A DNA stretch of 64,000 nt from Thalassobaculum sp. OXR-137. Its GTDB lineage: Bacteria > Pseudomonadota > Alphaproteobacteria > Thalassobaculales > Thalassobaculaceae. The notes under the pieces were generated by a model. That model was not told the origin of the DNA and made no database searches. It saw nothing but the letters and a program-made list of their open reading frames with translations. Every line of letters starts with the position of its first letter. Position 1 is the first letter of the stretch. The stretch spans positions 2,402,001 through 2,466,000 of the forward strand of contig NZ_CP139715.1 in assembly GCF_034377285.1 (NCBI RefSeq), written 5' to 3'. Shown here piece by piece: positions 1 to 64,000 of the stretch. Both the position numbers and the translations under genes were made by a program.

Positions 1-82
1 GACCCTGCGCGGGGTCGGTGGCGCGCAGGGTCTCCGCCCGAAGTTCGGCGACAAGCTGTTCGAGAGCGACGCCGACCGGCAT
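1..82 (-). CDS. Phage protein, partial (N-terminal 27 residues)
   Basis: An ATG at 82 opens a frame that runs off the left edge without a stop, beginning MPVGVALEQLVAELRAET. It follows the stop of the 86-613 gene by three bases, as expected for the next gene of the same minus-strand structural operon. Its position after the capsid genes would suit a head-tail connector or another virion protein, but too little is visible to assign a function. Confidence 0.55.
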   Translation of the reverse strand, partial: MPVGVALEQLVAELRAETLRATDPAQG

Positions 83-85
83 GGA

Positions 86-613
86 TCAGGCCGCCGGCTG
101 GGGGGAGGCGGCAGCAGCCGGCTTCGCGGGCGCAGCGGGCTTCGCAGCGGCGGCCTTGGCGGTGGCCTCGGACTTCGCGACCTCCTCGGCAGCAGCGGCG
201 TCCAGGTCGGCCTCCTCGTCATCGGAGTACGGCGTGTCGTCCACGTCGTCCATGCGGTAGTAGTTGATCGCATCCTCCGGCGGAGCCGACTTCGGACGGG
301 AGCCCAGGTACGGGCTGTCGCGGCCGATGCCGATATCCGAGAGCGTCGTCGGAAGGTTCTGCTGCTGCGTGCCCGGCCACAGCTCCTCGATCGGGTGCGG
401 GCCGTCCGCGAGGCGCTTCTGGTAGAGGTGCCGCAGTCGGTCCAGCTCCATGGTGTGCTGGCGCTTGGTGGAGCCGCAGGGGTGGATCTCCTTGACCGCG
501 TCGCTGCCGTGGAGGTGGCGCAGAATGGCGATCTCGGGAACAGTCAGGTTGTTCTTCGGGATGGCCATCTCCAGACGGCCGCCGTGCAGCACGGTCGCGT
601 TGTACAGTTCCAT
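86..613 (-). CDS. Hypothetical phage virion-operon protein
   Basis: The 175-residue product is not recognised. Residues 1-125 look globular. An acidic stretch (about 123-140) leads into an Ala/Pro/Lys-rich C-terminal tail (about 140-175) that is probably disordered. A GGAGG sits six bases before the ATG at 613. It lies between the second virion protein and the next structural gene in a minus-strand operon, so a role in head maturation or head-tail joining is plausible but unproven. Confidence 0.7.
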   Translation of the reverse strand: MELYNATVLHGGRLEMAIPKNNLTVPEIAILRHLHGSDAVKEIHPCGSTKRQHTMELDRLRHLYQKRLADGPHPIEELWPGTQQQNLPTTLSDIGIGRDSPYLGSRPKSAPPEDAINYYRMDDVDDTPYSDDEEADLDAAAAEEVAKSEATAKAAAAKPAAPAKPAAAASPQPAA

Positions 614-678
614 TGGGTCCTCCAGGGTGAGGGGAAGGACCGGGGCGCTGTCGCCCCGGTCTGTTGGTTGGCTGGGGG

Positions 679-1923
679 TCAGCCCGCGTACTGCGGAGCG
701 CCCAGGTAGTTCGGGTCGTCGACCAGGGCCACGATCGCAAAGGAGGTGACGCCGTCGCAGGCGGTGAGCGGGTCCAGCGTGCCCCGGACATCGCCCGAGG
801 TGGCGGTGCCGACGGCCTGAGAGCCGGCAACGTAGACGCCGAGCTGACCGCCCGACTGCGTGATCTCCAGGACGCCATTGAGCGCCCCGGCACTGTCGAA
901 GCCGGCGGACCCGATAACCTCAATGCTGACGCCCGGAGCGACCGCCGTGGTGGCGTGCCCCAGGGTCGGGGTGTCGGAGTCCAGCGTGCCGGCGGCCCCG
1001 GTGTCGACAGCCATGGACAGGCCGTCAACCGGCGTCCCGGTCACCTCGACGGTGATGTCGCCGCCAGTCGTGAACGCGATCTCGACCGCGCTACGGATGC
1101 CGGTGATGTTCCCGTAGACCGGGCAGACCAGATACCAGGGCGTGCCGGCGTTGATCTGCGTGGCGTTGTACTGCCACGGCAGAAACACCTTCTGCCCGCC
1201 GCCCGAGATCAGGCTGTCGTTCTGGAACTCCGCCGTGATCATGTTCGGATCGCGGAGGAAGAACGGCAGGCCCAGGACATCGGATGTGCCGACCGTAAGC
1301 CCGGTAATATCCACGCTGGACGACACGGAGATAATCTCCTTGACCGCCTTGGTGCCGGTCAGTGCCGTCCCCGAGCCAGAGGACATGACGACAAGGTTGC
1401 CGTACTCGTCCTTGCAGGTCAGGGTCAGAACGGCCTCAGTGGTCCACGCGGCCACCGGGGCACGGGGCACGTCGAAGATGGCGCGATCGCTGCCATCGGT
1501 GCCGTAGACGCCATTGAAGCCCGTGGCGAGACCGCCGGCCGCGGTACACGCCTGGGTTTCGACAGCACCGTTCGGGTCGGCCGTGTCCGGGGAGCCCAGC
1601 GAGATCAGCATCGGGGTCGCGGAGACCGCCTTGTTGATCAGATGTTCGTCCCGGTAGTCCCTGCCGCTCTCGTCGAGCTGCACCCACACGCGCGAGCTGG
1701 CGGGGATGGTCGTGGTCCCCTTCCAGGTCACGGTGGCCGCCGTGTCGCCGAAGGCGATGGTGAAGCCCTTGCCGACGCGATGATCCGCCTGAAGGGCGAC
1801 CATGCGATGGTCGGAGCCGTTGATGAAATCACCCTTGGACTTGCCCGCGGGGTATCCCACCGTAAAGGTGCCGTCGGTCGCTACTGCCGACGCGAGCACC
1901 AGTTCAACAACAGAGTGTGACAT
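679..1923 (-). CDS. Probable virion protein (second head or decoration protein)
   Basis: This 414-residue protein is rich in beta-prone Gly/Thr/Val stretches, with few charged residues and no catalytic motif or signal peptide. It starts at an ATG (1923) preceded by GGAGG and lies directly downstream of the major capsid gene. In podovirus-like genomes this place is often taken by a decoration, head-fibre or abundant minor capsid protein. The assignment rests on position and composition only. Confidence 0.6.
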   Translation of the reverse strand: MSHSVVELVLASAVATDGTFTVGYPAGKSKGDFINGSDHRMVALQADHRVGKGFTIAFGDTAATVTWKGTTTIPASSRVWVQLDESGRDYRDEHLINKAVSATPMLISLGSPDTADPNGAVETQACTAAGGLATGFNGVYGTDGSDRAIFDVPRAPVAAWTTEAVLTLTCKDEYGNLVVMSSGSGTALTGTKAVKEIISVSSSVDITGLTVGTSDVLGLPFFLRDPNMITAEFQNDSLISGGGQKVFLPWQYNATQINAGTPWYLVCPVYGNITGIRSAVEIAFTTGGDITVEVTGTPVDGLSMAVDTGAAGTLDSDTPTLGHATTAVAPGVSIEVIGSAGFDSAGALNGVLEITQSGGQLGVYVAGSQAVGTATSGDVRGTLDPLTACDGVTSFAIVALVDDPNYLGAPQYAG

Positions 1924-1980
1924 GGTTCGTTCCTCCGTTCCCCTGATCGCGTCAGCGACCAGGGGTGTGAATGGTGCCGA

Positions 1981-3030
1981 TCAGGAGACCTGATAGACGG
2001 CGTGGCAGTTGAGCTTGTCGGCCTTCATGCAGCCGGTGTAGGTCACCGCCCGATAGAGGGTGTACTTGTCGGCCGGGCGGGCAGGGGCGTGGGACTTCCA
2101 ATCCTCCCCTTCCATGGTGCAGAGCTTGATGTGCCGCGGGTCCATGAAGTACATGAAGTCCGCGCGGCCCAGGTCGTCGAGCGTCGGGTCGTAGACGCAC
2201 TGGCCGACGCCCTTCATCGTCACCGACGGCATGCCAAGCTCGGTCGCCCCCGACTTCATGAAGCCGGAGTCGGTATACGTGCCCTTCTCGTGGATCTCGG
2301 CCTCCATCTTCTCGATGGCGGTCGATCCTGCACGCCAGATGGTCGGACGGCCGCCGTAGCGGCGAAGCTGGCGATACTCGCTCCGCAGCTTCTTGGTCAG
2401 CGTCTGGCTGGAGGTGGACGAGACGATCTTGCTCGACCCCACCAGAGAGCGGTTGCGCCACCACGGGTTGGTGGAGGCGTCGATGCCGCCGACGATGCCG
2501 GTGGTCGGGTCATCGCGGACGATCGCCTGGATGCCGGGGAACACCTTCGCGGACTGCGTCCCGTCAAGCCACATGATCTCGTTGAAAGAGCGCTCGGAGC
2601 CCTCCTTCATGTCGCTGACCTTGTTCTTCATCAGCCCGGTGATCGTGTGCAGCGCCCGGTTGCTGTGTTCGGACGTGCTCTCGCCGGTCGTGCTGTCGGT
2701 GACGGAGATGCCGTCGCGCTTCAGCTCGGAGTGCGTCAGGCTGATACCGGCATGCAGCTCGAACCATTCCCAGGAGAACTGCTTGAGGTTCGCCGGGTTG
2801 GCGTAGGTCACCGTGTCCGAGCCGACATAGCCCATGAACGTGGTGGTGTAGTCGCCCACGACGTTGCCGCGGATCGAGCCCCGGCCACCGGAGAAGGTGT
2901 CCTGGTTCTTGCGGAACTCGCCCATGGTCGGGCGGTCCTGGAGGTTCTGAGGGGTGGCGTCCCCCTTCATGTACTCGTCGAGATGCGCGTTGAAGATGTT
3001 CGCCACTTCCTGCGCGGTAAAATCGGCCAT
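1981..3030 (-). CDS. Major capsid protein
   Basis: The 349-residue product begins MADFTAQEVANIFNAHL and has the size and mixed composition of a phage major head protein. It follows the scaffold gene and precedes a second virion protein, the classic portal-scaffold-capsid order. I chose the ATG at 3030 because a GGGAG lies nine bases upstream; an in-frame ATG at 3045 has no ribosome-binding site. No protease gene is seen, which agrees with scaffold-assisted assembly without a fused protease. Confidence 0.85.
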   Translation of the reverse strand: MADFTAQEVANIFNAHLDEYMKGDATPQNLQDRPTMGEFRKNQDTFSGGRGSIRGNVVGDYTTTFMGYVGSDTVTYANPANLKQFSWEWFELHAGISLTHSELKRDGISVTDSTTGESTSEHSNRALHTITGLMKNKVSDMKEGSERSFNEIMWLDGTQSAKVFPGIQAIVRDDPTTGIVGGIDASTNPWWRNRSLVGSSKIVSSTSSQTLTKKLRSEYRQLRRYGGRPTIWRAGSTAIEKMEAEIHEKGTYTDSGFMKSGATELGMPSVTMKGVGQCVYDPTLDDLGRADFMYFMDPRHIKLCTMEGEDWKSHAPARPADKYTLYRAVTYTGCMKADKLNCHAVYQVS

Positions 3031-3056
3031 GGCCGAAGCTCCCATTGGTCAGGCCG

Positions 3057-4097
3057 TTACAGCCCCAGCGCGCGCCTGGTAACGTCCAGAGGCGTCGCCG
3101 GGCCGCTCTTGGCGGCAGTAACGGCGGTCGCGGACATGCCGGCCGGAGAGGGAGGTGTGGGGCGTCTCGGCATGATCTCCGAAAGCTCCGCATTGACGTT
3201 CTTCAGCGCCTCGTCCGAAAGCGCGCGGACATCCGCGACGGTCTTCGGGGTTCGGCTCGGATCGCCATGCAGGATCGCCCTGATCTCCTTCACCACCAGC
3301 TTCTCTTTGCGGGAGTATTCGGGGTCGCTCTTGCGGGCTTCTTCCGCCCACTGCTGGCCTGCACCGGCAAGTTCTTCGCCAAGGGCTGCGCGCCGCTCCG
3401 TGGTCTGACGCTCGTGGGCTTCCTTCTGCCTGGTCGTCATGGTGGCCGTGGTGGCGCGGGCGATGGAAAGCTCCCGCGCCCGTTCCTCCGTGATGCCGCC
3501 GGCGTCGACTTCCGCCTGAAGATCCTCGGGCAGCGTGTGCCCGGTGATGCCCTCGATGTCCTTGACCAGCCCCTTCAGGTACGGAAGGGCTTGCGCCGGG
3601 CTGTTCTTGATCAGGGCCATGATCTTGTAGCCATCCGAAACTTCGGTGACCTCAAGGCCGTGGCCCTGCCGGAACTCCTCGATCGCACGGAACTGCTCAA
3701 CGTCCGCCTTCATGGAGGAGACTTCCTCCTTCAGCGTGGCGTTTTCCTTGGTGACTTCCTGCCAGCGCGGGTGCTTGTGGAACGGCAGCTTGGCATCGGG
3801 GTCCTCGGCCTCCTCGGCCTTCTCTCCCGGCTTCGCCTCCGCGTCCGCCTTCGCTTTCCCGTCCTCTCCCTTCGAGGTAGACGCGGCCTCGCCGCCGGTC
3901 TCCGCCTTGGGGGCCTTCTCCAACGCTTTAAGCGTCAGGTCGAGGCCGGCGGCCCGTTCGGATTTAGCGTCCGGTTCAGTCTTGTCCGCGGCAGACGAGC
4001 CCGCAGGATTAGCGTCTGTATCGACCTGTCCCTCGACGGGGGCCGTAACGATATCTTCGGCCGGAGACGAACCGGCACCCTCCTCAATCGGGGGCAT
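3057..4097 (-). CDS. Scaffolding protein
   Basis: The 346 residues are highly charged. Residues 1-110 are a Glu/Ala/Lys-rich disordered region; about 115-150 and 205-260 are predicted helical, probably coiled coil. The tail is Pro/Ala-rich. This build and the place between portal and capsid genes fit a phage scaffold that guides procapsid assembly and then leaves. AGGAGG precedes the ATG at 4097. A promoter with an internal operator (4130-4158) sits just upstream, so scaffold and capsid can be transcribed apart from portal and terminase. Confidence 0.8.
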   Translation of the reverse strand: MPPIEEGAGSSPAEDIVTAPVEGQVDTDANPAGSSAADKTEPDAKSERAAGLDLTLKALEKAPKAETGGEAASTSKGEDGKAKADAEAKPGEKAEEAEDPDAKLPFHKHPRWQEVTKENATLKEEVSSMKADVEQFRAIEEFRQGHGLEVTEVSDGYKIMALIKNSPAQALPYLKGLVKDIEGITGHTLPEDLQAEVDAGGITEERARELSIARATTATMTTRQKEAHERQTTERRAALGEELAGAGQQWAEEARKSDPEYSRKEKLVVKEIRAILHGDPSRTPKTVADVRALSDEALKNVNAELSEIMPRRPTPPSPAGMSATAVTAAKSGPATPLDVTRRALGL

Positions 4098-4129
4098 TTA
4101 GCGTCCTCCTGGTTTGTGTCGGTCCCAAC

Positions 4130-4158
4130 TTACTACATTCTGTCGGCAAAACCAACAA
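4130..4158 (-). promoter_or_regulatory. Promoter with internal operator upstream of scaffold gene
   Basis: Read on the minus strand there is TTGTTG, 17 bases, then TAGTAA. The spacer end and the -10 contain CGACAGAATGTAG (4133-4145), the phage-wide operator motif. It would fire towards the scaffold and capsid genes with a leader of about 25 bases. Confidence 0.6.
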
Positions 4159-4202
4159 ACGATCAACATGTGGCCACCGCCTAGACGCTTCTGCGTCAGG
4201 AC

Positions 4203-6419
4203 TCAGGCCCGGCCCGCGACCTCTCCGCCGCTAGTGCGACCGCTCGCGGGGGTGTAGTCGGGCTGTGGGCCTGCCCTGGCGGGTGCCGCTTTACTCGCGT
4301 TGTCGCCGCCCTGGCCGCCCTGCTGGGCGGGGTCGCTGGACGGGTCGCCCGTGCCGGGCTTGGCCATTGCGTTGATGCCGGTGATGGACTGCTTGAGGGT
4401 TTCGTTGACCGCCTCGCCGATATCCACCCGGTCGTCCAGGGTCTCGACAGCCTTGCGCGCCAGCCACGCGGGCGTAACGCCGGGGACTTGCAGCAGCAGC
4501 GGCGACAGGCGCTCCAGGTTCGCGATGTCCTGGGCCTTGTTCGGCCGGCCGGTGCTGCCCGCCTCGATCTCCAGATACAGCTCCTTGGCGACATCCGCGC
4601 GCGTCAGCGTCGGCCACATGGCCCCGCGCCCCACGATCTCCTTGACCTTCTCCGCCGAGAACTCCAGCAGAAGGATCTGGCTGCTCTTGCGGGCGATCAT
4701 CGACAGCAGCTCGTCCAGGTCGTCCGCGTTGGACTGAAGCGACGACACCCGGCTGCCTTCCGCGATGGACGCTTCGGTGGCCGAGCCGCTGGACAGACTG
4801 CCGAATGTGGCCTCCTGGCTGCCGCTCGCGCGGGTGAAGTCCTGGAAGACAGTCTCCGTCTCGTACAGGTTCGGGTCGATCGCGGTGCGCGGAACCTCGG
4901 AGATCAGGTCCCCTGCCTTGCCGTTGGGCTGTAGGCCGGTCAGGAACAGCACATCGTGGTCCTGGGCGTTGGCCAGAACGCGAACGTCGTCCTCGGGGAT
5001 GGACCCCTGCGCCGCCGCATACAGGGGGCGATTGGCGATCCGGTGCTGCCGGCGGGCCTCCATCGTGCGGTTGTACTCTTTCTGCGGGTGCCGCAGCAGG
5101 CGCGCGTCCGACGGCGGGAACAGAGCGTCTTCTTCCTCGATGTCGTTGAAGGTGAGTGCCTGGAGCGACCAGAACCCCTCGATCGCGACGAACGGCGGGC
5201 GCGGCTCCTCCAGGAAGTCGCTATAGCCGTCGACCATCGTGTAGATCAGGTTATCGGCCCTGCACTCCATGACGTAGACGCAGCACATATCCTCTTTGGG
5301 GCCGGGCTTGCTCGACGCCCAGACGTGCGCGGACTTCATGTGCATGCTGTGATAGCGCGTGAAGTTCTTCTCGCTGAGGTCGACGCCGTAGGTCTCCTTG
5401 ACGGCGTCGACCGTCATGAAGTGCTTCCGCGTCACCCAGCGCGCGCCGACGAACCCCTTCAGGTGCCGGGTCATGCAGTCGGGGATGACGCTCGTGGACT
5501 TCGGGAAGTCCCAGGTCAGACCCTCGCTGACGACCACGTTCTCCGGTTCAGCCTGGAGCTGCTGGAGCATCAGGCGCAGCTCCTCGGCCTCGGCGCTATC
5601 GACCTCCGTCTCCCCGTCGTCCAGCTCGGCCGACAGCCGCTCGATCTTGCGCAAGGTCGCCGTAGCGTCCGCGATCTTTGCCACCACGTCGGGCTGGCGG
5701 GAGGTGATCCGTTGGAAGCCGACGCCGACATAGCCGACGCCCGTGGACTCGACCCGCCGGACAAGCTGCTTGATGCACTCCTTGAAGGTCGGCTCGACCT
5801 GCCCCTGCTGGTTTTCGTAGAGCATCTGGAGCGTCTTGGCGTAGCGGTTCATCTGCTCGCGCGCGTCCATGCCCTGGGCGAAGTCGTCCAGAATGGCCAT
5901 GGCCGTCTCGGGCGGCTCGATCGCCGCGGCCTCGCCAGGAGCACCGCCCTGCGCCAGCGCCTCCACCTGCTGCTCGTACATCATCACCGTCTGCTTGGCG
6001 GCGATGATGCTCTCGGGGCGCTCGTCCCACACCGCGAAGTCCAGCCGGGGGCGACGCTTGGCGATGGCCTTCGGGTCGCGTGCGTAGAGCGCGGAGGTGC
6101 GGTTGAGGATGTGCTGGAGGCAGATGTTCAGGACGTACCGGTTGTCGGCGTCGGTCTGGCCGTTCCACTGCTTGCCGGACACGAAGGCCATGTCCTCCTT
6201 CATGCGCTTGAAGGCGGGGGCGTGGTGCTTTTCATCGTGCCGGATATTGTCCAGCAGGGAGTTGACCAGGCGCTTGCGCTGCTCGGGAATACCGGCGTTG
6301 TCCTCCTCGCGGCGGAGCTTGCGCTTCTCGTCCTCCGGCACCCGCATCGGGTCGGGCTGATCGTCCATGCCGCTCTGCACCAGGTACGGCGACGCCGGCT
6401 CGCGTTGACGCATGCCCAT
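4203..6419 (-). CDS. Portal protein
   Basis: At 738 residues this has the size of podovirus-type portals. The N-terminal third is strongly helical with the charged, tyrosine-rich stretches seen in portal clip and stem regions. The middle contains the wing-like segment, and the C-terminus is a Gly/Pro/Ala-rich tail from about 690. It is the ring at the head vertex through which DNA is packaged and the tail attached. Its ATG overlaps the terminase stop by one base (TAATG), so the two are translationally coupled, as expected of partners in the packaging motor. Confidence 0.85.
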   Translation of the reverse strand: MGMRQREPASPYLVQSGMDDQPDPMRVPEDEKRKLRREEDNAGIPEQRKRLVNSLLDNIRHDEKHHAPAFKRMKEDMAFVSGKQWNGQTDADNRYVLNICLQHILNRTSALYARDPKAIAKRRPRLDFAVWDERPESIIAAKQTVMMYEQQVEALAQGGAPGEAAAIEPPETAMAILDDFAQGMDAREQMNRYAKTLQMLYENQQGQVEPTFKECIKQLVRRVESTGVGYVGVGFQRITSRQPDVVAKIADATATLRKIERLSAELDDGETEVDSAEAEELRLMLQQLQAEPENVVVSEGLTWDFPKSTSVIPDCMTRHLKGFVGARWVTRKHFMTVDAVKETYGVDLSEKNFTRYHSMHMKSAHVWASSKPGPKEDMCCVYVMECRADNLIYTMVDGYSDFLEEPRPPFVAIEGFWSLQALTFNDIEEEDALFPPSDARLLRHPQKEYNRTMEARRQHRIANRPLYAAAQGSIPEDDVRVLANAQDHDVLFLTGLQPNGKAGDLISEVPRTAIDPNLYETETVFQDFTRASGSQEATFGSLSSGSATEASIAEGSRVSSLQSNADDLDELLSMIARKSSQILLLEFSAEKVKEIVGRGAMWPTLTRADVAKELYLEIEAGSTGRPNKAQDIANLERLSPLLLQVPGVTPAWLARKAVETLDDRVDIGEAVNETLKQSITGINAMAKPGTGDPSSDPAQQGGQGGDNASKAAPARAGPQPDYTPASGRTSGGEVAGRA

Positions 6420-8041
6420 TACCTGTCTCCCATGGCCAGAGTGCGCGCGCGCTCCCGGCGTTCATCATTGGCGGCCTGCTTGATCCAGTTCAGCGACCCG
6501 ACAGGCGCGTATCCGCTGTCCGTGGTCGCCACTCCGTCCCGCTTGGGCTTCGACTGAAGGTTCAGCCCGAGGCCGATGTGGGCCAGGGCATCCACGAAAT
6601 CGTCATGCTTGCCGTTCGGGAACTTCAGGGTCTCGGCGCGGGCTCGCTCGTACCAGGGCGCTGCCACCGGCCACCGCACCATACCCATGGAGCCGCGGGC
6701 CTGGATGGCCTGGGCGCGCGTCACCTTGTCGGCCGACGGCACCTGCTCGACGATGTTGATGTAGACCCGCTCCTCCTGCATGCGCTTGCGCAGGAACGGC
6801 CCGATCGACTTGGAGATATGACCGCTCTCCGCCCACCAGACGAGGGGCCGCCACTCCTTCATGAGCCGCAGCATCTCCTCGACGGTCTTGGCGCTGTCGA
6901 TCCGCCCCCACACCGAGTCCAGCAGCCAGATCGCGTTGTCCTGGTCGACGCCGACGATCAGCAGGCACGTCCGGTCGTTGCGCTGCTTCAGACCCACCGC
7001 GTGGTCGCTGGAGGCGTAGATCCGCATGCGCCCGACAGGCGGCCGGTTGTGGGCCTGATAGGGGACGATATGCGTGGCCTTGAAGAAGTCGCCATCGGCC
7101 GGGCTCGGCCGCCCCAGGTACAGGGCGGAGAAGATCCTGGGGTCGTTGTCGTTGGCCTCGTCCAGAAGCTCCAGCGGGAACTCCTCGGGCCACAGCGCGC
7201 CCCCCGGCTCAATGCCCAGCAGCTCGGCAAGCTCGGGGTCGTCCACGATGGCCGGGATGTTGAGGTACTTCCACTTGGCGCAGCGGTCGGGCTTGGCGAT
7301 GTTCTCCGGGTGCTCCGGGTCGCACAGCCACCCGATCAGGTCGTCTTCATTCCAGCGCGTGTGCACGATCATGATCGGCGTGGTAGCGCGCACGCGGGAG
7401 AAGGCGACTGACGAATACCAGTCCTTGCACTGCTGGAGCACGGCGGCCGACGCCGCCTCGACGTGGTCCTTGATCGGGTCGTCGATGACGAACAGGTCGC
7501 AGGAATAGCCGGTGGTGCCGTTGCCGCGCCCACGTAGAGTGATCGAGCCGCCCAGCACAAACTCCATGTCGTCCTTCGCCTTGGAGCCCTTCTTCATGAC
7601 GCACTTCGGAAACACCTGGCGGAAGGCGGCAGACTGGAGAATGTCGCGCAGCTCGGAGCCCACCTTCTGTGCGCGGTCCTCGGAGTAGGTGCCGACGATG
7701 ATGTCCCAGCGAGGCCGGCGACCGATGATCCAGGCCATGCCCATGAGCGACAGGATCGTGGTCTTACCGTGCTGCGGCGGCAGGCTGTAGGCGGAGCGCA
7801 TCATCTTGCGCTGCTCGACCTGCTCGACCGCGCCGATCATCAGCTTGTGGTGAGGCTTCGCGGTATACGATGTCTTGGAGGCGTCCTCGGAGAACTCCGG
7901 GTCCGGCATCATCAGCTCGATGAAGTCCAGCAGGTTCTCTCGCGCGGCGCGGATCTTCAGCAGCCGGACAGCCGCCAGCTCCTCGCTGCGCAGCGCCGCA
8001 AGCTCCGCCTCGCGGGAGAAGTCGATGGTGGCGTCAGCCAT
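6419..8041 (-). CDS. Terminase large subunit (packaging ATPase-nuclease)
   Basis: The 540-residue protein has a Walker A-like LPPQHGKT (residues 87-94), Walker B LFVIDDP (183-189) and a coupling motif HTRWNEDD (227-234). A C-terminal RNase H-fold nuclease domain follows, with an SDHAVG acid near 355 and KHDDFVDALAH near 500. It pumps DNA into the prohead through the portal and cuts the concatemer. I place the start at the ATG at 8041; an ATG at 8062 would add seven residues and neither has a good ribosome-binding site. Its small subunit is probably the gene at 13451-13921, about 5.4 kb away. Confidence 0.93.
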   Translation of the reverse strand: MADATIDFSREAELAALRSEELAAVRLLKIRAARENLLDFIELMMPDPEFSEDASKTSYTAKPHHKLMIGAVEQVEQRKMMRSAYSLPPQHGKTTILSLMGMAWIIGRRPRWDIIVGTYSEDRAQKVGSELRDILQSAAFRQVFPKCVMKKGSKAKDDMEFVLGGSITLRGRGNGTTGYSCDLFVIDDPIKDHVEAASAAVLQQCKDWYSSVAFSRVRATTPIMIVHTRWNEDDLIGWLCDPEHPENIAKPDRCAKWKYLNIPAIVDDPELAELLGIEPGGALWPEEFPLELLDEANDNDPRIFSALYLGRPSPADGDFFKATHIVPYQAHNRPPVGRMRIYASSDHAVGLKQRNDRTCLLIVGVDQDNAIWLLDSVWGRIDSAKTVEEMLRLMKEWRPLVWWAESGHISKSIGPFLRKRMQEERVYINIVEQVPSADKVTRAQAIQARGSMGMVRWPVAAPWYERARAETLKFPNGKHDDFVDALAHIGLGLNLQSKPKRDGVATTDSGYAPVGSLNWIKQAANDERRERARTLAMGDR

Positions 8042-8366
8042 CGCGCGGACGCTCGCTAACATGGGAGGAGGTGCGGATCATCATGGCGTCGATCCGCGTG
8101 GTGAGGCCGGAGAACCCCTCCCGCATCCCCGTGGATATCTTGTCAAAGTCGCCCTGGACGCCGCGCAGAATGCGCTCCATCTCGTCGCGCCGCATGCACT
8201 CCTCGCGCACCCGTTCGATCCTTTGGTGCAAGACCTCCGACCGGTGCGTGCTTCGCTTCTCGACCCACATGAGGCCGGCGATCAGCATTCCGGAACCCGT
8301 GAACAGCAAGGCGATCACGGTGCCGACAAGCTGGAGCGTGCCCAGGGTCACAACGTCTACGTCCAT
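8034..8366 (-). CDS. Small membrane protein, possible holin or lysis accessory
   Basis: The 110-residue protein has one clear membrane span (about residues 7-33, VGTVIALLFTGSGMLIAGLM) followed by a charged, helical C-terminal half with Arg/Glu heptads. The ATG at 8366 overlaps the upstream stop by one base (TGATG), and the end overlaps the terminase start. One span plus a cytoplasmic coiled coil resembles phage-borne holin-like or spanin-associated proteins, but no endolysin is visible nearby, so the function is open. Confidence 0.6.
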   Translation of the reverse strand: MDVDVVTLGTLQLVGTVIALLFTGSGMLIAGLMWVEKRSTHRSEVLHQRIERVREECMRRDEMERILRGVQGDFDKISTGMREGFSGLTTRIDAMMIRTSSHVSERPRDG

Positions 8367-9001
8367 CAGGAAGGCCACCCGTCGCTCTCGACCGGCTCGC
8401 CCTCGACGATCGTGGTAATCGTGCCGGTGGTGGTGTTGATCAGATCCAGGTCGTCGTGGTCAGCGGCATCATCGATCGCCGCGTGGAGGGCTTCTTCCTG
8501 GGCGAAGCACGCCTGGACGTGGAGCCCCACCGCGCGGGCGATGGCGGTTACGGCCGTGGCGTCTAACGTCACCCACGTTCCGTCCGCACTCTTCCATTTG
8601 ATCGTGATCTGGTCGTCGTCCTGGGCGAGCTGGCGCGCTCCGCTGAGCTTGGCTTGCGTCAGGGCGTCGGTTGCCACCGGGACGCCCGACACCGTGATGC
8701 CGCCGGTCTCCACCTCCCACCTGTGCTGCGTCGCGGCGGCCTTCATGCGCCCCTTGCGGGCGGCGACCGGCATGTCCGACACGATCCAGGCGGTGCCATT
8801 CCAGTTGGCCGGCCACTCGGTCGCGGGGTCGTACGTCGGCACCGGATGCGACCCGGTATAGCCCGCGGCAGCTAACCGGGAGGCGGTGATCGCTTCGCCA
8901 GTGTAGACGCGCCGCCCGATCCGAATATGAGGGGTCGCCGTACCCGGAAGCATCGGCAGAGGCGCCGGGCCCGAACCCTGGTGGCTGTAAAGGTCGCTCA
9001 T
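8366..9001 (-). CDS. DUF4376-like tail-tip / fibre-assembly protein
   Basis: Of 211 residues, about 115-195 match the pattern I know from DUF4376: a short WEVETGGI strand, a conserved ATDALTQAK turn, a WVTLDATAV strand and a long AIARAVGLHVQAC helix. These domains are found in phage tail-fibre and fibre-assembly proteins. The gene is coupled to the membrane-protein gene downstream and lies next to fibre-type genes, which supports a receptor-binding role. The N-terminal 100 residues are not recognised. Confidence 0.65.
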   Translation of the reverse strand: MSDLYSHQGSGPAPLPMLPGTATPHIRIGRRVYTGEAITASRLAAAGYTGSHPVPTYDPATEWPANWNGTAWIVSDMPVAARKGRMKAAATQHRWEVETGGITVSGVPVATDALTQAKLSGARQLAQDDDQITIKWKSADGTWVTLDATAVTAIARAVGLHVQACFAQEEALHAAIDDAADHDDLDLINTTTGTITTIVEGEPVESDGWPS

Positions 9002-9002
9002 C

Positions 9003-9674
9003 TCACGACCCCCACGTGGTGAAACCGGAGGGCGGGGTATAGGTCAGCGTCGCCGGCAAGATGGCCGTGTCGTATTTCGAATAGAGCGCGACGCAGAGCC
9101 GGACGTCGCCAGACACCGTGAACCCCGAGAACGCCGTGCCAGTCCCTGCAGATGGATCCTGCGTGCCGAAGGAACCATTAAAACCGACCGATAGCTTGGC
9201 GCCCGGACCGTCATAGGCGACTTGAAGGATCACACCCTTTTCATCGCCCGGCCAAGTGCCGAGGCCAGGACTCGCTGTCGAGCCACCAAGATCGGTTCGC
9301 CTCGTGCCATTTGCGAAGTTGTACCCCAGAGCACTCGACCCTGAGTTCCCCGCCGGCACCCCCGCACCGAATCTCGTATCGAGTTCCGTTACTCCGACCT
9401 CGATCACGATGTTTGTGCCGACGATCACCAGAATTTCGCCGTAATATTTGCCGGATGCTGGCGCAACCCCCGTCGAAAGGACATGGTTGTACGGCGCATT
9501 GTCGATCGCCGTCGCCAGCGGACCGAGATCTGTTCCGGCCAACATTGCGTCGCCTTCGCTGACGATCCAAGTTCCCTGGGGGCCGACCGCACCGCCCGCG
9601 GCGCCGGTAAAGTCGCTGACCCGACGAACGACACGGTCGGAGGGGCTACCGCCGATGTACATCTCCCGGGGCAT
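9003..9674 (-). CDS. SPRY-like beta-sandwich virion protein
   Basis: In this 223-residue protein the segment from about 125 to 220 has the signature of B30.2/SPRY-like folds in phage tail proteins: GVILQVAYDGPGAKLSVGFN, then an ALYSKYD strand and a Pro-rich end. The N-terminus has a short G-P-Q-G collagen-like stretch near residue 33. Such proteins usually sit at tail tips and bind receptors. Its start overlaps the preceding stop by one base. Composition is slightly less GC-rich than neighbouring genes, as often seen in exchanged fibre genes. Confidence 0.6.
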   Translation of the reverse strand: MPREMYIGGSPSDRVVRRVSDFTGAAGGAVGPQGTWIVSEGDAMLAGTDLGPLATAIDNAPYNHVLSTGVAPASGKYYGEILVIVGTNIVIEVGVTELDTRFGAGVPAGNSGSSALGYNFANGTRRTDLGGSTASPGLGTWPGDEKGVILQVAYDGPGAKLSVGFNGSFGTQDPSAGTGTAFSGFTVSGDVRLCVALYSKYDTAILPATLTYTPPSGFTTWGS

Positions 9675-10105
9675 CAGGACCCGCCCTTCGTGGTCCAGGC
9701 CAGGTCAACCGTGACGTCCGCACCCGCGCTGGGCGTAATGACGTAGCTCTGGTTCTCCAGCAGCCGACCGGGTGCCTGCTTGTCGTAGAACACGACTTTC
9801 CCGCCGGCCGGCACCGTCAACCCGACGATGATGTCGACGCCCGTTCCGTCGATGACGTTGGCCCCGGCGGTCGTCTCGGTCCCGGCCTCGCTGAACAGCG
9901 CCGTGCCGTCCTGATTGTAGCGAGCAATGGTCACGGTCGCCGCGTTCGTGCCGTCCACGTTGCTGAGCGACATGTGGTCGACATCGACGACCGCGTCCGA
10001 CCCGGAGCTGTTGCTGATCACGTTGATGGCGCTGGTGGTGGAGAACTCGTATGAGCCCGCCCACTGCTTCAGCGGCATGCTTCCTGTAATCAAAGGGTTA
10101 GCCAT
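9674..10105 (-). CDS. Hypothetical virion-associated beta protein
   Basis: 143 residues, Ser/Thr/Val/Gly-rich, with alternating beta-strand-like segments and no catalytic motif. It lies between the tail fibre gene and the SPRY-like gene and is coupled to the latter. It may be a small tail-fibre or attachment subunit; I do not recognise a family. Confidence 0.55.
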   Translation of the reverse strand: MANPLITGSMPLKQWAGSYEFSTTSAINVISNSSGSDAVVDVDHMSLSNVDGTNAATVTIARYNQDGTALFSEAGTETTAGANVIDGTGVDIIVGLTVPAGGKVVFYDKQAPGRLLENQSYVITPSAGADVTVDLAWTTKGGS

Positions 10106-10113
10106 TCCTCACC

Positions 10114-10833
10114 TCACAGACCAAGGGCCGCACGGATGTTCTCGCCGTGGCCGCTATAGGAGATTGTCCGGGTTTCGTTCCCGCCGCCGTTCTGCGTGGT
10201 CAGGCTGATGCCGGGGCCGGGGAGGAGCTTTGCCTCTAGGTCAGCGGGGGTCGTGTCGTTGCTCGACACCCGCAGCCCGCCCGTGGCAGCGGCCGCCTCG
10301 ACAGCGGAAGCAGCGGCGGCGTCGGCGCTGTCAGAGGCGGCGCTGGCCGCTGCGACAGCCGTGGCCGACGAGGAGGAGGCTGTGCCGGCACTGCTCGCTG
10401 CCGCGGTGGCGCTGGCTTCAGCGGCAGCAGCGGCGTCGGCGGCACCACCATCCAGGTCAACGACCTCGACCCAATACTCCGCCGTCAGATCGGTCGCGAA
10501 CGTGCCGGACGTGTGAGCCACCACACAGCGATAGAGCTTGGACGACTCATAGACGCCGTCGCGCAGGCGATACGCCGTCGCGGTCACCCAGTCGGCGACC
10601 GTGCGCAGGCCGAAATCGATCTCGGGGGAGAGCTGGTCGATGCCGACGGCCTGGCTTGCGATCTGGCCGTCGTCGCGCTGGATCAGCGCCAGGTTGGTGC
10701 GAACGGCATCCGACGTAGCCTTGATGCGATTAAACTCCGCATCCAGGTTGACGCCGGAGTGAGGGGTCGCCGGGTTGGCCGCGGCGAAGGCGGAGAAGTC
10801 CGCCTGTCTCTCGTATGCCGGAGGCTGAGCCAC
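10114..10833 (-). CDS. Tail fibre protein, T7-type N-terminus
   Basis: Residues 1-45 (beginning MAQPPAYERQADFSAF and ending with a HSGVNLDAEFNRI-type helix) have the form of T7-like tail-fibre N-termini that anchor the fibre to the tail. Residues about 110-145 look like a carbohydrate-binding strand set. Residues about 150-205 are an Ala/Ser repeat likely to form a trimeric coil. At 239 residues it is short, so the receptor-binding tip is probably carried by the downstream SPRY-like and DUF4376-like proteins. A promoter with operator lies immediately upstream (10870-10885). Confidence 0.75.
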   Translation of the reverse strand: MAQPPAYERQADFSAFAAANPATPHSGVNLDAEFNRIKATSDAVRTNLALIQRDDGQIASQAVGIDQLSPEIDFGLRTVADWVTATAYRLRDGVYESSKLYRCVVAHTSGTFATDLTAEYWVEVVDLDGGAADAAAAAEASATAAASSAGTASSSSATAVAAASAASDSADAAAASAVEAAAATGGLRVSSNDTTPADLEAKLLPGPGISLTTQNGGGNETRTISYSGHGENIRAALGL

Positions 10834-10858
10834 AGATTGGCATCCCTGGTGTGGTCAA

Positions 10859-10885
10859 TGCTGGCCAACATACTACAGACAGTCG
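10859..10885 (-). promoter_or_regulatory. Operator pair and likely promoter for the tail-fibre operon
   Basis: On the minus strand a TAGTAT -10 (10870-10875) overlaps CGACTGTCTGTAG (10873-10885), a degenerate form of the 13-bp phage operator. Next to it is TGTTGGCCAGCA (10859-10870), one mismatch from the second palindrome family. The -35 is weak, so activation or a non-host sigma context cannot be excluded. Confidence 0.5.
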
Positions 10886-10913
10886 GCCAGCAATGCCAGA
10901 GGGATGATTTAGA

Positions 10914-11738
10914 CTACAGGTTATCCAAGGACCTGATGCGGAAGCCCGCCGCGTGGCGGTGGCCTCCGCCACCGTACTGCTGCGCGATGGCCGATACGTC
11001 CATGCCCTCGTCATTGGAGCGCAGGGAGAAGACCCACTCCCCGTTGGCCGACCGGCCGTAACAGGCCGCGAACGGATGATCGACCGCCATGGCGTTGCCT
11101 GCCTCGCTGGCCCACTGATAGGAGCAGGTGAGGGCGGGGACAGTGACTTGACCGATGACCAGATCATGGACGCCATCGCGGATCGCGTCAGCGATGCACC
11201 TGTCCTGGTGGGACTTGATGGCCGTGCCGTCGCGCCACAGCTCGCCCCTGGACTTCGACCCTCCGCACATGAGCGCGTGCCAGTGGGCCATCGACATCGG
11301 GCGGGACATCAGCCCGAGATGGACTTCGCGCGAACCGTCGATCTTGAACCGCCAGAGATCGCGATCTTCGATATGCTCGATCAGCAAGGGCGGCAGGTCT
11401 TTCGGGAAGAACTCCCTCCACGCCAGCATCGCGCCACTGTGCTCCATGTCGAACACGATGCGGGTGTTCCCGACATCGAAGTCCGCCAGGTCCTCGGCGG
11501 CCGTCTTGTGGTGATCGATCACCAGCAGAGAGTGTGCCTCCTGCGCGATGACGCCGAGCACGGGGCGCTTGTAGCTGAAATCGACCATGATCACGTCGCG
11601 ATCATCGCAGCAGGGCGGCGTGTTGCCGTAGCTCGCGGGGTGCAGATCCACGACCTCGTCATAGTACCGCCAGACCACGTATGCCGCGGCGAAGCCGTCG
11701 GCGCAGTTGGCGTGGTAGATGCACAGGGGCTTGGTCAT
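10914..11738 (-). CDS. DHH-family phosphoesterase
   Basis: The 274-residue protein shows the DHH superfamily pattern: an N-terminal HANCADGFAAAY metal motif (about 7-18), VDFSY, the diagnostic VIDHHKTA (about 76-83), and a C-terminal DHHA1 glycine motif GGGGHRHAAGF (about 256-266). Relatives are RecJ exonucleases and NrnA-type nano-RNA or cyclic-dinucleotide phosphodiesterases. The compact size resembles NrnA more than RecJ. The ATG at 11738 overlaps the upstream stop (ATGA). In a phage it could recycle short oligonucleotides or degrade host cyclic-nucleotide signals; the substrate cannot be read from sequence. Confidence 0.8.
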   Translation of the reverse strand: MTKPLCIYHANCADGFAAAYVVWRYYDEVVDLHPASYGNTPPCCDDRDVIMVDFSYKRPVLGVIAQEAHSLLVIDHHKTAAEDLADFDVGNTRIVFDMEHSGAMLAWREFFPKDLPPLLIEHIEDRDLWRFKIDGSREVHLGLMSRPMSMAHWHALMCGGSKSRGELWRDGTAIKSHQDRCIADAIRDGVHDLVIGQVTVPALTCSYQWASEAGNAMAVDHPFAACYGRSANGEWVFSLRSNDEGMDVSAIAQQYGGGGHRHAAGFRIRSLDNL

Positions 11739-11974
11739 GCGCCCACCCCCATCTTCATGCGCGCGCCTGGGCACGGGCACTCGGGGTATTGGCTGCGGCG
11801 GTCGATGGTCACATCCACGCCGTTTGCCCCATCAGGGAAACTCTCGTGGATTTTCAGCGGGCCAGGGGTCTCGACGCCCTCCCGCACCCCGCGCAGGCTG
11901 AAATTGTGCTCGATCTGCGCGCGCGTCCCTTCGTAGGTCAGGACGCGGACGACCTTGATGCGTTCTTCGCTCAT
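11735..11974 (-). CDS. Hypothetical phage protein coupled to DHH phosphoesterase
   Basis: 79 residues starting MSEERIKVVRVLTYEG. The start at 11974 is set by AGGAGA about six bases upstream; a longer in-frame ORF reaches back to 12103 but would run through a strong inverted repeat. The first 40 residues look like a beta-alpha-beta unit. It overlaps the DHH gene by four bases, so both are probably translated together. No family is recognised. Confidence 0.6.
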   Translation of the reverse strand: MSEERIKVVRVLTYEGTRAQIEHNFSLRGVREGVETPGPLKIHESFPDGANGVDVTIDRRSQYPECPCPGARMKMGVGA

Positions 11975-12008
11975 CCTCATTCTCCTTTCCGCCCTATGCG
12001 GGCTGTGT

Positions 12009-12091
12009 GGTCGGCTTAGCGGTGAGCCGGGGGTGTTGGTGTTAAGCACCCGTTCCACCAAGCGATGGGCCAACCCACCGCTAAACCGACC
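12009..12091 (-). promoter_or_regulatory. 83-nt inverted-repeat leader upstream of the DHH operon
   Basis: Two 16-base arms (12009-12024 and 12076-12091) match at 15 positions and enclose about 50 nt. In the transcript of the minus strand the loop contains TGGTG, GGGTG, CACCA and CACCC in that order, so two mutually exclusive hairpins or a pseudoknot are possible. It ends about 15 bases before the AGGAGA ribosome-binding site of the 11974 gene. A translation or transcription control element is likely; no known riboswitch class was matched. Confidence 0.5.
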
Positions 12092-12208
12092 TCCTTCATT
12101 CACTGCTCAGCGCCAACGGCCGTGGAGGCGCTTGCTTCTCCCCTAACTCGCACCTAGCCCGTTACGCTCCATCCGGGCCGAGGAGAGAGCCGTTGACGCT
12201 GATCGGGG

Positions 12209-12484
12209 TTAGGCGGGCTCGTAAGTCGCCTCGAAAATGTCCGGCTTGCACGGATAGAACTCGCCCTTCACACCCTTGATGATCCAGTCGCCCGGACTGG
12301 CGGTCATGACACCTTCGAGCGTGGTGATGTCGATGCTTCCACCCCGCCAGCGAGCCTTGGCGCCGACCATAAATTGCTCGATCTGCTCCATGACTTCCGC
12401 GCGAGCTATGGGGGCAAAGTCGAACGCCTCGGTTGGCATTCGCACGGCTTCGATAACCACTGGCTTCTTTCGGAACTTCGGCAT
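12209..12484 (-). CDS. Conserved small phage protein (KPD-IFE-TYEP C-terminus)
   Basis: 91 residues, beginning MPKFRKKPVVIEAVRM and ending YPCKPDIFEATYEPA, with a central TASPGDWIIKGVKGE strand pair. I know this pattern from small proteins common in siphovirus and podovirus genomes. Their biochemical role is unknown to me. The gene stands alone between the DUF1643 gene and the structured leader. Confidence 0.75.
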   Translation of the reverse strand: MPKFRKKPVVIEAVRMPTEAFDFAPIARAEVMEQIEQFMVGAKARWRGGSIDITTLEGVMTASPGDWIIKGVKGEFYPCKPDIFEATYEPA

Positions 12485-12554
12485 GCTCTCTCTCCTGTTT
12501 CATCGGACCCGCCCCGCCAATCCGGCAGGATGTGAAACGGGACGGGCCCTATGC

Positions 12555-12576
12555 GCTGAGCCCTGCCGGGCTCAGC
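12555..12576 (-). terminator. Hairpin at the 3' end of the DUF1643 gene
   Basis: A perfect 9-bp stem (GCTGAGCCC / GGGCTCAGC) with a 4-base loop overlaps the stop codon of the 12572-13222 gene. There is no T-run, so it may be an RNA-stability or weak termination element rather than a classic terminator. Confidence 0.4.
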
Positions 12577-13222
12577 CGTCTCGTTGACCGATGCGGCGCT
12601 CCAGCCGCGCGGTCTGCTCGGCCAGCAGCTCGGTCAGGTGAATGATCGTGTTGGCGCGGCGGTTGATGTGGGTCAGGGCCGTATGGATGCGGTCCACCAG
12701 CGGGTCGGACGCCTTGATGAACGACTTGCCCCGGGCCAGTGGATGCTTCGGCGCTCCGTGTTGCGTGAGGCCAAAGCAGTAGACCGGATACTTTCCGTCG
12801 AGCGACAACGCGGCCAGGAACGGCGGTAGCCGTGGCATCTGCACAAGGTTCCCGCAGGCGATGATCCGGATCGCGGCGCCTGCCGACAGTTCGCGGATTA
12901 AATCGAGGTTCGTGCGTTCGATCCGATCCAGATCAGCGGGGCTCTCCCGCCGCATGCGGAGGCGCCACCGCGTCAGGTCGTCCGGATCGGTCGCGATGTA
13001 GCTGTCCCGGTTGACATAGGTCATGCCGGCGGCCCGCTCCCTGGTCAGAGCCATGCCCCGGTGAACGGTCGGGTCGTTCACGTCGCCGCCGGCCTTGCTC
13101 GGATTGGCCAGGCCGATCAGAGCGCGGGGGCCGTCCGCCCACCAGCGATCGAGGCGGAGACGGTGCTCGCCACACGGGCTGAACTCTGCGCTTCCGCGGG
13201 GACTTGCTCCAGTTGAAGTCAT
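12572..13222 (-). CDS. DUF1643 domain protein
   Basis: The 216 residues fit the DUF1643 pattern: RLRLDRWW, IGLANPSKAG (the usual LNPS-A motif), a DDPT-like NDPTVHRG, MTYVNRDSYIATDP, a RIIACGNLVQMPRLPPF segment and a final YCFGLTQHGAPKHPL. These small proteins occur in phages and mobile elements; their biochemistry is not established. The last 40 residues (Arg/Glu-rich helix) extend beyond the usual domain. Transcription should start at the operator-bearing promoter at 13245-13277. Confidence 0.8.
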   Translation of the reverse strand: MTSTGASPRGSAEFSPCGEHRLRLDRWWADGPRALIGLANPSKAGGDVNDPTVHRGMALTRERAAGMTYVNRDSYIATDPDDLTRWRLRMRRESPADLDRIERTNLDLIRELSAGAAIRIIACGNLVQMPRLPPFLAALSLDGKYPVYCFGLTQHGAPKHPLARGKSFIKASDPLVDRIHTALTHINRRANTIIHLTELLAEQTARLERRIGQRDG

Positions 13223-13244
13223 GTTGATGCCTCCTCGTTGTTTG

Positions 13245-13277
13245 CGACAGACTGTCGGTTGTTGTCTGCAATGTCAA
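13245..13277 (-). promoter_or_regulatory. Promoter region with perfect 13-bp operator palindrome
   Basis: CGACAGACTGTCG (13245-13257) is a perfect palindrome around its centre base. On the minus strand a TTGACA (13272-13277) lies 17 bases upstream of CAGTCT, which overlaps the palindrome. It faces the DUF1643 gene start at 13222. The rest of the 13223-13450 gap holds no convincing gene. Confidence 0.6.
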
Positions 13278-13450
13278 CAGACAAATCGGAGGGGTGCAAA
13301 AGCTGGAGGGGCGAAAAATTTGTCGGGACAGGGGAATAGGTAATTGCGCGCGGATCGAGACCCCCCACCCAGGGGTCAAAGTCTCTGCCTGGCCTCATGG
13401 CCCCGGCGGGCTGCATCAATGCGCCCGCGCTACGTTGTCAGTGTAGTGAA

Positions 13451-13921
13451 TTACTCTTTGTGTTCAGTGAGTTGAGGTTGTGATGGGGCGTCTTGCGGGG
13501 CGCTACCCTCTACTTCCCGCATCCTTTCCCGCACCCGAATGAGGCTTGCCATAAGCTCGTCGTCCGTCATCTGAGTAGGGTTCTTGCCGTCTAAGCCATT
13601 GTCATCATTGGTCTTTCGGAGCTGGCGGTCGTGCTCCAATATGGTCTTTGCAGCCCCTAGTTGAGTTACTGGAGGATATTTCTCGTCCATCAGGCGCGCG
13701 CACGTCGAAAGCGCCGCTCCAATGAGCCCTGCGCTCCGCGCGTCCCCCGCTTCGCGGACTGCCTCCACAATCTCCGGATCCCGCATCAGCCGGTACGCTT
13801 CCGTTGCCGGATTGGCGAACTTGGCCGCGCGTGCCGCGTCGATTGGCTTCATTCCATCCGAGAGCTTTCGGACGAACACCGTCCGCTTTTCGGTAGACGC
13901 TACGATTGCCTTCTTTCCCAT
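13451..13921 (-). CDS. Putative terminase small subunit
   Basis: In this 156-residue protein, residues about 10-60 (TEKRTVFVRKLSDGMKPIDAA and on to PEIVEAVREA) have the layout of small-terminase N-terminal helix-turn-helix domains, where a cell/phage-specific F(V/C)-L-DG-P--AA-AAG signature is followed by a second helix pair. Residues about 75-110 suit an oligomerisation helix. It would bind the packaging site and hand DNA to the large subunit. Small and large terminase genes are normally adjacent; here they are 5.4 kb apart, so the call is less than certain. Confidence 0.65.
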   Translation of the reverse strand: MGKKAIVASTEKRTVFVRKLSDGMKPIDAARAAKFANPATEAYRLMRDPEIVEAVREAGDARSAGLIGAALSTCARLMDEKYPPVTQLGAAKTILEHDRQLRKTNDDNGLDGKNPTQMTDDELMASLIRVRERMREVEGSAPQDAPSQPQLTEHKE

Positions 13922-13978
13922 AGAAATATCCTATCAATCGCCAAGCAACCCGTCACCTCTCCCTACAATCCGCCATCC

Positions 13979-14035
13979 CGACAGACTGTCGCCAGATTAT
14001 TGCCATTGACACCCTACAAATCACTAGTGTAGGGA
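13979..14035 (+). promoter_or_regulatory. Promoter and operators for the plus-strand small-gene block
   Basis: A second perfect CGACAGACTGTCG lies at 13979-13991. Downstream, TTGACA (14006-14011) precedes TAGGGA (14030-14035) by 18 bases, and the spacer holds an inverted repeat CCCTACA (14012-14018) / TGTAGGG (14028-14034). The region separates the small terminase (minus) from the clamp-like gene (plus) and so could serve both directions. Confidence 0.65.
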
Positions 14036-14082
14036 TTGGGGACAGACAGAGACCAACAACCCCACAGAACGGAGTGCAGACC

Positions 14083-14763
14083 ATGACCACTTATTTCTCC
14101 GCCGAATACGCCTACCACCTCCACAAAGCCGGCTTCGTCTCCACAGAACAGACGCGCTATTACCTCCAAGGCGTTTGCGTCGAGAAAGCGCAAACCCGCC
14201 CCGGCTGCTATCTTGTCGCCACCGACGGTCACCGCATGGGCGTGTTCTATGACGCCACTGCGCACACCGACCAGTCCGGCATTATCGTGTCGCTGAACAA
14301 GACCGGCCTTGCCGCGTGCAAGCCGGGGCGCCATGACATGGACGGCCGCATGGTCGTGGTCGAAGGCTCCACCGTCGCCATTCACGACCGCACCGCCGGC
14401 GACGCGGCCGCTTCGGCGCCGTCCCCTCTGGCAATCAACTGCGGTTCCGTGATCGACGGCACCTTTCCCGACTGGCGCCGGGTTGTCCCCTTCAAGCCAC
14501 AGACCATCCACGCGCACAAGTCCTACAATCCGGCCTATCTGGCAGCGTTCAACTTCAAGCCGTTCAGCGGTGCAACTCCCGCTCTTACCATCGAACAGGG
14601 CGACCACCGCGACCCCGCGGTGGTCCGCAACACCGCGTTCCCGGACTTCCTCGCCGTGCTGATGCCGATGCGCGCAGCCGACCCGGAAAAGACTCCCGAT
14701 ATCCGCCCGGGCTGGCTCAACGACAACCCGCACGCCCTGCCGAAATCCGAGGCTGCCGAGTAA
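14083..14763 (+). CDS. Beta sliding clamp-like protein (shortened DnaN homologue)
   Basis: The 226-residue protein carries several hallmarks of the bacterial DNA polymerase III beta clamp: TRYYLQGVC (24-32; DnaN YYLNG), LVATDGHRM (44-52; DnaN VATDGHRLA), GSVIDGTFPDWRRVVP (121-136; DnaN LVDGRFPDYRRVLP) and an AVLMPMR ending (191-197; DnaN YVVMPMR). It is about 60 percent of the usual length and appears to hold domain II plus a shortened domain III. It could be a phage processivity factor or a decoy for host clamp partners. The ATG at 14083 has GGAG eight bases upstream. Confidence 0.75.
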   Translation: MTTYFSAEYAYHLHKAGFVSTEQTRYYLQGVCVEKAQTRPGCYLVATDGHRMGVFYDATAHTDQSGIIVSLNKTGLAACKPGRHDMDGRMVVVEGSTVAIHDRTAGDAAASAPSPLAINCGSVIDGTFPDWRRVVPFKPQTIHAHKSYNPAYLAAFNFKPFSGATPALTIEQGDHRDPAVVRNTAFPDFLAVLMPMRAADPEKTPDIRPGWLNDNPHALPKSEAAE

Positions 14764-14842
14764 TCGGGCCCTCACTTAGCAGGCGGTCCCCGCGCTGCCT
14801 GCTGGCATGAGTGTCTGAAACCGCGACAGAAAGGTGACCATC

Positions 14843-15490
14843 ATGGCCCGCACACAGACAATCGTTCGCACCCTCTGCCACTTCGATGAATTGAGTGACG
14901 AGGCAAAGGAGAAAGCCCGCGACTGGTGGCGCGAGTGCGAAAATCAGGACACCGACACAAGCTGCACCTATGAGGACGCTGCGACCATCGCGGATCTGCT
15001 TGGCATTGATCTGCGCACCCGTCCTGTGAAGCTGATGAACGGGAGCACCCGCTTCGACCCGTGCATCTGGTATTCCGGCTTTTCCTCTCAAGGCGACGGC
15101 GCGTGCTTCGAGGGCACCTATCGCTACCGCAAGGGAGCACTCGCGGCCGTGAAAGCTCACGCGCCAACCGATACCAAACTGCACCAAATCGCTAAGGATC
15201 TACAGGACGCGCAGCGCAAGGCGTTTTACTGCCTGACGGCGTCCTGTTCTCACAGCGGCCGCTATTACCACTCCGGCTGTATGTCGGTGTCGGTTGACCT
15301 GGAAAGCGAGCACTACATCGACCCGACCTGCGAGGCGGAAGAGGACATCCGCGACGCGCTGCGCGCCTTCGCGGACTGGATTTATTCCCAGCTTGAGGCG
15401 GAATACGAGTACCGCATGAGCGACGAAAACGTCGATGAAAGCATCCGCCTCAACGAATACGAGTTCACCGAAGACGGAGGCCCCGCATGA
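14843..15490 (+). CDS. Antitoxin-like phage protein of unknown function
   Basis: 215 residues starting MARTQTIVRTLCHFDELSDEAKEKARDWWR. The FDELSDEAKEKARDWW, GFSSQGDGACFEG and H-IAKDLQDAQRKAFYCLTA blocks match a family I know from phages and proteobacteria that databases often label antitoxin of a toxin-antitoxin system. No toxin gene is seen beside it and that label is poorly supported. I use the ATG at 14843. It is coupled by ATGA to a 37-residue membrane peptide. Confidence 0.7.
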   Translation: MARTQTIVRTLCHFDELSDEAKEKARDWWRECENQDTDTSCTYEDAATIADLLGIDLRTRPVKLMNGSTRFDPCIWYSGFSSQGDGACFEGTYRYRKGALAAVKAHAPTDTKLHQIAKDLQDAQRKAFYCLTASCSHSGRYYHSGCMSVSVDLESEHYIDPTCEAEEDIRDALRAFADWIYSQLEAEYEYRMSDENVDESIRLNEYEFTEDGGPA

Positions 15491-15600
15491 CCCGCCTCCT
15501 GTACTGGCTCCACGAAATCGCCTGCATCCTACTCCTGGCCGCGTTCCTGCTCGGTCTCCACATCGTGGCAGCCGTGCTTACCGTTGACCCGCTTGTATGA
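15487..15600 (+). CDS. 37-residue membrane peptide
   Basis: The ATG overlaps the upstream stop by four bases (ATGA). The product has one hydrophobic span covering about residues 11-31 (ACILLLAAFLLGLHIVAAVL), flanked by a short basic N-terminus. Small coupled membrane peptides are typical of phage early regions; the function is unknown. Confidence 0.6.
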   Translation: MTRLLYWLHEIACILLLAAFLLGLHIVAAVLTVDPLV

Positions 15601-15615
15601 TCTGAGGACAGAACG

Positions 15616-15897
15616 ATGGCCGATACCTTCAAGCAAGACGACGATGAAACCTCGGTGATGTTTCGTCGCTGGCGGAATAAGCAACACGAGATTTTTGCAA
15701 TCATCCCCTCCGAGGAATGGGACAGGCGCGGAAGCGTCACCGTCTTCGACGGGTGCCATTGCGGCGGGAATTATCAGGCATGCATCCGTGGGTCTCGCCC
15801 TGCCACTCCGGAGGAATACGCGCCGCTCAAGCGCTCCATGGAGAGCGCGCCCTATGGCTATCGCGTCCGCGTGATCAAGCGGCGGGGAACACGATGA
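15616..15897 (+). CDS. Hypothetical small phage protein
   Basis: 93 residues with an acidic start (MADTFKQDDDETSVMF), an F-AIIPSEEWDRRGSVTVFDG core and a basic C-terminus. The middle has the look of a small beta-rich fold. It is followed by an ATGA-coupled 51-residue gene. No family is recognised. Confidence 0.6.
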   Translation: MADTFKQDDDETSVMFRRWRNKQHEIFAIIPSEEWDRRGSVTVFDGCHCGGNYQACIRGSRPATPEEYAPLKRSMESAPYGYRVRVIKRRGTR

Positions 15898-16049
15898 CCC
15901 GCAAACCCACCATATGGGAAAACCTCGTCGCCAAGCTCGATCGGGACCTGACCAACGAAGAATGCCGCGAAGATATCCACCGCATTCTCGCGGAACACCG
16001 GGTCGAAATGGCCATGCAGGGCAAGCTCCCCCACCAACGCAAGCGATAG
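15894..16049 (+). CDS. 51-residue hypothetical protein preceding the ribozyme
   Basis: Begins MTRKPTIWENLVAKLD and ends KLPHQRKR. It is a helical, charged peptide with the ATG inside the upstream stop (ATGA). Its stop codon (TAG, 16047-16049) falls within the outer strand of the hammerhead ribozyme, so translation to the end of this gene could unfold or delay ribozyme folding. Confidence 0.55.
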   Translation: MTRKPTIWENLVAKLDRDLTNEECREDIHRILAEHRVEMAMQGKLPHQRKR

Positions 16050-16100
16050 CCGAAACGCGCCAAGGCGCGTCCGCCGGTAGCTCCGGCGCTGATGAGGCAA
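16047..16100 (+). ncRNA. Type II hammerhead ribozyme
   Basis: All conserved positions are present in permuted type II order. GCC (16049-16051, stem II 5' strand), GAA (16052-16054), A15.1 (16055), stem III CGCGCC/GGCGCG (16056-16069), U16.1 (16070) and C17 (16071) come first. Stem I CGCCGG/CCGGCG (16072-16077/16083-16088), CTGATGA (16089-16095) and GGC (16096-16098, stem II 3' strand) follow. A15.1 pairs with U16.1 and G10.1 with C11.1. Cleavage is predicted between 16071 and 16072, in the gap between two small genes. Stem II is short (3 bp), so activity in vivo must be tested. Confidence 0.8.
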
Positions 16101-16133
16101 CACCCGCTCGCTACGGGGGAGGATGAGACGATG
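16055..16133 (+). repeat. 79-bp perfect direct repeat, copy 1
   Basis: Identical to 16384-16462. It contains the two hairpins of the ribozyme, CTGATGAG, a strong ribosome-binding site (GGGGGAGG, 16115-16122) and the ATG of the next gene. The 5' boundary is the ribozyme base A15.1. The copies are 329 bases apart. Confidence 0.95.
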
Positions 16134-16367
16134 AATGAATATTTAATTGGCTGGACATACTGTGACGGCCCGTCCGGGTTTCTGACCAGCGCGACGCTGA
16201 CCGTTGCGGAGGCGGATCGACTGGGCGCCTTTCTTGCGAAGCAAGTAGACGACTGTCCGACGGTGATTTTTGACGCCTTCGTTTCCGAACGGTCCGCCCC
16301 GCACCGCGACCTTGACAGCGTCATGGGTGAGATTTTCGAAGCGCTTGGACTAGAGGCCACGTCATGA
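16131..16367 (+). CDS. Small acidic hypothetical protein (cassette gene A)
   Basis: 78 residues starting MNEYLIGWTYCDGPSGF; an in-frame upstream ATG (16092, inside the ribozyme CTGATGA) would add 13 residues. The start at 16131 follows GGGGGAGG with eight-base spacing. The protein has a beta-hairpin-like start and two helices and ends in LEATS. The following ORF starts in its stop codon. Confidence 0.6.
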   Translation: MNEYLIGWTYCDGPSGFLTSATLTVAEADRLGAFLAKQVDDCPTVIFDAFVSERSAPHRDLDSVMGEIFEALGLEATS

Positions 16368-16383
16368 CCCAGTCCGACCACCG

Positions 16384-16462
16384 ACGCGCCAAGGCGCGTC
16401 CGCCGGTAGCTCCGGCGCTGATGAGGCAACACCCGCTCGCTACGGGGGAGGATGAGACGATG
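16384..16462 (+). repeat. 79-bp perfect direct repeat, copy 2 (truncated ribozyme)
   Basis: Repeats 16055-16133 exactly, including stems I and III, CTGATGA, the ribosome-binding site and the ATG. The bases just upstream are CACCG where copy 1 has GCCGAA, so the essential G12-A13-A14 and the stem II partner strand are missing. This copy should not cleave. Confidence 0.95.
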
Positions 16463-16648
16463 GATAGGCCGAGCATGACCCCATACAACGCCCTGACCGC
16501 GATAAGAGCACGCATTCGCGGCGAATGGGACAATCCGAAACTTGTGTTTTTCGGGCCGCTCTCGCCAGACGTAGGAGATGACATCCTGGAAATCATCAGG
16601 TGCGTCAGCCCAAGCATCGAGTCTGAGGACGAGGACGCCACGTCATGA
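16460..16648 (+). CDS. Small hypothetical protein (cassette gene B)
   Basis: 62 residues (MDRPSMTPYNALTAIRARIR and on) ending EDEDATS, like gene A's LEATS. An in-frame ATG at 16364, overlapping gene A's stop, would give a 94-residue form that reads through the repeat. The ribosome-binding site in the repeat favours 16460. The product is not similar to gene A apart from the end, so the repeat acts as a leader and not as part of a duplicated protein. Confidence 0.55.
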   Translation: MDRPSMTPYNALTAIRARIRGEWDNPKLVFFGPLSPDVGDDILEIIRCVSPSIESEDEDATS

Positions 16649-16785
16649 CTCAGTCCGACCACCGCCGCGCCGCGACCGGCCGCACTCCACCCCGGCGCAT
16701 CCGCGCCATTCTCCGACGCGCTGGCTTCGACGCGAGGGAGGCCGCCAAAGAGGCGACCCGCCTTTCGCTTGCCCGCATTGTCTGA
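16645..16785 (+). CDS. 46-residue basic protein (cassette gene C)
   Basis: It starts in gene B's stop (ATGA) with MTQSDHRRAATGRTPPRRIR. The first eight residues equal those of the long form of gene B, showing that the junction sequence was also duplicated. It is Arg-rich with a helical REAAKEATRLSLARIV end and could bind nucleic acid. It lacks the 79-bp repeat. Confidence 0.5.
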   Translation: MTQSDHRRAATGRTPPRRIRAILRRAGFDAREAAKEATRLSLARIV

Positions 16786-16811
16786 AACCACGACAGATTG
16801 AGGATCGACAG

Positions 16812-17192
16812 ATGAGACGCTTTCACGACTTCGCCGCGACCAAAAACATTTCCGTCTATGTCGTCATGAAGGGCGCCCGGCACGTCGCCACTGTTCGCGT
16901 GCACCACGGCGGGACGTGCTTCGTCGAGGTTTGCAACTTCGGCAAGGGACCGGACACGGTGCAGACCGGGTCCGCCAGCGGCGGAGGCTATGACAAGTTC
17001 ACGGCCGCGTTGTCCGGTCTGGTGATCGATGGCGCGACCATGACCGACCATTGCACCAAGGGCCGCAAGGGCGCCAAGGACGTTTTCGGAGCGAACTACA
17101 ACCTGGAAACGCGTGATTATTCCGACTGGTACATCCTGCCCGGCCTGGATCGGCTCAAGGCGCGCGGTTACCGCGTAGTCACGGCGGTTTGA
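16812..17192 (+). CDS. Conserved phage protein of unknown function
   Basis: 126 residues beginning MRRFHDFAATKNISVYVVMK. Strand patterns around HVATVRVHHGG and CFVEVCNFG, then GGGYDKFTAALSGLVIDG, recall a family found in phages of alphaproteobacteria. There is no catalytic motif that I can name. The start follows GAGGATCGACAG and lies in a spacer with a half-operator CGACAGA (16794-16800). Confidence 0.65.
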   Translation: MRRFHDFAATKNISVYVVMKGARHVATVRVHHGGTCFVEVCNFGKGPDTVQTGSASGGGYDKFTAALSGLVIDGATMTDHCTKGRKGAKDVFGANYNLETRDYSDWYILPGLDRLKARGYRVVTAV

Positions 17193-17194
17193 CT

Positions 17195-17503
17195 ATGATC
17201 CCCTACGCCAAGAAGCCCCCGACGCCCGTGCAGAACCACCGGTCTCGCTTCGCGCACCATCCCCTGGAAGTCTGCGAGGACTGCAACGGCTGGATTGAGG
17301 CGGACATCCTGCCGCACGACCGGCCCACGCTCCCCGCCGACATCGATCGGATCTGGCCCAAGGCGGACGGCTGGGACATCATCGCCTCGAACGGCATGGC
17401 CGGCCCCGGCTTCACCTGGTTGCCGTGCCAGTGCTGCGGCTCCACCCTGGGCGGGCTACGCTATCCCGCCATAGCCTTCAGAGAGGAGTACCCCGGGCAA
17501 TGA
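17195..17503 (+). CDS. Small protein with two CxxC pairs, probable zinc binder
   Basis: 102 residues, starting MIPYAKKPPTPVQNHRSRF. CEDCNG (about 28-33) and PCQCCGS (about 77-83) could bind one metal ion in a zinc-ribbon fold. An in-frame TTG six bases upstream is less likely as a start. The last base of its CAA codon plus the stop forms the ATG of the next 26-residue gene. Confidence 0.6.
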   Translation: MIPYAKKPPTPVQNHRSRFAHHPLEVCEDCNGWIEADILPHDRPTLPADIDRIWPKADGWDIIASNGMAGPGFTWLPCQCCGSTLGGLRYPAIAFREEYPGQ

Positions 17504-17580
17504 TCCGCGCCCTGTTCCACCTGACCGGCCCGGCGATCGTCCTGGCCACTGCCTACGCCCTGGTGCACCTCGGCCTTTGA
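17500..17580 (+). CDS. 26-residue membrane peptide
   Basis: The ATGA overlap with the preceding gene and a single hydrophobic stretch (HLTGPAIVLATAYALVHLGL) argue for a real micropeptide. It resembles the 37-residue membrane peptide at 15487 in size and coupling. Function unknown. Confidence 0.45.
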   Translation: MIRALFHLTGPAIVLATAYALVHLGL

Positions 17581-17604
17581 GACAGCCCGCCTCACACACG
17601 CTAT

Positions 17605-17634
17605 GGTGCGCCTTTCCACGTCGGAGGGCGCACC
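17605..17634 (+). promoter_or_regulatory. Hairpin occluding the ribosome-binding site of the 17635 gene
   Basis: GGTGCGCC (17605-17612) pairs perfectly with GGCGCACC (17627-17634), which ends at the base before the ATG. The GGAGGG ribosome-binding site (17623-17628) partly lies in the 3' arm. Translation should be low unless the stem is opened. Confidence 0.55.
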
Positions 17635-17793
17635 ATGGGACAGAAGCCTTGGGAGAAGAAGCCGAAATCACTGATATTTGTGGAGAAGTTCGGCATATTC
17701 ATTGGCTACGCAACGCTTGCACTATTCGCCTTCAACATGATTGGTTTCGCCATTTTCTTGCTCTACGGCATTTTTCAAAAGTTGACAGGCTAA
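17635..17793 (+). CDS. 52-residue membrane protein
   Basis: Begins MGQKPWEKKPKSLIFVEKFG; residues about 20-46 form a long hydrophobic segment (GIFIGYATLALFAFNMIGFA and on) after a basic N-terminus, so it should insert with the N-terminus in the cytoplasm. Its codons are clearly more AT-rich than those of its neighbours, a sign of separate origin. A superinfection-exclusion or small host-takeover role is possible; nothing in the sequence proves it. Confidence 0.6.
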   Translation: MGQKPWEKKPKSLIFVEKFGIFIGYATLALFAFNMIGFAIFLLYGIFQKLTG

Positions 17794-18014
17794 CCGCTTT
17801 CTGCATACCGTCGCCTTGGAGCGTGGAAACTCCATACGACGTAGGCGACCTCGCACGACACGCGACCAGCCAGATACATCCGGGGGGCATGCGGGAATGT
17901 CCAGGGCGCAAGCCTAAAGCCGCATGCGCTCGACCTACGCCGAGTTTCCAACCCCCGGAGTCCGTGCCGTGGAAAGCACCGGTTCTGGCAACCGTTAGCG
18001 TAGGAGCCCGCACC
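17794..18014 (+). other. 221-bp intergenic region with nested hairpins
   Basis: No convincing start or ribosome-binding site is seen until 18000. GTCGCCT (17810-17816) pairs with AGGCGAC (17843-17849) around an inner TGGAG/CTCCA (17817-17821/17830-17834). GCATGCGG (17887-17894) pairs with CCGCATGC (17920-17927) around a GGGC-GCAA-GCCT tetraloop hairpin (17904-17915). This may be a structured leader RNA. An open frame crosses it, so coding cannot be wholly excluded. Confidence 0.45.
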
Positions 18015-18188
18015 ATGCGCGCACCCGATACCGGCAACGTGGTTTGCCTGTCCGACTACCGCCCCCGTCCCGACCATGCCCGCGAGCCTGGCTTCATCCG
18101 TCTAGAATGGTGGGTACCCGCCGACTGGCGCGACGATATCGAAACCGCATTGGAAAACGCGATCAACCGGAAGGAGGGCGGGCGATGA
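18015..18188 (+). CDS. 57-residue hypothetical protein
   Basis: Starts MRAPDTGNVVCLSDYRPRPD after TAGGAG (18001-18006). The C-terminal half (LEWWVPADWRDDIETALENA) looks like an amphipathic helix pair. Coupled by ATGA to the next gene. The frame is open far upstream, so a longer protein cannot be ruled out. Confidence 0.5.
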   Translation: MRAPDTGNVVCLSDYRPRPDHAREPGFIRLEWWVPADWRDDIETALENAINRKEGGR

Positions 18189-18646
18189 CCAGACGTGAAG
18201 CCTACCTGGAAGGTAAAATCATCAGCCTCACGCAGGAGCGGGACATTTTCAAGTGCTTGTTGGACGATGCACAGCAAGAGAGGAAACAGGTTATGAACTC
18301 GAACGAGCATCTATTGGCTACAGTGAAAAAGCTGACCCATTTAAACCAGAAGGTTCTTCCTTTGTTGAACTCTATTATTCAGGGGGAGCAGGTTACTCGG
18401 TTCCAGGCTGAGCACATGGCTCACACCATAGACGCAGGGCTGAAGGCTGCGCTCTACCACCCAGAATGTCCGGATCACCTCCACTGCACAGCAAAAACCC
18501 CCGGCCTGATGTGCAGGGAATGCAACGTTGGGAAGGCGCGGGCCAAACGAAAACTCCCACCCAAGCCAGAGACGATCCCAGCACCCAAGAAACCCAAGCA
18601 CACCACACCGCGCCACTTGAGCCCGAAAAAGCCACCGCGCGGATAA
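18185..18646 (+). CDS. Hypothetical coiled-coil protein with C-terminal Cys cluster
   Basis: 153 residues. About 5-65 are heptad-rich (EGKIISLTQERDIFKCLL and on) and should form a coiled coil. HPECPDHLHC and MCRECN (about 93-117) could bind zinc, and the tail is Lys/Pro-rich. Its base composition is lower in GC than the phage average. It is the last gene before the bidirectional terminator. Confidence 0.6.
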   Translation: MTRREAYLEGKIISLTQERDIFKCLLDDAQQERKQVMNSNEHLLATVKKLTHLNQKVLPLLNSIIQGEQVTRFQAEHMAHTIDAGLKAALYHPECPDHLHCTAKTPGLMCRECNVGKARAKRKLPPKPETIPAPKKPKHTTPRHLSPKKPPRG

Positions 18647-18664
18647 TCCGCCACCGAGAACAAC

Positions 18665-18694
18665 AAAAGGGCCAGCGTCACAACTGGCCCTTTT
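18665..18694. terminator. Bidirectional rho-independent terminator
   Basis: AAAAGGGCCAG (18665-18675) and CTGGCCCTTTT (18684-18694) form a perfect 11-bp stem with T-runs in both directions. It separates the plus-strand small-gene block from the end of the minus-strand replication operon. Confidence 0.9.
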
Positions 18695-18734
18695 CGCTCT
18701 GTAAGCCCCGCTGACGGGCAAGTCGCCCCTTCGG

Positions 18735-19238
18735 CTACCACCCCACCATGGAAGGCCCGCTCGGCCCCTCACCGCTCACCGCGTGCCGAATGTCGGGCCT
18801 TACGACCACCAACGACCGCGCCTCCCTGGCCCACGTCTTACGAAGCTCCCCCGCGCTGGCTTTCTGGTCCCCCCGGATCAGCACCCCTGCATCCTCCATC
18901 GCGTCCTGTAGCTGCTTCAACAAATTGTCCCGATCCGGCTTGATGTCGTGCGGAAGCCCGACGCGATGCATTGCCCGGTGCGGGGGGCGGAACCGGAAGT
19001 CGACATCGATCCGCACCGGGCCGTGCAGCCACGTCAGATCCACCCCCGCCCGCAGCATCGTGTCCGCCGCGTTTTTTGCGATCCGCGCCACGAACTCCCG
19101 ATGGGCCACCACTTCGCGCTTGGTCCGCACGCTGAAGTTCTTCCCCCGAGCGCTCGGCTTCGGGATTGGCGTACCCGGCACCACGAACATCAGCACCCGC
19201 TCGTCGCCCTCATCGGTGTCCGCCGCGAAGTCATTCAT
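18735..19238 (-). CDS. RusA-like Holliday junction resolvase
   Basis: The 167-residue protein begins with VLMFVVPGTPIPKPSARG, typical of RusA strand one. It continues with RIDVDFRFRPP and the catalytic-site block HDIKPDRDNLLKQLQDAMEDAG (the KPD-DN-K motif with metal-binding aspartates), ending with GD-KASAGELRKTWA. RusA enzymes resolve four-way junctions made during phage recombination and replication. The ATG at 19238 has GGAGG five bases upstream; an in-frame ATG at 19250 does not. It is the last gene of the replication block. Confidence 0.85.
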   Translation of the reverse strand: MNDFAADTDEGDERVLMFVVPGTPIPKPSARGKNFSVRTKREVVAHREFVARIAKNAADTMLRAGVDLTWLHGPVRIDVDFRFRPPHRAMHRVGLPHDIKPDRDNLLKQLQDAMEDAGVLIRGDQKASAGELRKTWAREARSLVVVRPDIRHAVSGEGPSGPSMVGW

Positions 19239-19260
19239 GCCTGCCTCCATGGTGTTGTGA

Positions 19261-19560
19261 TCCTGCTGGGCCTGCTTACTCGTTCTTGGGGAGTGGCGGA
19301 GCGGAGCGAGTACCGCCCCTCCCTACCTAAGAGTATATAATAGGGACCCGCGGGACCAACCCAATTTGTCGGGGAAAACACGAACTAAGTAGTTGATCTA
19401 ATGAAGAGCAGTTGGCGGGACCGTATTTTATAAATTTTATAGAGACCTCGCCAAAAGCGTCGGGGCCCTTGAGGCTCCAGTGACTTAGCATACTCGGTCC
19501 CGCCGGTCCCGCCCGGTCCCGTTTTTCGACGGGACCGGGGCTTCCCCGCCAATGTGTCGG
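19261..19560. other. Candidate phage replication origin (non-coding, repeat-rich)
   Basis: No gene is seen. A GGGACC/GGTCCC motif occurs seven times (19343-19357, 19416-19423, 19495-19538). An AT-rich tract lies in the middle (about 19424-19441). CCCGGTCCCGT/ACGGGACCGGG (about 19512-19539) makes an 11-bp hairpin. The region lies between the resolvase and the primase-helicase. Repeats beside an AT-rich stretch next to an initiator-type gene suit an origin; the hairpin could also terminate the primase-helicase transcript. Confidence 0.45.
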
Positions 19561-19563
19561 GCC

Positions 19564-21963
19564 TCACTCATCCGCCATGACCACCATTTCGATGGTCGGG
19601 TCGTACTCGAACCGGGTCCATTCTGGCTTCCACACGCCGTCGTCCTGGAAGCCCTGCTTGCGGTCGATGGGACCGCCCGGCACATCCAGATGGCCGGTAT
19701 TGGCGGGCTTGTTGGCGAGTGCGCCGCGGACAATCAAGCCCGCCTCCAGCGCCATGTCCACCAGCCGCTCGTACTCGGCCCGCGGGAGCTGCTGGAGGGC
19801 AGGCGGGAGCTGCGAGCGGCGCTGGAACAGCCCGTTGGCGTTGGTCTTGGTGAGGGGGTAGTGGTCGAACGCCGCGCGCTGCACGGCCACGACCAGCCAC
19901 GCCAGACGCTCAGTGCGGATCTTGTCGGCGGCCGGGACCCTGTCGGTCACGTCCACCAGCAACCCCGAGAGCTGCCGCATCAGCGTCTTCACGCCGTCGA
20001 ACATCTCCGGATTGTTGGCCTTGAGCACCCCGGCGTAATAGACCTTGCCTCTTGATGGAGCGTGACCCATAGCCTCCATCTTTCGACGGAAGTCCGAGGC
20101 GTGCCAGAAACCGAGTGCTACGCGGGTGGATCCGATGATGGCGGTGGATCCACGCACGGCCGCCTTCATGTCCTCCAGGTTCTTGATCGGTGTCTGGTCG
20201 TTGCCTTTGCGGATGTGGTGCGTGATGACCACGGCCGCCCCCAGCGCCCCGCACAGCCGGGACAGCTCCGCCATGTACTCGGTGACCACGGAGCCGCTGG
20301 TGTCCTCGCCGTGCAGCGTGGCGGCCATCGTGTCCACCACCACGGCCGACACCTTGCCGCCCTCGCCGACGATCTCCGCGATCGCCGCATAGAGTGCTGC
20401 CCACCGCGGCGACTGGTGAGGCTGGCGGGCCTGGTCGTGCGCCACGAAGGGAAACGCGCCGCCCACGTCCAGCAGTGGGATAATCCGCAGATGTCCGGTA
20501 GCGGCCGCGCGCATACTGCCGTCGGGATCGATGTCGTCGAGCCGGATATGGAGCTCGTCGTGGGCGTCCTCCGAGGTGATCATGATCACGGTGCCGCCCG
20601 CCGCCTCGTCGGTCACCGGCTGGCCCATCCAGAGCACCTGATTGTCCGCCGCGGGGTCGGTCCTGTTCCCGGCAGCCGCCAGCCGCAGACACAGGTCCAG
20701 GCACAGGAACGTCTTGCCCGCCCCGCCCTCGGCGGCCAGGACGTGCGTCTGCCCGGCCATGATAAGCCCCTGCACCAGGTGCCGGCGCTTCGGCGGCGTG
20801 CCCATGGCCCAATTGCCGATGTCGAAGCCGCGCAGCGCCCCCAGCTTCATGTCGAACTTCAGCGCCCCGGCATAAGGCTCGGGCGGCGGTGTCGTGGTGT
20901 CGGGCAGCGCGCCGTTGTTCCGGCGGTCGTTGTCGATCTGGCCCTGGAACTCGGCCTTGAACCGCTGCTCGCTCCAGGGCGGCACCATGTGTGCCTGCAT
21001 CCAGTCGTATGTCGCCTGTGCGGCCTGATCGAGCGGGATGGTCCCCCAACGCACCAGCCGCAGGTGGTAGCCCGCCACCTGATTGAAGTTGTCCCAGCGG
21101 GTCTCTCGCCCGGTCCCGCCCTCATGCACATCGGACGTGAGAGCTTTGACCGCGTTGGGTCGGTTGCCGCCCGCCGCGGCGGAGAAGTCCATCGCCCCAC
21201 CCTGGGTCGGGCTGAAGTCGAGCACAGCGGTCTTCGCCGGCACGGGCGGGAGCCCCGGCATCGGTTGGGCCTGCTCGATCCGCTCCGCCAGATCATCCAG
21301 GTCATAGTCGCCGATGTCGTGTAGCGCCTCGATCCGGCACAGCGTGATCACGCCGTTCTTGCCGTGGACGGTGCCCGGGACGCGGATGACCTGGGTGGCC
21401 CGCTTGAAAGAGGGATCGCCCCCGACCTTGAGCGCCAGGGTCTCCCGCAGGGCCGCGATGCGGTCGATCTCGGTGCTGGGCTCCGTCAACCGCCAGTAGA
21501 CGTGCCGCTTCGGCTTGCCGGCGTCGGTGACACCGCCCGACTGCACGACCAGAGTTGGCCGGCCGATTATCTCGGCCAGCCACACCAGCTTCTCGTCGGT
21601 GTCGCCGCTGTCGATGTCCACCAGGATCGTCGTGAACTCGGCGATCTGCTCGTGGTCGACGTTGCGCAGCTCGATCGCATCGGCCGACACCACAGCCGGT
21701 ACCACGAACGTCGCGACATGGTACTGCCCCCACCGGCGCGCGGCGGTCTCGGTCTGCTCCTCGATCGAGCACAGCCCGGCCGGCAGTCGCAGCGGCTCAC
21801 GAAACACGCCTTCCTTCTCGGTGCCTTTCTCGCCCAGCCCGCGCAGGGCGAACACGCGGTCGCTCCAATCCACGTAGCCGAACAGCACCTCCAGGTAGGC
21901 GTCGACCTGCCGGCGGTCGACCAGTGCTGCGTTCTCCAGGATCGGATAGATGGAGTCGGTCAC
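19564..21963 (-). CDS. Primase-helicase (AEP-like primase fused to RepA-type ATPase)
   Basis: The 799-residue protein has an N-terminal half with TILVDIDSGD (112-121), VVQSGGVTDAGKPKRHVYW (139-157) and VIRVPGTVHGK (192-202), the layout of archaeo-eukaryotic-type primases of plasmids and phages. A RecA-fold helicase domain follows with GGAGKT (413-418), VVVDTMAAT (541-549) and VVITHHIRKGN. It should prime and unwind at the phage origin. The start is a GTG overlapping the upstream stop (GTGA). The C-terminal 150 residues contain a winged-helix-like region. Confidence 0.85.
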   Translation of the reverse strand: MTDSIYPILENAALVDRRQVDAYLEVLFGYVDWSDRVFALRGLGEKGTEKEGVFREPLRLPAGLCSIEEQTETAARRWGQYHVATFVVPAVVSADAIELRNVDHEQIAEFTTILVDIDSGDTDEKLVWLAEIIGRPTLVVQSGGVTDAGKPKRHVYWRLTEPSTEIDRIAALRETLALKVGGDPSFKRATQVIRVPGTVHGKNGVITLCRIEALHDIGDYDLDDLAERIEQAQPMPGLPPVPAKTAVLDFSPTQGGAMDFSAAAGGNRPNAVKALTSDVHEGGTGRETRWDNFNQVAGYHLRLVRWGTIPLDQAAQATYDWMQAHMVPPWSEQRFKAEFQGQIDNDRRNNGALPDTTTPPPEPYAGALKFDMKLGALRGFDIGNWAMGTPPKRRHLVQGLIMAGQTHVLAAEGGAGKTFLCLDLCLRLAAAGNRTDPAADNQVLWMGQPVTDEAAGGTVIMITSEDAHDELHIRLDDIDPDGSMRAAATGHLRIIPLLDVGGAFPFVAHDQARQPHQSPRWAALYAAIAEIVGEGGKVSAVVVDTMAATLHGEDTSGSVVTEYMAELSRLCGALGAAVVITHHIRKGNDQTPIKNLEDMKAAVRGSTAIIGSTRVALGFWHASDFRRKMEAMGHAPSRGKVYYAGVLKANNPEMFDGVKTLMRQLSGLLVDVTDRVPAADKIRTERLAWLVVAVQRAAFDHYPLTKTNANGLFQRRSQLPPALQQLPRAEYERLVDMALEAGLIVRGALANKPANTGHLDVPGGPIDRKQGFQDDGVWKPEWTRFEYDPTIEMVVMADE

Positions 21964-22280
21964 TTATGGTCACCGTTGCGCGGGAGGAAAGTAACAATGA
22001 GGCAGTCGACCCGATCATAGATGACGAGCAGCACCCCGCGGGATGTATCCACCTTCCATTTCTGGTGACGTTCTCGGCGGGCATTCAACAGGATCGCCCG
22101 CGGGGGCCGCGGCAACTTGCTCGCGCGGCGCTCGCTCTTGCGGTCGTTCTGATTTCTATGCGCGCGATTGGCCCGCTTTATCTCTCGCACGATCTCGGCC
22201 TTCAGCTCGGCGGTGAACGGCAGTCCGTACCGCTCCCATAGCCGTGCCTCGGCGTGCGCCTCTCCAGCGTGCAACTTCAT
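21960..22280 (-). CDS. Small basic phage protein, RelE/DUF4258-like pattern
   Basis: 106 residues. HAEARLWERYGL near the start and a DTSRGVLLVIYDRVDCLIVTFL strand pair near the end resemble small RNase-fold proteins of the RelE/DUF4258 kind. The middle is strongly basic (NDRKSERRASKLPRPPRA), which suggests nucleic-acid binding. No antitoxin gene is adjacent, and it is tightly coupled to the primase-helicase, so a replication role is as likely as a toxin role. Confidence 0.5.
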   Translation of the reverse strand: MKLHAGEAHAEARLWERYGLPFTAELKAEIVREIKRANRAHRNQNDRKSERRASKLPRPPRAILLNARRERHQKWKVDTSRGVLLVIYDRVDCLIVTFLPRNGDHK

Positions 22281-22293
22281 CCCTCACTCCATG

Positions 22294-22324
22294 AAAAAGC
22301 CCGGCCCGCAGTGCGAGCCGGGCT
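22294..22324 (-). terminator. Rho-independent terminator inside the replication block
   Basis: On the minus strand AGCCCGGC, an 11-base loop, GCCGGGCT and a T-run follow the stop of the 22348-22662 gene (arms 22298-22305 and 22317-22324). It separates that gene from the primase-helicase genes and may only be partial. Confidence 0.75.
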
Positions 22325-22347
22325 CCGGTAGGCGACAGAGCGCGGGG

Positions 22348-22662
22348 TTACTCGGCAGCGGGCACTTCCTGAGCCTCGCCGGCCGCCGCCGCATTCACGG
22401 CGTCCTTTAGGTCGGTCTGGCTCGGATCGTGCAGCGGCTCGACGGGCGGCTGGGTCTCCGCCTTCTTCGGGCGCACGTTGACGATGCCGGTGTCGAGCGT
22501 GGTGACGATCTTCGCAGCGTCGGGGTGCAGCGCGACGATTTCGTCCTCGATCATCTTCTTGCCGCTGGCCAGCGCGGCCTCGATCTGAGCCGCCAGCGCG
22601 AGCGGGGAGGAAATGCCGTCGTAGGGGAACTCGGTGGTGAGCGTGGCTTTGAACATCTTCAT
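22348..22662 (-). CDS. Hypothetical phage protein with own repressed promoter
   Basis: 104 residues. MKMFKATLTTEFPYDGISSP opens a short strand, then helices, then an acidic Ala/Pro-rich tail. It stands alone between a promoter with internal operator and a terminator, so it is a one-gene unit. That arrangement suggests a regulated early product. No family is recognised. Confidence 0.6.
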   Translation of the reverse strand: MKMFKATLTTEFPYDGISSPLALAAQIEAALASGKKMIEDEIVALHPDAAKIVTTLDTGIVNVRPKKAETQPPVEPLHDPSQTDLKDAVNAAAAGEAQEVPAAE

Positions 22663-22719
22663 TTGGGGTGTCTCCTTGGTGGGGGTTGGTGGTCTCAGGG
22701 TCGTATCTGGAAGACGAAC

Positions 22720-22748
22720 AGCCTACAATCTGTCGTCAAATCAGACAA
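22720..22748 (-). promoter_or_regulatory. Promoter with internal operator upstream of the 22662 gene
   Basis: On the minus strand TTGTCT, 17 bases, TAGGCT. The spacer end and -10 contain CGACAGATTGTAG (22723-22735), matching the phage operator in 11 of 13 positions. Confidence 0.65.
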
Positions 22749-22758
22749 GCGGAATATG

Positions 22759-23742
22759 CTAAGAGTTGGCGTTCTTCAGCCAATTGGTGCCGGGTGCGGC
22801 GGGGGCGGTCACAGGCGCAGCGGGCTGCGCCCCGAATAGCGGAGCGGGGACCGGCGCGGCTGCCTGCGGCTCCGCAGCACCCCAGCACCGCGCGGCGTAG
22901 TCGCAGAACTTGCACCGAAAGTCCGTGCTCTCTCGCGCGATCCTGGGCAGGTCCTCGGGACTGTCGGCCCGGATCACCCGGACCCCTCGGTCGCTGGCCT
23001 GTTGCGCTGCCTGTGCGTCAAAGGGAACCAGCTCCGAGTGAATGTCTCCGGTGTTCCTGTTAAGCGCAGTAAACAGGCCTGGATTGTCGCCGAGACCAAG
23101 ATACGCCATGTAAATCTGCATCTGGGCGTAATAGATTGGCTTCTCTTCTTTCACACCCTTCTTTACGCATCCCTTGGACCCTTTGTCGTTGAGTCCTTTG
23201 TTCTCCCAAAGACAGGGATACGTCATTTTGGTGCACCCAACGTACTCTGGCCCGTCTGTCAGTATTCCGTCGATGTGCCCGGCGATCCTGCTTTTGCCGG
23301 TCACGGGGTCGGGGGCGACGCCGAAGCCGAACTGTTGCCCGTCCGAGCGGTGTGTAAGCAGCGTGAAGCCGGCTCGGCGGATGTACTCGGCCATGCGGTC
23401 CTCGCCGTCATGTCCCATGTCGAAGATCCGCAGGATCTTGCCCTTAAAGTTCCTGTCCGGGTCCTTGGCGACCTGGAAATACTCGTAGGCGAGGGCGCGG
23501 TCGCATTCCACGCCAAGGCGTGAGCCGCCGAGATAATCACGCGGTTCCTGCTCCATATTGTGGATCTGGTGCGCTTCATCCAGGAGGGCCTGAAAGGCGT
23601 CAGAGAAAGACGTCGGGGAAACATTGGTAGGTGTGAAGTCCATTGGGGCGGTCTCCTCTGCGTGAGGGATGATCTCGGTGATGTACGCGCCGGGGAACAG
23701 CTCCAGCACAGCGGCCACCACCGGGTCTTGTTTGGCCTGCAT
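22759..23742 (-). CDS. PD-(D/E)XK nuclease with probable Fe-S cluster (Cas4/RecB-like)
   Basis: A Cas4/RecB-type exonuclease plan is visible in 327 residues: an early cysteine in RLGVECDRALAYEY, GHIDGI with the metal-binding Asp, LWENKGLND with the E-x-K pair, and a C-terminal CKFCDYAARC cluster likely to hold an iron-sulphur centre. It should resect DNA ends for recombination. The last residues WLKNANS follow an Ala/Pro linker and match the tail of the ssDNA-binding-like protein at 27042. An internal ATG at 23643 has a better ribosome-binding site (GAGGAGA) and may be a second start. Confidence 0.8.
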   Translation of the reverse strand: MQAKQDPVVAAVLELFPGAYITEIIPHAEETAPMDFTPTNVSPTSFSDAFQALLDEAHQIHNMEQEPRDYLGGSRLGVECDRALAYEYFQVAKDPDRNFKGKILRIFDMGHDGEDRMAEYIRRAGFTLLTHRSDGQQFGFGVAPDPVTGKSRIAGHIDGILTDGPEYVGCTKMTYPCLWENKGLNDKGSKGCVKKGVKEEKPIYYAQMQIYMAYLGLGDNPGLFTALNRNTGDIHSELVPFDAQAAQQASDRGVRVIRADSPEDLPRIARESTDFRCKFCDYAARCWGAAEPQAAAPVPAPLFGAQPAAPVTAPAAPGTNWLKNANS

Positions 23743-23762
23743 CAGCGCGAACTAGTCGATGG

Positions 23763-24041
23763 TCATTTGGGGTTCGCCTGGGGTCCGACTTCGGACCGTA
23801 GACGCGCACGGGTGTTCACGATCCGCGCCATGAGAGCGGGCTCGCAGTTCTTTCCCCGAAAATAGAACTGGCTTCTGTTGTTAACGATCGCCCACGCTTC
23901 GTTCGGGTCGAGCCCGCCGCGCGATCGAAGCCTCTCGAGCGATTGGCCGTGGTTCTTCCGGGCCTGATCCTCGTTGAGCAGGGCCATCGGTGTGGCCTTC
24001 AAGAACTCGCCCGCCATGATCGGCATGAGGTCGTCACTCAC
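23763..24041 (-). CDS. Conserved small phage protein
   Basis: 92 residues from a GTG at 24041 preceded by GGAGG with six-base spacing; it overlaps the end of the upstream gene. NHGQSLERLRSRGGLDPNEA is a pattern I know from small proteins near phage replication genes. The product is mostly helical and of unknown function. Confidence 0.6.
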   Translation of the reverse strand: MSDDLMPIMAGEFLKATPMALLNEDQARKNHGQSLERLRSRGGLDPNEAWAIVNNRSQFYFRGKNCEPALMARIVNTRARLRSEVGPQANPK

Positions 24042-24510
24042 CGTAGCCTCCATCCACCTGGGGTCCGGCGGCATAGACAGCGTCTTCGACGATCCGCCGA
24101 AGCTCTTTGGCAGTGACCAGCATTGCGTCAGGCCAGTCGTCGGGGCTTGTCCGATCCGGAAGTTCGGCCACGTCCTGGACGACACGCGCTGCGACGGTGG
24201 CGGCGTTCTCGTGATCGGAGCAGTAGGCGACCCCGTCGATTAGCGCGCCCGAACCATCGGAGGCGCGCGCTTGGCAGTGCGTGCAAAAGAACCACCACCC
24301 GGCTTTGAAGAGGGCGTGATCCGGGACAGGGCCGGGGGCGAACCCGTCGAAATGTTCCGCACGCTTGCAGCTCACGTCCGGGAACTCGACATCGAGACCG
24401 TTGGCGCCTTCGCGTCTGGCGATCACATTGGAGGCAGCGAACCGGACGACAGCCTGGTCCTCACCACTCACGTGCTCGGTGACGATGTAGGCCTTGAGGG
24501 ACTCAGCCAT
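24034..24510 (-). CDS. Conserved phage protein with Cys-His cluster
   Basis: 158 residues starting MAESLKAYIVTEHVSGEDQA. The N-terminal half reads like a small beta sheet (AYIVTE, VVRFAASNVIARREGA) found in proteins near phage nucleotide-metabolism genes. CTHCQ and YCSDH (about 76-98) could bind zinc. It lies one base after the dCMP deaminase gene. Function unknown. Confidence 0.6.
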   Translation of the reverse strand: MAESLKAYIVTEHVSGEDQAVVRFAASNVIARREGANGLDVEFPDVSCKRAEHFDGFAPGPVPDHALFKAGWWFFCTHCQARASDGSGALIDGVAYCSDHENAATVAARVVQDVAELPDRTSPDDWPDAMLVTAKELRRIVEDAVYAAGPQVDGGYGE

Positions 24511-24511
24511 G

Positions 24512-25009
24512 CTACTCTCCGTCGTTGGGGTTCACCTGGGATCCGACCTCTCGAAACATCACGCCCGCCTCAGCAAGTAGCGCCTTGGCCCGTTCGGTGT
24601 CCGCGAGCCAGCGAGACGGCGTGTTCTTGAACGGCCACGACACGACCTCTGCGATGCCGGTCTGGATGATCTCGACGGTGCAGCGGGTGCACGGCGCTCC
24701 GCCCCAGACGTTACCGCTGTCATCGGTCGCGGCGAGGTATAGGGTGCAGCCCTTCAAGGGAGTGCCCATGCGCACAGCGGCCAGCACAGCATTCATCTCG
24801 CCGTGAACGATCAGCGCCAGCTTGGTGTCGCGGTCGTTCAGCCGCTCGGGGGTGTCAGCGATCCCGCGTGGCAGGCCGTTGTAGCCGGCAGAGCGGATCT
24901 CGCGATCAGGGCCGACGATGACGGCACCGACGCGCGTAGATGGGTCTTTCGACATCCGCGCGTGATCGAGACAGAGTTGAAGAAAGTGACGATCCCATCG
25001 GTCACTCAT
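24512..25009 (-). CDS. Deoxycytidylate (dCMP) deaminase
   Basis: 165 residues with the zinc-deaminase signature HGEMNA (69-74; the usual HAE/HGE) and PCTRC (106-110), plus SAGYNGLPRG (40-49) as in ComEB-type dCMP deaminases. It converts dCMP to dUMP, feeding thymidylate synthesis and changing the nucleotide pool for phage replication. It begins in the stop of the helicase gene (ATGA). The region around 25009-25408 is open further but carries no fused domain. Confidence 0.88.
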   Translation of the reverse strand: MSDRWDRHFLQLCLDHARMSKDPSTRVGAVIVGPDREIRSAGYNGLPRGIADTPERLNDRDTKLALIVHGEMNAVLAAVRMGTPLKGCTLYLAATDDSGNVWGGAPCTRCTVEIIQTGIAEVVSWPFKNTPSRWLADTERAKALLAEAGVMFREVGSQVNPNDGE

Positions 25010-26742
25010 GCCGCCACCATGCGCGTGTGCTCCAGCTTGGCCCGCAGATGGCGGGCGTTGAACTTCCAGGTCAGCATGCAGCTCGCGCGGTAGCGGCTGA
25101 CGCCGAACAGATGGAACGGCGTGGTGCCGAGCATCTGTGCCTGCTTCTCCGTCGCCGGCATGTGCAGCCAGGCGCGGGTCTTCGACCCCTGGTCCTGGTC
25201 GCCGTGCTCGCGCAGGAAATCGTCGGCCGTGGCCAGGGCGGGCAGCCTGTCGGCCAGATCCGCAAGGTGACGGATACCCTGCCCCTTGACCCCGCCGAAG
25301 ACGTGCCATCGGCCGTAGTAGGACAGCACCATCGACCATGTGTCGAAGGCGGCGGCGCACATCACGAGGTGGTCGTCTATCCCGGCGAACTCGCCGATCG
25401 CCTCCCACTTAAATGGGCTGGCGTCGAACAGGCCGACCTCTGTCAACTCGAAGTCGCCGAGCGCGCCCTGCTCCTTCTCGGGGAACAGATCGCCGCAGTG
25501 GACGCAGGCGCGAACGGCCGTGTGGTTGTCCTTGCCGCACGCCTGGCAGACCTTCTGCGGGGCCTCGCCCCGGACGGGAAACTCGTGGGCGCAGATGGGA
25601 CACTCGCGCGTCTGGCGCGGGACCGTGGCGTCGCACTCCGGGCATTGCATCGACCCTTCCTGGTCGATGTTGGTGTCCTGCTCGATGCCGCCGTGCATGA
25701 GCAGCGACGTGCCGTAATCGATAATGATGCAGTCGTCCTTGCGCCGCCCTGGATACCGCTCGGGGTCGACCTTGCGCAGCCCGCGACCCATCATCTGGAT
25801 CATGGTCGACTTGTAGGAGCTGGGGCGCAGCAGGAGCACGCAGCTCGTCGGCTGGTGGTCCCACCCTTCCGTGAGCACGGCCACATTGACGATGACCTGG
25901 ACCTCGCCCCGGTCGTATGCGCCCAGGCGCTTGGCGCGCTCATCCTTGCTCAGCGTGCCTTCGATGGTGGTCGCGACGATGCCTGCCGCCGTGAACGCCT
26001 CGGCCACATGCTGCATGTGCTCCAGGTTCGCGCAGAAGGCCACGGTCTGGCGGTCGGCTGCGTGCTGCCTCCAGGTCTTGACGACCTGATCGTTCAGCAC
26101 GGACTTGTCCATGATCGCGGCGACCGCATCCATGTCGAAGTCGCTGATCGTGCGTCGCACGCCCGCCAGAGCATCGCGAACACCGATGTCCACGACCATC
26201 GTCCGGGGCGGGACAAGGTGACCGCTGTCGATCAGCTCCTTGAGCGTGATCTGATCGGCGCAGTTGTCCACCACGCCCCGCAGGGCTTTCTTGTCGCCCC
26301 GGTTCGGCGTCGCGGTGACCAGCAGGAGCTTGGTGTTCGGGTTCCGCTCCATGGCTGCGTGGATGATCTTGCGGTAGCTGTCGGCCGCCGCATGGTGCCC
26401 CTCATCGATCGCCAGCGTGTCGACTGCCGGCATATCGTCGATGTTCCGCGCGAGCGTCTGCACCATCGCAAACGTCGCGTCGTACCCCCACTCCTTTCGG
26501 CTGGCCGTGTAGAGCCCGGTGGACTTGCGGGGGTTGACCAGCCCATAGGTGTTCCGGTTCTGCGTCACCAGCTCGTCGCGGTGCTGGAGCACGAGGGTTT
26601 GCCCCGGCCTCCGGCCCGTGATGTGGGAAAGCATCACCGTCTTTCCCGCCCCGGTGGGAGCCACGCCCAGCGTGTTCCCCCGCTCGTCGAGAGCGGCATT
26701 GCACCGGTCGGAAAAGACCACCTGACGGTCGCGCAGCTTCAT
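25006..26742 (-). CDS. Superfamily 2 DNA/RNA helicase with zinc ribbons
   Basis: Helicase motifs in the 578 residues are APTGAGKT (28-35, motif I), AIDEGHHA (111-118, motif II, DEGH), LLVTATPNR (motif III), VNVAVLTEGWD (motif V) and QMMGRGLRK (motif VI). Two zinc-ribbon-like units follow: CPECD..CPIC (about 368-383) and CQAC..CVHC. Phage relatives unwind DNA during replication or recombination. The ATG at 26742 is chosen because the upstream gene ends two bases before it; the open frame extends further only in GC-rich shadow. Confidence 0.87.
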   Translation of the reverse strand: MKLRDRQVVFSDRCNAALDERGNTLGVAPTGAGKTVMLSHITGRRPGQTLVLQHRDELVTQNRNTYGLVNPRKSTGLYTASRKEWGYDATFAMVQTLARNIDDMPAVDTLAIDEGHHAAADSYRKIIHAAMERNPNTKLLLVTATPNRGDKKALRGVVDNCADQITLKELIDSGHLVPPRTMVVDIGVRDALAGVRRTISDFDMDAVAAIMDKSVLNDQVVKTWRQHAADRQTVAFCANLEHMQHVAEAFTAAGIVATTIEGTLSKDERAKRLGAYDRGEVQVIVNVAVLTEGWDHQPTSCVLLLRPSSYKSTMIQMMGRGLRKVDPERYPGRRKDDCIIIDYGTSLLMHGGIEQDTNIDQEGSMQCPECDATVPRQTRECPICAHEFPVRGEAPQKVCQACGKDNHTAVRACVHCGDLFPEKEQGALGDFELTEVGLFDASPFKWEAIGEFAGIDDHLVMCAAAFDTWSMVLSYYGRWHVFGGVKGQGIRHLADLADRLPALATADDFLREHGDQDQGSKTRAWLHMPATEKQAQMLGTTPFHLFGVSRYRASCMLTWKFNARHLRAKLEHTRMVAA

Positions 26743-26744
26743 GG

Positions 26745-26975
26745 TCAGAGGGCCTCGACCTTCGGGGCCGGCGCTCCCAGCGGGGAGATGGTGATCTGGT
26801 GCTGGCGCCACAGCCAGCGACTGGCCGCGGCACGGACGCAGTCCTTCTCGGCATTCATGGCGAGGCCGATGATGGCCCCGGTGGCGACGCCCCGGGCAGT
26901 CAGGTCGGAGGCGTGCCGGTGGGCACACATGGAAAGGAAAAGCTGTCTCTCTTCAGTCACGCTCTCTTTGGTCAT
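26745..26975 (-). CDS. Hypothetical small protein before the helicase
   Basis: 76 residues, starting MTKESVTEERQLFLSMCAHR. It is helical with basic and aromatic residues (RWLWRQHQI) towards the end and has no recognisable motif. It sits two bases upstream of the helicase gene and is probably co-translated with it. Confidence 0.5.
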   Translation of the reverse strand: MTKESVTEERQLFLSMCAHRHASDLTARGVATGAIIGLAMNAEKDCVRAAASRWLWRQHQITISPLGAPAPKVEAL

Positions 26976-27041
26976 TGGTTCGTCTCCCTGTGTCTAGTGG
27001 CAGACCGCGGCCCCGGAGGGCCGCGGGGAGTGCGTGGCCCC

Positions 27042-27887
27042 TTAGCTGTTGGCCTGAGCCAGCCAGCTATTCGGGCTGGTCGGGGCGGGGGCAGCCGCCG
27101 GCTGGTTAGAAGGGGATGTCACCGAGGCAGCAGCCGGCGTGCCGGCAGGAGCGGGCGTCGGCGCAGCCGGTTGTCCGGTCGCAAGGGTAGGGTTTGCCGG
27201 CGCAGCCGCACCTCCGGCGGCGGGCTGGGCGAGGGCGGCGTTGCCGAAGACGGGGGCGGAGGTGGTCGCGCCAGCGGCGGTGTTGCCGAAGGCCGGGGCC
27301 GTCTGAGCGGGCTGGGCCGTGGCCCCGGCGCCGAACCCACCGAAGGTGCCCTGCGCGGGCGGTCCGGCGGCAGCGGCCGTGGAGTTGTACTTGCCCGCGA
27401 TCAGGTCCTTCCAGCCCTTGTGGCCGGAGCTGGCCGGGTTGGGCGACAGGAACTCGGCGACGACGTTCTTGTCGGCGTAGCCCTCGGTGCCCTTCTCGAC
27501 CTTGATCTTCACCGCCACGCGCAGGCCGTCGATCTCGGGGAAGGCGTTGATGGTGTAGCCGCCCTGGCTGGCGAAGAGGCCCTGGTCGAAGTTGGGGTTG
27601 AGCGCCCACCGGCCCGCTTCCAGGATCCGGGTGATGTCGGCCAGCCCCATCTGCTTGACCGTCGCGCTGTTGGCCTCGGCCGACGGGTCCATCAGGTTGT
27701 GCCAGAGCTTGCGCCCCTTGAACGGCTGCTCCGCGTCCAGTGTCAACTCCAGGTCGTGGTAGACCGTGCCCTTGCCCGCGCCGACCTTCTGGTCGCGGTA
27801 GGTGATGATCACCCAAGCGAGCTGACCATTGGGGATCAGGTCCATAGGGGAGCCGGCACCGGCCCCGCCCGAAAAGTCCATTGCCAT
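27042..27887 (-). CDS. Putative ssDNA-binding protein (phage SSB-like)
   Basis: Of 281 residues, the first about 165 form a compact beta-rich domain (QLAWVIITYRDQKVGAGKGT, PFKGRKLWHNLMDPSAEANS) like proteins that phages encode beside Sak4-type ATPases and that act as ssDNA-binding proteins. The rest is an Ala/Pro/Gly-rich flexible region with AFGN-type repeats ending in WLAQANS. That plan, fold then linker then conserved tip, mirrors bacterial SSB. The tip matches the nuclease at 22759. The start is the ATG at 27887. Confidence 0.6.
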   Translation of the reverse strand: MAMDFSGGAGAGSPMDLIPNGQLAWVIITYRDQKVGAGKGTVYHDLELTLDAEQPFKGRKLWHNLMDPSAEANSATVKQMGLADITRILEAGRWALNPNFDQGLFASQGGYTINAFPEIDGLRVAVKIKVEKGTEGYADKNVVAEFLSPNPASSGHKGWKDLIAGKYNSTAAAAGPPAQGTFGGFGAGATAQPAQTAPAFGNTAAGATTSAPVFGNAALAQPAAGGAAAPANPTLATGQPAAPTPAPAGTPAAASVTSPSNQPAAAPAPTSPNSWLAQANS

Positions 27888-27904
27888 GATGGCGTCTCCT
27901 GTCG

Positions 27905-28909
27905 TTATGCCGCGGTGGCGGCGGTGGGCTCCGCAGCCGCGGCGGCGTGCGGGGGAATGTCGGTGGTGACGGTGACCTGGTCGGCACGCTTCGCGCCGGC
28001 CAGCTTCGTCATGAGGGCGGCGATGTTGGGGGGCTCGATCGGGGCTGCCCGGCCCGTGCGGTCCTTGGCGGGCACGCCATAGCCGTTGGCCGACGTGCAG
28101 ATCAGACCGCGGTGCTGGCCCTTCTCGTAGTCGAGCGAGGCGTTGCCGCTCTGGTCGAGCTTGAACGTGCCCAGCGTCATGACGTTGTCGAAGATGCCGG
28201 GCAGCTCGCGCTCGGTGCGCCCGCCGATGGCCTGGATGGCGTAGCTGACGCGACCGGGGATGTCCTTGTCCTTGATCACGTCGAGGGCAAACAGGACGAT
28301 GACCGACTTGTCTGTAATGTGCTGGAGCTGGGTCGCCCATTCGATCATCTCGTCACCGACCAGCCCATAGGCCCCGAGGGTGTCCTGCTTGCCCTGCTTG
28401 TTGTAGGCGCGGGGCTGCACGAGCGACCAGGACCACGCGCTGCGGGACGCGACCGAGCCGCTGTCCACGAAGATCGTGTCGAACCCGGAGAACATGGCCG
28501 GATCGCCGATGGCCGACGCATAGGCGTTGTAGGCGTCGGCGCTGTAGGGCGAGTGGAAGTCGCCGGTCTCCTGGTTCACGCCGGCTTTGGCCGCCGGGTC
28601 CGGGCCACCGAGCAGGCAGGCCAGGGCCTTGGTGTAGGCCCACGGGTGGACGCCCAGCTTGGCGGCCTCCCGTCGGACGTTGATGTCGCCACCGGCGAAG
28701 CCGCCAAGCGGCGTGCCGTCGGGCAACACCACGTCGCCCTTCACGGCCTCCATGCCACTCTCCAGGTCGATGAAGAGGGTAGACTTTCCCGCATACGGGA
28801 GTGTTCTGGCGAGTGTGGTTTTTCCCACACCATGGGGGGCCGTGATCATGATGTTGAGCTTGCCGCGCTCCTGCATGCGCTGGTCGGCGGTGCGGATCTG
28901 GAGGGTCAT
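27905..28909 (-). CDS. Sak4-like AAA/RecA-fold ATPase (single-strand annealing)
   Basis: The 334-residue protein has a Walker A APHGVGKTT (24-32), an LFIDLESG strand after it and a Walker B-like TIFVDSGS (about 143-150), matching the compact RecA-core recombinases known as Sak4 (AAA_24). These promote annealing or strand exchange in phage recombination, helped by a partner SSB. The next gene downstream encodes the SSB-like protein. The C-terminal 25 residues are Ala-rich. Its ATG overlaps the stop of the NTase gene (ATGA). Confidence 0.75.
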   Translation of the reverse strand: MTLQIRTADQRMQERGKLNIMITAPHGVGKTTLARTLPYAGKSTLFIDLESGMEAVKGDVVLPDGTPLGGFAGGDINVRREAAKLGVHPWAYTKALACLLGGPDPAAKAGVNQETGDFHSPYSADAYNAYASAIGDPAMFSGFDTIFVDSGSVASRSAWSWSLVQPRAYNKQGKQDTLGAYGLVGDEMIEWATQLQHITDKSVIVLFALDVIKDKDIPGRVSYAIQAIGGRTERELPGIFDNVMTLGTFKLDQSGNASLDYEKGQHRGLICTSANGYGVPAKDRTGRAAPIEPPNIAALMTKLAGAKRADQVTVTTDIPPHAAAAAEPTAATAA

Positions 28910-29655
28910 GATGCGGCCTCGTCGAGTGTGGGAATGGGCTCGTCGGCCTCGTGATCGAATGTGATCTCCAGACCGTCCACCTGAAGCGCGGGGTCGACCT
29001 CGCGGAGGCGCGTGGCGATGTGACCGCCGCGGTAAAGCTCCTGGTTCGGCCCGGCCTCTTCGGGCACACCGGCGGTGAGGCGGGCGATCACCGCGCCCAG
29101 AGATCCGACCTGGATCGAATAGCCGCGCTGCACGTACTTGATGACGCGCAGCATGGAGCCGCCGGCTTCTTCCTCGCGCTTCGGCGCGGTGTAGTGCAGC
29201 CGCTTGGCCGCGAGGTCGCTGTAGAACCGCGGGCCGACCCGGCTGATCCAGGGATCATTCGACACCCTGCCGCTGCGGCAGATGGCCGCCTGACAGACGG
29301 TGAAGTCGAAGCTGTCGACCAGGTCCGGCATGTTGTCGAAGGTCCAGCGTGTGATAAGTTGGATGTTGGTGCGGTTGGGCGTCAGTACCGTCAGCGCGTT
29401 GCCGCTCTTGTAGACACGGGCCTCGCGCCTCTTCGCGAACTCGCGGATGATGGCCTCGCCCCACTCGGCGTTATCGCAGAACAGGTCGATGTCGTTGACC
29501 GGCTCGCGGCCGATGACGGAGCGAATGAACCCGCCCCCGACCATTAGCGTTTTCGGATATGCCGAGAGCAGGTCCCGCAGGTCGCGCGGTATGCGCTCGA
29601 CGACATGGCGCAGGTCGTAATCGTGCAGTTCATAGACGGGGAGGTATCTCGACAT
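28906..29655 (-). CDS. Nucleotidyltransferase-fold protein
   Basis: 249 residues. VGGGFIRSVIGREPVNDIDLFC (39-60) is the Pol-beta-superfamily active-site motif of tRNA CCA-adding-type enzymes: a glycine pair, then an arginine, and D-I-D metal ligands (55-57). The third carboxylate may be the DSFDF region near 116-120. The C-terminal half is helical with no recognisable RNA-binding domain. In a phage it could modify tRNA ends or a host protein. The ATG at 29655 follows AAGGAGG; an upstream GTG is too close. Confidence 0.75.
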   Translation of the reverse strand: MSRYLPVYELHDYDLRHVVERIPRDLRDLLSAYPKTLMVGGGFIRSVIGREPVNDIDLFCDNAEWGEAIIREFAKRREARVYKSGNALTVLTPNRTNIQLITRWTFDNMPDLVDSFDFTVCQAAICRSGRVSNDPWISRVGPRFYSDLAAKRLHYTAPKREEEAGGSMLRVIKYVQRGYSIQVGSLGAVIARLTAGVPEEAGPNQELYRGGHIATRLREVDPALQVDGLEITFDHEADEPIPTLDEAAS

Positions 29656-29657
29656 GG

Positions 29658-29873
29658 TCACGCCTCCTTGCTGTGCAGGTCGTTGGTCTGGGCCGTGCCG
29701 CGCAGGAAGCGCAGGAAGGCGTTAGCGCACTCGACGGTCGCGCCGATGTTCCAGCGACCCTTCTTGTTCGCGAGCTTCACGGCCTCGGCGAGAGCGACCT
29801 TGCGGAGCCCGTCGTCTCGGCCGACGGCGTCCAGCGCGTCCTGGATCGCCTCACTGTCGGGCTTGTGTGCCAT
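29658..29873 (-). CDS. Hypothetical 71-residue protein
   Basis: Helical and Ala-rich (MAHKPDSEAIQDALDAVGRD). It overlaps the HTH gene upstream by 23 bases and the next gene by four (GTGA) or is three bases from its better start. Function unknown. Confidence 0.5.
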   Translation of the reverse strand: MAHKPDSEAIQDALDAVGRDDGLRKVALAEAVKLANKKGRWNIGATVECANAFLRFLRGTAQTNDLHSKEA

Positions 29874-30135
29874 TCGGTGCCTCCTTGCGGTTGATGGCGG
29901 GCTTCCCGTCGATGGCGCGCGCGGTGATCTGCGGGCGGTACATTTCGACGGCCACGCCGATCTGGGCTTGGGTCTTGATCGCCAGCAGCCGGTAAATCTC
30001 CGTGACGTAGACGTTCACGGTCGCCGGGGAGATGCCGAGGTCTTTGGCGATCGACTTGTAGGAACCGCCGTCCGCCAGGGCCAACATGACCTGGGCAAGA
30101 CGGCCGTTCAGCCGCTTGATGTTGGCCCGGTTCAA
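29851..30135 (-). CDS. LuxR-type helix-turn-helix protein
   Basis: 94 residues. RLAQVMLALADGGSYKSIAK and DLGISPATVNVYVTEIYRLL form a GerE/LuxR-type DNA-binding domain (about residues 12-60). There is no receiver or ligand domain. Inside an early phage operon it may bind phage or host promoters. It starts in the stop codon of the upstream gene (ATGA). Confidence 0.8.
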   Translation of the reverse strand: MNRANIKRLNGRLAQVMLALADGGSYKSIAKDLGISPATVNVYVTEIYRLLAIKTQAQIGVAVEMYRPQITARAIDGKPAINRKEAPNGTQARQ

Positions 30136-30593
30136 GGGGCCGTCGCGGGCAGGTCGAGCTTGATGGCCTCCGCCTTCGGCGTGACCGTGCGCGCGGCGTC
30201 GATCTTCGCCTTCAGATCGGGGTTGGAGACCAGCCCGGCGTAGTTCGCCTCGGGCAGCGTCGCCGTGATCTTGAACAGCAGACTGGCGGTCTCCCAGGGC
30301 ATGGTGGACGCGATGCTGATCAGCGCAGCGCCGTCGTACTTCACGTCCTTCTTGATCGTGCGTTTGGCGGTGCCGCCACCCGGCAGGATGACCGTGGCCG
30401 TGCCAGTGTCCTTATTGTCGGCCGCCAGCGCGGCGTCGAGCTGCGCGCCCAGCCGGCGCTCCAGCTCGTCCTGGATTTCGGCCTTGCGGGTCTTGTTGAG
30501 CTTTTCGCCGGCCTCGATCAGCTTCAGCTCGCCGTCGAGATCGGCCAGGGAGTAGTTGTCGAGCGTGTATGCACGAGGAGGTGCGTCTTCCAT
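30132..30593 (-). CDS. Hypothetical early phage protein
   Basis: 153 residues. The N-terminal helix carries heptads (DGELKLIEAGEKLNKTRKAE). The middle is GGGTAKRTIKKDVKYDGAA, and helices close the protein. It resembles small DNA-metabolism accessory proteins found near phage recombination genes, but I do not recognise a family. AGGAGA lies six bases before the ATG. Confidence 0.6.
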   Translation of the reverse strand: MEDAPPRAYTLDNYSLADLDGELKLIEAGEKLNKTRKAEIQDELERRLGAQLDAALAADNKDTGTATVILPGGGTAKRTIKKDVKYDGAALISIASTMPWETASLLFKITATLPEANYAGLVSNPDLKAKIDAARTVTPKAEAIKLDLPATAP

Positions 30594-30602
30594 CGGTGTC
30601 TC

Positions 30603-30830
30603 CTAGTCGACGATGAACTTGCGGAGGTCCAAGGGCTGCTTGCCACGCCCCACCGGCAGATGCAGGAGGACGATGAGCCAGCAGCTCTTCATCTGGCCGC
30701 GGCTGATCCACTTCTCGACGCCCTTGACAGTGATCGCCTCCGCATCGTTAAGCGTAGAAGCGATGTCGGTGACGACCTGAGTTGGCCCGCCAAGGGTTTT
30801 TATGAGGGCCGGTACATCGAGTCGGGGCAT
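30603..30830 (-). CDS. Cro-like DNA-binding protein (carph-isopro-type HTH)
   Basis: 75 residues. MPRLDVPALIKTLGGPTQVV and KGVEKWISRGQM have the layout of the short carph-isopro helix-turn-helix domain found in phage Cro-type proteins. It is the first gene of the minus-strand early operon and divergent to the repressor at 31036, the usual cro position. The ATG at 30830 is preferred over an ORF start at 30893, which would run through the promoter. It has no clear ribosome-binding site. Confidence 0.65.
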   Translation of the reverse strand: MPRLDVPALIKTLGGPTQVVTDIASTLNDAEAITVKGVEKWISRGQMKSCWLIVLLHLPVGRGKQPLDLRKFIVD

Positions 30831-30864
30831 GAGGGGGGCTACCGTTGTTGGCCAATGTTGGGAG

Positions 30865-30893
30865 ACACTACCGACAGAACGTCGGAACGTCAA
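30865..30893 (-). promoter_or_regulatory. Early leftward promoter with internal operator
   Basis: On the minus strand TTGACG, 17 bases, TAGTGT. The spacer contains CGACGTTCTGTCG (30872-30884), an inverted repeat with CGAC/GTCG arms. It lies before the Cro-like gene, so a repressor bound here would block the replication operon. Confidence 0.7.
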
Positions 30894-30908
30894 CCATGGA
30901 ATGAGACA

Positions 30909-30985
30909 GATTGGCCACCAATCGCTGATAGATCAAATTGTTTGCGATACTGCTTGAAAAAATGCCCAGGACCGACAAAATGTAG
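30909..30985. promoter_or_regulatory. Repressor-gene control region
   Basis: It holds GATTGG-CCA-CCAATC (30909-30923), an inverted repeat like the second palindrome family, and CGACAAAATGTAG (30973-30985), a form of the 13-bp operator overlapping a TAGGGC -10. Both lie before the repressor start at 31036. The -35 is weak, as for promoters that need activation or autoregulation. Confidence 0.5.
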
Positions 30986-31035
30986 GGCAACACGGTCACA
31001 ACCGACGGTAGCCGTGCAACGAATAGGAGGGCCGT

Positions 31036-31440
31036 ATGAATAGCGACCTGGATATCTCAGAGTTCTCAGGGGCGTCTCGGGAGGGGAAAAGGCGCCTGAA
31101 ACAAGCGTTTGCCAGGATACTCCAAAACGAACTACTGGAGCACAACTGGACACAGTCTGACCTGGCCAACCGATCCGGGCTCGGGCGGGACGCGATCAGC
31201 ACTTACGTCAACGCACGCTCGTTTCCCGAGCCGAGATCGCTGAAGGCAATCGCGACGGCGCTGGGGAAGGAAATCAAGGACATTTACCCGACCGTTTCCA
31301 CCGACCCGGCCAAGGGGCACGCCATCTCGATCCGGCAAGACCCGGATGACCCGATGCGTGTGTTCCTCACCGTCAACCGCTCCATTCCTATCACTTTGGC
31401 CGGGCAGATTGTGGAGATGGTCAAGCCGGAAGTCGCATAA
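31036..31440 (+). CDS. XRE-family repressor (CI-like, no protease domain)
   Basis: 134 residues with a typical XRE helix-turn-helix (about 28-80: NELLEHNWTQSDLANRSGLG, then DAISTYVNARSFPE). The short C-terminal domain has no LexA-type Ser-Lys protease motif, so induction, if any, is not by RecA-stimulated self-cleavage. AGGAGG precedes the ATG. It is transcribed towards int, and the excisionase-like gene starts in its stop (TAATG). Confidence 0.85.
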   Translation: MNSDLDISEFSGASREGKRRLKQAFARILQNELLEHNWTQSDLANRSGLGRDAISTYVNARSFPEPRSLKAIATALGKEIKDIYPTVSTDPAKGHAISIRQDPDDPMRVFLTVNRSIPITLAGQIVEMVKPEVA

Positions 31441-31730
31441 TGAGCCGGCTTCTGACGCAACGTGAGGTTGCGGACAGACTCAGGGTTAACGTTAGGACCG
31501 TCCAGCGACTTCAGTCGTCGGGCGCGCTGCCATTTCGCCCAGGACGCCCCGTTACGTTCCTGGAGAGCGACGTGAACCGCTATGTGGAGGGGACCGTATG
31601 TCGAAACCAAACCGGGGGCCGCAGCTCTCCGACAAGCCAAACTCCGCGGGTTTCTACGAGATCAGATGGTCGGAAGATGGACGCAGCCGCCGCCGCTCGA
31701 CGGGCTGCGCGAATGCTGCGGACGCTGTAG
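31440..31730 (+). CDS. Excisionase-like helix-turn-helix protein
   Basis: Of 96 residues, 4-50 (LLTQREVADRLRVNVRTVQR followed by LQSSGALPFRPGRPVTFLES) form the MerR-like domain of phage excisionases. It should bend DNA near the attachment site and favour excision. The last 44 residues lie in a 133-base overlap with the integrase gene and are Ser/Arg/Ala-rich, so this part may be of little functional weight. Overlap of xis and int suggests tied expression. Confidence 0.75.
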   Translation: MSRLLTQREVADRLRVNVRTVQRLQSSGALPFRPGRPVTFLESDVNRYVEGTVCRNQTGGRSSPTSQTPRVSTRSDGRKMDAAAAARRAARMLRTL

Positions 31731-32719
31731 GCGTCTATCACGCTTTCCTCGTCGGATTTAAGGGTGCCACCAAGCCGGCCATGGGCGAGGTCAACGTCGC
31801 CGCGTGCATCGCGCGCTATTGGGAGGAGCACATCACCCCCAAGGCCAGAGGCAAGGACACGGCGTTCTACAATCTGCGCAATGCGGCGGCGTTCTTCGCC
31901 GAGTTCGACGGCTCGGAGTTCCCGGTCTCCCAGGCCCCCGAGTACTTCGAGGCACTGGCGCTGCACCCCGGCGGCTACAAGCCCAGCGAGATCACCGAGG
32001 ATCTGGTGGAGCGGTTCGTCAAGGCGCGCCGGCAGGGCAGGATCGGCCGCAAGGCCACCAACGGCGGCATCCGCCGGGATCTGGCCGTGCTCAGTGCCGC
32101 TCTCACCCGCGCCGCGCGCAAGGGGCGTATCCCTCCCTTCGTGTTCCCCACCGACGCCATCCCAGAGGAGCCGGAGCCCCGCGACAGGTGGCTGACGGAC
32201 GCCGAGTGTCGGAAGCTCCTGGAAGCCGCCAGCGGCGACGGTGAGCGGCTGACGCGGGCCTACCGCTTCGTGGCCCTGGCGCTGGGCACGGCATCCCGCC
32301 GGGCAGCGATCGAGACGCTGACCAGGGAGCAGGTCGACCTGAAGCACGGCATCATCCGGCTCAACCCCAAGGGCCGACGGCAGACCAACAAGCGCCGTCC
32401 GCAGGTCCCCATCGCCGACTGGCTCCGCCCGATCCTGGAGCGGACGCTGAAGGAGATCGAGGGCGACTATCTGCTGGACCATCCAGGCTCGATCCGCGCC
32501 GCGTTCGAGAGCGCCGTGGAGCGGTCGGGGCTGGAGGGCGTGTCGCCCCACGTCCTGCGCCACACATGGGCTACACGGGCCGCGCAGGCGGGCGTGCCGC
32601 TGCTCGACATCGCGGGCGTGCTGGGCGACAGCGTGAAGACCGTCACCAACACCTATCTGCACCACTGCCCGGAGCATCTGCGCGGGGCGGTCAACCACTG
32701 GAACCCACAATCTCCTTGA
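31598..32719 (+). CDS. int: Tyrosine recombinase (phage integrase)
   Basis: In the 373-residue protein the catalytic residues appear as R234 (TASRRAAIETL), K258 or K265 in the beta-hairpin, H318-x-x-R321 (HVLRHTW) and the nucleophile Y353 (TNTYLHH). The position usually held by the third His/Trp is Asp344 (VLGDS), a change also seen in related phage integrases. Residues about 65-180 are the core-binding domain. It should act on the tRNA-Ala site about 690 bases downstream. Confidence 0.95.
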   Translation: MSKPNRGPQLSDKPNSAGFYEIRWSEDGRSRRRSTGCANAADAVGVYHAFLVGFKGATKPAMGEVNVAACIARYWEEHITPKARGKDTAFYNLRNAAAFFAEFDGSEFPVSQAPEYFEALALHPGGYKPSEITEDLVERFVKARRQGRIGRKATNGGIRRDLAVLSAALTRAARKGRIPPFVFPTDAIPEEPEPRDRWLTDAECRKLLEAASGDGERLTRAYRFVALALGTASRRAAIETLTREQVDLKHGIIRLNPKGRRQTNKRRPQVPIADWLRPILERTLKEIEGDYLLDHPGSIRAAFESAVERSGLEGVSPHVLRHTWATRAAQAGVPLLDIAGVLGDSVKTVTNTYLHHCPEHLRGAVNHWNPQSP

Positions 32720-32742
32720 AGCGCCTAGACGCTTGTCCTATA

Positions 32743-32754
32743 TGTTGGCCAACA
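32743..32754. promoter_or_regulatory. Perfect TGTTGGCCAACA palindrome
   Basis: Located between int and the next small gene, next to CGACAGATTGGAG (32756-32768). A TTGTCC lies just upstream, so it may control a promoter for the 32777 gene. Same 12-mer as 33376-33387 and 33396-33407. Confidence 0.7.
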
Positions 32755-32776
32755 GCGACAGATTGGAGGTCAACGC

Positions 32777-33103
32777 ATGATCGGTCAGGAGAGACAGTGC
32801 AAGGAGTGCGACGGCCCGTTCGTCGCTCAGCGCGTCCAGCATAGGTTCTGCTCGGGCGGCTGCCGCAAGAGCTTTCACAACCGCCGCCAGGCGCGCGGCC
32901 AGAAGATTTACGATCTGCTCATGCTGTGGCGGTACGACCGCCCCGGTGATGGCCGCGAGGCCCACAAGCTGATCTGCCGGTATGCCTCCGACTTCAAGGA
33001 GCAGGACCGGCTCGACGATCGAGGCCCGAGCTGGCTCACCCTTGCGGAGATGCGTGAGGACGGGCTGCTGGGCATGGTGTCTGCAACAGTAGGGAGGACG
33101 TGA
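32777..33103 (+). CDS. Small zinc-finger protein
   Basis: 108 residues. CKECDGPFVAQRVQHRFCSG followed by GC, then KSFHNRR, gives four cysteines in a TRASH/MYM-like finger (about 8-28). The rest is helical and charged. GGAGG precedes the ATG. Such proteins occur near phage integration genes; a DNA-binding role is probable, its target unknown. Confidence 0.65.
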   Translation: MIGQERQCKECDGPFVAQRVQHRFCSGGCRKSFHNRRQARGQKIYDLLMLWRYDRPGDGREAHKLICRYASDFKEQDRLDDRGPSWLTLAEMREDGLLGMVSATVGRT

Positions 33104-33297
33104 TGGCTGCATATCGGTTCAAGCTGGAATACTTCGACCCGACGGACGAGCAGTACAAGGAGGTTGAACGGGTGTTCGAGGACACGGAAACAATCTCGGC
33201 CAAATTCTGCGCGGAGGACGCTGCCTACACGATGGCGGACAAGCACTGGCACCGGGTCACGGATCTGGGAGAAGTTGTGCACCAAGCCGGGCGTTAA
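33103..33297 (+). CDS. Hypothetical 64-residue acidic protein
   Basis: Starts MAAYRFKLEYFDPTDEQYKE from an ATG overlapping the upstream stop by one base (TGATG). Beta start, acidic middle, and HWHRVTDLGEVVHQAGR end. Last gene before the attachment region. Function unknown. Confidence 0.6.
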   Translation: MAAYRFKLEYFDPTDEQYKEVERVFEDTETISAKFCAEDAAYTMADKHWHRVTDLGEVVHQAGR

Positions 33298-33373
33298 CGC
33301 CCAATCGGGTGTATGATCTGTCGGCCAACGGCAGCGTATGACGCCCTGCGGGGTCTAGACGATCCGCTAAGTC

Positions 33374-33407
33374 TTTGTTGGCCAACAAATCGGAATGTTG
33401 GCCAACA
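33374..33407. promoter_or_regulatory. Two palindromes at attR (TGTTGGCCAACA)
   Basis: The first copy (33376-33387) extends to a 16-bp perfect palindrome (33374-33389, TTTGTTGGCCAACAAA). The second (33396-33407) is 20 bases further and ends four bases before the tRNA fragment. They could bind integrase arms, excisionase or the repressor. Confidence 0.7.
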
Positions 33408-33410
33408 ATA

Positions 33411-33457
33411 CAATGGCATTGTAGAGGTCAGGAGTTCGATCCTCCTTGGCTCCACCA
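33411..33457 (+). other. attR: 3' part of a tRNA-Ala(GGC) gene
   Basis: The segment reads as a tRNA from the anticodon loop ATGGCAT (33413-33419, anticodon GGC) through anticodon-stem 3' strand TGTAG, variable loop AGGTC, T-arm AGGAG-TTCGATC-CTCCT, acceptor TGGCTCC, A and CCA. The 5' half is missing; phage sequence stands in its place. This is the usual scar of integration into a tRNA gene. The identity block with attL should be about 45 bases. Confidence 0.88.
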
Positions 33458-33460
33458 ACC

Positions 33461-33488
33461 GGGGCTCCTTGGGAAACCAAGGGGCCCC
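33461..33488 (+). terminator. Terminator of the tRNA-Ala gene
   Basis: GGGGCTCCTTGG (33461-33472) and CCAAGGGGCCCC (33477-33488) form a 12-bp stem (one G-U pair) with a GAAA tetraloop, four bases after the tRNA end, followed by a T-rich end. Host sequence. Confidence 0.75.
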
Positions 33489-33513
33489 GACTCGTTTCCG
33501 GCCGCATTTCTTC

Positions 33514-33561
33514 GTCATCCTGGGAGATCCCGGACCCGGATCCGGGCCCGTCCGGGATGAC
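33514..33561. repeat. Host intergenic palindromic repeat
   Basis: GTCATCC and GGATGAC arms (33514-33520, 33555-33561) enclose inner GC-rich inverted repeats. It looks like one of the dispersed palindromes found between convergent genes in the rest of the window. Confidence 0.5.
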
Positions 33562-33590
33562 AGTTTGAAGAATACAGGGCAGGGGAGCGG

Positions 33591-34013
33591 CTACCGCCGG
33601 GCGTGGGCGACGATGGCCTCGCGGGCGCCGATATGCTTCGGGTCGAGGGCCAGGCACTGGCGCCAGCAGACTTCCGCCTCGCCGATGCTGTCCAGCTCCT
33701 CGAAGGCCCGTCCCAGGCCGTACCAGGCCTCCGGGTTCACCGGGTCGACATAGATCGCCCGGCGCAGGGCATCGACGCTGTGGCTCCACCACCCGGCCTT
33801 GGCGCAGACCTTGGCCAGGTGGAAGAGATAGGCGTATTCGGACGGCTCGATGACCAGAGCGCGGCCGATCAGCTCCGCCGCCTCGTTCGGGCGGTCATTG
33901 TCCAGCGCCATCACGGATTTGACGTTCAGCGTGCGCGCGTCGTCGGGCGTGGAGGCGGTGACCCGGTTGTAGAGCCCCTCCAGCCGCCCGATTCCGTCGC
34001 CGCGTCCCGCCAT
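33591..34013 (-). CDS. Tetratricopeptide repeat protein
   Basis: 140 residues holding about three TPR units (NDRPNEAAELIGRALVIEPS, WWSHSVDALRRAIYVDPVNP and GEAEVCWRQCLALDPKH-type helices). There is no signal peptide, so it is probably cytoplasmic and a protein-binding adaptor. It lies six bases after mtnP and is probably in the same transcript. No partner can be named. Confidence 0.8.
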   Translation of the reverse strand: MAGRGDGIGRLEGLYNRVTASTPDDARTLNVKSVMALDNDRPNEAAELIGRALVIEPSEYAYLFHLAKVCAKAGWWSHSVDALRRAIYVDPVNPEAWYGLGRAFEELDSIGEAEVCWRQCLALDPKHIGAREAIVAHARR

Positions 34014-34019
34014 GACCGG

Positions 34020-34907
34020 TCAGCCCTTCAGCACGCGTCCGGCGACCGCGTCCAACTTGGCGACCATGTCGGGGTCGCGCGCCTCGGGATGGGTGATCAG
34101 CGCGAATTCCAGCGCGTGATCGCCGCCCTGATCGTCGACCATCGGTCGGTCGTACAGCTTCGGCGCCACGGTCTTCACCAGGGCGCGGGCGTTGTCGGCA
34201 TTGGCCGTCAGCACCTTCACCACGGCGTCGACCGTCACATGGTCGTGGTCCGGGTGCCAGCAGTCGTAGTCAGTGACCATGGCGACGGTGGCGTAGGGGA
34301 TCTCCGCCTCGCGGGCGAGCTTGGCCTCCGGCATGTTGGTCATGCCGATCACGTCGGCGCCCCAGGACCGGTACAGGAACGACTCGGCCTGGGTGGAGAA
34401 TTGCGGGCCCTCCATGGTCACGTAGGTGCCGCCGCGGCTGTAGGGCAGCCCGAGCTCCTTGCAGGAGGCGTCCAGGGCGTCCATCAGCCGGGTGGAGACC
34501 GGATGGGCCATGGAGACATGGGCGACGCAGCCGGTGCCGTAGAAGGTCTTCTCGCGGGCGAAGGTGCGGTCGATGAACTGGTCGATCAGCACGAAGTGGC
34601 CGGGCGCGTACTCCTCCTTGAGCGAGCCGACGGCGGAGACCGAGATGATGTCGGTCACGCCGGCCCGCTTCAGGGCGTCGATATTGGCGCGGTAGTTGAT
34701 TGTCGTCGGGCTGAACCGGTGGCCGCGCCCGTGCCGGGGCAGGAAGACCAGCGGCTGGCCGCCGAGCTCGCCGAACAGAAGCTGGTCGGACGGCTCTCCG
34801 AAGGAGGAGGTCACGGTCTGCCAACGGGCATTCTCAAGGCCGTCGATGTTGTAGACGCCGCTGCCGCCGATGACCGCGACCAGGGCCTTGCGTGTTTGAC
34901 TGCTCAT
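34020..34907 (-). CDS. mtnP: S-methyl-5'-thioadenosine phosphorylase
   Basis: The 295-residue protein has VIGGSGVYN (about 12-20), FLPRHGRGHRFSPTTINYRA (phosphate and ribose binding), SVSAVGSL, YVTMEGPQFST and GMTNMPEAKLAREAEI. The NMPEAKLARE stretch separates MTA phosphorylases from purine nucleoside phosphorylases. It splits MTA, a by-product of polyamine and AHL synthesis, to adenine and methylthioribose phosphate, the first step of methionine salvage. The length is normal for the family. Confidence 0.93.
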   Translation of the reverse strand: MSSQTRKALVAVIGGSGVYNIDGLENARWQTVTSSFGEPSDQLLFGELGGQPLVFLPRHGRGHRFSPTTINYRANIDALKRAGVTDIISVSAVGSLKEEYAPGHFVLIDQFIDRTFAREKTFYGTGCVAHVSMAHPVSTRLMDALDASCKELGLPYSRGGTYVTMEGPQFSTQAESFLYRSWGADVIGMTNMPEAKLAREAEIPYATVAMVTDYDCWHPDHDHVTVDAVVKVLTANADNARALVKTVAPKLYDRPMVDDQGGDHALEFALITHPEARDPDMVAKLDAVAGRVLKG

Positions 34908-34964
34908 CTCTGTCCCGTCTCGTCTGTCTGTCCGACAGGTATAGCGCGCCGGACCCGGAACGCG

Positions 34965-34991
34965 AAAGGCCGCGGACGAGCCGCGGCCTTT
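34965..34991. terminator. Bidirectional terminator between mtnP and petC
   Basis: AAAGGCCGCGG (34965-34975) and CCGCGGCCTTT (34981-34991) make an 11-bp perfect stem with a five-base loop. It ends the pet operon on the minus strand; short T-runs on both sides. Confidence 0.75.
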
Positions 34992-35016
34992 GCAATCGTC
35001 GATGAGGGGACGCCGC

Positions 35017-35799
35017 TTAGTGGACGTCGGCCCAGATCTTGCGCTTGGTGGCGTAGAGCAGGCCGGTGAACACCAGCAGGAAGATGAGGGTCATGACACC
35101 CGCGCGCTTCCGCTCCTCCATCTCCGGCTCCGACGCCCAGGCGAGGAAGGTGGCCAGATCCTCGGCCTCCTGCTCGATCGTGCTGGCGGTGCCGTCGGCG
35201 AAGGTCACGTCGTCGCCGTAGAGCGGCTGCGCCATGGCGATCTGATGGCCCGGGAAGTAGGCGTTGTAGTTCATGCCGGGCATCAGGTTGAAGTCGGCAG
35301 GCGGTTCCACATAGCCGGTCAGCAGGGCGCGGACGTAGTTGGCGCCGTCCGGCCGTGCCTTCACGATCAGCGACAGGTCCGGCGGATAGGCGCCGCCGTT
35401 GGCCGCGCGGGCCGCCTGCTCGTTCGGGAACGGAGACACGAAGCGGTCGGACGGCTTGCCCGGACGCTCGAACATCTCGCCGTCGTCGTTCGGGCCGTCC
35501 ATCACGGTGGCCTCGGCGGCGATCGCCTTGACCTCGTCCTCGTTGTAGCCGAGGTCCTCGAGGTTGCGGTAGGCGACGTAGCTCAGGGCGTGACAGCCGG
35601 CGCAGACGTTCTTGTACACCTGGAAACCACGCTGCAGAGCGCCGCGGTCATAGGTGCCGAACGGGCCGCTGAACGACCACTCGTGCTGCGGCAGTTCGAT
35701 CGCCTCACCCGCGGCCGAAGCCGGGGTGGAGAGAGCGAAGGACCAGGCGCCGGCCGCGATCGCGACGGCCGCGATGGTGGTGGAAAGACGCGCGATCAT
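35017..35799 (-). CDS. petC: Cytochrome c1 of the bc1 complex
   Basis: 260 residues: Sec signal peptide (1-29, ending TPASAA), haem motif CAGCH in NVCAGCHALSYVAYRNL, a PDLSLIVKARPDG segment and LMPGMNYNAYFPGHQIAM with the haem-ligand Met, and a C-terminal membrane anchor (GVMTLIFLLVFTGLLYA). It passes electrons from the Rieske centre to soluble or bound cytochrome c in the periplasm. The ATG overlaps the petB stop by one base. It is separate from cytochrome b, unlike the fused fbcH genes of some Rhizobiales. Confidence 0.96.
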   Translation of the reverse strand: MIARLSTTIAAVAIAAGAWSFALSTPASAAGEAIELPQHEWSFSGPFGTYDRGALQRGFQVYKNVCAGCHALSYVAYRNLEDLGYNEDEVKAIAAEATVMDGPNDDGEMFERPGKPSDRFVSPFPNEQAARAANGGAYPPDLSLIVKARPDGANYVRALLTGYVEPPADFNLMPGMNYNAYFPGHQIAMAQPLYGDDVTFADGTASTIEQEAEDLATFLAWASEPEMEERKRAGVMTLIFLLVFTGLLYATKRKIWADVH

Positions 35800-37052
35800 C
35801 AGACTTTCTCCCTCGGTGCGGCGGTGGCTCCGGCGAAACCGCCCCCGGCGCCAAGCACCGGCTCGCTGATCGACTTCGGCAGCGGCTTGGGCGTCTCGAA
35901 GATGCTCAGGGCCGGCAGAATGATCAGGAAGTGGATGAAGTAGTAGGCGGTGGCGATACGGGAGAGGACGACGTAGATGCCCTCCGCCGGCTTGCCGCCG
36001 AGATAGGTCAGCGCCACCACGTCGACCACCAGGATCCAGAAGAAGATCTTGAAGATCGGGCGGAACTGGCCGCTGCGGACCGGCGAGCGGTCGAGCCACG
36101 GCAACACGAACAGCACCGCGATGGCACCGAACATGAACAGGACGCCGCCGAGCTTGTCCGGGATCGCACGCAGGATCGCGTAGAACGGCAGGAAGTACCA
36201 CTCAGGCACGATATGCGCCGGCGTCACCAGGGGATTGGCCGGGATGTAGTTGTCCGGGTGGCCCAGGAAGTTCGGCGCGAAGAAGATGAAGGCCGAGAAG
36301 AAGATCAGGAAGACGCCCAGTCCGAACGCATCCTTGATCGTGTAGTACGGATGGAACGGGATCTGATCCTTCGGACCCTTCACGTCGATGCCCAGCGGGT
36401 TGTTCGACCCGAAACGGTGCAGCGCGACGATGTGCAGCACCACCACGCCGACGATCACGAACGGCAGCAGGAAGTGCAGCGAGAAGAACCGGTTCAGGGT
36501 CGCGTTATCGACCGAGAAGCCGCCCCACAGCCAGGTGACGATCGACTCGCCGACCAGCGGGATGGCCGAGAACAGGTTGGTGATCACGGTGGCGCCCCAG
36601 AAGCTCATCTGGCCCCACGGCAGCACGTAGCCCATGAACGCCGTCGCCATCATCAGCAGCATGATGACCACGCCGAGCATCCACAGGATCTCGCGCGGCG
36701 CCTTGTACGAGCCGTAGTACAGCCCGCGGAAGATGTGGATGTAGACGACGATGAAGAAGAAGCTGGCGCCGTTCATGTGGATGTAACGGATCAGCCAGCC
36801 GTAGTTGACGTCGCGCATGATGCGCTCGACGCTGGCGAAGGCATGGTCCACATGCGGCGTGTAGTGCATCGCCAGCGTGATGCCGGTGACGATCATGATC
36901 ACCAGCGCGATACCGGCCAGCGACCCGAAGTTCCACCAATAGCTCAGGTTCTTCGGGGTGGGGTACTCATGCATCTCATGGTGCATGAAGGTGAAGACGG
37001 GGAGGCGATGGTCGATCCACCGCACCACCGGATTCGAGAAATTAGCAGCCAT
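35799..37052 (-). CDS. petB: Cytochrome b of the bc1 complex
   Basis: The 417-residue protein has eight or nine membrane spans, the [20 protein letters not shown] and [19 protein letters not shown] helices bearing the four haem-binding histidines, the [20 protein letters not shown] Qo-site helix and [16 protein letters not shown], where PEWY forms the quinol site. It oxidises ubiquinol and returns electrons to the Qi site. Between petA and petC in one operon; the gap to petA is 16 bases. Confidence 0.97.
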
Positions 37053-37068
37053 GCTCCGGCGCTCCCTC

Positions 37069-37599
37069 TTAACCGATACGGATGACGGTGTCGGAAATGT
37101 ACTGATATTCCGGCACGGCGAGGTTCAGAGGCGCCGGACCGCGGCGAATGCGGCCTGACGTGTCGTAGTGCGAGCCGTGGCAGGGGCAGAACCAACCGCC
37201 GTAGTCGCCCTTCGGATCGGACACGCTCTGGCCGAGCGGCACGCACCCGAGATGCGTACAGACGCCGACCATCACCAGATATTCTGGCTTCTCGACGCGC
37301 TCGTCGTCGGTCTGCGGATCGCGCAGCTCGTCGAGGGGAACCTCGCGGGCCTCCTCGATCTCGGCCGGCGTCCGGTGCCGCACGAAGACGGGCTTGCCGC
37401 GCCAGGTCAGCGTCACCGACTGGCCTTCGGCCACCGTCGAGACGTCGAATTCGATGCTGGCGAGCGCCAGGGTGTCGGCGGCCGGGTTCATCTGGTCGAT
37501 GAACGGCCAGGCGACGCAAGCCGCGCCCACCGCACCTACGGCGGTAGTCGTGATAATCAGGAAGTCGCGGCGGGAGTCGCCTTCGTGGGTTTCGGCCAT
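37069..37599 (-). CDS. petA: Rieske iron-sulphur protein of the bc1 complex
   Basis: 176 residues. A twin-arginine anchor ([19 protein letters not shown]) is followed by the [2Fe-2S] motifs CTHLGC (about 113-118) and CPCHGSH (about 137-143), with the usual GD-GGWFC between. Tat export places the cluster in the periplasm, where it takes electrons from quinol bound by cytochrome b. First gene of petABC; the promoter should lie in the 37600-37788 gap shared with trmL. Confidence 0.96.
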
Positions 37600-37788
37600 G
37601 GTTCTCCACTCGTCCTAGGTGGCGCTCGACGGGTTTCCGGCCCGCGTGCCGGATCGTCAGGCACTATCGACCAATGGCGCAGGAACGCAACGCGACCCGC
37701 TGTCGCAAATACCTCCGCCCCGATCCGGCATGCGTATAGCGCAGCAATCTGCCTTTTGCAAAGCATCGCGAGGCGTTTAGATGCGGCT

Positions 37789-38241
37789 ATGCGCCTCGTT
37801 CTGTACCAGCCCGACATTCCCCAGAACGCCGGAACCATCCTCCGGCTCGCCGCCTGCCTTGGGGTTGAGGTCGATGTGATCGAGCCCTGCGGCTTCGTGT
37901 GGTCCGACCAGAGGATGCGGCGCGCGGGCATGGATTACCTGGAATTCGCGGCGGTCCGGCGGCACAGCTCGTGGGAGGCGTTTCTCTCCGGCCGGGCCCC
38001 GGGACGGCTGGTTCTGGCGACTACGAAGGGCGCGGTGACGCTGCCCGACGCGCGGTTCGAGCCGGACGACCATCTGATCCTCGGCCGCGAAAGCGCCGGT
38101 GTGCCGGACGAAGTCCACGCGGCCGCCGATCTGGCGGTGAAGGTGCCGATGGTGGCGGGTGCGCGCTCGCTGAACGTGGCGGTGAGCGCCGGTATCCTGC
38201 TCAGCGAAGGCCTGCGCCAGACCGGCGGCTGGCCGGGGTAG
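37789..38241 (+). CDS. trmL: tRNA (cytidine(34)-2'-O)-methyltransferase
   Basis: 150 residues with the SPOUT family signatures: LYQPDIPQNAGTILRLAACL at the start, GRESAGVPDEVH near 98-109 and VPMVAGARSLNVAVSAGIL at the knot. TrmL methylates the wobble base of tRNA-Leu isoacceptors. The length is typical. The ATG at 37789 follows an in-frame open stretch. It is divergent from petABC. Confidence 0.92.
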   Translation: MRLVLYQPDIPQNAGTILRLAACLGVEVDVIEPCGFVWSDQRMRRAGMDYLEFAAVRRHSSWEAFLSGRAPGRLVLATTKGAVTLPDARFEPDDHLILGRESAGVPDEVHAAADLAVKVPMVAGARSLNVAVSAGILLSEGLRQTGGWPG

Positions 38242-38265
38242 AGCCAACACCCTGCCCCTCGTTGC

Positions 38266-38378
38266 GTGCTCCCCGGCCTCGTGCAGGGGTCTACGCTGAA
38301 AGCCTTCCCGACCGTTTGAGAAATTGCCCGGACGCCCGTGCGGCCCGTCTGTGGGTCCCGGCACGAGACCGGGAAGTG
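38266..38378. repeat. Host palindromic repeat (CTCCCCGG family)
   Basis: Arms GCTCCCCGGCCTCGTG (38268-38283) and CACGAGACCGGGAAG (38362-38376) are complementary with few mismatches. The same family recurs at 61062-61161. It fills the gap between trmL and the M20 gene. Confidence 0.6.
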
Positions 38379-38455
38379 TTTGGGCCGGGAAGTGTTTGGA
38401 GTGAAAGGGTGGGCGGACCGGGGCCCGGCATCGGGTCCCGGCCGCCAATGTCAGG

Positions 38456-39859
38456 TCACTTCCCCGGGAACCCGTCGCCCAGGTCCCAGAACAGGCCGGT
38501 CATCATCTCCAGCCCTTCTCGCATGAGGCCCGGCAGCACGTGCTCGTTCGGGGCGTGCTGGGAGCAGCCGGTATAGCTGTGCGGCACCCAGATCGTCGGC
38601 ATGCCGATGCCGTTCAGGAAGATGTCGTTCGGCAGGGAGCCGCCGGCATTGGGGATCACCGTCACCTTCTTGCCGGTGGTCTTCTCCATGGACTTCACCG
38701 CCCACGGCACCGCCGGATGATCCGGATCGAGCCGCGAGGCGCGCAGCATCGACATGCGGGCCGGCTCCACCGTGACGTCGCCGTACCCGTTCGCCGCCAG
38801 GTGCTCGCGGATCGTCGGCAGGAACACGTCCGGGTCGGTATCGACGACGAAGCGGATCTGACAGATCGCCTCGGCGAAGGGCGGCACGGCGTTCTGCGGC
38901 TTCTCCGGATCGCCGGTGATGAACGACAGCACCTCGAAGGTGTTCCAGCCGAAGACCTTCTCCGCCAGGGTCAGCCCCGGCTCGCCCCACCACGGATCGA
39001 TCTCGGGATCGTCGGGGCCGGACTCGACCTTCACGTGGCCCAGTGCGTCGCGGACCGAGTTCTTGATCTGCGCCGGCTTCAGTTCCGGCAGCAGGATCTT
39101 GCCCTCGCGGCCGACGATGCCGGTCAGCGCGTGCATCAGCACGATCGCCGGGTTGGCCAGCAGCCCGCCCCAGTTGCCGGAATGGTGGCCGCCCTCGCGG
39201 TATTCCAGGCGGAAGCGGATGTTCAGCCCGCCGCGAGTGCCCAGCTTGATGTCCGGCCCGTCGGTGGAGAAGCGCGGCCCGTCCGACGCGATCAGCAGGT
39301 CTGCGGCAAGCATGTCCTTGTTGTCCCGGCAGAACTCGGCCAGACCCGGCGAGCCCATCTCCTCGGCCATCTCGATCAGGAAGGTGACGTTGTAGCCGAG
39401 CTTGCCACGGGTCTCGATGACGTGGCGCATCGCCTCCATGTTGATGGCGTGCTGGCCCTTGTTGTCGGCGGTGCCCCGGCCGTACCAGCGCTCGCCCGAC
39501 GGGGTCTGCGCGACCTCTAGCGTCCAGGGCTCGCGGTTCTCGGCCCAGCGGCCTTCCTCGCCCGGGACCGTGTCGCCGTGGCCGTAGCAGAACAGGGTCG
39601 GCAGGCTCGGGTCCTCGACCCGCTTGGCGACCAGGAACGGCGCGCGGTCGAGCAGGGTGTTCGGAAAAATCTCGACGCTGAAACCCATGGCCTCGAAGCG
39701 TTGGCGCATCATCCGGTCGAGGTAGTCCAGCAGGTCGGCCCGATGCTCTTCCTCGCGGCTGGAGGTCTGAACGGCCACCCGTTCCGCCAGTTCGGCACGG
39801 AATCCGCCCGAATCGAAATACTCCCGCACCGCATCGATCGCTGCTTCGCGCGTAGTCAT
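38456..39859 (-). CDS. M20-family metallopeptidase (ArgE/dipeptidase-like)
   Basis: 467 residues with YGHGDTVPG (metal-binding His-Asp), YGRGTADNKGQ, the catalytic glutamates in IEMAEEMGSPG, ASDGPR and a dimerisation domain about 200-320; the final histidine is in WVPHSYTGCSQHAPNEH. M20 enzymes cleave peptides or N-acyl groups with two zinc ions. No signal peptide is seen, so it acts in the cytoplasm. The substrate cannot be set by sequence; the size is closest to dipeptidases of the CNDP type. Confidence 0.88.
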   Translation of the reverse strand: MTTREAAIDAVREYFDSGGFRAELAERVAVQTSSREEEHRADLLDYLDRMMRQRFEAMGFSVEIFPNTLLDRAPFLVAKRVEDPSLPTLFCYGHGDTVPGEEGRWAENREPWTLEVAQTPSGERWYGRGTADNKGQHAINMEAMRHVIETRGKLGYNVTFLIEMAEEMGSPGLAEFCRDNKDMLAADLLIASDGPRFSTDGPDIKLGTRGGLNIRFRLEYREGGHHSGNWGGLLANPAIVLMHALTGIVGREGKILLPELKPAQIKNSVRDALGHVKVESGPDDPEIDPWWGEPGLTLAEKVFGWNTFEVLSFITGDPEKPQNAVPPFAEAICQIRFVVDTDPDVFLPTIREHLAANGYGDVTVEPARMSMLRASRLDPDHPAVPWAVKSMEKTTGKKVTVIPNAGGSLPNDIFLNGIGMPTIWVPHSYTGCSQHAPNEHVLPGLMREGLEMMTGLFWDLGDGFPGK

Positions 39860-39964
39860 CTAGTCACCTCTGTATCTGGAACACGCATTTTTTTCGTGGA
39901 TTGGGACGACCATAAGCGGGCAGGCGGGTGCACGGAATACTCAGTCGCGCTACATCAGTGCGGC

Positions 39965-40810
39965 ATGGAGTTCACCGATCTCAGTCAGGCCGCCGTCGCC
40001 GTGCTCGAAACGGCCGATGCCCGGGCCAAGGCGGCGCTGGGCCGACGGGCCGCCGCGGCATGGCGATCGGGTGCGCTTCCTCTTGCCCATTCGGTGTCCC
40101 CGCCGGACCGGCCCGGCCGCCCACCTGAGCCGCCGCTGCTGCCGCCCCGGCGGGTGAAGAAGCGCAAGATCACCTCCGAGACGCGCGGCCGCATCGCCCT
40201 GCTGCACGCCCTGGCGCATATCGAGCTGAACGCCGTCGACCTGGCGTGGGACGCGGTGGTGCGCTTCCCCGATGCCGGGTTCCCACGCGCCTATGTGGAC
40301 GACTGGGTGCGGGTAGGGGACGAGGAATCCAAGCATTTCCTGCTGATCGCCGACCGGCTGGAGGAGCTCGGCTCGCGCTACGGTGCGCTGCCGGCCCATG
40401 ACGGGTTGTGGCAGGCCGCGGTGGAGACGGCGGACGATCCGCTGGCCCGCCAGGCGGTGGTGCCGCTGGTGCTGGAGGCGCGCGGCCTCGATGTCACCCC
40501 GCCGATGATCGCCAAGCTGCGCGAGGTCGGCGACGATGCCTCCGCCGACATCCTCCAGATCATCCACGACGACGAGATCGGCCATGTGGCGGTGGGCAAG
40601 CGCTGGTTCGACCATCTCTGTGACGCCCGCGGACTGGAGCCGGTCTCGACCTGGCAGACGATCGTGCGCGCCCGGTTCCGGGGCGGGGTGAAGCCGCCCT
40701 TCAACATCCCTTCCCGCGAGGCGGCGGGGTTCGACGCGGCGTTCTACGGCCCGCTCGGCGAAGAATATCTCGCCGGGCAACGCCAGGGTCGCAACGAGGC
40801 GGCGGAATGA
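39965..40810 (+). CDS. DUF455 ferritin-like protein
   Basis: 281 residues with the DUF455 core: LLHALAHIELNAVDLAWDAV, DDWVRVGDEESKHFLLIADR and ILQIIHDDEIGHVAVGKRWF. The glutamates and histidines spaced E-x-x-H would bind a di-iron centre as in ferritin-like oxidases. The N-terminal 65 residues are variable and Pro-rich. Family members are of unknown or poorly known function. It lies ten bases before the cyclase gene, so an operon is likely. Confidence 0.87.
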   Translation: MEFTDLSQAAVAVLETADARAKAALGRRAAAAWRSGALPLAHSVSPPDRPGRPPEPPLLPPRRVKKRKITSETRGRIALLHALAHIELNAVDLAWDAVVRFPDAGFPRAYVDDWVRVGDEESKHFLLIADRLEELGSRYGALPAHDGLWQAAVETADDPLARQAVVPLVLEARGLDVTPPMIAKLREVGDDASADILQIIHDDEIGHVAVGKRWFDHLCDARGLEPVSTWQTIVRARFRGGVKPPFNIPSREAAGFDAAFYGPLGEEYLAGQRQGRNEAAE

Positions 40811-40820
40811 GGCGGCGGCC

Positions 40821-42644
40821 GTGAAGAGCCACACCATCGTGTGGGAGTTCGATCACCCGCCCGAGGTGATCTGGCCGCTGCTTGCCGACACCGGCCGATT
40901 CAACGAGGCGGCGGGACTGCCGAAACATCAGATCCGCCAGGTCGAACAACCCGACGGTTCCGTCCGGTTCTTCGCCGAGGCCAATGTCGGTCCGTTCGCC
41001 CTGGCCTGGGAGGAGATCCCGGTCGAATGGGTCACCGACCGCTGGTTCCGGCACGAACGGCGGTTCTCCCGCGGCCCCCTGGCCGTGCTGGTTGCCACCG
41101 CCGAGCTGGAGAAGACCAACGGCGGATGCCGCTGCCTCTACCGCATGGAGGTGGAGCCGGCGAACCTGATCGGACGGGTGATGTTGGCGACCCGGTTCTT
41201 CTCGGCATCCGAAAAGACCTTCAACCGGCTGGTGGACGAGGTCCGCCGGTTCGCGGCGGGCAAGGGCGATCAGGTCTTCATGTCGAAGCGGGTGGTGCTG
41301 GACGCCGAGCGCAGCCAGCGCCTCGAGCGTATCGTCGCCGACATCAACGCCAGCCCGAACGGCCATGGCCTGGGGACCCGGCTGGCGGATTTCATTCTCG
41401 ACGCACAGGAAATGGACCTGATGCGCATCCGGCCCCGGCGTCTCGCCCGGCAGTGGCGGGCCGATCCCCTGGCGGTAACCGAACTCTGCCTGGAGGCGGT
41501 GCGAGACGGCCTACTGGAATCGCGCTGGGACCTGCTGTGCCCGCGCTGCCGCGGCGCCCAGCTGTCGGTTTCCTCGCTAGACCGGGTGCCGGCGAGCGCC
41601 CATTGCGACTCCTGCAACATCAGCTACGACCGCGACTTCTCCCGGAACGTGGAACTGAGCTTCCAGCCGGCCCCTGCCATCCGGCCGGTGCAGGACGGAG
41701 AGTTCTGCCTGTTCGGCCCGATGTCGATGCCGCATGTGATCCTGCAGGTCGCGCTGGATCCGGGTGAGAGCCGGACGGTGCCGGCGGGGCTGGCGCCGGG
41801 CGCCTACCGCTACCGCACCCTGGAGACCGGCGGCCAGTGCGACGTCGAGATCGACGGGCCGGCACCGACATTGGTCGTGGACGGCGCCCAGGTGACGGCC
41901 CAAGCGCCGTCGCCGGCGGGGATGCTGGTGCTGCGGAACGAGGGCGACGTCCGACGGACGCTGGTGGTGGAGTCGCGCGCCTGGGTCGCCGATGCGTTGA
42001 CGGCGCACGAGGTCACCACCCTGCAGGCGTTCCGCGACCTGTTCTCCAACGCGGTCCTGCATCCGGGCGACCAGGTCTCCATCGCCCAGATCGCGCTCAT
42101 GTTCACCGACCTGCAGGGCTCCACGGCCCTCTACGAGAGGATCGGCGACGCCAACGCCTACCAGCTCGTGCGCGAGCATTTCGCCTATCTCGGCCGGATC
42201 GTGCGCGGCCATCGCGGGGCGATCGTGAAGACCATCGGCGACGCTGTGATGGCCGCCTTCGCCGAGCCGGCGGACGCGGTGCGCGCCGCCCTCGCGGTGC
42301 AGGAAGGCACGGCGGCGTTCAACGCGGCGCTGAGCGAGCGGACCGGTGCCGCGGCGCCGATCTCCATCAAGATCGGCGTTCATGCCGGGCCGAGCATTGC
42401 TGTCACGCTGAATGACCGGCTGGACTATTTCGGCTCCATGGTCAATCTGGCAGCCCGAATCCAGGGCTTGGCCGCCGGCGGCGACGTGGTGGTGAGCGGC
42501 CAGCTCGCCGCCGATCCCTCCGTGATGCTGCTGGTGACGCAAGGTCGCCGTGAGCGGGCGCTGGTCCGGGGCCTGAGCGAGCCGGTCGATGTCGTCCGGC
42601 TCTCCTATGACCGAGTGACGAAAGAGGAAGAAGATGGCGGATAA
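40821..42644 (+). CDS. Class III adenylate/guanylate cyclase with SRPBCC and zinc-ribbon domains
   Basis: The 607-residue protein has residues about 1-165 in an SRPBCC lipid-binding-type fold, about 170-400 in a DUF5939-like region with a zinc ribbon (CPRC...CDSC, about 239-273), and about 425-595 as the catalytic domain. LMFTDLQGSTALYERIGDAN carries the first metal Asp and KTIGDAVMAAF the second. It should make a cyclic nucleotide in response to a ligand held by the SRPBCC domain. No membrane segment. The hydroxyacid dehydrogenase gene overlaps by 11 bases. Confidence 0.85.
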   Translation: MKSHTIVWEFDHPPEVIWPLLADTGRFNEAAGLPKHQIRQVEQPDGSVRFFAEANVGPFALAWEEIPVEWVTDRWFRHERRFSRGPLAVLVATAELEKTNGGCRCLYRMEVEPANLIGRVMLATRFFSASEKTFNRLVDEVRRFAAGKGDQVFMSKRVVLDAERSQRLERIVADINASPNGHGLGTRLADFILDAQEMDLMRIRPRRLARQWRADPLAVTELCLEAVRDGLLESRWDLLCPRCRGAQLSVSSLDRVPASAHCDSCNISYDRDFSRNVELSFQPAPAIRPVQDGEFCLFGPMSMPHVILQVALDPGESRTVPAGLAPGAYRYRTLETGGQCDVEIDGPAPTLVVDGAQVTAQAPSPAGMLVLRNEGDVRRTLVVESRAWVADALTAHEVTTLQAFRDLFSNAVLHPGDQVSIAQIALMFTDLQGSTALYERIGDANAYQLVREHFAYLGRIVRGHRGAIVKTIGDAVMAAFAEPADAVRAALAVQEGTAAFNAALSERTGAAAPISIKIGVHAGPSIAVTLNDRLDYFGSMVNLAARIQGLAAGGDVVVSGQLAADPSVMLLVTQGRRERALVRGLSEPVDVVRLSYDRVTKEEEDGG

Positions 42645-43593
42645 GCCGCTGATGCTGCTGTGGACCGATGGCGCGCCGATCTATGTGGAGGCGCTCGCCG
42701 CCGCGGGACTGGGCGACCGGCTGCGGCTGGAAGGGATCGACCGGGCGGACGCGCCGAGCGAGGCGCAGAAGGCTGAGGCCGAGATGGTGCTCGCCTGGGG
42801 TGCGCCGGCGGGGCTGCTGGCCGAGATGCCGAAGCTGCGCTGGGTGCAGACCACCACGGCGGGTGTGGAAGCCTGGCTGTCGCGGCCGGACCTGTCCGAC
42901 GGTCTGCTGCTGACCGCGGCCAAGGGCGTGCACCGGGTGCAGATGCCGGAGAACATCCTGGCCGCCCTGTTCCACGCCACCAAGCCGATCGCCGCCGCCG
43001 CCCTCGACCAGCAGGCGTCCAAGTGGACCCGCCGGGTCGCTGTGCCGTTGGCCGGCAAGACGCTGGGGATTCTCGGCCTGGGCACGATCGGCGCCGAGCT
43101 CGCCCGCAAGGCCGCCGCGCTGGAGCTGCGGGTGGTCGGCGTGCGCCGGACGCCGGGCGAGGTCGCCCATGTGGAGACGGTCTATGCGCCGCAGGACACC
43201 GACCGGATGCTGGCGGAGGCCGATTTCGTCCTGAACCTGCTGCCGGTGACCCCCGATACCCTGTCCTTCATGAACGCCGAGCGTTTTGCGGCTATGCGGC
43301 CGGGCGCCTGGTTCCTGAATTTCGGGCGCGGGGCGACGGTGGTCGACGCCGATCTGATCGCCGCGGTGACCGGCGGGACCATCGCCGGGGCGGTGCTGGA
43401 CGTCTTCCGGCAGGAGCCGCTGCCGGCAGACGATCCGTTCTGGACGACGCCGGGGATCAGCGTCTGGCCGCATGTGGGCGGGCTGCACCCGGACCGCGAC
43501 GCCATCGTCGCCGAACTGGTGGTGGAGAACACCGCCCGCTACCTGGATGGCCGGCCGCTGCTGCATCAGGTGGATCGGAACCGGGGGTATTGA
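42634..43593 (+). CDS. D-2-hydroxyacid dehydrogenase (NAD-binding)
   Basis: 319 residues. LGILGLGTIGAELARKAAAL (about 147-166) is the Rossmann glycine motif. FVLNLLPVTPDT, LNFGRGATVVDADLI and AGAVLDVFRQEPLPADDPFW hold the dehydrogenase catalytic segment; the active-site His is probably in VWPHVGGLHP, and R at NFGRG. It reduces 2-keto acids or oxidises D-2-hydroxyacids; the exact substrate (glyoxylate, phosphoglycerate-like or other) is not clear. Confidence 0.88.
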   Translation: MADKPLMLLWTDGAPIYVEALAAAGLGDRLRLEGIDRADAPSEAQKAEAEMVLAWGAPAGLLAEMPKLRWVQTTTAGVEAWLSRPDLSDGLLLTAAKGVHRVQMPENILAALFHATKPIAAAALDQQASKWTRRVAVPLAGKTLGILGLGTIGAELARKAAALELRVVGVRRTPGEVAHVETVYAPQDTDRMLAEADFVLNLLPVTPDTLSFMNAERFAAMRPGAWFLNFGRGATVVDADLIAAVTGGTIAGAVLDVFRQEPLPADDPFWTTPGISVWPHVGGLHPDRDAIVAELVVENTARYLDGRPLLHQVDRNRGY

Positions 43594-43630
43594 GGGGGCC
43601 GCTCGCCCTCTCCCCACATTGTCTTCCCGC

Positions 43631-43724
43631 CCCTTCGACACGCCCCTGCGGGGCTGCTCAGGACAAGGTCGTTTCAAGGTGATCGACCTCGTCCTGAGCA
43701 TGAGCGGAGCGACGTGTCGAAGGG
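43631..43724. repeat. Host palindromic repeat (CCCTTCGACACG family)
   Basis: CCCTTCGACACG (43631-43642) and CGTGTCGAAGGG (43713-43724) are perfect 12-bp arms. They enclose GCTCAGGACAAGGTCG (43656-43671) and CGACCTCGTCCTGAGC (43684-43699), also complementary with one mismatch. It lies between convergent genes. Confidence 0.75.
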
Positions 43725-44177
43725 CTAGGCCATCACCTTCACCAGACTGGCCCCCAGGCTCGCCACGGCGATGGCCGACAGATATTTCCGCAGGATCCCG
43801 TACCAGCCGGGAAACCAGCCCTGGGCGGTGGCGGAGCGGTCGATCAGATAGGCCGCCACCAGACCGCCCACCAGCAGCACGATCGCCAGGTCCGGCTTGG
43901 CGAGGGCGGCGACCCAGGCCAGCAGGGCGGGCGTGACGCTCCAGGCCAACGGCCGCCACAGCGCCTCGCCGTCAAGTCCGCTGCCGAGCGCCCGGCCCCA
44001 ATGCACCGCGCCGAGGAAGGCCAGGATCGCGCAGCCGTAATAGACCTGCGCGTTCAGCACCACCCAGTCCCAGGGGGTGTCCAGCACCCACACGCCGACG
44101 GCGCCGGCGACGAAGGGGATCGCGCCGCCGAAGCCGAGCAGGCGGGCGGGAACGGGGATGTCTGTGAGGGTCGCCAT
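43725..44177 (-). CDS. DUF3429 membrane protein
   Basis: 150 residues with four or five membrane spans (LLGFGGAIPFVAGAVGVWVL, YYGCAILAFLGAVHWGRAL, LAWSVTPALLAWVAAL, AIVLLVGGLVAAYLIDR) and the family marker FLGAVHWG. The role is unknown; members are common in proteobacteria. The ATG at 44177 is chosen because the frame upstream runs through the start region of the divergent SDR gene. Confidence 0.87.
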   Translation of the reverse strand: MATLTDIPVPARLLGFGGAIPFVAGAVGVWVLDTPWDWVVLNAQVYYGCAILAFLGAVHWGRALGSGLDGEALWRPLAWSVTPALLAWVAALAKPDLAIVLLVGGLVAAYLIDRSATAQGWFPGWYGILRKYLSAIAVASLGASLVKVMA

Positions 44178-44310
44178 GGCGGTCTCGGTCTCCAATGCAT
44201 GCAGCGTGGCTCGTTCTGGCCGGTCTCGTCCTAGCCGGTCTCGTCCTGGCCCGGGCGATCTGATATCACCGGGGCCGCGAGAACAGATAGACCGCGACGG
44301 GAGCAAGACG

Positions 44311-45072
44311 ATGGATCTCAAGGGCAAGGGCGCGTTGGTGACGGGCAGCGGCAGCGGGCTGGGAGCGGCGACCGCACGGGCGCTGGCGGCGCGCGGGGCG
44401 AAGGTGGCGCTGCTCGACGTGAACCTCGACGCGGCCAAGGCGCTGGCCGACGAGATCGGCGGCCTGGCGCTGTCCTGCGACGTCTCCGACGCGGCCTCGG
44501 CCGAAGCGGCGGTGGCCCGGGCGGGCGAGGCCCATGGCGCGCCGGTGTTGCTGGTGAACTGCGCGGGCATCGCCCCTGCCAAGCGCATCGTCGGCCGCGA
44601 CGGGCCGATGGCTTTGGCCGATTTCAAAAAGGTGATCGACGTCAACCTGGTCGGCAGCTTCAACCTGATCCGCCTCGCCGGTGCCGCCATGGCCGGGAAC
44701 GAGCCGGATGGCGACGGCCAGCGCGGCGTCATCGTTTCGACCGCCAGCGTGGCCGCTTTCGAGGGTCAGATCGGCCAGTCGGCCTATGCGGCGTCCAAGG
44801 GCGGGGTGCATTCCCTGACCCTGGTGGCGGCCCGCGAGTTCGCCCGGACCGGCATCCGGGTCTGCGCCATCGCGCCGGGGATCTTCGGCACCCCGATGGT
44901 GCTCGGCATGCCCCAGGAGGTCCAGGACAGCCTCGCCGCCCAGATCCCTTTCCCCTCGCGCCTCGGCAAGCCGGAGGAATTCGCCCGGCTGGTGGAGAGC
45001 ATCGTCGACAACCCGATGCTCAACGGCGAGACCATCCGGCTCGACGGTGCCATCCGCATGGGTGCGAAGTAG
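44311..45072 (+). CDS. Short-chain dehydrogenase, 3-hydroxyacyl-CoA dehydrogenase type II-like
   Basis: 253 residues. TGSGSGLGAATA is the cofactor motif (about 11-22), CAGIAPAKRI the NAG segment, S-x12-Y-x3-K appears as VSTASVAAFEGQIGQSAYAAS and GAIRMGAK ends it. VNCAGIAPAKRIVGRDGPMA and IAPGIFGTPM are features of the HSD17B10 / 3-hydroxy-2-methylbutyryl-CoA dehydrogenase group of branched-chain and fatty acid breakdown. Assigned from overall pattern only. Confidence 0.85.
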   Translation: MDLKGKGALVTGSGSGLGAATARALAARGAKVALLDVNLDAAKALADEIGGLALSCDVSDAASAEAAVARAGEAHGAPVLLVNCAGIAPAKRIVGRDGPMALADFKKVIDVNLVGSFNLIRLAGAAMAGNEPDGDGQRGVIVSTASVAAFEGQIGQSAYAASKGGVHSLTLVAAREFARTGIRVCAIAPGIFGTPMVLGMPQEVQDSLAAQIPFPSRLGKPEEFARLVESIVDNPMLNGETIRLDGAIRMGAK

Positions 45073-45100
45073 GGGGCACTGCACGCCAAGCCAACCGAAG

Positions 45101-45178
45101 CCGTCGTCCTGACGCACGTCAGGATCTGCGGTGAACAGGCGCCGGTGGCTTGGTCCTGAAGCGAGTTCAGGACGACGG
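45101..45178. repeat. Host palindromic repeat (CCGTCGTCCTGA family)
   Basis: Perfect 12-bp arms (45101-45112 and 45167-45178) around a shorter inner repeat CCTGACG/CGTCAGG. It separates convergent genes. Confidence 0.7.
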
Positions 45179-45196
45179 GGAAGGGGCAGCGGGTGA

Positions 45197-45643
45197 CTAA
45201 GCCCGGCCCGCCGGCGCGTTCGTCTCTTCCTCGTCGGCCAGCCGTTCCAGCTCTTCCATCTCGCTGTCGCTGTAGCCGTAGTGGTGCCCGATCTCGTGGA
45301 TCAGCACGTGACGGACCACGGAATAGAGGTCGTCGCCGCTCTCGATCCAGTAGTCGAGGATGGACCGCCGATACAGGAACACCCGGTCCAGATCCGCCGG
45401 CGTCTCGCCGGTCGACCGGTGGTTCAGCGGCACTCCCTGGTACAGGCCGAGCAGGTCGAACGGCGTCTCCAGGTCCATGGCCTCGCAGATCTCGTCGTCG
45501 GGGAAATCCTCGACCAGGATCGCGAGACCCGAGAGCGGCTTCAACAGCTCCTGGGGAACGTTCGACAGGGCGTCCTCCGCCAGTGCCGCCATCTGGTCGA
45601 TGGTGGGGGCGAGGATTCCGGGACGGGCTTTCTGTGCGCACAT
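45197..45643 (-). CDS. Zincin-like metallopeptidase family protein
   Basis: 148 residues with HEIGHHYGYSD (about 119-129), an HExxHxxG-type zinc motif, and IFLYRRSIL-like strand (VFLYRRSILDYW) upstream. It belongs to the small zincin-like family (DUF1025-type) typical of alphaproteobacteria and actinobacteria. Cytoplasmic, substrate unknown. The start at 45643 leaves a short leader before the divergent bdh promoter region. Confidence 0.87.
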   Translation of the reverse strand: MCAQKARPGILAPTIDQMAALAEDALSNVPQELLKPLSGLAILVEDFPDDEICEAMDLETPFDLLGLYQGVPLNHRSTGETPADLDRVFLYRRSILDYWIESGDDLYSVVRHVLIHEIGHHYGYSDSEMEELERLADEEETNAPAGRA

Positions 45644-45737
45644 GAGCGCAGCTATAACCGCTTCCGCGGCACAGGGAAAGTTTGCCGCACCGCCCGGCCG
45701 CACAGAAAAGGTTGCGCCTGCGCGGCCGCGGCTCAAA

Positions 45738-45752
45738 TTGTGCAGTGCAACG
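45738..45752. promoter_or_regulatory. PhaR-like operator upstream of the hydroxybutyrate dehydrogenase
   Basis: TTGTGCAGTGCAACG is a near-palindrome of TTGTGCA/TGCAA half-sites, 51 bases before the dehydrogenase ATG. Almost the same element flanks the phasin promoter (59932-59944 and 59991-60008). TGC-rich palindromes of this kind are recognised by the PHB-sensing repressor PhaR in other alphaproteobacteria. Confidence 0.6.
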
Positions 45753-45802
45753 AATATTCGGCCGGCCCGATCCGCCGGTCTGCGAACCAAAGGAAAATCG
45801 AC

Positions 45803-46588
45803 ATGAGCCTCAAAGGCAAATCCGCCGTCGTCACCGGTTCGACCAGCGGCATCGGTCTCGGCATCGCCAGGGCGCTGGCGGCCGAGGGGGCCGACATCAT
45901 GCTCAACGGCTTCGGCGACGCGCAGGAGATCGAGGAGATCCGGGCCGGCCTCGAGACGGAGTTCGGGATCAAGGCCGCCTTCGACGGCGCCGATCTGACC
46001 AAGGGCGATCAGGCCAAGAACCTCGTCGCCGAGGCGGAAAAGGCGTTCGGCAAGGTGGACATCCTGGTCAACAACGCCGGGATCCAGACGGTGGCGCCGG
46101 TCGACGAGTTCCCGGAAGACCGCTGGGAACTGATCGTCTCGCTCAACCTGTCCTCCAACTTCTACACCACCAAGGCAGCACTGCCGGGCATGAAGAAGCG
46201 CGGCTGGGGCCGGATCATCAACATCGCCTCGGCCCACGGGCTGGTGGCCTCGCCGTACAAGGCCGCCTACGTCGCGGCCAAGCACGGCGTCGTCGGCTTC
46301 ACCAAGGTTGTGGCGCTGGAGACGGCCGAGCAGGGCATCACCTGCAACGCCATCTGCCCGGGATTTGTGAAGACCCCGCTGGTCGAAGGCCAGATCGGCG
46401 AGCAGGCCAAGGCCAATCACATGACCGAGGAAGAGGTCGTGCGGAACGTCATCCTGGCCAGTCAGCCGACCAAGAAGTTCGTCGAGGTCGACGATCTCGG
46501 CGCCTTGGCGGTGTTCCTGGCCGGCGACAATGCCGGCTCGATCACCGGCGCCGCCCTCCAGGTCGACGGCGGCTGGGTCGCTCGCTGA
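45803..46588 (+). CDS. bdhA: 3-hydroxybutyrate dehydrogenase
   Basis: 261 residues with TGSTSGIGLGIARALAAEG (cofactor motif), VNNAGIQTVAPVDEF, the catalytic set S-Y-K in NIASAHGLVASPYKAAYVAA, and CNAICPGFVKTPLVEGQI. The SAHGLVASPYKAAYVAAKHG and NAICPGFVKTPLV stretches are diagnostic of D-3-hydroxybutyrate dehydrogenases. It oxidises 3-hydroxybutyrate released from PHB to acetoacetate. The next gene, a patatin, is coupled (TGATG). Confidence 0.93.
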   Translation: MSLKGKSAVVTGSTSGIGLGIARALAAEGADIMLNGFGDAQEIEEIRAGLETEFGIKAAFDGADLTKGDQAKNLVAEAEKAFGKVDILVNNAGIQTVAPVDEFPEDRWELIVSLNLSSNFYTTKAALPGMKKRGWGRIINIASAHGLVASPYKAAYVAAKHGVVGFTKVVALETAEQGITCNAICPGFVKTPLVEGQIGEQAKANHMTEEEVVRNVILASQPTKKFVEVDDLGALAVFLAGDNAGSITGAALQVDGGWVAR

Positions 46589-47742
46589 TGGCCGGCCGCC
46601 GCCAGGGACCGAAGCACGGATCGGACGTGGCCAACGATCCGGTCCGCAAACGGGCCGAGGTTCCCGAGCATGTCCGCAAGGAGGCCGAGGCGGCGGTCGA
46701 GCCCAAACACGCGCGGTCGAAGGCGGGCCCGGAGATCAAGCGGATCAACCTCGCGCTCCAGGGCGGCGGCTCCCACGGGGCCTTCACCTGGGGCGTGCTG
46801 GACGGGTTGCTGGCCGATCCCCGGGTCGCGTTCGATTCGATTTCCGGGACCAGCGCCGGGGCGATGAACGCGGTGGTGATGGCCGCCGGCATGGCGGAGA
46901 ACGGGGCTCAGGGCGCCCGCGACAAGCTCGACGCCTTCTGGAACGCCATCGCCAAGGCCGGACGCTTCAGCCCGATCCAGCGCACCTGGATGGACCGGGT
47001 GATGGGCAACTGGCGGGTGGACAGCTCGCCCGGCTTCGTCGCGCTGGATTTCCTCAGCCGCTATCTGTCGCCCTATCAGACGAACCCGATGGGCCTCAAT
47101 CCGCTGCGCGACGTGCTGGAGGACCTGGTCGATATCGATGGCATCGTCGCCCGCAGCGGGCTGAACCTGTACCTCAGCGCGACCAATGTGCGCTCGGGAA
47201 AGATCCGGGTATTCGACAACACGGAACTGTCGATCGACGCGGTCATGGCCTCGGCCTGCCTGCCGACCATGTACAAGGCCGTGGAGATCGACGGCGAGGC
47301 CTATTACGACGGCGGCTATATGGGCAACCCGGCTCTCTATCCGCTGATTTACAACTCCGCCTGCCGCGACATCGTCATCGTGCAGATCAACCCGCTGTAC
47401 CGCGACTCCGTGCCGACCGACGCGCGGGAGATCATGGATCGGGTGAACGAGATTTCCTTCAACTCGACGCTGATGCGCGAGATGCGGGCCATCCACTTCG
47501 TGAACCGTCTGATCGCCGCCGGCAAGCTGGACCCGGAGGCCTACCGGGTGACCCGCATCCACATGATCGAGGCGACGGAGGAGATGCAGGACATGCATGC
47601 CTCCTCGAAGCTCAATGCCGAGCGGGCGTTCCTCCATCACCTGCGCGACATCGGCCGAACGGTGGCGCAGACCTGGTTGGAGGAGAGCTTCGGCTGCGTC
47701 GGCGAACAGTCGTCGATCGATGTCCGGGAGACGTTCCTGTAA
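46588..47742 (+). CDS. Patatin-like phospholipase
   Basis: 384 residues. The oxyanion loop LQGGGSHGAFTWGVL (about 56-70), nucleophile elbow SGTSAGAMNA (about 87-96) and catalytic DGG in YYDGGYMGNPAL (about 230-241) make a Ser-Asp dyad hydrolase. The N-terminal 50 residues are basic. Coupled translation with bdhA and the shared PHB-type operator suggest it may act on PHB granules or their lipid layer, an inference. Confidence 0.88.
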   Translation: MAGRRQGPKHGSDVANDPVRKRAEVPEHVRKEAEAAVEPKHARSKAGPEIKRINLALQGGGSHGAFTWGVLDGLLADPRVAFDSISGTSAGAMNAVVMAAGMAENGAQGARDKLDAFWNAIAKAGRFSPIQRTWMDRVMGNWRVDSSPGFVALDFLSRYLSPYQTNPMGLNPLRDVLEDLVDIDGIVARSGLNLYLSATNVRSGKIRVFDNTELSIDAVMASACLPTMYKAVEIDGEAYYDGGYMGNPALYPLIYNSACRDIVIVQINPLYRDSVPTDAREIMDRVNEISFNSTLMREMRAIHFVNRLIAAGKLDPEAYRVTRIHMIEATEEMQDMHASSKLNAERAFLHHLRDIGRTVAQTWLEESFGCVGEQSSIDVRETFL

Positions 47743-47860
47743 CCGGCCTGAAACCGGTGTCCGATGCCCCCGCCTTGCAACGATCGGCCGCGCCCCAACG
47801 TTGAACGGGTCGGGTCCGCATGCGGGCCCACCGAGAAACCTGACGGGAGACGACACCCCC

Positions 47861-48166
47861 ATGGCCGACAAACTCAGCGCCGACGACCGCAGCGCCCACC
47901 TCGCCTCCATGAGCGGCTGGGCAGAGGGAGACGACGGCAAATCCATTCGCAAGACCTTCAAATTCGACGGCTTCGAGGCCGCCTGGGGCTTCATGACCCG
48001 CGTGGCGATCAAGGCCCAGACGCTGGACCACCACCCGGACTGGTCCAACGCCTACAGCACGGTGGAGGTGTCCCTGAGCACCCATGACGCCGGCGGGGTC
48101 ACGGATCTCGACATCGAGCTGGCGAAGTACATGGACACGGCGGCGTCGAATACCGGGGGGAAGTAG
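47861..48166 (+). CDS. phhB: Pterin-4a-carbinolamine dehydratase
   Basis: 101 residues. KTFKFDGFEAAWGFMTRVA, the catalytic DHHPDWSNAYSTVEVSLSTH with its paired histidines, and GGVTDLDIELAKYMD match PCD/DCoH throughout. It dehydrates 4a-hydroxytetrahydrobiopterin, recycling the cofactor of aromatic amino acid hydroxylases. No hydroxylase gene is nearby. Confidence 0.92.
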   Translation: MADKLSADDRSAHLASMSGWAEGDDGKSIRKTFKFDGFEAAWGFMTRVAIKAQTLDHHPDWSNAYSTVEVSLSTHDAGGVTDLDIELAKYMDTAASNTGGK

Positions 48167-48192
48167 CGCACCTCCTCCGGCGGCCAGACACG

Positions 48193-50265
48193 CTATCCCA
48201 CCGCCGCGTCGTGATGCTCCACCACCCGGTCGGCGAGCCGCCCGGTCAGTTCCTGCAGGTGGTCGAAGCTCCAGGCGAAGAAGGCGAGCCCCTGGCTCTG
48301 CGCGCGCAGGTCCAGGATCAGGTCGTGCATCTCCGCCTCCGGCAGGTAGGCCGTCACCGCATCCCAGCCGGGCCAGCCCTCCTTGGTGTCGAAGCCGAGA
48401 ATCTGGCCGCGCCGCGACGACAGGATGCCGTGGACCTTGCTGGTCGCCTCCGACGGCACGGAGATGGTGACCTGATGGATCGGCTCCAGCAGCACGGGTC
48501 CGGCCTTGGCCAGCGCATCCTGCAGACCCGACCGGGCGGCGATCTTGAAGGCCATGTCGGAGCTGTCGACCGAATGGTGCTGGCCGTCGGTCAGGGTCAC
48601 CTTCACGTCGACCACCGGGAAGCCCAGCGGCCCCCGCCGGCAACCCTCGCGGCAGCCTTCCTCCACGGCCGGGATGTAGTTCTTCGGCACCGATCCGCCG
48701 ACCACCTTTTCGGCGAAGGCGAAGCCCGTCCCGCGGGCGGTGGGCTCCACGGTGATGCGGATATCGGCGAACTGGCCGTGGCCGCCCGACTGCTTCTTGT
48801 GACGAGCGTGTTCCTCCACCCGGCTGCGGATGCTCTCGCGATAGGCGACTGACGGCTCGCTCAGGGTGACGTCGAGCTTGAAGCGCGACTTCAGCCGGTC
48901 GGCGGTCACCCGCAGATGGGTGTCTCCCTGACCCCAGAGCGTGAGTTCGCCCAGTTCCTGGTCCTGGCGCACCAGCAGGGAGGGATCTTCCTCCGACAGC
49001 TTGGCCAGGGCGCCGGACAGCTTCACCTCGTCATTTCGTTCCGACACGGTCATGGCGCGGGCAAAGACCGGCTGCGGCACTTCCGGCCAGCCGAGGCCGC
49101 CATCCGGGATGCCGCCGCCCGGTGTCAGGACGTCCCCCGTCTGGATCGGATCCATGCGGCCGAGCGCGACGACGTCGCCCGGATCGGCCGACGGGCGCTT
49201 GTCCAGCTTGCCGCCGGTGGCGGCGTAGATGCCCGATACCTTGACCCCGTTCAGGGTGTCCCCGTCCTTCACCGTGCCGCGCCAGACCCGGACATGGGAC
49301 AGCTTACCCATATGCGGGGCGTGGACCGTCTTGAACACCTGAGCCATGGGCGCTTCGCCCTCGCCCAGGCCGCGTCTGGCGACCGTGGATGTGTGGTCCG
49401 GCGTCTCGTGGCGCAGCAGCTTCAGCAGGCGCTGCACGCCGTGATCGTGTTCGCCGGCCGCCAGCAGAACCGGTACCAGCTGGTCGGCGCTGAGGGTCTC
49501 TGCCAGATGGGCGTAGACCTCCTGCCGGTCCGGATCCATCTCCTCCAGAAGCTGCTCCAGCAGATGGTCGTCGAAGTCCGCCAGCGTCTCCAGCAACGCG
49601 TTGCGGGCTTCCGCCTCGCGGTCGGCCACCGAGCCTGGCAGCTCGATCAGGGCCGACGGCTCTCCCTCGCGATAGCGGTAGGCGCGTTCGCTCACCAGAT
49701 CGACATAGCCGGTCACTTTGTCGCCGTCTCGGATCGGCACCTGGCGCAGGGCCAGGGGACGGGCCGAGAAGCCCTGCAGGGCGGCGAGGATGTCGCGCAC
49801 GCTCTCGGAGGCCTGATCCATCTTGTTGACCAGCACCACATGGGGGATGCCGTGATCGTCGAGGAACTTGAGGATCGGGCCGGCGGCGGCGGCCTTGGCC
49901 GTTTCAGGCTCCACCACCACGATGGCGACATCGGCGATCATGCAGGCGTGGCGGGAGTCCAGAGTGAACTCGATGCCGCCGGGCGTGTCGATGAAGCTCC
50001 AGGTGTCGCCGAGATAGGTGCCGTGCCCGATCGACAGCTCGGTGCTCGCCCCGCGCTCCCGCGCTTCGGGGGCGGTATCGCCGACGGTGTTGCCGTCCTT
50101 GACGGTGCCCTTGCGGTCCACCGTTCCGGTGGCATGGAGCAGGGCTTCGAAGAGGCTGGTCTTGCCGGATTGGTAGGGACCGAGGATCGCGGCGCAGCGG
50201 GGCGCGCCGCCGCCGTGTCTGCCGCTGTCTGTCGCTCCGGCGTTGCCATTGGGATTGGAGGCCAT
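48193..50265 (-). CDS. Elongation factor G-like GTPase (FusA2-type)
   Basis: 690 residues with EF-G domain order. G1 is GPYQSGKTS (about 29-37, where EF-G has AHIDAGKT), G3 is FIDTPGGIEFT (DTPGH in EF-G, so the catalytic His is Gly), and G4 is NKMDQA. Domains II-V are recognisable, with GHGQFADIRI and SDMAFKIAAR. It is a paralogue class common in bacteria; the missing His suggests low GTP hydrolysis or a role apart from normal translocation. Confidence 0.87.
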   Translation of the reverse strand: MASNPNGNAGATDSGRHGGGAPRCAAILGPYQSGKTSLFEALLHATGTVDRKGTVKDGNTVGDTAPEARERGASTELSIGHGTYLGDTWSFIDTPGGIEFTLDSRHACMIADVAIVVVEPETAKAAAAGPILKFLDDHGIPHVVLVNKMDQASESVRDILAALQGFSARPLALRQVPIRDGDKVTGYVDLVSERAYRYREGEPSALIELPGSVADREAEARNALLETLADFDDHLLEQLLEEMDPDRQEVYAHLAETLSADQLVPVLLAAGEHDHGVQRLLKLLRHETPDHTSTVARRGLGEGEAPMAQVFKTVHAPHMGKLSHVRVWRGTVKDGDTLNGVKVSGIYAATGGKLDKRPSADPGDVVALGRMDPIQTGDVLTPGGGIPDGGLGWPEVPQPVFARAMTVSERNDEVKLSGALAKLSEEDPSLLVRQDQELGELTLWGQGDTHLRVTADRLKSRFKLDVTLSEPSVAYRESIRSRVEEHARHKKQSGGHGQFADIRITVEPTARGTGFAFAEKVVGGSVPKNYIPAVEEGCREGCRRGPLGFPVVDVKVTLTDGQHHSVDSSDMAFKIAARSGLQDALAKAGPVLLEPIHQVTISVPSEATSKVHGILSSRRGQILGFDTKEGWPGWDAVTAYLPEAEMHDLILDLRAQSQGLAFFAWSFDHLQELTGRLADRVVEHHDAAVG

Positions 50266-50565
50266 GCTGTCTCTCCCGTCGCTCGCCCGGGTGGAGATCC
50301 CCGGAAGGAGCCTGGGAAAGGCGTTAAACGGGGGTGTCCCGGGTCATGTGCCCGAGGCCGCCCCGAGGGCCCGATGGCGAGCGCCGGGACGACCGGCGTC
50401 TATGTCCGCGTATTGAAGGACTCCGACGGCGAGGGCGCAAGGCGATTCGGGCTGAATCCCGGGTCAAACGTGCCAATCGGATCAGGATGAAGCGGGGCAT
50501 GAGAAAATCAAACATCCTGCGCTACGCAATGTGTACTCAAGTCGCGGTTCAAAATTTTTTATGAA
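50266..50565. other. 300-bp intergenic region
   Basis: No convincing gene. The left half is GC-rich host sequence in front of the EF-G-like gene. From about 50490 the composition shifts to AT-rich, marking the edge of the foreign methyltransferase island. Confidence 0.6.
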
Positions 50566-51498
50566 CTAAAGAATTGGTCGGCTATGGTACCAACCAGAAT
50601 TTTCAAAATCGCGTATGAAGAAAATATCTACATAGTTGTAATTTTTTTCTATTATATTTTCTATTTTAGAATGTTCCGTCATTTTATATATTATGCCATC
50701 TGGAGCAATTACCACAGACCTGTGAGTCTTCGTAAAAAACTCCATTAGTTCGCCAAACAAGAGTCCAAATTCATTGTTAGATATCTCAATGAGTCCGCAG
50801 CTTATATGAAATAGTTTCTCGTTCTTAATGTGCAAAAGAAGATCTAGGTCGGCGCCCTGGATGTCGCTCTTGTATACGATAGGTAAGTTTTTTTGTTTCC
50901 ATTTAGAGCATTCTTCGGAAATATCTAGGGTCGTTTTGGTGAAATGGATGAGATCTTTCTTTAGTCTAAGAGATTTTTGAAAGTATTCGTGATTGAGAGA
51001 CCCATATCCGTCGATATCAACTGTGTCGATGAATTCCTTTTCTTCGGAGGATTTCCAAACTGCCTCATTATTCAGGTGTATTACTGGAGTAGATAAATCC
51101 ATATTTCTCTTAAGGTATGAAAATACCGATGGGTTTGCTTCATAACAATATATCTCGGCCGGGTTGAGTTTTGCTACCTGACGGGATATCAGTCCAATGT
51201 TTGCTCCAATATCAACAAAAACAAATTGGCCAAGGACATTTCTGACAATCCGTGAAAGCAATTCCATCGACACGACTTCATATTCCCCATCGACTAGGAA
51301 TTCGCCGCTGATAGCTCCCCCGAAGGGAAGAAATAAAGGAGCGGAAATGCCATCGCTATTCTGTACATAAAGTCGGCTATTTTCTCCTGGTGCAACTGAA
51401 ATGCTAAGGTTGCATCCAGATAGTTCGCTAATTTTTTTTAAATAATACTGAATATCCCCCGAACCTTTCTTTTTGCTGAGATAAATTCGGTCGTCCAT
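50566..51498 (-). CDS. FkbM-family methyltransferase, AT-rich island
   Basis: 310 residues, with VFVDIGANIGLISRQVAKLN (SAM-binding motif I), IYCYEANPSVFSYLKRN and VYKSDIQGADLDLLL (the FkbM DIQGxD-like motif). Such enzymes methylate sugars or polyketide-like moieties, often in surface polysaccharide pathways. The gene is far more AT-rich than all others here (long A/T runs), so it is probably acquired. An in-frame TTG six codons upstream is a less likely start. Confidence 0.8.
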   Translation of the reverse strand: MDDRIYLSKKKGSGDIQYYLKKISELSGCNLSISVAPGENSRLYVQNSDGISAPLFLPFGGAISGEFLVDGEYEVVSMELLSRIVRNVLGQFVFVDIGANIGLISRQVAKLNPAEIYCYEANPSVFSYLKRNMDLSTPVIHLNNEAVWKSSEEKEFIDTVDIDGYGSLNHEYFQKSLRLKKDLIHFTKTTLDISEECSKWKQKNLPIVYKSDIQGADLDLLLHIKNEKLFHISCGLIEISNNEFGLLFGELMEFFTKTHRSVVIAPDGIIYKMTEHSKIENIIEKNYNYVDIFFIRDFENSGWYHSRPIL

Positions 51499-51695
51499 GG
51501 TTGGCACCAGCCTCAAAAGGATCCAGATCCCGCTCCTGAACGAACGGCATCGTCAACCTGTGTGCGCATATCGTTTTCTGCCGACCCGGGGCAAGCCGGA
51601 AGTATCAGCCTTTTATAGACGTCTCAGCTCGAGGGGTCATGAGACACCGGCCGCTGACGATACCTGAAGGCAGCAGATTACGGTTGTTTCGCCAG

Positions 51696-53012
51696 TCAAT
51701 CGGCCTCCGCCATCCGGCTGGCCTTCGGCATGGTGCGCGACAGCACGACGCCGAGGGCGGACAGGGCGCCGAGGACGATGACGGTGGTCGAGACGTTCGT
51801 GACTTCGGCAACGACCCCAAGCCCCATGAAGCCGATGGCGACGATCCCGGCGGCGGTGTTGGAGAAGGCGACATAGAGCGGCCGCTCCTCCTCCGGCGCG
51901 CCGTCGGCGAGATAGGTCTTGCGGCCGAGCCGGACCCCGGCGACCGCCACGCCGAGGATCAGGAACACCCCGGCGAAGGCCCAGTGGCGGCTCTCCTCCG
52001 GCACCACAGCAGGGAGGGCGAGGGCGGATGCCGCCGCGACCACGCCCAGAACGGCGCTGACCGTCATCACCTTGCGGGCGGAATCGTCGGAGAACGCGCC
52101 CCAGATCGGGCTGGACAGGACCGCCGCCAGACCGCTCGCCACCATATAGATGCCGAGATCGTCAAGGGTCGCTCCGGCATGGTTCTGGGCGAAAAGCACG
52201 AAGATCGGTGTCGCCATCTCGACGGACAGCAGGGCGGAGCGGGCGGCGAGGAAGCGGCGGAACCCCTTGACCTCGCGCATCAGCTTCACCCCGTGTCGTA
52301 TCTCCTCCAACGGATCGCGCCCCTCGCCGGGCTCGCTCTTGTCCTCCGGAATGCCGGCGAAGAGAAGGGCTGCGGCGGCCCACAGTACCGCCGCGGCCCC
52401 GATCAGGATCAGCAGCGGCGACAGGGCGTCGGTGCCCGTCACGCCGGTGGACAACCAGACGCCGGTCGCCAGCGCGAAGGCGCCGCCGATGGCCGACCGG
52501 TTCGCCAGCATCCGGCCGCGCGCGCCCGACGGCACGGTCTTCGGCGTCACGTCCTGGAACGCAACCGAGCCGCAGCCGCTGGCGATGCTGAAGGCGAGCA
52601 GGAGGCCGACAATGCTCCACCCGGCCGCAGCCGCGGGGAACCACAGAGCCGCCGCCACCATCGTCAGCAGGCACAGGGCCTGGAGCAGGCCGGCGGCGAC
52701 CCAGACCCATTTGCGTCGTGCCCGGGTCCGGATCCAGCCGGAGATCATGAGTTGCGGCAGGAGCGAGCCTGCCTGCTTGGCCGGCATCAGCATGGCGGCG
52801 ATCCCCGAAGGGGCGGCGATGGCACCCAGCAGCCAGGGCAGTACAAGGTCCGGCCCCGCGAGTTTCTCCGCCAGCTTGGTGCAGGCGCCGTTGGCCACGT
52901 TCAGCAGGTAGGCGCGGGTGGCCTTGGGCTGCTCGGCGAGCTCTCCGGCGGCGTCTCCGGCGAGCAGATGGATGAGTTTCGGGGCGGCGGGCGCGGGGGT
53001 CTCGGTCGTCAT
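51696..53012 (-). CDS. Major facilitator superfamily transporter
   Basis: 438 residues with about 11-12 membrane spans and the MFS-type loop after span 2 (SGWIRTRARRKWVWV) and at the mid-point SDDSARKVMTVSAVLG. The ligand is unknown; the central acidic loop (GIPEDKSEPGEGRDPLEEI) is cytoplasmic. The start is either the ATG at 53012 or 53024; neither has a strong ribosome-binding site. Confidence 0.8.
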   Translation of the reverse strand: MTTETPAPAAPKLIHLLAGDAAGELAEQPKATRAYLLNVANGACTKLAEKLAGPDLVLPWLLGAIAAPSGIAAMLMPAKQAGSLLPQLMISGWIRTRARRKWVWVAAGLLQALCLLTMVAAALWFPAAAAGWSIVGLLLAFSIASGCGSVAFQDVTPKTVPSGARGRMLANRSAIGGAFALATGVWLSTGVTGTDALSPLLILIGAAAVLWAAAALLFAGIPEDKSEPGEGRDPLEEIRHGVKLMREVKGFRRFLAARSALLSVEMATPIFVLFAQNHAGATLDDLGIYMVASGLAAVLSSPIWGAFSDDSARKVMTVSAVLGVVAAASALALPAVVPEESRHWAFAGVFLILGVAVAGVRLGRKTYLADGAPEEERPLYVAFSNTAAGIVAIGFMGLGVVAEVTNVSTTVIVLGALSALGVVLSRTMPKASRMAEAD

Positions 53013-53150
53013 TCCGTGAAACATGGATCGCTTGTGTGAAAAGGCAAAGCTCCTGTGACCTGCCAAATCCTCTCACCCCGAGTTGATTTGGCGTGTGCGA
53101 TGCCGCGCGCTACCTCTCTAATGAGGAACGCGACAAGGGAGTCTCTCACC

Positions 53151-54152
53151 ATGCTGATCAAGCGGCCGAAGGGCTGGGAACTGCCGGAACGGCTCGTCAC
53201 GCCGGAGAGCGTCTACCTGAACCGGCGCGCACTGCTGCGCGGGCTCGGCATCGGAACGGTGCTCGCCGGAAGCGGTGCGCTGGCGGCGTGCGGCGACGAG
53301 GCCTCGGCGGATAACGAGACGGTCCAGCTCGCCGACCTGCCGCCGGACCCGTCGGCCGGACTCTATCCCGTGAAACGCAACGAGCGCTACACGGTCGACC
53401 GGCCGATCACCGAAGAGAAGATGGCCACCACCTACAACAATTTCTACGAGTTCGGGTCGTCCAAGAACATCTGGCGGGAGGCGCAGGATCTGCCGATCCG
53501 GCCCTGGACCGTGACCTTCGACGGCATGGTCGAGCAGGAACGCACGGTCGCCATCGACGACCTGCTGGCGGCGATGCCGCTGGAGGAGCGGGTCTACCGC
53601 CACCGCTGCGTCGAAGCCTGGTCGATGACGGTGCCGTGGTCCGGCTTCGCGCTGAAGTCGCTGGTGGAGTACGCCAAGCCGCTGTCCTCGGCCAAGTACC
53701 TGGTGATGCAGACCTTCCAGAATTCCGACATCGCGCCGGGCCAGAAGCAGGTCTGGTACCCCTGGCCGTACGTGGAGGGGCTGACCATCGAGGAGGCGAC
53801 CAACGAGCTCGCCTTCATCGCCACCGGCCTCTATGGCAAGCCGATTCCCCGTCAGAACGGTGCCCCCTTGCGGCTCGCGGTGCCGTGGAAATACGGCTTC
53901 AAGTCGGTCAAGTCGATCGTCCGCTTTACCTTCACCGACAAGCGTCCGGTGTCGTTCTGGGAAGAACTCCAGGCCAGCGAGTACGGCTTTTGGGCCAATG
54001 TGAACCCGGAGGTATCGCATCCCCGCTGGAGCCAGGCGTCGGAGCGGGTGCTGGGGACCGGCGATATGGTGCCGACCCTGCTGTACAACGGCTACGAAGA
54101 GTTCGTGGGCGATCTGTACAAGGGGCTGGAGGGCGAGAGCCTGTATATGTGA
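53151..54152 (+). CDS. msrP: Periplasmic methionine sulfoxide reductase, catalytic subunit
   Basis: 333 residues. A Tat signal (NRRALLRGLGIGTVLAGSGA) is followed by the molybdopterin domain: YNNFYEFG, the molybdenum-ligand Cys in YRHRCVEAWSMTVPWSGFAL, MVQTFQNSDIAPG-like segment and PWKYGFKSVKSIVRF. MsrP repairs oxidised methionines of periplasmic proteins. Its membrane partner MsrQ is not next to it. The start at 53151 is the ATG after GGGAG. Confidence 0.93.
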   Translation: MLIKRPKGWELPERLVTPESVYLNRRALLRGLGIGTVLAGSGALAACGDEASADNETVQLADLPPDPSAGLYPVKRNERYTVDRPITEEKMATTYNNFYEFGSSKNIWREAQDLPIRPWTVTFDGMVEQERTVAIDDLLAAMPLEERVYRHRCVEAWSMTVPWSGFALKSLVEYAKPLSSAKYLVMQTFQNSDIAPGQKQVWYPWPYVEGLTIEEATNELAFIATGLYGKPIPRQNGAPLRLAVPWKYGFKSVKSIVRFTFTDKRPVSFWEELQASEYGFWANVNPEVSHPRWSQASERVLGTGDMVPTLLYNGYEEFVGDLYKGLEGESLYM

Positions 54153-54260
54153 TCCTGCCCGGCAACGGGGCGCGCTGAACCGAGAGGGCCGGGACCGCCA
54201 AGCGGTGCCGGCCTTGTCGTATGCGGGGCTCCGATGTCAGATAACCGGGAGGAAAACGGC

Positions 54261-55010
54261 ATGGGCAGGCTCGACGGAAAGATCGCGATCATCACCGGGG
54301 CGGCGGCCGGGATCGGCAAGGCCTCGGCGGCCCTGTTCGCCCGCGAGGGTGCGACAGTGGTGATGGCCGACGTGAAATCGGAGCTGGGCGAGGCGGCGGC
54401 CGCCGCGATCCGGGATGCCGGAGGCAATGTCGAGTTCGTGACCGCCGACGTCTCCAAGGAGGACGACGTTCGCGCGCTGGTCGACGGCACCGTGGAACGT
54501 CACGGCCGCCTGGACGTGCTCTACAACAATGCCGGCGGTGCCACGCCCAAGGACGGCAAGGTCACCGAGATGCCGCTGGACGAGTTCTGGCGCACGATCT
54601 CGGTCGACCTGTTCGGCCCGTTCCTCGGCTGCCGCTTCGCCATTCCGCATATGGAGCGCAACGGCGGCGGCTCGATCATCAACACCACCTCGATCCGCGC
54701 GCTGACCGGCACCGCCGGGGCGGACGCCTATTCCTCGGCCAAGGGCGGCGTCATCGCCCTGACCAAGGCGCTGGCCATGCAGTGGCACACCGCCGGCATC
54801 CGAGTGAACGCCATCGGGCCGGGCATGGTCCTGACCGAGCGGGTGGCGGCGATGCTCGACCCCAAGACCAACCCGATCGCCATCAAATCGCTGATGGGGC
54901 CGATGGATCCGGATGACATCGCCTACCTGGCCCTGTATCTCGCCAGCGACGAAGCGCGAAAGATCACCGGTGCGATCTACCCGGCCGAGAGCGGGGCGAG
55001 CGCGCACTGA
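54261..55010 (+). CDS. Short-chain dehydrogenase/reductase
   Basis: 249 residues. TGAAAGIGKASAALFAREGA is the cofactor motif, NNAGGATPKDGKV the NAG segment, and NTTSIRALTGTAGADAYSSA the catalytic Ser-Tyr region followed by K. MADVKSEL after strand two suggests NAD rather than NADP. GGGAGG lies eight bases before the ATG; an upstream in-frame ATG (54234) is less likely. Substrate unknown. Confidence 0.87.
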   Translation: MGRLDGKIAIITGAAAGIGKASAALFAREGATVVMADVKSELGEAAAAAIRDAGGNVEFVTADVSKEDDVRALVDGTVERHGRLDVLYNNAGGATPKDGKVTEMPLDEFWRTISVDLFGPFLGCRFAIPHMERNGGGSIINTTSIRALTGTAGADAYSSAKGGVIALTKALAMQWHTAGIRVNAIGPGMVLTERVAAMLDPKTNPIAIKSLMGPMDPDDIAYLALYLASDEARKITGAIYPAESGASAH

Positions 55011-55043
55011 CACCAGCCCAAGTAACGCCGCCGAGGCCGAGAC

Positions 55044-55859
55044 ATGATCCTGCCCGCCATTCCGTTCCCGGTGATAGACCCGGTCGCGGTCGCCATCGGA
55101 CCCTTCGCGATCCGATGGTACGCGCTCGCGTATATCGCCGGGATCCTGCTGGGCTGGAAATACGCCGTCTGGCTGGCCCGGCGGCAGCCGGTGTTCTTCG
55201 AGGCTAAGCTGATCGACGACCTGGTGTTCTACGCCACCATCGGCATCGTCCTCGGCGGGCGGCTCGGCTACGTGCTGTTCTACAATTTCTCCTATTACGC
55301 CGCCCATCCTCTGGAGATCTTCATGGTCTGGCAGGGCGGCATGTCGTTCCATGGCGGCTTCCTCGGCGTGGTGGTCGCCACAGCGCTGTTCGCCCGCAGG
55401 GTCGGCGCACCGGTGCTGGCGATCGGTGACCTGGTCGCCGCCGCCGCACCGATCGGGATCTTCTTCGGACGGCTCGCCAATTTCATCAACGGCGAGCTGT
55501 TCGGCCGGCCGGCGCCCGATGTGCCTTGGGCCATGGCCTTTCCCCATGGCGGGCCGATCCCGCGTCATCCCTCCCAGCTCTACGAGGCCGCTCTTGAAGG
55601 GCTGGTGCTTTTCGTCGTGCTGCTGGTTCTGGCGCGGCGGGAGAGCATCCGGCGGCGACCGGGCATCGTGATCGGTGCCTTCTTTGCCGGCTACGGGATC
55701 GCGCGCATCGTCTGCGAGTTCTTCCGCGAGCCCGACGTCCAGCTCGGCTTCATCCTGCCGCATGTGACCATGGGCCAGATTCTCAGCCTGCCGATGGTCG
55801 CGGTCGGCACTGCGATCATCGTTTGGGCGGCGCGGCGGGAACCCGTCGCGACGAAGTGA
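55044..55859 (+). CDS. lgt: Prolipoprotein diacylglyceryl transferase
   Basis: 271 residues with seven membrane helices and the Lgt signature IGIFFGRLANFINGELFGRP, plus HGGFLGVVVA and HPSQLYEAALEG. It moves diacylglycerol onto the cysteine of lipoprotein precursors at the inner membrane, the first and essential maturation step. It is followed by a GTGA-coupled midA-type gene, as in many alphaproteobacteria. Confidence 0.97.
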   Translation: MILPAIPFPVIDPVAVAIGPFAIRWYALAYIAGILLGWKYAVWLARRQPVFFEAKLIDDLVFYATIGIVLGGRLGYVLFYNFSYYAAHPLEIFMVWQGGMSFHGGFLGVVVATALFARRVGAPVLAIGDLVAAAAPIGIFFGRLANFINGELFGRPAPDVPWAMAFPHGGPIPRHPSQLYEAALEGLVLFVVLLVLARRESIRRRPGIVIGAFFAGYGIARIVCEFFREPDVQLGFILPHVTMGQILSLPMVAVGTAIIVWAARREPVATK

Positions 55860-56950
55860 GCGCCGTGTCGCTGCTCGACCATCTGCGTCGGCGGGTGGCG
55901 GCCGAAGGACCGCTGTCGCTGCCCGAGGTGATGGCCGATACCCTGACCCATCCGCGCTTCGGCTATTACGCAACCCGCGATCCGTTCGGCGCCGGGGGCG
56001 ATTTCGTCACCGCGCCCGAAGTCAGCCAGATGTTCGGCGAGCTGATCGGCCTGTGGGCGGCGGTGGTCTGGCAGCAGATGGGCTCGCCCGGCTGGGTGCA
56101 CTTGGTCGAGCTCGGCCCCGGCCGCGGCACGCTGATGGCCGATGCGCTGCGGGCCACCCGCCCGGTCCCTGGCTTCCATACCGCGCTGGAGATCCATCTG
56201 GTGGAGGCGAGCCGGACCCTGCGCGAGATCCAGGGCCGTGTGTTGTCGGACTATTCTCCGACCTGGCATGACGACGTATCGCACCTGCCCGACGGTCCCG
56301 CCATCGTCATCGCCAACGAGTTCTTCGACGCCCTGCCGATCGCGCAATTGCAGCGCACCGGCGCGGGCTGGCACGAAAGGCGGCTGGCCTTCGATCCCGA
56401 GTCGGGGGCGCCAATCTGGACGCTGACCCCGGGCATGTCTCCGCTGGCGGCCCTTGTGAATCCGCGGATCCTGGCCACGGCGCGTCCGGGAGACATCGCC
56501 GAGGTGTCGCCAGCCTCCCTGTCCGTCGCCGACGTGCTGGCGAAGCGGATCGTCGGCCAGGGCGGGGCGGCGCTGGTCATCGATTACGGCCACGCCCGCA
56601 GCGGCGTCGGCGACACCCTGCAGGCCGTCCAGGCGCACAGGCCCGTCGACGTACTGGCCACCCTTGGAGAAGCGGACCTGACCGCCCATGTGGATTTCGC
56701 CGCGCTTGCCCAGGTTGTGAAGCAGGCCGGCGGCGCCGCCCATGGGCCGACCACCCAGGGCGCCTTCCTGAGCGCGCTCGGCATCGTCCAGCGGGCTCAG
56801 GCGCTGATGGCGAAGGCGACGCCGGAGCAGGCGCGCGATATCGAGGCGGCGACGGTCCGCTTGATCGGTCCCGACGAAATGGGCACCCTGTTCAAGGTCG
56901 CGGCCTGGACCGGCCCGATGGACGCCCCCCCGCCCGGGTTCGAGGCTTAG
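55856..56950 (+). CDS. MidA/NDUFAF7-family SAM-dependent methyltransferase
   Basis: 364 residues. GYYATRDPFGAGGDFVTAPE, VELGPGRGTLMADALRAT (SAM site), VIANEFFDALPI and ALVIDYGHARSGVGDTLQ are all family marks. NDUFAF7 methylates an arginine of complex I NDUFS2 in mitochondria, and the alphaproteobacterial relatives probably do the same. GTG at 55856 overlaps the lgt stop; a GTG at 55865 is an alternative. Confidence 0.9.
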   Translation: MSAVSLLDHLRRRVAAEGPLSLPEVMADTLTHPRFGYYATRDPFGAGGDFVTAPEVSQMFGELIGLWAAVVWQQMGSPGWVHLVELGPGRGTLMADALRATRPVPGFHTALEIHLVEASRTLREIQGRVLSDYSPTWHDDVSHLPDGPAIVIANEFFDALPIAQLQRTGAGWHERRLAFDPESGAPIWTLTPGMSPLAALVNPRILATARPGDIAEVSPASLSVADVLAKRIVGQGGAALVIDYGHARSGVGDTLQAVQAHRPVDVLATLGEADLTAHVDFAALAQVVKQAGGAAHGPTTQGAFLSALGIVQRAQALMAKATPEQARDIEAATVRLIGPDEMGTLFKVAAWTGPMDAPPPGFEA

Positions 56951-56994
56951 GCCCTGGCCCGAAACGAAGATCGGACGACAGCGAGACACGGTTC

Positions 56995-57759
56995 TTGTTC
57001 CAGATCGACGGTTTCGACGAAAACGGCATCGCCCACGCCTTCTTCTCCCGCCGCGGCGGTGTGAGTCGGGGCATATACACGTCTCTCAACTGCGGACGCG
57101 GATCGCGCGACGATCCCAAGGCGGTGGAGGCCAACCGCGCGCGCGCGGCGGCCGCCCTCGACATGCCGCCCGGCACCCTGTTCACCAATCACCAGATCCA
57201 CTCCAACAAGGTCGTGGTGATCGACGAGACCGGCGAGCCGGACGCCAAGCGCGAGGCCGATGCCCTGGTCACCAACCGGCGGGGCATCGTCATCGGGGCG
57301 CTGGCCGCCGACTGCGCGCCGGTGCTGTTCGCGGCTCCCGGCGACGGCGTGATCGGTGCCGCCCATGCCGGATGGCGCGGGGCGCTCGACGGTGTCTGCG
57401 ACGCGACGGTGGACGCCATGATCGATCTCGGAGTGCGCGCCGACGGCATCAAGGCGGCGGTCGGTCCCTGCATCGGCGTGGAATCGTATGAGGTGGGCCC
57501 GGAGTTTCCGGCCCCCTTCCTCGATCAGGACTCGGCCAATGGCCGCTTTTTCGAAAAGGCGGAGCGGGACGGGCATTTCCTGTTCGACCTGTCCGGCTAT
57601 CTGGTGCACCGGCTGTCGCGGCTCGGGCTCGGGGAGGTCGTGCGGATGAGTGCCGATACCTGCCGGGACGAAGCCAACTTCTTCAGCTACCGCCGATCCC
57701 GGCACCGCAACGAACCGGATTACGGCCGGCAGCTCGCCGCCATCACACTGGGCGCCTGA
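56995..57759 (+). CDS. pgeF: Multi-copper polyphenol oxidase-like / PgeF purine nucleoside phosphorylase
   Basis: 254 residues with AFFSRRGGVSRGIYTSLN, DCAPVLFAAPGDGVIGAAHAGWRGAL (zinc-binding His and Cys) and GPCIGVESYEVG, ending in SYRRSRHRNEPDYGR. The YfiH/LACC1 family acts on purine nucleosides and edits peptidoglycan precursors. No ATG fits; I use the TTG at 56995. Confidence 0.9.
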   Translation: MFQIDGFDENGIAHAFFSRRGGVSRGIYTSLNCGRGSRDDPKAVEANRARAAAALDMPPGTLFTNHQIHSNKVVVIDETGEPDAKREADALVTNRRGIVIGALAADCAPVLFAAPGDGVIGAAHAGWRGALDGVCDATVDAMIDLGVRADGIKAAVGPCIGVESYEVGPEFPAPFLDQDSANGRFFEKAERDGHFLFDLSGYLVHRLSRLGLGEVVRMSADTCRDEANFFSYRRSRHRNEPDYGRQLAAITLGA

Positions 57760-57780
57760 TCGCCTAACTCGGGGGACACC

Positions 57781-58932
57781 ATGGCACTGCACTTCACCCG
57801 CGCCGAGTTCGAGGCGCGCAAGACACAGACCTTGGCGGCGATGGAGGCGGCGGGCCTCGACGGGCTGCTGATGTTCCGCCAGGAGAGCATGTTCTGGCTG
57901 ACCGGGTACGACACCTTCGGCTTCTGCTTCTTCCAGTGCCTGTATCTCGGTAGTGATGGCCGGGTCGTGCTGCTGACCCGCGCGCCCGACCTGCGCCAGG
58001 CCCAGAACACCTCGACCATCGAGGATATCCGTATCTGGGTCGACCGGGACGGGGCGACACCGGCCGACGACCTGCGCGACGTGCTTGAGTCGGTCGGTGG
58101 GCGCGGCAAGCGGTTGGGGGTGGAGTATGACGCCTACGGGCTGAACGCCCGCAACGGCAAGCGCCTGGACGCGGCGCTGGACGGCTTCGCCACCCTGGAG
58201 GACGCCTCCGAGCTGGTCTCGCTGCTGCGGCTGGTGAAGTCGCCGGCCGAGCTGGAGTATGTCCGCCGCGCCGGCGTGCTGGCCGACGACGCGCTGAAGG
58301 AGGCGCACCGGCTGACCGGTCCCGGCGTGGACGAGGGCGAGATCCTGGCCGCCATGCAGGGAGCGGTGTTCAAGGGCGGCGGGGACTACCCCGGAAACGA
58401 GTTCATCATCGGCAGCGGCGGCGACGCGCTGCTGTGCCGCTACTTCACCGGCCGTAAGACCTTGGCGGCGCAGGACCAACTCACTTTGGAGTTTGCCGGG
58501 GCATACCGGCACTACCATGCCTGCCTGATGCGCACGATCCCGGTAGGACCGGTGCCGGACCACCAGGTGCATATGTTCAACGCCTGCGCCGAGGCGCTCG
58601 AAGCGTGCAAGGCGGCGCTGCGCCCCGGCCGGCCGATCGGCGAGGTGTTCGACGCCCATGCGCGGGTGATGGACGCCAACGGCCTGCGCCACGCCCGTCT
58701 GAACGCCTGCGGCTATTCCCTGGGCGCGGTCTTCGCGCCGATCTGGATGGACTTCCCCATGTTCTATCACGGCAACCCGGTGGAGGCGGCGCCGGGCATG
58801 GTGTTCTTCCTGCACATGATCCTGATGGACAGCGAGGCCCAGCTCGCCATGACCCTGGGCGAGACGGTCATCGTCACCGACGGTGCGCCGGAGCGGCTGT
58901 CCGCCATGCCGCTCGAACTCGTGACCAGATAG
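57781..58932 (+). CDS. M24-family aminopeptidase (Xaa-Pro type)
   Basis: The 383-residue protein has an N-terminal creatinase-like domain and a C-terminal pita-bread domain: DDALKEAHRLTGPGVDEGEI, GGGDYPGNEFIIGSGGDALL and DQLTLEFAGAYRHYHAC. The metal site is less canonical than in typical prolidases (HxxG is changed), so it may be a divergent member or act on other substrates. Cytoplasmic. Confidence 0.85.
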   Translation: MALHFTRAEFEARKTQTLAAMEAAGLDGLLMFRQESMFWLTGYDTFGFCFFQCLYLGSDGRVVLLTRAPDLRQAQNTSTIEDIRIWVDRDGATPADDLRDVLESVGGRGKRLGVEYDAYGLNARNGKRLDAALDGFATLEDASELVSLLRLVKSPAELEYVRRAGVLADDALKEAHRLTGPGVDEGEILAAMQGAVFKGGGDYPGNEFIIGSGGDALLCRYFTGRKTLAAQDQLTLEFAGAYRHYHACLMRTIPVGPVPDHQVHMFNACAEALEACKAALRPGRPIGEVFDAHARVMDANGLRHARLNACGYSLGAVFAPIWMDFPMFYHGNPVEAAPGMVFFLHMILMDSEAQLAMTLGETVIVTDGAPERLSAMPLELVTR

Positions 58933-58987
58933 CGCACAGGCCAAGTAGGTCTTGGCAAGACCGGGTGCGGCGCGGCATATCTCCGCC

Positions 58988-59056
58988 ATGCCGCACCTCT
59001 GGATCTTTCTCGGTTTCCTGTTCCTGGGCCTGATGGCCAGCTGCGTGATCGTATGA
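58988..59056 (+). CDS. 22-residue membrane peptide before the lipoprotein
   Basis: MPHLWIFLGFLFLGLMASCV is followed by two residues and a stop that overlaps the ATG of the lipoprotein gene (ATGA). It may serve as a translational leader or a lone membrane peptide. No clear ribosome-binding site. Confidence 0.35.
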   Translation: MPHLWIFLGFLFLGLMASCVIV

Positions 59057-59874
59057 TCCACCGCCTGGTCTCCGTCCTGCTGCTCCTGGCTCTGGCCGGG
59101 TGCGGGCAGCTTCCGCAGCCGTTCGCCAAGGACGAGGCGAACCTGGCGAAGGCGCCCTTCCTGATTCCGCCGGCGACCGAGGGCGTGCTGGTCTGGCCGA
59201 TGGTCGGCGTGCCGGACGACATCGCCGACCTGATCACCGAGATGACCGTGGACGCGCTGCAGAAGCGCGGCGTGGCCGCCAGCTCCGATGCGTCGAACCG
59301 CCAGAGCCTGATGCTGACGACGTCGGGCGATCGGCAGCCGGACGGGGCCCTGAAGATCACCTGGCGGCTGAGCCGGCCGAGCGGGGAGGTCGTGGGCACC
59401 CGCGAGGACTCGATCGCCAGCGATGCCCGCTTCGAGCAGGCGGTGACCCAGGTCGCCCGCTGGATCGTCCCCAACGCCCGTCGGACCGACATCGACGAGC
59501 CGCCCTTCTCGGTCACCGTCTATGAGGTCGCCGGCGCGCCGGGAAACGGCAACGACCTGCTGCGTCGGGCCATGGCCTTCGCTCTGAAGCGGGCCGAGGT
59601 CGAGGTCGCCGACTTCCCGCCGCCGGACGGGTTCGTGGTGCAGGGGACGGTGACCATCACGCCGAAGGAGCTCGGCGGCGATCTGGTGGCCGTATCCTGG
59701 AGCGTGCTGGATGGCCGGGGCCGCGAAGTGGGGGTGATCGATCAGTCGAACACGGTACCGTCGGGCTATCTCGACAAGGATTGGGGGCCGGTCGCCTCGC
59801 CGATCGCCAAGGAAGCCGTTCCCGGCATCGTGACTCTGATCGAGCGCCATCTCGAGGTTGCCGCCGGCGGCTAA
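59053..59874 (+). CDS. Lipoprotein of unknown function
   Basis: 273 residues with a lipobox LALAGC (residues about 12-17), after which the mature chain starts at Cys17. The body has two repeats of about 100 residues (VWPMVGVPDDIADLITEMTV and FSVTVYEVAGAPGNGNDLLR), which look like related alpha/beta units. It should be anchored to the outer membrane. Family not known. Confidence 0.75.
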   Translation: MIHRLVSVLLLLALAGCGQLPQPFAKDEANLAKAPFLIPPATEGVLVWPMVGVPDDIADLITEMTVDALQKRGVAASSDASNRQSLMLTTSGDRQPDGALKITWRLSRPSGEVVGTREDSIASDARFEQAVTQVARWIVPNARRTDIDEPPFSVTVYEVAGAPGNGNDLLRRAMAFALKRAEVEVADFPPPDGFVVQGTVTITPKELGGDLVAVSWSVLDGRGREVGVIDQSNTVPSGYLDKDWGPVASPIAKEAVPGIVTLIERHLEVAAGG

Positions 59875-59931
59875 AACCACAATTATTACATGGCCTTGAT
59901 CGGCTGTCGGAGCACCCTGCCGCTGTTTATG

Positions 59932-60008
59932 TTGCAGTGCACAAATTTCGGTTGACTCTTATTCGCGCCGACCCCATTTATCTGTGGTGATTGTGCAGTG
60001 CAGCAACG
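59932..60008. promoter_or_regulatory. Phasin promoter with two PhaR-like sites
   Basis: TTGCAGTGCACAA (59932-59944) and TTGTGCAGTGCAGCAACG (59991-60008) flank TTGACT (59952-59957) and a TTTATCT-like -10 (59977-59983). The dyads match the site at 45738. A repressor bound at both could close the promoter by looping or occlusion when no PHB is present. Confidence 0.65.
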
Positions 60009-60066
60009 ACTGCGCCGGCTGAAATTCCTCCCGGTTTCTTCAGCCGCCAAAACGAGGAGAGTGGAA

Positions 60067-60498
60067 ATGGCCGAGTTCAAAAACCCGTTCCTGGACTTCG
60101 ACGTTCAGAAGATGATGGGCGAGTTCAAGATCCCCAACGTGGATGTCGACGGCATCGTCGCCGCCCACAAGCGGAATTTCGACGCCATCGCGCAGGCGAA
60201 CCAGATCGCCGCCGAGGGCATGCAGGCGATCATGCGCCGCCAGAGCGAGATCGCTCAGGCCGCGATCGCCGAGGTCCAGTCGAACCTGCAGGCCATCGCC
60301 ACCCAGGGCGCGCCGGAAGAGAAGCTGGCGCAGCAGGCCGCGATCGCCAAGTCGACCCTCGAGCAGGCGCTGGCCAACCTGAAGGAACTTCAGGAGATGG
60401 TCGCGAAGTCCAACGCCGAGGCGTCGGGCATCATCAACAAGCGCATCATGGAATCCCTCGACGAGGTCAAGACCGCGATCGAGAAGTCCAAGAAGTAA
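60067..60498 (+). CDS. Phasin family protein
   Basis: 143 residues, helical throughout, with FKNPFLDFDVQKMMGEFKIP at the N-terminus and AAHKRNFDAIAQANQIAAEG, typical of phasins that coat polyhydroxybutyrate granules. It has no signal peptide. Two PhaR-like sites in front and a strong terminator after it (60540-60571) make it a one-gene unit with likely high, PHB-controlled expression. Confidence 0.92.
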   Translation: MAEFKNPFLDFDVQKMMGEFKIPNVDVDGIVAAHKRNFDAIAQANQIAAEGMQAIMRRQSEIAQAAIAEVQSNLQAIATQGAPEEKLAQQAAIAKSTLEQALANLKELQEMVAKSNAEASGIINKRIMESLDEVKTAIEKSKK

Positions 60499-60539
60499 TC
60501 CACGATACTCAAGCCCTGTCCCGAGGGGCGCGAGGTGTG

Positions 60540-60571
60540 GGGGCCGTCCGAGCGATCGGACGGCCCCTTTT
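60540..60571 (+). terminator. Rho-independent terminator after the phasin gene
   Basis: GGGGCCGTCCG (60540-60550) and CGGACGGCCCC (60557-60567) form an 11-bp stem with a six-base loop and a following TTTT. Confidence 0.9.
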
Positions 60572-60671
60572 CGTATCCGGCTGAGGGGGCGGGCACTCCG
60601 ACCGGTTGCAGCCATCCGCCGCTGCGTGCTACCGGCAAAGGCAGGTGGCAGCCAGAAACTGGGGAATGGAC

Positions 60672-61025
60672 ATGGCGGAAAAACGCGCGGCGGAAATCAC
60701 CTATGACGATTTCCTGACGGTCGATATCCGGGTCGGCACGGTGATCGAGGCGCAGCCTTTTCCGGAGGCGCGCAAGCCGGCGATCAAGCTGTGGATCGAT
60801 TTCGGCGAGGAGATCGGAGTGAAGAAGACCTCGGCCCAGATCACCGTGCACTACACGCCAGAAAACATGGTCGGCCGCCAGGTCGCGGCGGTGGTGAACT
60901 TCCCCCCGCGCCAGATCGGCCCGTTCATGAGCGAGGTCCTGACCCTGGGCTTCATGGACGAAAACGGCCAGACGGTGCTGGTTTCCCCGTCGACGAAAGT
61001 TCCGAACGGCGGCCGCCTGCACTGA
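60672..61025 (+). CDS. csaA: tRNA-binding protein CsaA (export chaperone)
   Basis: 117 residues with the OB-fold tRNA-binding domain: ITYDDFLTVDIRVGTVIEAQ, KTSAQITVHYTPENMVGRQV, VVNFPPRQIGPFMSEVLTLG and VSPSTKVPNGGRLH. CsaA has chaperone-like activity for secreted proteins. The ATG at 60672 with GGGGA six bases before is preferred over one at 60666. Confidence 0.93.
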   Translation: MAEKRAAEITYDDFLTVDIRVGTVIEAQPFPEARKPAIKLWIDFGEEIGVKKTSAQITVHYTPENMVGRQVAAVVNFPPRQIGPFMSEVLTLGFMDENGQTVLVSPSTKVPNGGRLH

Positions 61026-61061
61026 GCTGGGGCGGAGCTGCGCAAACCCTACCATTTCCGT

Positions 61062-61161
61062 CACTCCCCGGCCTTGTGCCGGGGTCTACGCCTAAACGTG
61101 CACGGACCCGTCCGAGGTCATGCGGGCTGACACGTGGACCCCGGCCCAGGACCGGGGAGTG
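61062..61161. repeat. Host palindromic repeat (CACTCCCCGG family)
   Basis: Two 25-base arms (61062-61086 and 61137-61161) are complementary with three mismatches. The family also occurs at 38266-38378. Between convergent csaA and the RraA-like gene. Confidence 0.8.
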
Positions 61162-61186
61162 TGAGAAATTTGAGGAGTAGGCCGCC

Positions 61187-61837
61187 TCAGATCTTGGCGA
61201 ACTTGGCCAGGGCCTCGCGGAAGGTGAGGCCCTTATCCATTTCCTTCATCGCCTGGGCGTCGTCCGCCGCGTAGCGCCGGGTCATCTCCAGGATCTCGGC
61301 CGCCCGCTCGATCGGGATCACGCAGATGCCGGATCCGTCCGCCACGATCAGGTCGCCCGGCCGGATCAGCACGCCGGCGATGGTGATCGGCTCGCCGATG
61401 GCTTCCACCTTCAGCCGGGTCTTGCCGGGCGTGGGCACCATGTGGCGGGCGAAAATCGGGAAGCGGAACTCCTGCTGTTCCTCCCAGTCGCGCACGCCGC
61501 CCTCGACCAGCAGGCCCTCGATGCCCTGGATCTTGGCCGCGTAGCTTGCCATGCCGCCCCAGGTCGAGACCGGGTTGCCGCCGTTGTCCACGACGATCAC
61601 GTCGCCGGCGCCGGCCGCCTCGATCATGTGGCCGACCTTGAAATCCTCCACCGGAAAGGTGCCCTTCGCGCCGGTCTGCTGGCGCACGGTCACGGCGGGG
61701 CCGACGGCCTTGGTGCCGGGCACGATGGGGTTAAGCCCGACGACCACGCCGTTCAGGTCGAGTTCGTCCAGGGCGTTGGCGATGGTCGGGGTGGCGATGT
61801 CGCGGAAGCCCGCGACCAGCGATTCAATATCGGTCAT
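61187..61837 (-). CDS. RraA-like family protein
   Basis: 216 residues with TPTIANALDELDL, GPAVTVRQQTG, GAGDVIVVDNGGNPVSTWGG and LIVADGSGICVIPIERA. The family includes the RNase E inhibitor RraA and 4-hydroxy-4-methyl-2-oxoglutarate or oxaloacetate aldolases. The active-site pattern G-x-x-x-D-x-x-G-x-C suggests an aldolase. The PAS gene overlaps it by four bases. Confidence 0.87.
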   Translation of the reverse strand: MTDIESLVAGFRDIATPTIANALDELDLNGVVVGLNPIVPGTKAVGPAVTVRQQTGAKGTFPVEDFKVGHMIEAAGAGDVIVVDNGGNPVSTWGGMASYAAKIQGIEGLLVEGGVRDWEEQQEFRFPIFARHMVPTPGKTRLKVEAIGEPITIAGVLIRPGDLIVADGSGICVIPIERAAEILEMTRRYAADDAQAMKEMDKGLTFREALAKFAKI

Positions 61838-62532
61838 TCATCCGTTCCAGGCGGGGGAAAAGCGTCGAAGTAGAGCACGCCGATCGTCATGTCCGCGGTG
61901 CGACCGTCCGTCGCGAGGGGGCAGTGCACGCTGTCGAAGCTGCGCCAGGTGCCGTCGACCGGCCACTGGACCCAGCCAGAGCGAAAGACCGGGCGGCGCT
62001 GGACCACGGGATTGCGGAAGGTGGCGATCATCGACTCCCGGGATTCGCCGAAGCTGCATTCGGAGATCCATTTGCCGGTGTAGTCGCGGTCGCGGAAGGC
62101 GGTGATCTCGGTGCCGATCATCCGATAGCGGAAGTCGGTCGCGCCGGAGGCGACATCCATGATCAGCACATGGCCGAACCAGGGTTGCAGATCCTCCACC
62201 GGGAAGTCCTCGCGCGCCGGCAGGCACGCCCCCTGCCGCTTGGCATCCCAGAGCGCGGCGAAGGCGGCCACCCCGGGGTGGCGCGGATGGTCCTGGATCT
62301 CGAGACTGTCGTAGGTGACGTCGCGCTGCCGGGACGCCGCGTCGGGCGCAGCGGTTTCCCCCTGCGCCGACCTCGTGACGGTCCAGACGGTCGACAGCGA
62401 CGGCAGGCCGACCAGCCGGCCGACCGCCGCCGAAGCACTTTGGGGAGAGGGTGGACCGTCGGTTTGCGACACGCTCTTCACCAAGATTGGAGGAACATAC
62501 CCACTTTCACGTCGATCGAAGCGTGCCGTCAA
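61834..62532 (-). CDS. PAS-domain protein, start uncertain
   Basis: The last about 150 of 232 residues hold a PAS_5-type fold: LWDAKRQGACLPAREDFPVE, then FRYRMIGTEITAFRDRDYTG and a final TIGVLYFDAF strand. The first 75 residues are low-complexity and may be untranslated, so the true start could be further in. Its stop overlaps the RraA-like start (ATGA). Sensing target unknown. Confidence 0.65.
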   Translation of the reverse strand: MTARFDRRESGYVPPILVKSVSQTDGPPSPQSASAAVGRLVGLPSLSTVWTVTRSAQGETAAPDAASRQRDVTYDSLEIQDHPRHPGVAAFAALWDAKRQGACLPAREDFPVEDLQPWFGHVLIMDVASGATDFRYRMIGTEITAFRDRDYTGKWISECSFGESRESMIATFRNPVVQRRPVFRSGWVQWPVDGTWRSFDSVHCPLATDGRTADMTIGVLYFDAFPPPGTDE

Positions 62533-62556
62533 GCGGGCGCCGGAGGCAGAGCATGC

Positions 62557-64000
62557 TTACCCTGCCCGGATCCGTTGAACGAAGCCGCCCACTTCGCGCT
62601 CGAGGCTGCGCATCTCGGCCTCCAGCACGTTGCAGGTGCTCAGCACTTCCTCGGCGCTGCGGCCGGTCTCGCGGGAGGCATCGCTCACCTCGGCGATCTC
62701 GGACGACACCTTCAGGGTCTGGGCCGCGGCATCCTGGCTGTTGCCGGCGATGGTCGAGGTCGTGGCCGCCTGTTCGTCGACCGCGGCGGCGACGGCGGCA
62801 TTCATCTCGTCCAGTCCTGCGACGGCGTGGGCGATCGTCTCGATCGCCTTGACCGCCTCGCCGCTCGCACCCTGCATCTGCTCGATCTGCTGGCGGATAT
62901 CGTCGGTGGCCTTGGCCGTCTGGGTCGCCAGGTTCTTGACCTCCGAGGCCACCACCGCGAAGCCTTTGCCGGCATCGCCCGCGCGGGCGGCCTCGATGGT
63001 GGCGTTCAGGGCCAGCAGGTTGGTCTGTTCGGCAATCTCCTGGATAAGCGCGATCACCGCGCCGATCCGGGTCGCCGTGTCGGCCAGGGCCACGATCCGT
63101 TCGTTGCCGATGCCCGCCTGGGTGCTGGCGCCGCGCGCCATTTCCGCCGCCCGGGCAACCTGGGAGCCGATCTCCGCCGACGCCGAGGCCAGTTCCTCCG
63201 CCGCTTCGGACACCGCTTTCACATTGGCGGTGGACTGTTCCGACGAGATCGCCACGGCGTCGGCGCGGGACAGGGAGGCGGTCGACGAGTTGGCCATGGC
63301 CTCCGCCCGCGCCCGCACGTCGGCGACCTGCGAGGTCAGGCCCTCCACCAGTTTGCCCACCGACTCCTCGAAGCTGGCGGCCAGGGCATCGAGCGACCGG
63401 CGCTTCTCGGCCTCGGCCCGGGCGTCGGCCTCCTCCTGTTCCTTTTCCAGGCGGCGGACCCGCTGGGCGTTGTCCTTGAACACCTGGACGCAGCGCGCGA
63501 TATCGGCGATCTCGTCCTTGCGGTTCACGCCGGGGATGTCGACCTGAAGGTCGTTGTCGGCCAGCCGTTCCATCGCGCCGGTGATCGACCGCAGCGGGTG
63601 GGTGATCCCCCGGCCAAGGAAGACCGCCAGCACGACGGCGAGGAGGGCGGCTGCGGCCGTCCCGGCCAGGATCAGCAGGGTCGAGAGTGTCTTGTCGTCG
63701 GTGCGCGCGGCGATGGAGGCGGCGACGCTGGCCCCGACCTGATCGGCCACGGCCTCGGCGGCGACGGTCATCTCCTCGGCGGCCGTCGTCCGGGTGCGAA
63801 GCGCCTCGACCAACTGGTCGAATCTTGCCTTGCCGTCTTCCACCATCGAGCTGAACTGGCCGATGGAGTCGCTGTCGGGCAGGCGTTCGGCCAGTTGCCT
63901 GACCAGTCTCTCGAGAGTGCCGAAGGCGAAGACCTGGCCGGTGACCGCAGGGCCCTCGCCATTGGCGGCGACCACCTCGCGGATGTTGACGTCCACCTGC
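62557..64000 (-). CDS. Methyl-accepting chemotaxis protein, partial
   Basis: At least 480 residues; the frame runs off the right edge. [20 protein letters not shown] is a membrane span, followed by a HAMP domain ([20 protein letters not shown]) and the signalling tip [20 protein letters not shown] with [20 protein letters not shown]. The periplasmic or N-terminal sensing part is only partly in view. Methylatable Glu/Gln pairs flank the tip. Confidence 0.93.

Follow-up and report, generated by a model that had tools for sequence, protein, structure and literature searches.

A type II hammerhead ribozyme beside an upstream stop codon in a prophage, with a core-deleted copy 329 bp downstream

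A type II hammerhead ribozyme was confirmed, by its sequence and by covariance-model search, at 16048-16106 of the window (the whole 64-kb stretch of DNA analysed), and self-cleavage of its RNA is predicted. By itself this ribozyme adds one member to a known family; what deserves notice is a rule of placement, according to which the stop codon of the upstream gene lies directly before the ribozyme, and a natural twin that is predicted to be dead. The explanation that we favour as probable is that the type II hammerhead acts as gene-independent punctuation of a long phage transcript, which it would cut and whose new ends it would protect. The features of the locus are as follows.

15894-16049, plus strand: upstream gene, 51 aa, of unknown function, with TAG stop at 16047-16049
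16047-16049, plus strand: stop codon TAG of the upstream gene, one base in common with stem II
16048-16106, plus strand: type II hammerhead ribozyme (RF02276) with intact core, from 42.5 bits against 37 and from the fold
16049-16051, plus strand: stem II 5′ strand GCC, pairing with 16096-16098 (fold and sequence)
16052-16055, plus strand: core GAAA (G12, A13, A14 and A15.1; sequence)
16055-16136, plus strand: copy 1 of an 82-nt repeat, from A15.1 through the start codon of gene A
16056-16069, plus strand: stem III hairpin, 3′ end of the upstream product after the predicted cut (fold and sequence)
16070-16071, plus strand: U16.1 (16070) and C17 (16071), with predicted cleavage after 16071 (sequence and family rule)
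16072-16088, plus strand: stem I hairpin of 6 bp with the 5-nt loop UAGCU, 5′-OH end of the downstream product after the predicted cut
16089-16095, plus strand: core CUGAUGA (sequence)
16096-16098, plus strand: stem II 3′ strand GGC (sequence)
16115-16122, plus strand: likely ribosome binding site GGGGGAGG, 8 nt before the ATG at 16131 (by eye)
16131-16367, plus strand: gene A, 78 aa, no family match
16353-16390, plus strand: copy 1 of a 38-nt repeat, end of gene A and a start reading MTQSDHRR
16384-16465, plus strand: copy 2 of the 82-nt repeat, 99% identical, a hammerhead without two core A and minus one stem II pair, predicted inactive
16460-16648, plus strand: gene B, 62 aa, no detectable similarity to gene A
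16634-16671, plus strand: copy 2 of the 38-nt repeat (92%), end of gene B and start of gene C
16645-16785, plus strand: gene C, 46 aa (MTQSDHRR...), its first codons repeated at 16364

The Rfam scan of the 64-kb window placed RF02276, the type II hammerhead, at 16048-16106; its score of 42.5 bits (E 2.5e-5) exceeds the gathering cut-off of 37. This was the sole Rfam match above cut-off in the window, and the covariance-model search that an earlier note on this DNA had proposed came out above the cut-off. The window ribozyme was the single RF02276 match in the 5.65-Mb genome; no match was obtained in any other of the 36 genomes searched from the same order, and across the phylum 19 of the 398 genomes scanned, that of the window among them, contained the family by Rfam. 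Read letter by letter, the invariant core (CUGAUGA, GAAA, U16.1 and H17) was complete, in agreement with the earlier note, which had placed all conserved positions in the permuted type II order and the predicted cleavage site between 16071 and 16072. Folding of 16044-16140 (97 nt) gave as minimum-energy structure the type II three-way junction, in which loops close stems I and III and stem II is left open. The energy of this fold was ordinary for its composition (z -0.12 against shuffles), so the case for the ribozyme rests on its core and its homology. A UAGC/GCUA match between loop I and the distant 16110-16113 could be due to chance.

The window lies in a bacterial genome and carries a prophage, in which the ribozyme sits within a plus-strand series of small genes. 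Ten of its proteins were scanned, and matches were obtained to, among others, terminase large subunit, RusA-like resolvase, primase/helicase, Cas4-domain exonuclease, Sak4-like annealing protein and integrase. The protein encoded at 14074-14763 gave a weak Pfam match to beta-clamp (below cut-off) and RusA-like resolvase as its best PHROG, and one of these labels may be wrong. The 51-aa upstream gene had relatives in eight viral loci, in which Rfam detected no hammerhead even at E up to 0.5, and only the window's own copy was found in 385 genomes of the class; it gave no PHROG match and one Pfam match below cut-off (E 0.08). No relative of gene A or gene B was confirmed in viral contigs, and no DNA relative of 15900-16800 was detected among 50,697 phage records. 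The two genes were also considered as duplicates of each other, and this was rejected on DNA and protein scores under the shuffle means. With the 38-nt repeat at the ends of genes A and B, each of the two genes is framed by repeats.

For the collection of relatives, one pattern was used in which stem I was fixed and which demanded no GAAA, stem II or stem III, save two stem III bases. It matched 98 viral and 33 genome stretches, and 117 of the 133 distinct matches also carried GAAA, stem III and stem II; in these 117, which passed the pairing test, stems II and III were kept by compensatory change, and the 16 matches that failed the fold test were left out of the pair tables. When a structural detector was run over 152 sequences, it picked out 184 type II hammerheads, distributed over 117 of them; reversed or complemented sequence gave none. 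Two further patterns, with stem II fixed and stems I and III free except for one stem III pair, gave at least 290 distinct matches, at least 262 of them with both stems I and III, and 28 failed the stem test. In the set of at least 290, 4.83 of 5 pairs formed in stem I (2.38 when partners were shuffled) and 4.83 in stem III (2.90 when shuffled), counted in the best register per match, a choice made first that favours pairing somewhat. A lack of compensatory changes in homologues had been named in the earlier note as the observation that would speak against a ribozyme; the stems were instead found to pair far above the shuffles across these matches.

Counting that of the window, viral contigs and genomes together supplied at least 472 type II hammerheads that were distinct from one another. 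This merged set was reduced from 501 to 472 among the matches listed by dropping near-duplicates (shared 12-mers) and matches with less than 200 nt upstream. Most members of RF02276 have a tertiary contact in which loop I pairs with the tail of stem II. This pseudoknot was clear in 132 relatives with a long loop I, with a mean of 5.24 pairs against 3.96, and was not seen in 37 relatives with a short one, with 2.86 against 2.80 when shuffled; the loop I of the window ribozyme is short and places it by loop length in the class of those 37, from whose count it was left out. Five viral contigs (L083, L283, L179, L094 and L036) carried 9, 8, 7, 6 and 5 type II hammerheads, respectively, in series between small genes within a few kb. 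In L023, L027, L051, L128 and others the core is separated from stem II by an additional U (CUGAUGAUGGC); several of these hammerheads lie in host records from gut Clostridia.

The position of the upstream gene was then scored as a stop codon ending 1-12 nt before the core GAAA and closing an open reading frame of at least 35 codons. Such a stop was present in 139 of 169 hammerheads of the first relative set, and the window's own, at -3, occupies one of the commonest positions (34/139). The second search gave 208/251 among the matches listed against 163/2510 random points, and the merged non-redundant set 383/472 among the matches listed against 148/2360 random points on the same strand. By source, and again among the matches listed, the rule held in 129/159, 238/293 and 15/19, plus the window, and 89 of the 472 listed hammerheads break it. 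Conversely, the core lay within a longer open reading frame (at least 60 codons upstream) in 25/472 of the matches listed against 1165/2360 random points. Relative to the stem II helix, the last base of the stop codon was most often at -1 (54/139) or 0 (28/139). The earlier note had put the upstream stop codon in stem II, and this was borne out in that the TAG adjoins and overlaps the stem, the overlap being one base only. The base 5′ of stem II was A in 119 of 133 ribozymes with a stop and in 25 of 29 without, which indicates that part of the stop-like sequence is structural; the A adjoining stem II is probably a structural element that is often supplied by the stop codon. The median distance from stop to next start was 81 nt (133 cases), so the ribozyme occupies most of the intergenic space. 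Tight packing of phage genes could alone put the stop beside the ribozyme, packing and selection being inseparable in these data. No statement of the stop-codon rule was found in the literature searched, which was available in part and included few subscription papers.

The second hammerhead copy was located by Rfam at 16379-16435, 329 bp downstream, with 26.4 bits against the cut-off of 37, and its 99% identity to copy 1 extends over 82 nt. Loss of two core A (A13 and A14, if the A that is left is taken as A15.1) has shortened its GAAA to GA, and stem II is down to two of its three pairs; stem III, U16.1-C17, stem I, CUGAUGA, the tail, the ribosome site and the start codon are retained. Judged by the missing core bases, copy 2 should be dead and is predicted not to cut. 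It begins inside the ribozyme and precedes gene B, which is unrelated to gene A, and it breaks the stop-codon rule: there is no stop at -12 to -1, the nearest one, that of gene A (16367), ends 16 nt before the copy, and the frame opened at 16364 (MTQSDHRR) runs through the ribozyme into gene B. A putatively live and a core-deleted copy standing close together in one prophage, with leaders 99% alike over 82 nt, constitute a natural negative control. Near 6086 on the minus strand of L122, stem I, CUGAUGA and the tail were seen with no GAAA upstream, possibly another 5′-truncated copy. That one of the two window copies is already broken, and that no relative of the exact leader turned up in a search of the family's other 35 genomes, would suit a neutral leftover with no effect, and yet copy 1 has lost no core base and conforms to the stop-codon rule; we regard such a relic as very improbable.

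The same placement of the stop codon bears on translation. The rule found among the relatives (383/472 of the matches listed) keeps a competition between translation and cleavage plausible as judged from sequence, and the interpretation of the earlier note is upheld in part, namely for the type II hammerhead and for the stop beside stem II. The part that did not hold concerns the in-frame ATG of CUGAUGA as a second start: it was in frame with, and open to, the downstream start in 42/162 loci and in 69/235 of the second set (among the matches listed), at or below the one third expected for frame by chance, and a conserved second start at this ATG was rejected as no commoner than chance. A switch at the ribosome site was likewise rejected, the predicted accessibility before and after cleavage differing by a median of 0.004 in 140 loci, of which 13 opened by more than 0.15 and 4 closed.

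A regulator gated by ribosomes was weighed against these results. In such a regulator, cleavage would read out translation of the upstream gene: ribosomes at the abutting stop would block folding of the core, and when translation falls the RNA would be cut and the downstream message freed or lost, so that the ratio of products is the function. The stop within 12 nt of GAAA in the 383 of 472 matches listed, its preference for the very edge of stem II (-1 and 0), and the window's dead copy 2, which breaks the rule and is read through from 16364, are what such gating would lead one to expect. Against it, no downstream gene is conserved, the predicted accessibility of the ribosome site hardly shifts on cleavage and the core ATG is not enriched. 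We consider a regulator of this kind rather unlikely.

The independence from particular genes was seen in the downstream proteins. The downstream start followed CUGAUGA at a median of 26-27 nt in the first set, with a ribosome site in 150/162, and at a median of 29 nt in the second, with a ribosome site in 214/235 (among the matches listed). The 162 downstream genes fell into 141 families, 125 of them with a single member. The protein scan took 134 of the 137 downstream proteins listed, and any one PHROG or Pfam family accounted for three of the 134 at most (among the best 25 of 86 and the best 25 of 27 families); single matches were to an anti-restriction protein, a primase, a transposase, a single-strand binding protein and a RusA-like resolvase. 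None of 114 pairs of ribozymes on the same contig had related downstream genes, pairs without a recognised downstream gene being counted as unrelated.

Ribozymes of one contig were nevertheless alike. A likeness of 85% or more was reached by 25 same-contig pairs (12 contigs), compared with 23 among 1500 pairs sampled across contigs. In 23 near-identical same-contig pairs (15 contigs), identity was 0.97-0.98 inside the ribozyme; upstream it was 0.37 at -15 to -5 and 0.23 further up, and downstream 0.80 in the 10 nt that follow CUGAUGA, 0.47 at +10 to +25 and 0.26 in the next gene. Identity drops at the edges of the ribozyme, which indicates that it was copied without its neighbours. The window copy is unlike these 23 pairs in that it is cut at the 5′ side and extends to the start codon. 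Among eight same-contig 3′-half copies that the detector had missed, the window copy was alone in being without GAAA.

Copies with sharp edges and unrelated genes behind near-identical copies could also be read at the level of DNA, the ribozyme being a short homology by which an annealing recombinase swaps small genes, or a selfish insert, and cleavage being incidental. The Sak4-like annealing protein in the same prophage and the cassette-like repeats flanking genes A and B fit this reading too. Selection for DNA homology would not, however, hold the fold by compensatory changes as the sequence drifts, and among the eight unlisted 3′-half copies GAAA was missing only in that of the window; a DNA-level linker is in our estimate improbable, more so than the gated regulator.

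Punctuation of a long transcript, the explanation favoured here, would proceed as follows. After the end of the 51-aa gene the RNA would fold and cut itself between C17 (16071) and 16072. The upstream message would then end with its stop codon, GAAA, the stem III hairpin and a 2′,3′-cyclic phosphate, and the downstream message would start with a 5′-OH, the stem I hairpin, the ribosome site and ATG. The type II order puts the cut between two closed hairpins, and both products would thereby receive structured ends, which may slow end-dependent decay and uncouple the genes. By what is generally known of bacterial RNA decay, such ends would be expected to slow it, and end protection at this locus is reasoned from anatomy. 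With its stop codon against stem II, the module could trail a gene directly without intruding on it. By its known footprint a terminating ribosome should cover stem II and GAAA, and cleavage would for that reason be delayed until the stop codon is freed. A module of this kind could serve any gene and be copied within phage genomes apart from its neighbours. The sequence data themselves establish the core and its structure, the covariation of the stems, the place of the stop codon, the independence from particular genes and the copying; ribozyme activity, end protection and ribosome gating are what we infer for this locus from these features.

As a more specific and only tentative proposal, less likely than punctuation as such, phage type II hammerheads may be punctuation coupled to translation: the ribozyme would be set on the upstream stop, the terminating ribosome would license or delay the cut, the type II order would be favoured as the sole one of the three circular permutations with hairpins on both new ends, and the module would spread from gene to gene. 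If this is true, the stop codon and the ribozyme form an overlapping unit that amounts to a general rule of phage operons, undescribed in the literature searched, as far as its sources were available. The placement rule, obtained in three separate searches (the 383/472 of the matches listed), turns the role of prokaryotic hammerheads into simple tests.

No type I hammerhead was found by the structural detector in the viral and genome loci scanned, and the type I Rfam family gave one match below cut-off in 369 genomes; the type III family gave none in 369 genomes, control genomes being likewise silent, so that this zero does not establish absence. If hairpins protect the new ends, type III ribozymes would need a separate one upstream; the sample for this comparison was too small to carry weight. 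By eye, five of six strict type III matches, three of them sharing one sequence, had such a hairpin, and a scripted test gave 2 of 10 lax type III matches against 155 of 1000 random points, three of the ten being type II ribozymes. In L038, L045, L090 and L106 the hairpin seen by eye was GC-rich and lay just upstream of the type III ribozyme, as if substituting for the stem III hairpin that would be missing from the upstream product. A possible divergent type III hammerhead with a CUGACGA core (viral locus L008:3300-3364; 22.6 bits against a cut-off of 48.5) stands a short distance behind the relative of a 93-aa gene of the window and is no more than a lead.

Where single genes are flanked by two ribozymes, as in the arrays, the RNA could also meet another fate, in which the genes between two ribozymes are released and ligated by RtcB, through the 5′-OH and the 2′,3′-cyclic phosphate, into circular messages. 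Against this, RtcB (PF01139) was not matched in the host genome (0/1, with 9 of 14 control genomes positive), the second window ribozyme is broken, and circular or spliced products could not be detected by Perreault et al. according to the part of their report available (PMC3088659); circular messages seem to us highly improbable at this locus.

Punctuation by structured elements has a counterpart in mitochondria, where tRNAs lying between genes cut polycistronic RNA into shorter messages. The likeness is in the structured intergenic elements, and the difference is that there RNase P and RNase Z do the cutting and not the element itself. The closest known system is that of Perreault et al. (2011), who reported type II hammerheads in prophages, with copies flanking small genes of varying identity, published in vitro cleavage for three tandem arrangements and proposed processing of long phage RNA (PMC3088659, in the part available). 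The window ribozyme shares with RF02276 and with that report the core, the permuted order, the prophage setting and multiple copies by small genes; it differs in that the placement of the stop codon was measured here, a term that the main text of the report does not contain, and in the core-deleted duplicate. Although phages commonly carry hammerheads, the role of the prokaryotic ones was called an open question in a 2017 review (PMC6155905, in part). Hammerhead permutations near Mu-like phage genes (PMC10085705, main text) are similar in that the ribozymes cluster with one another and near phage genes, for a reason called unknown; those permutations are non-circular, and the term stop codon is absent from that main text. 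Theta ribozymes of gut phages (PMC10879173, in the part available) are likewise small self-cleaving phage RNAs proposed as processing devices beside another gene feature, and differ in having an HDV-like fold and in being proposed to trim the 3′ ends of tRNAs rather than messages.
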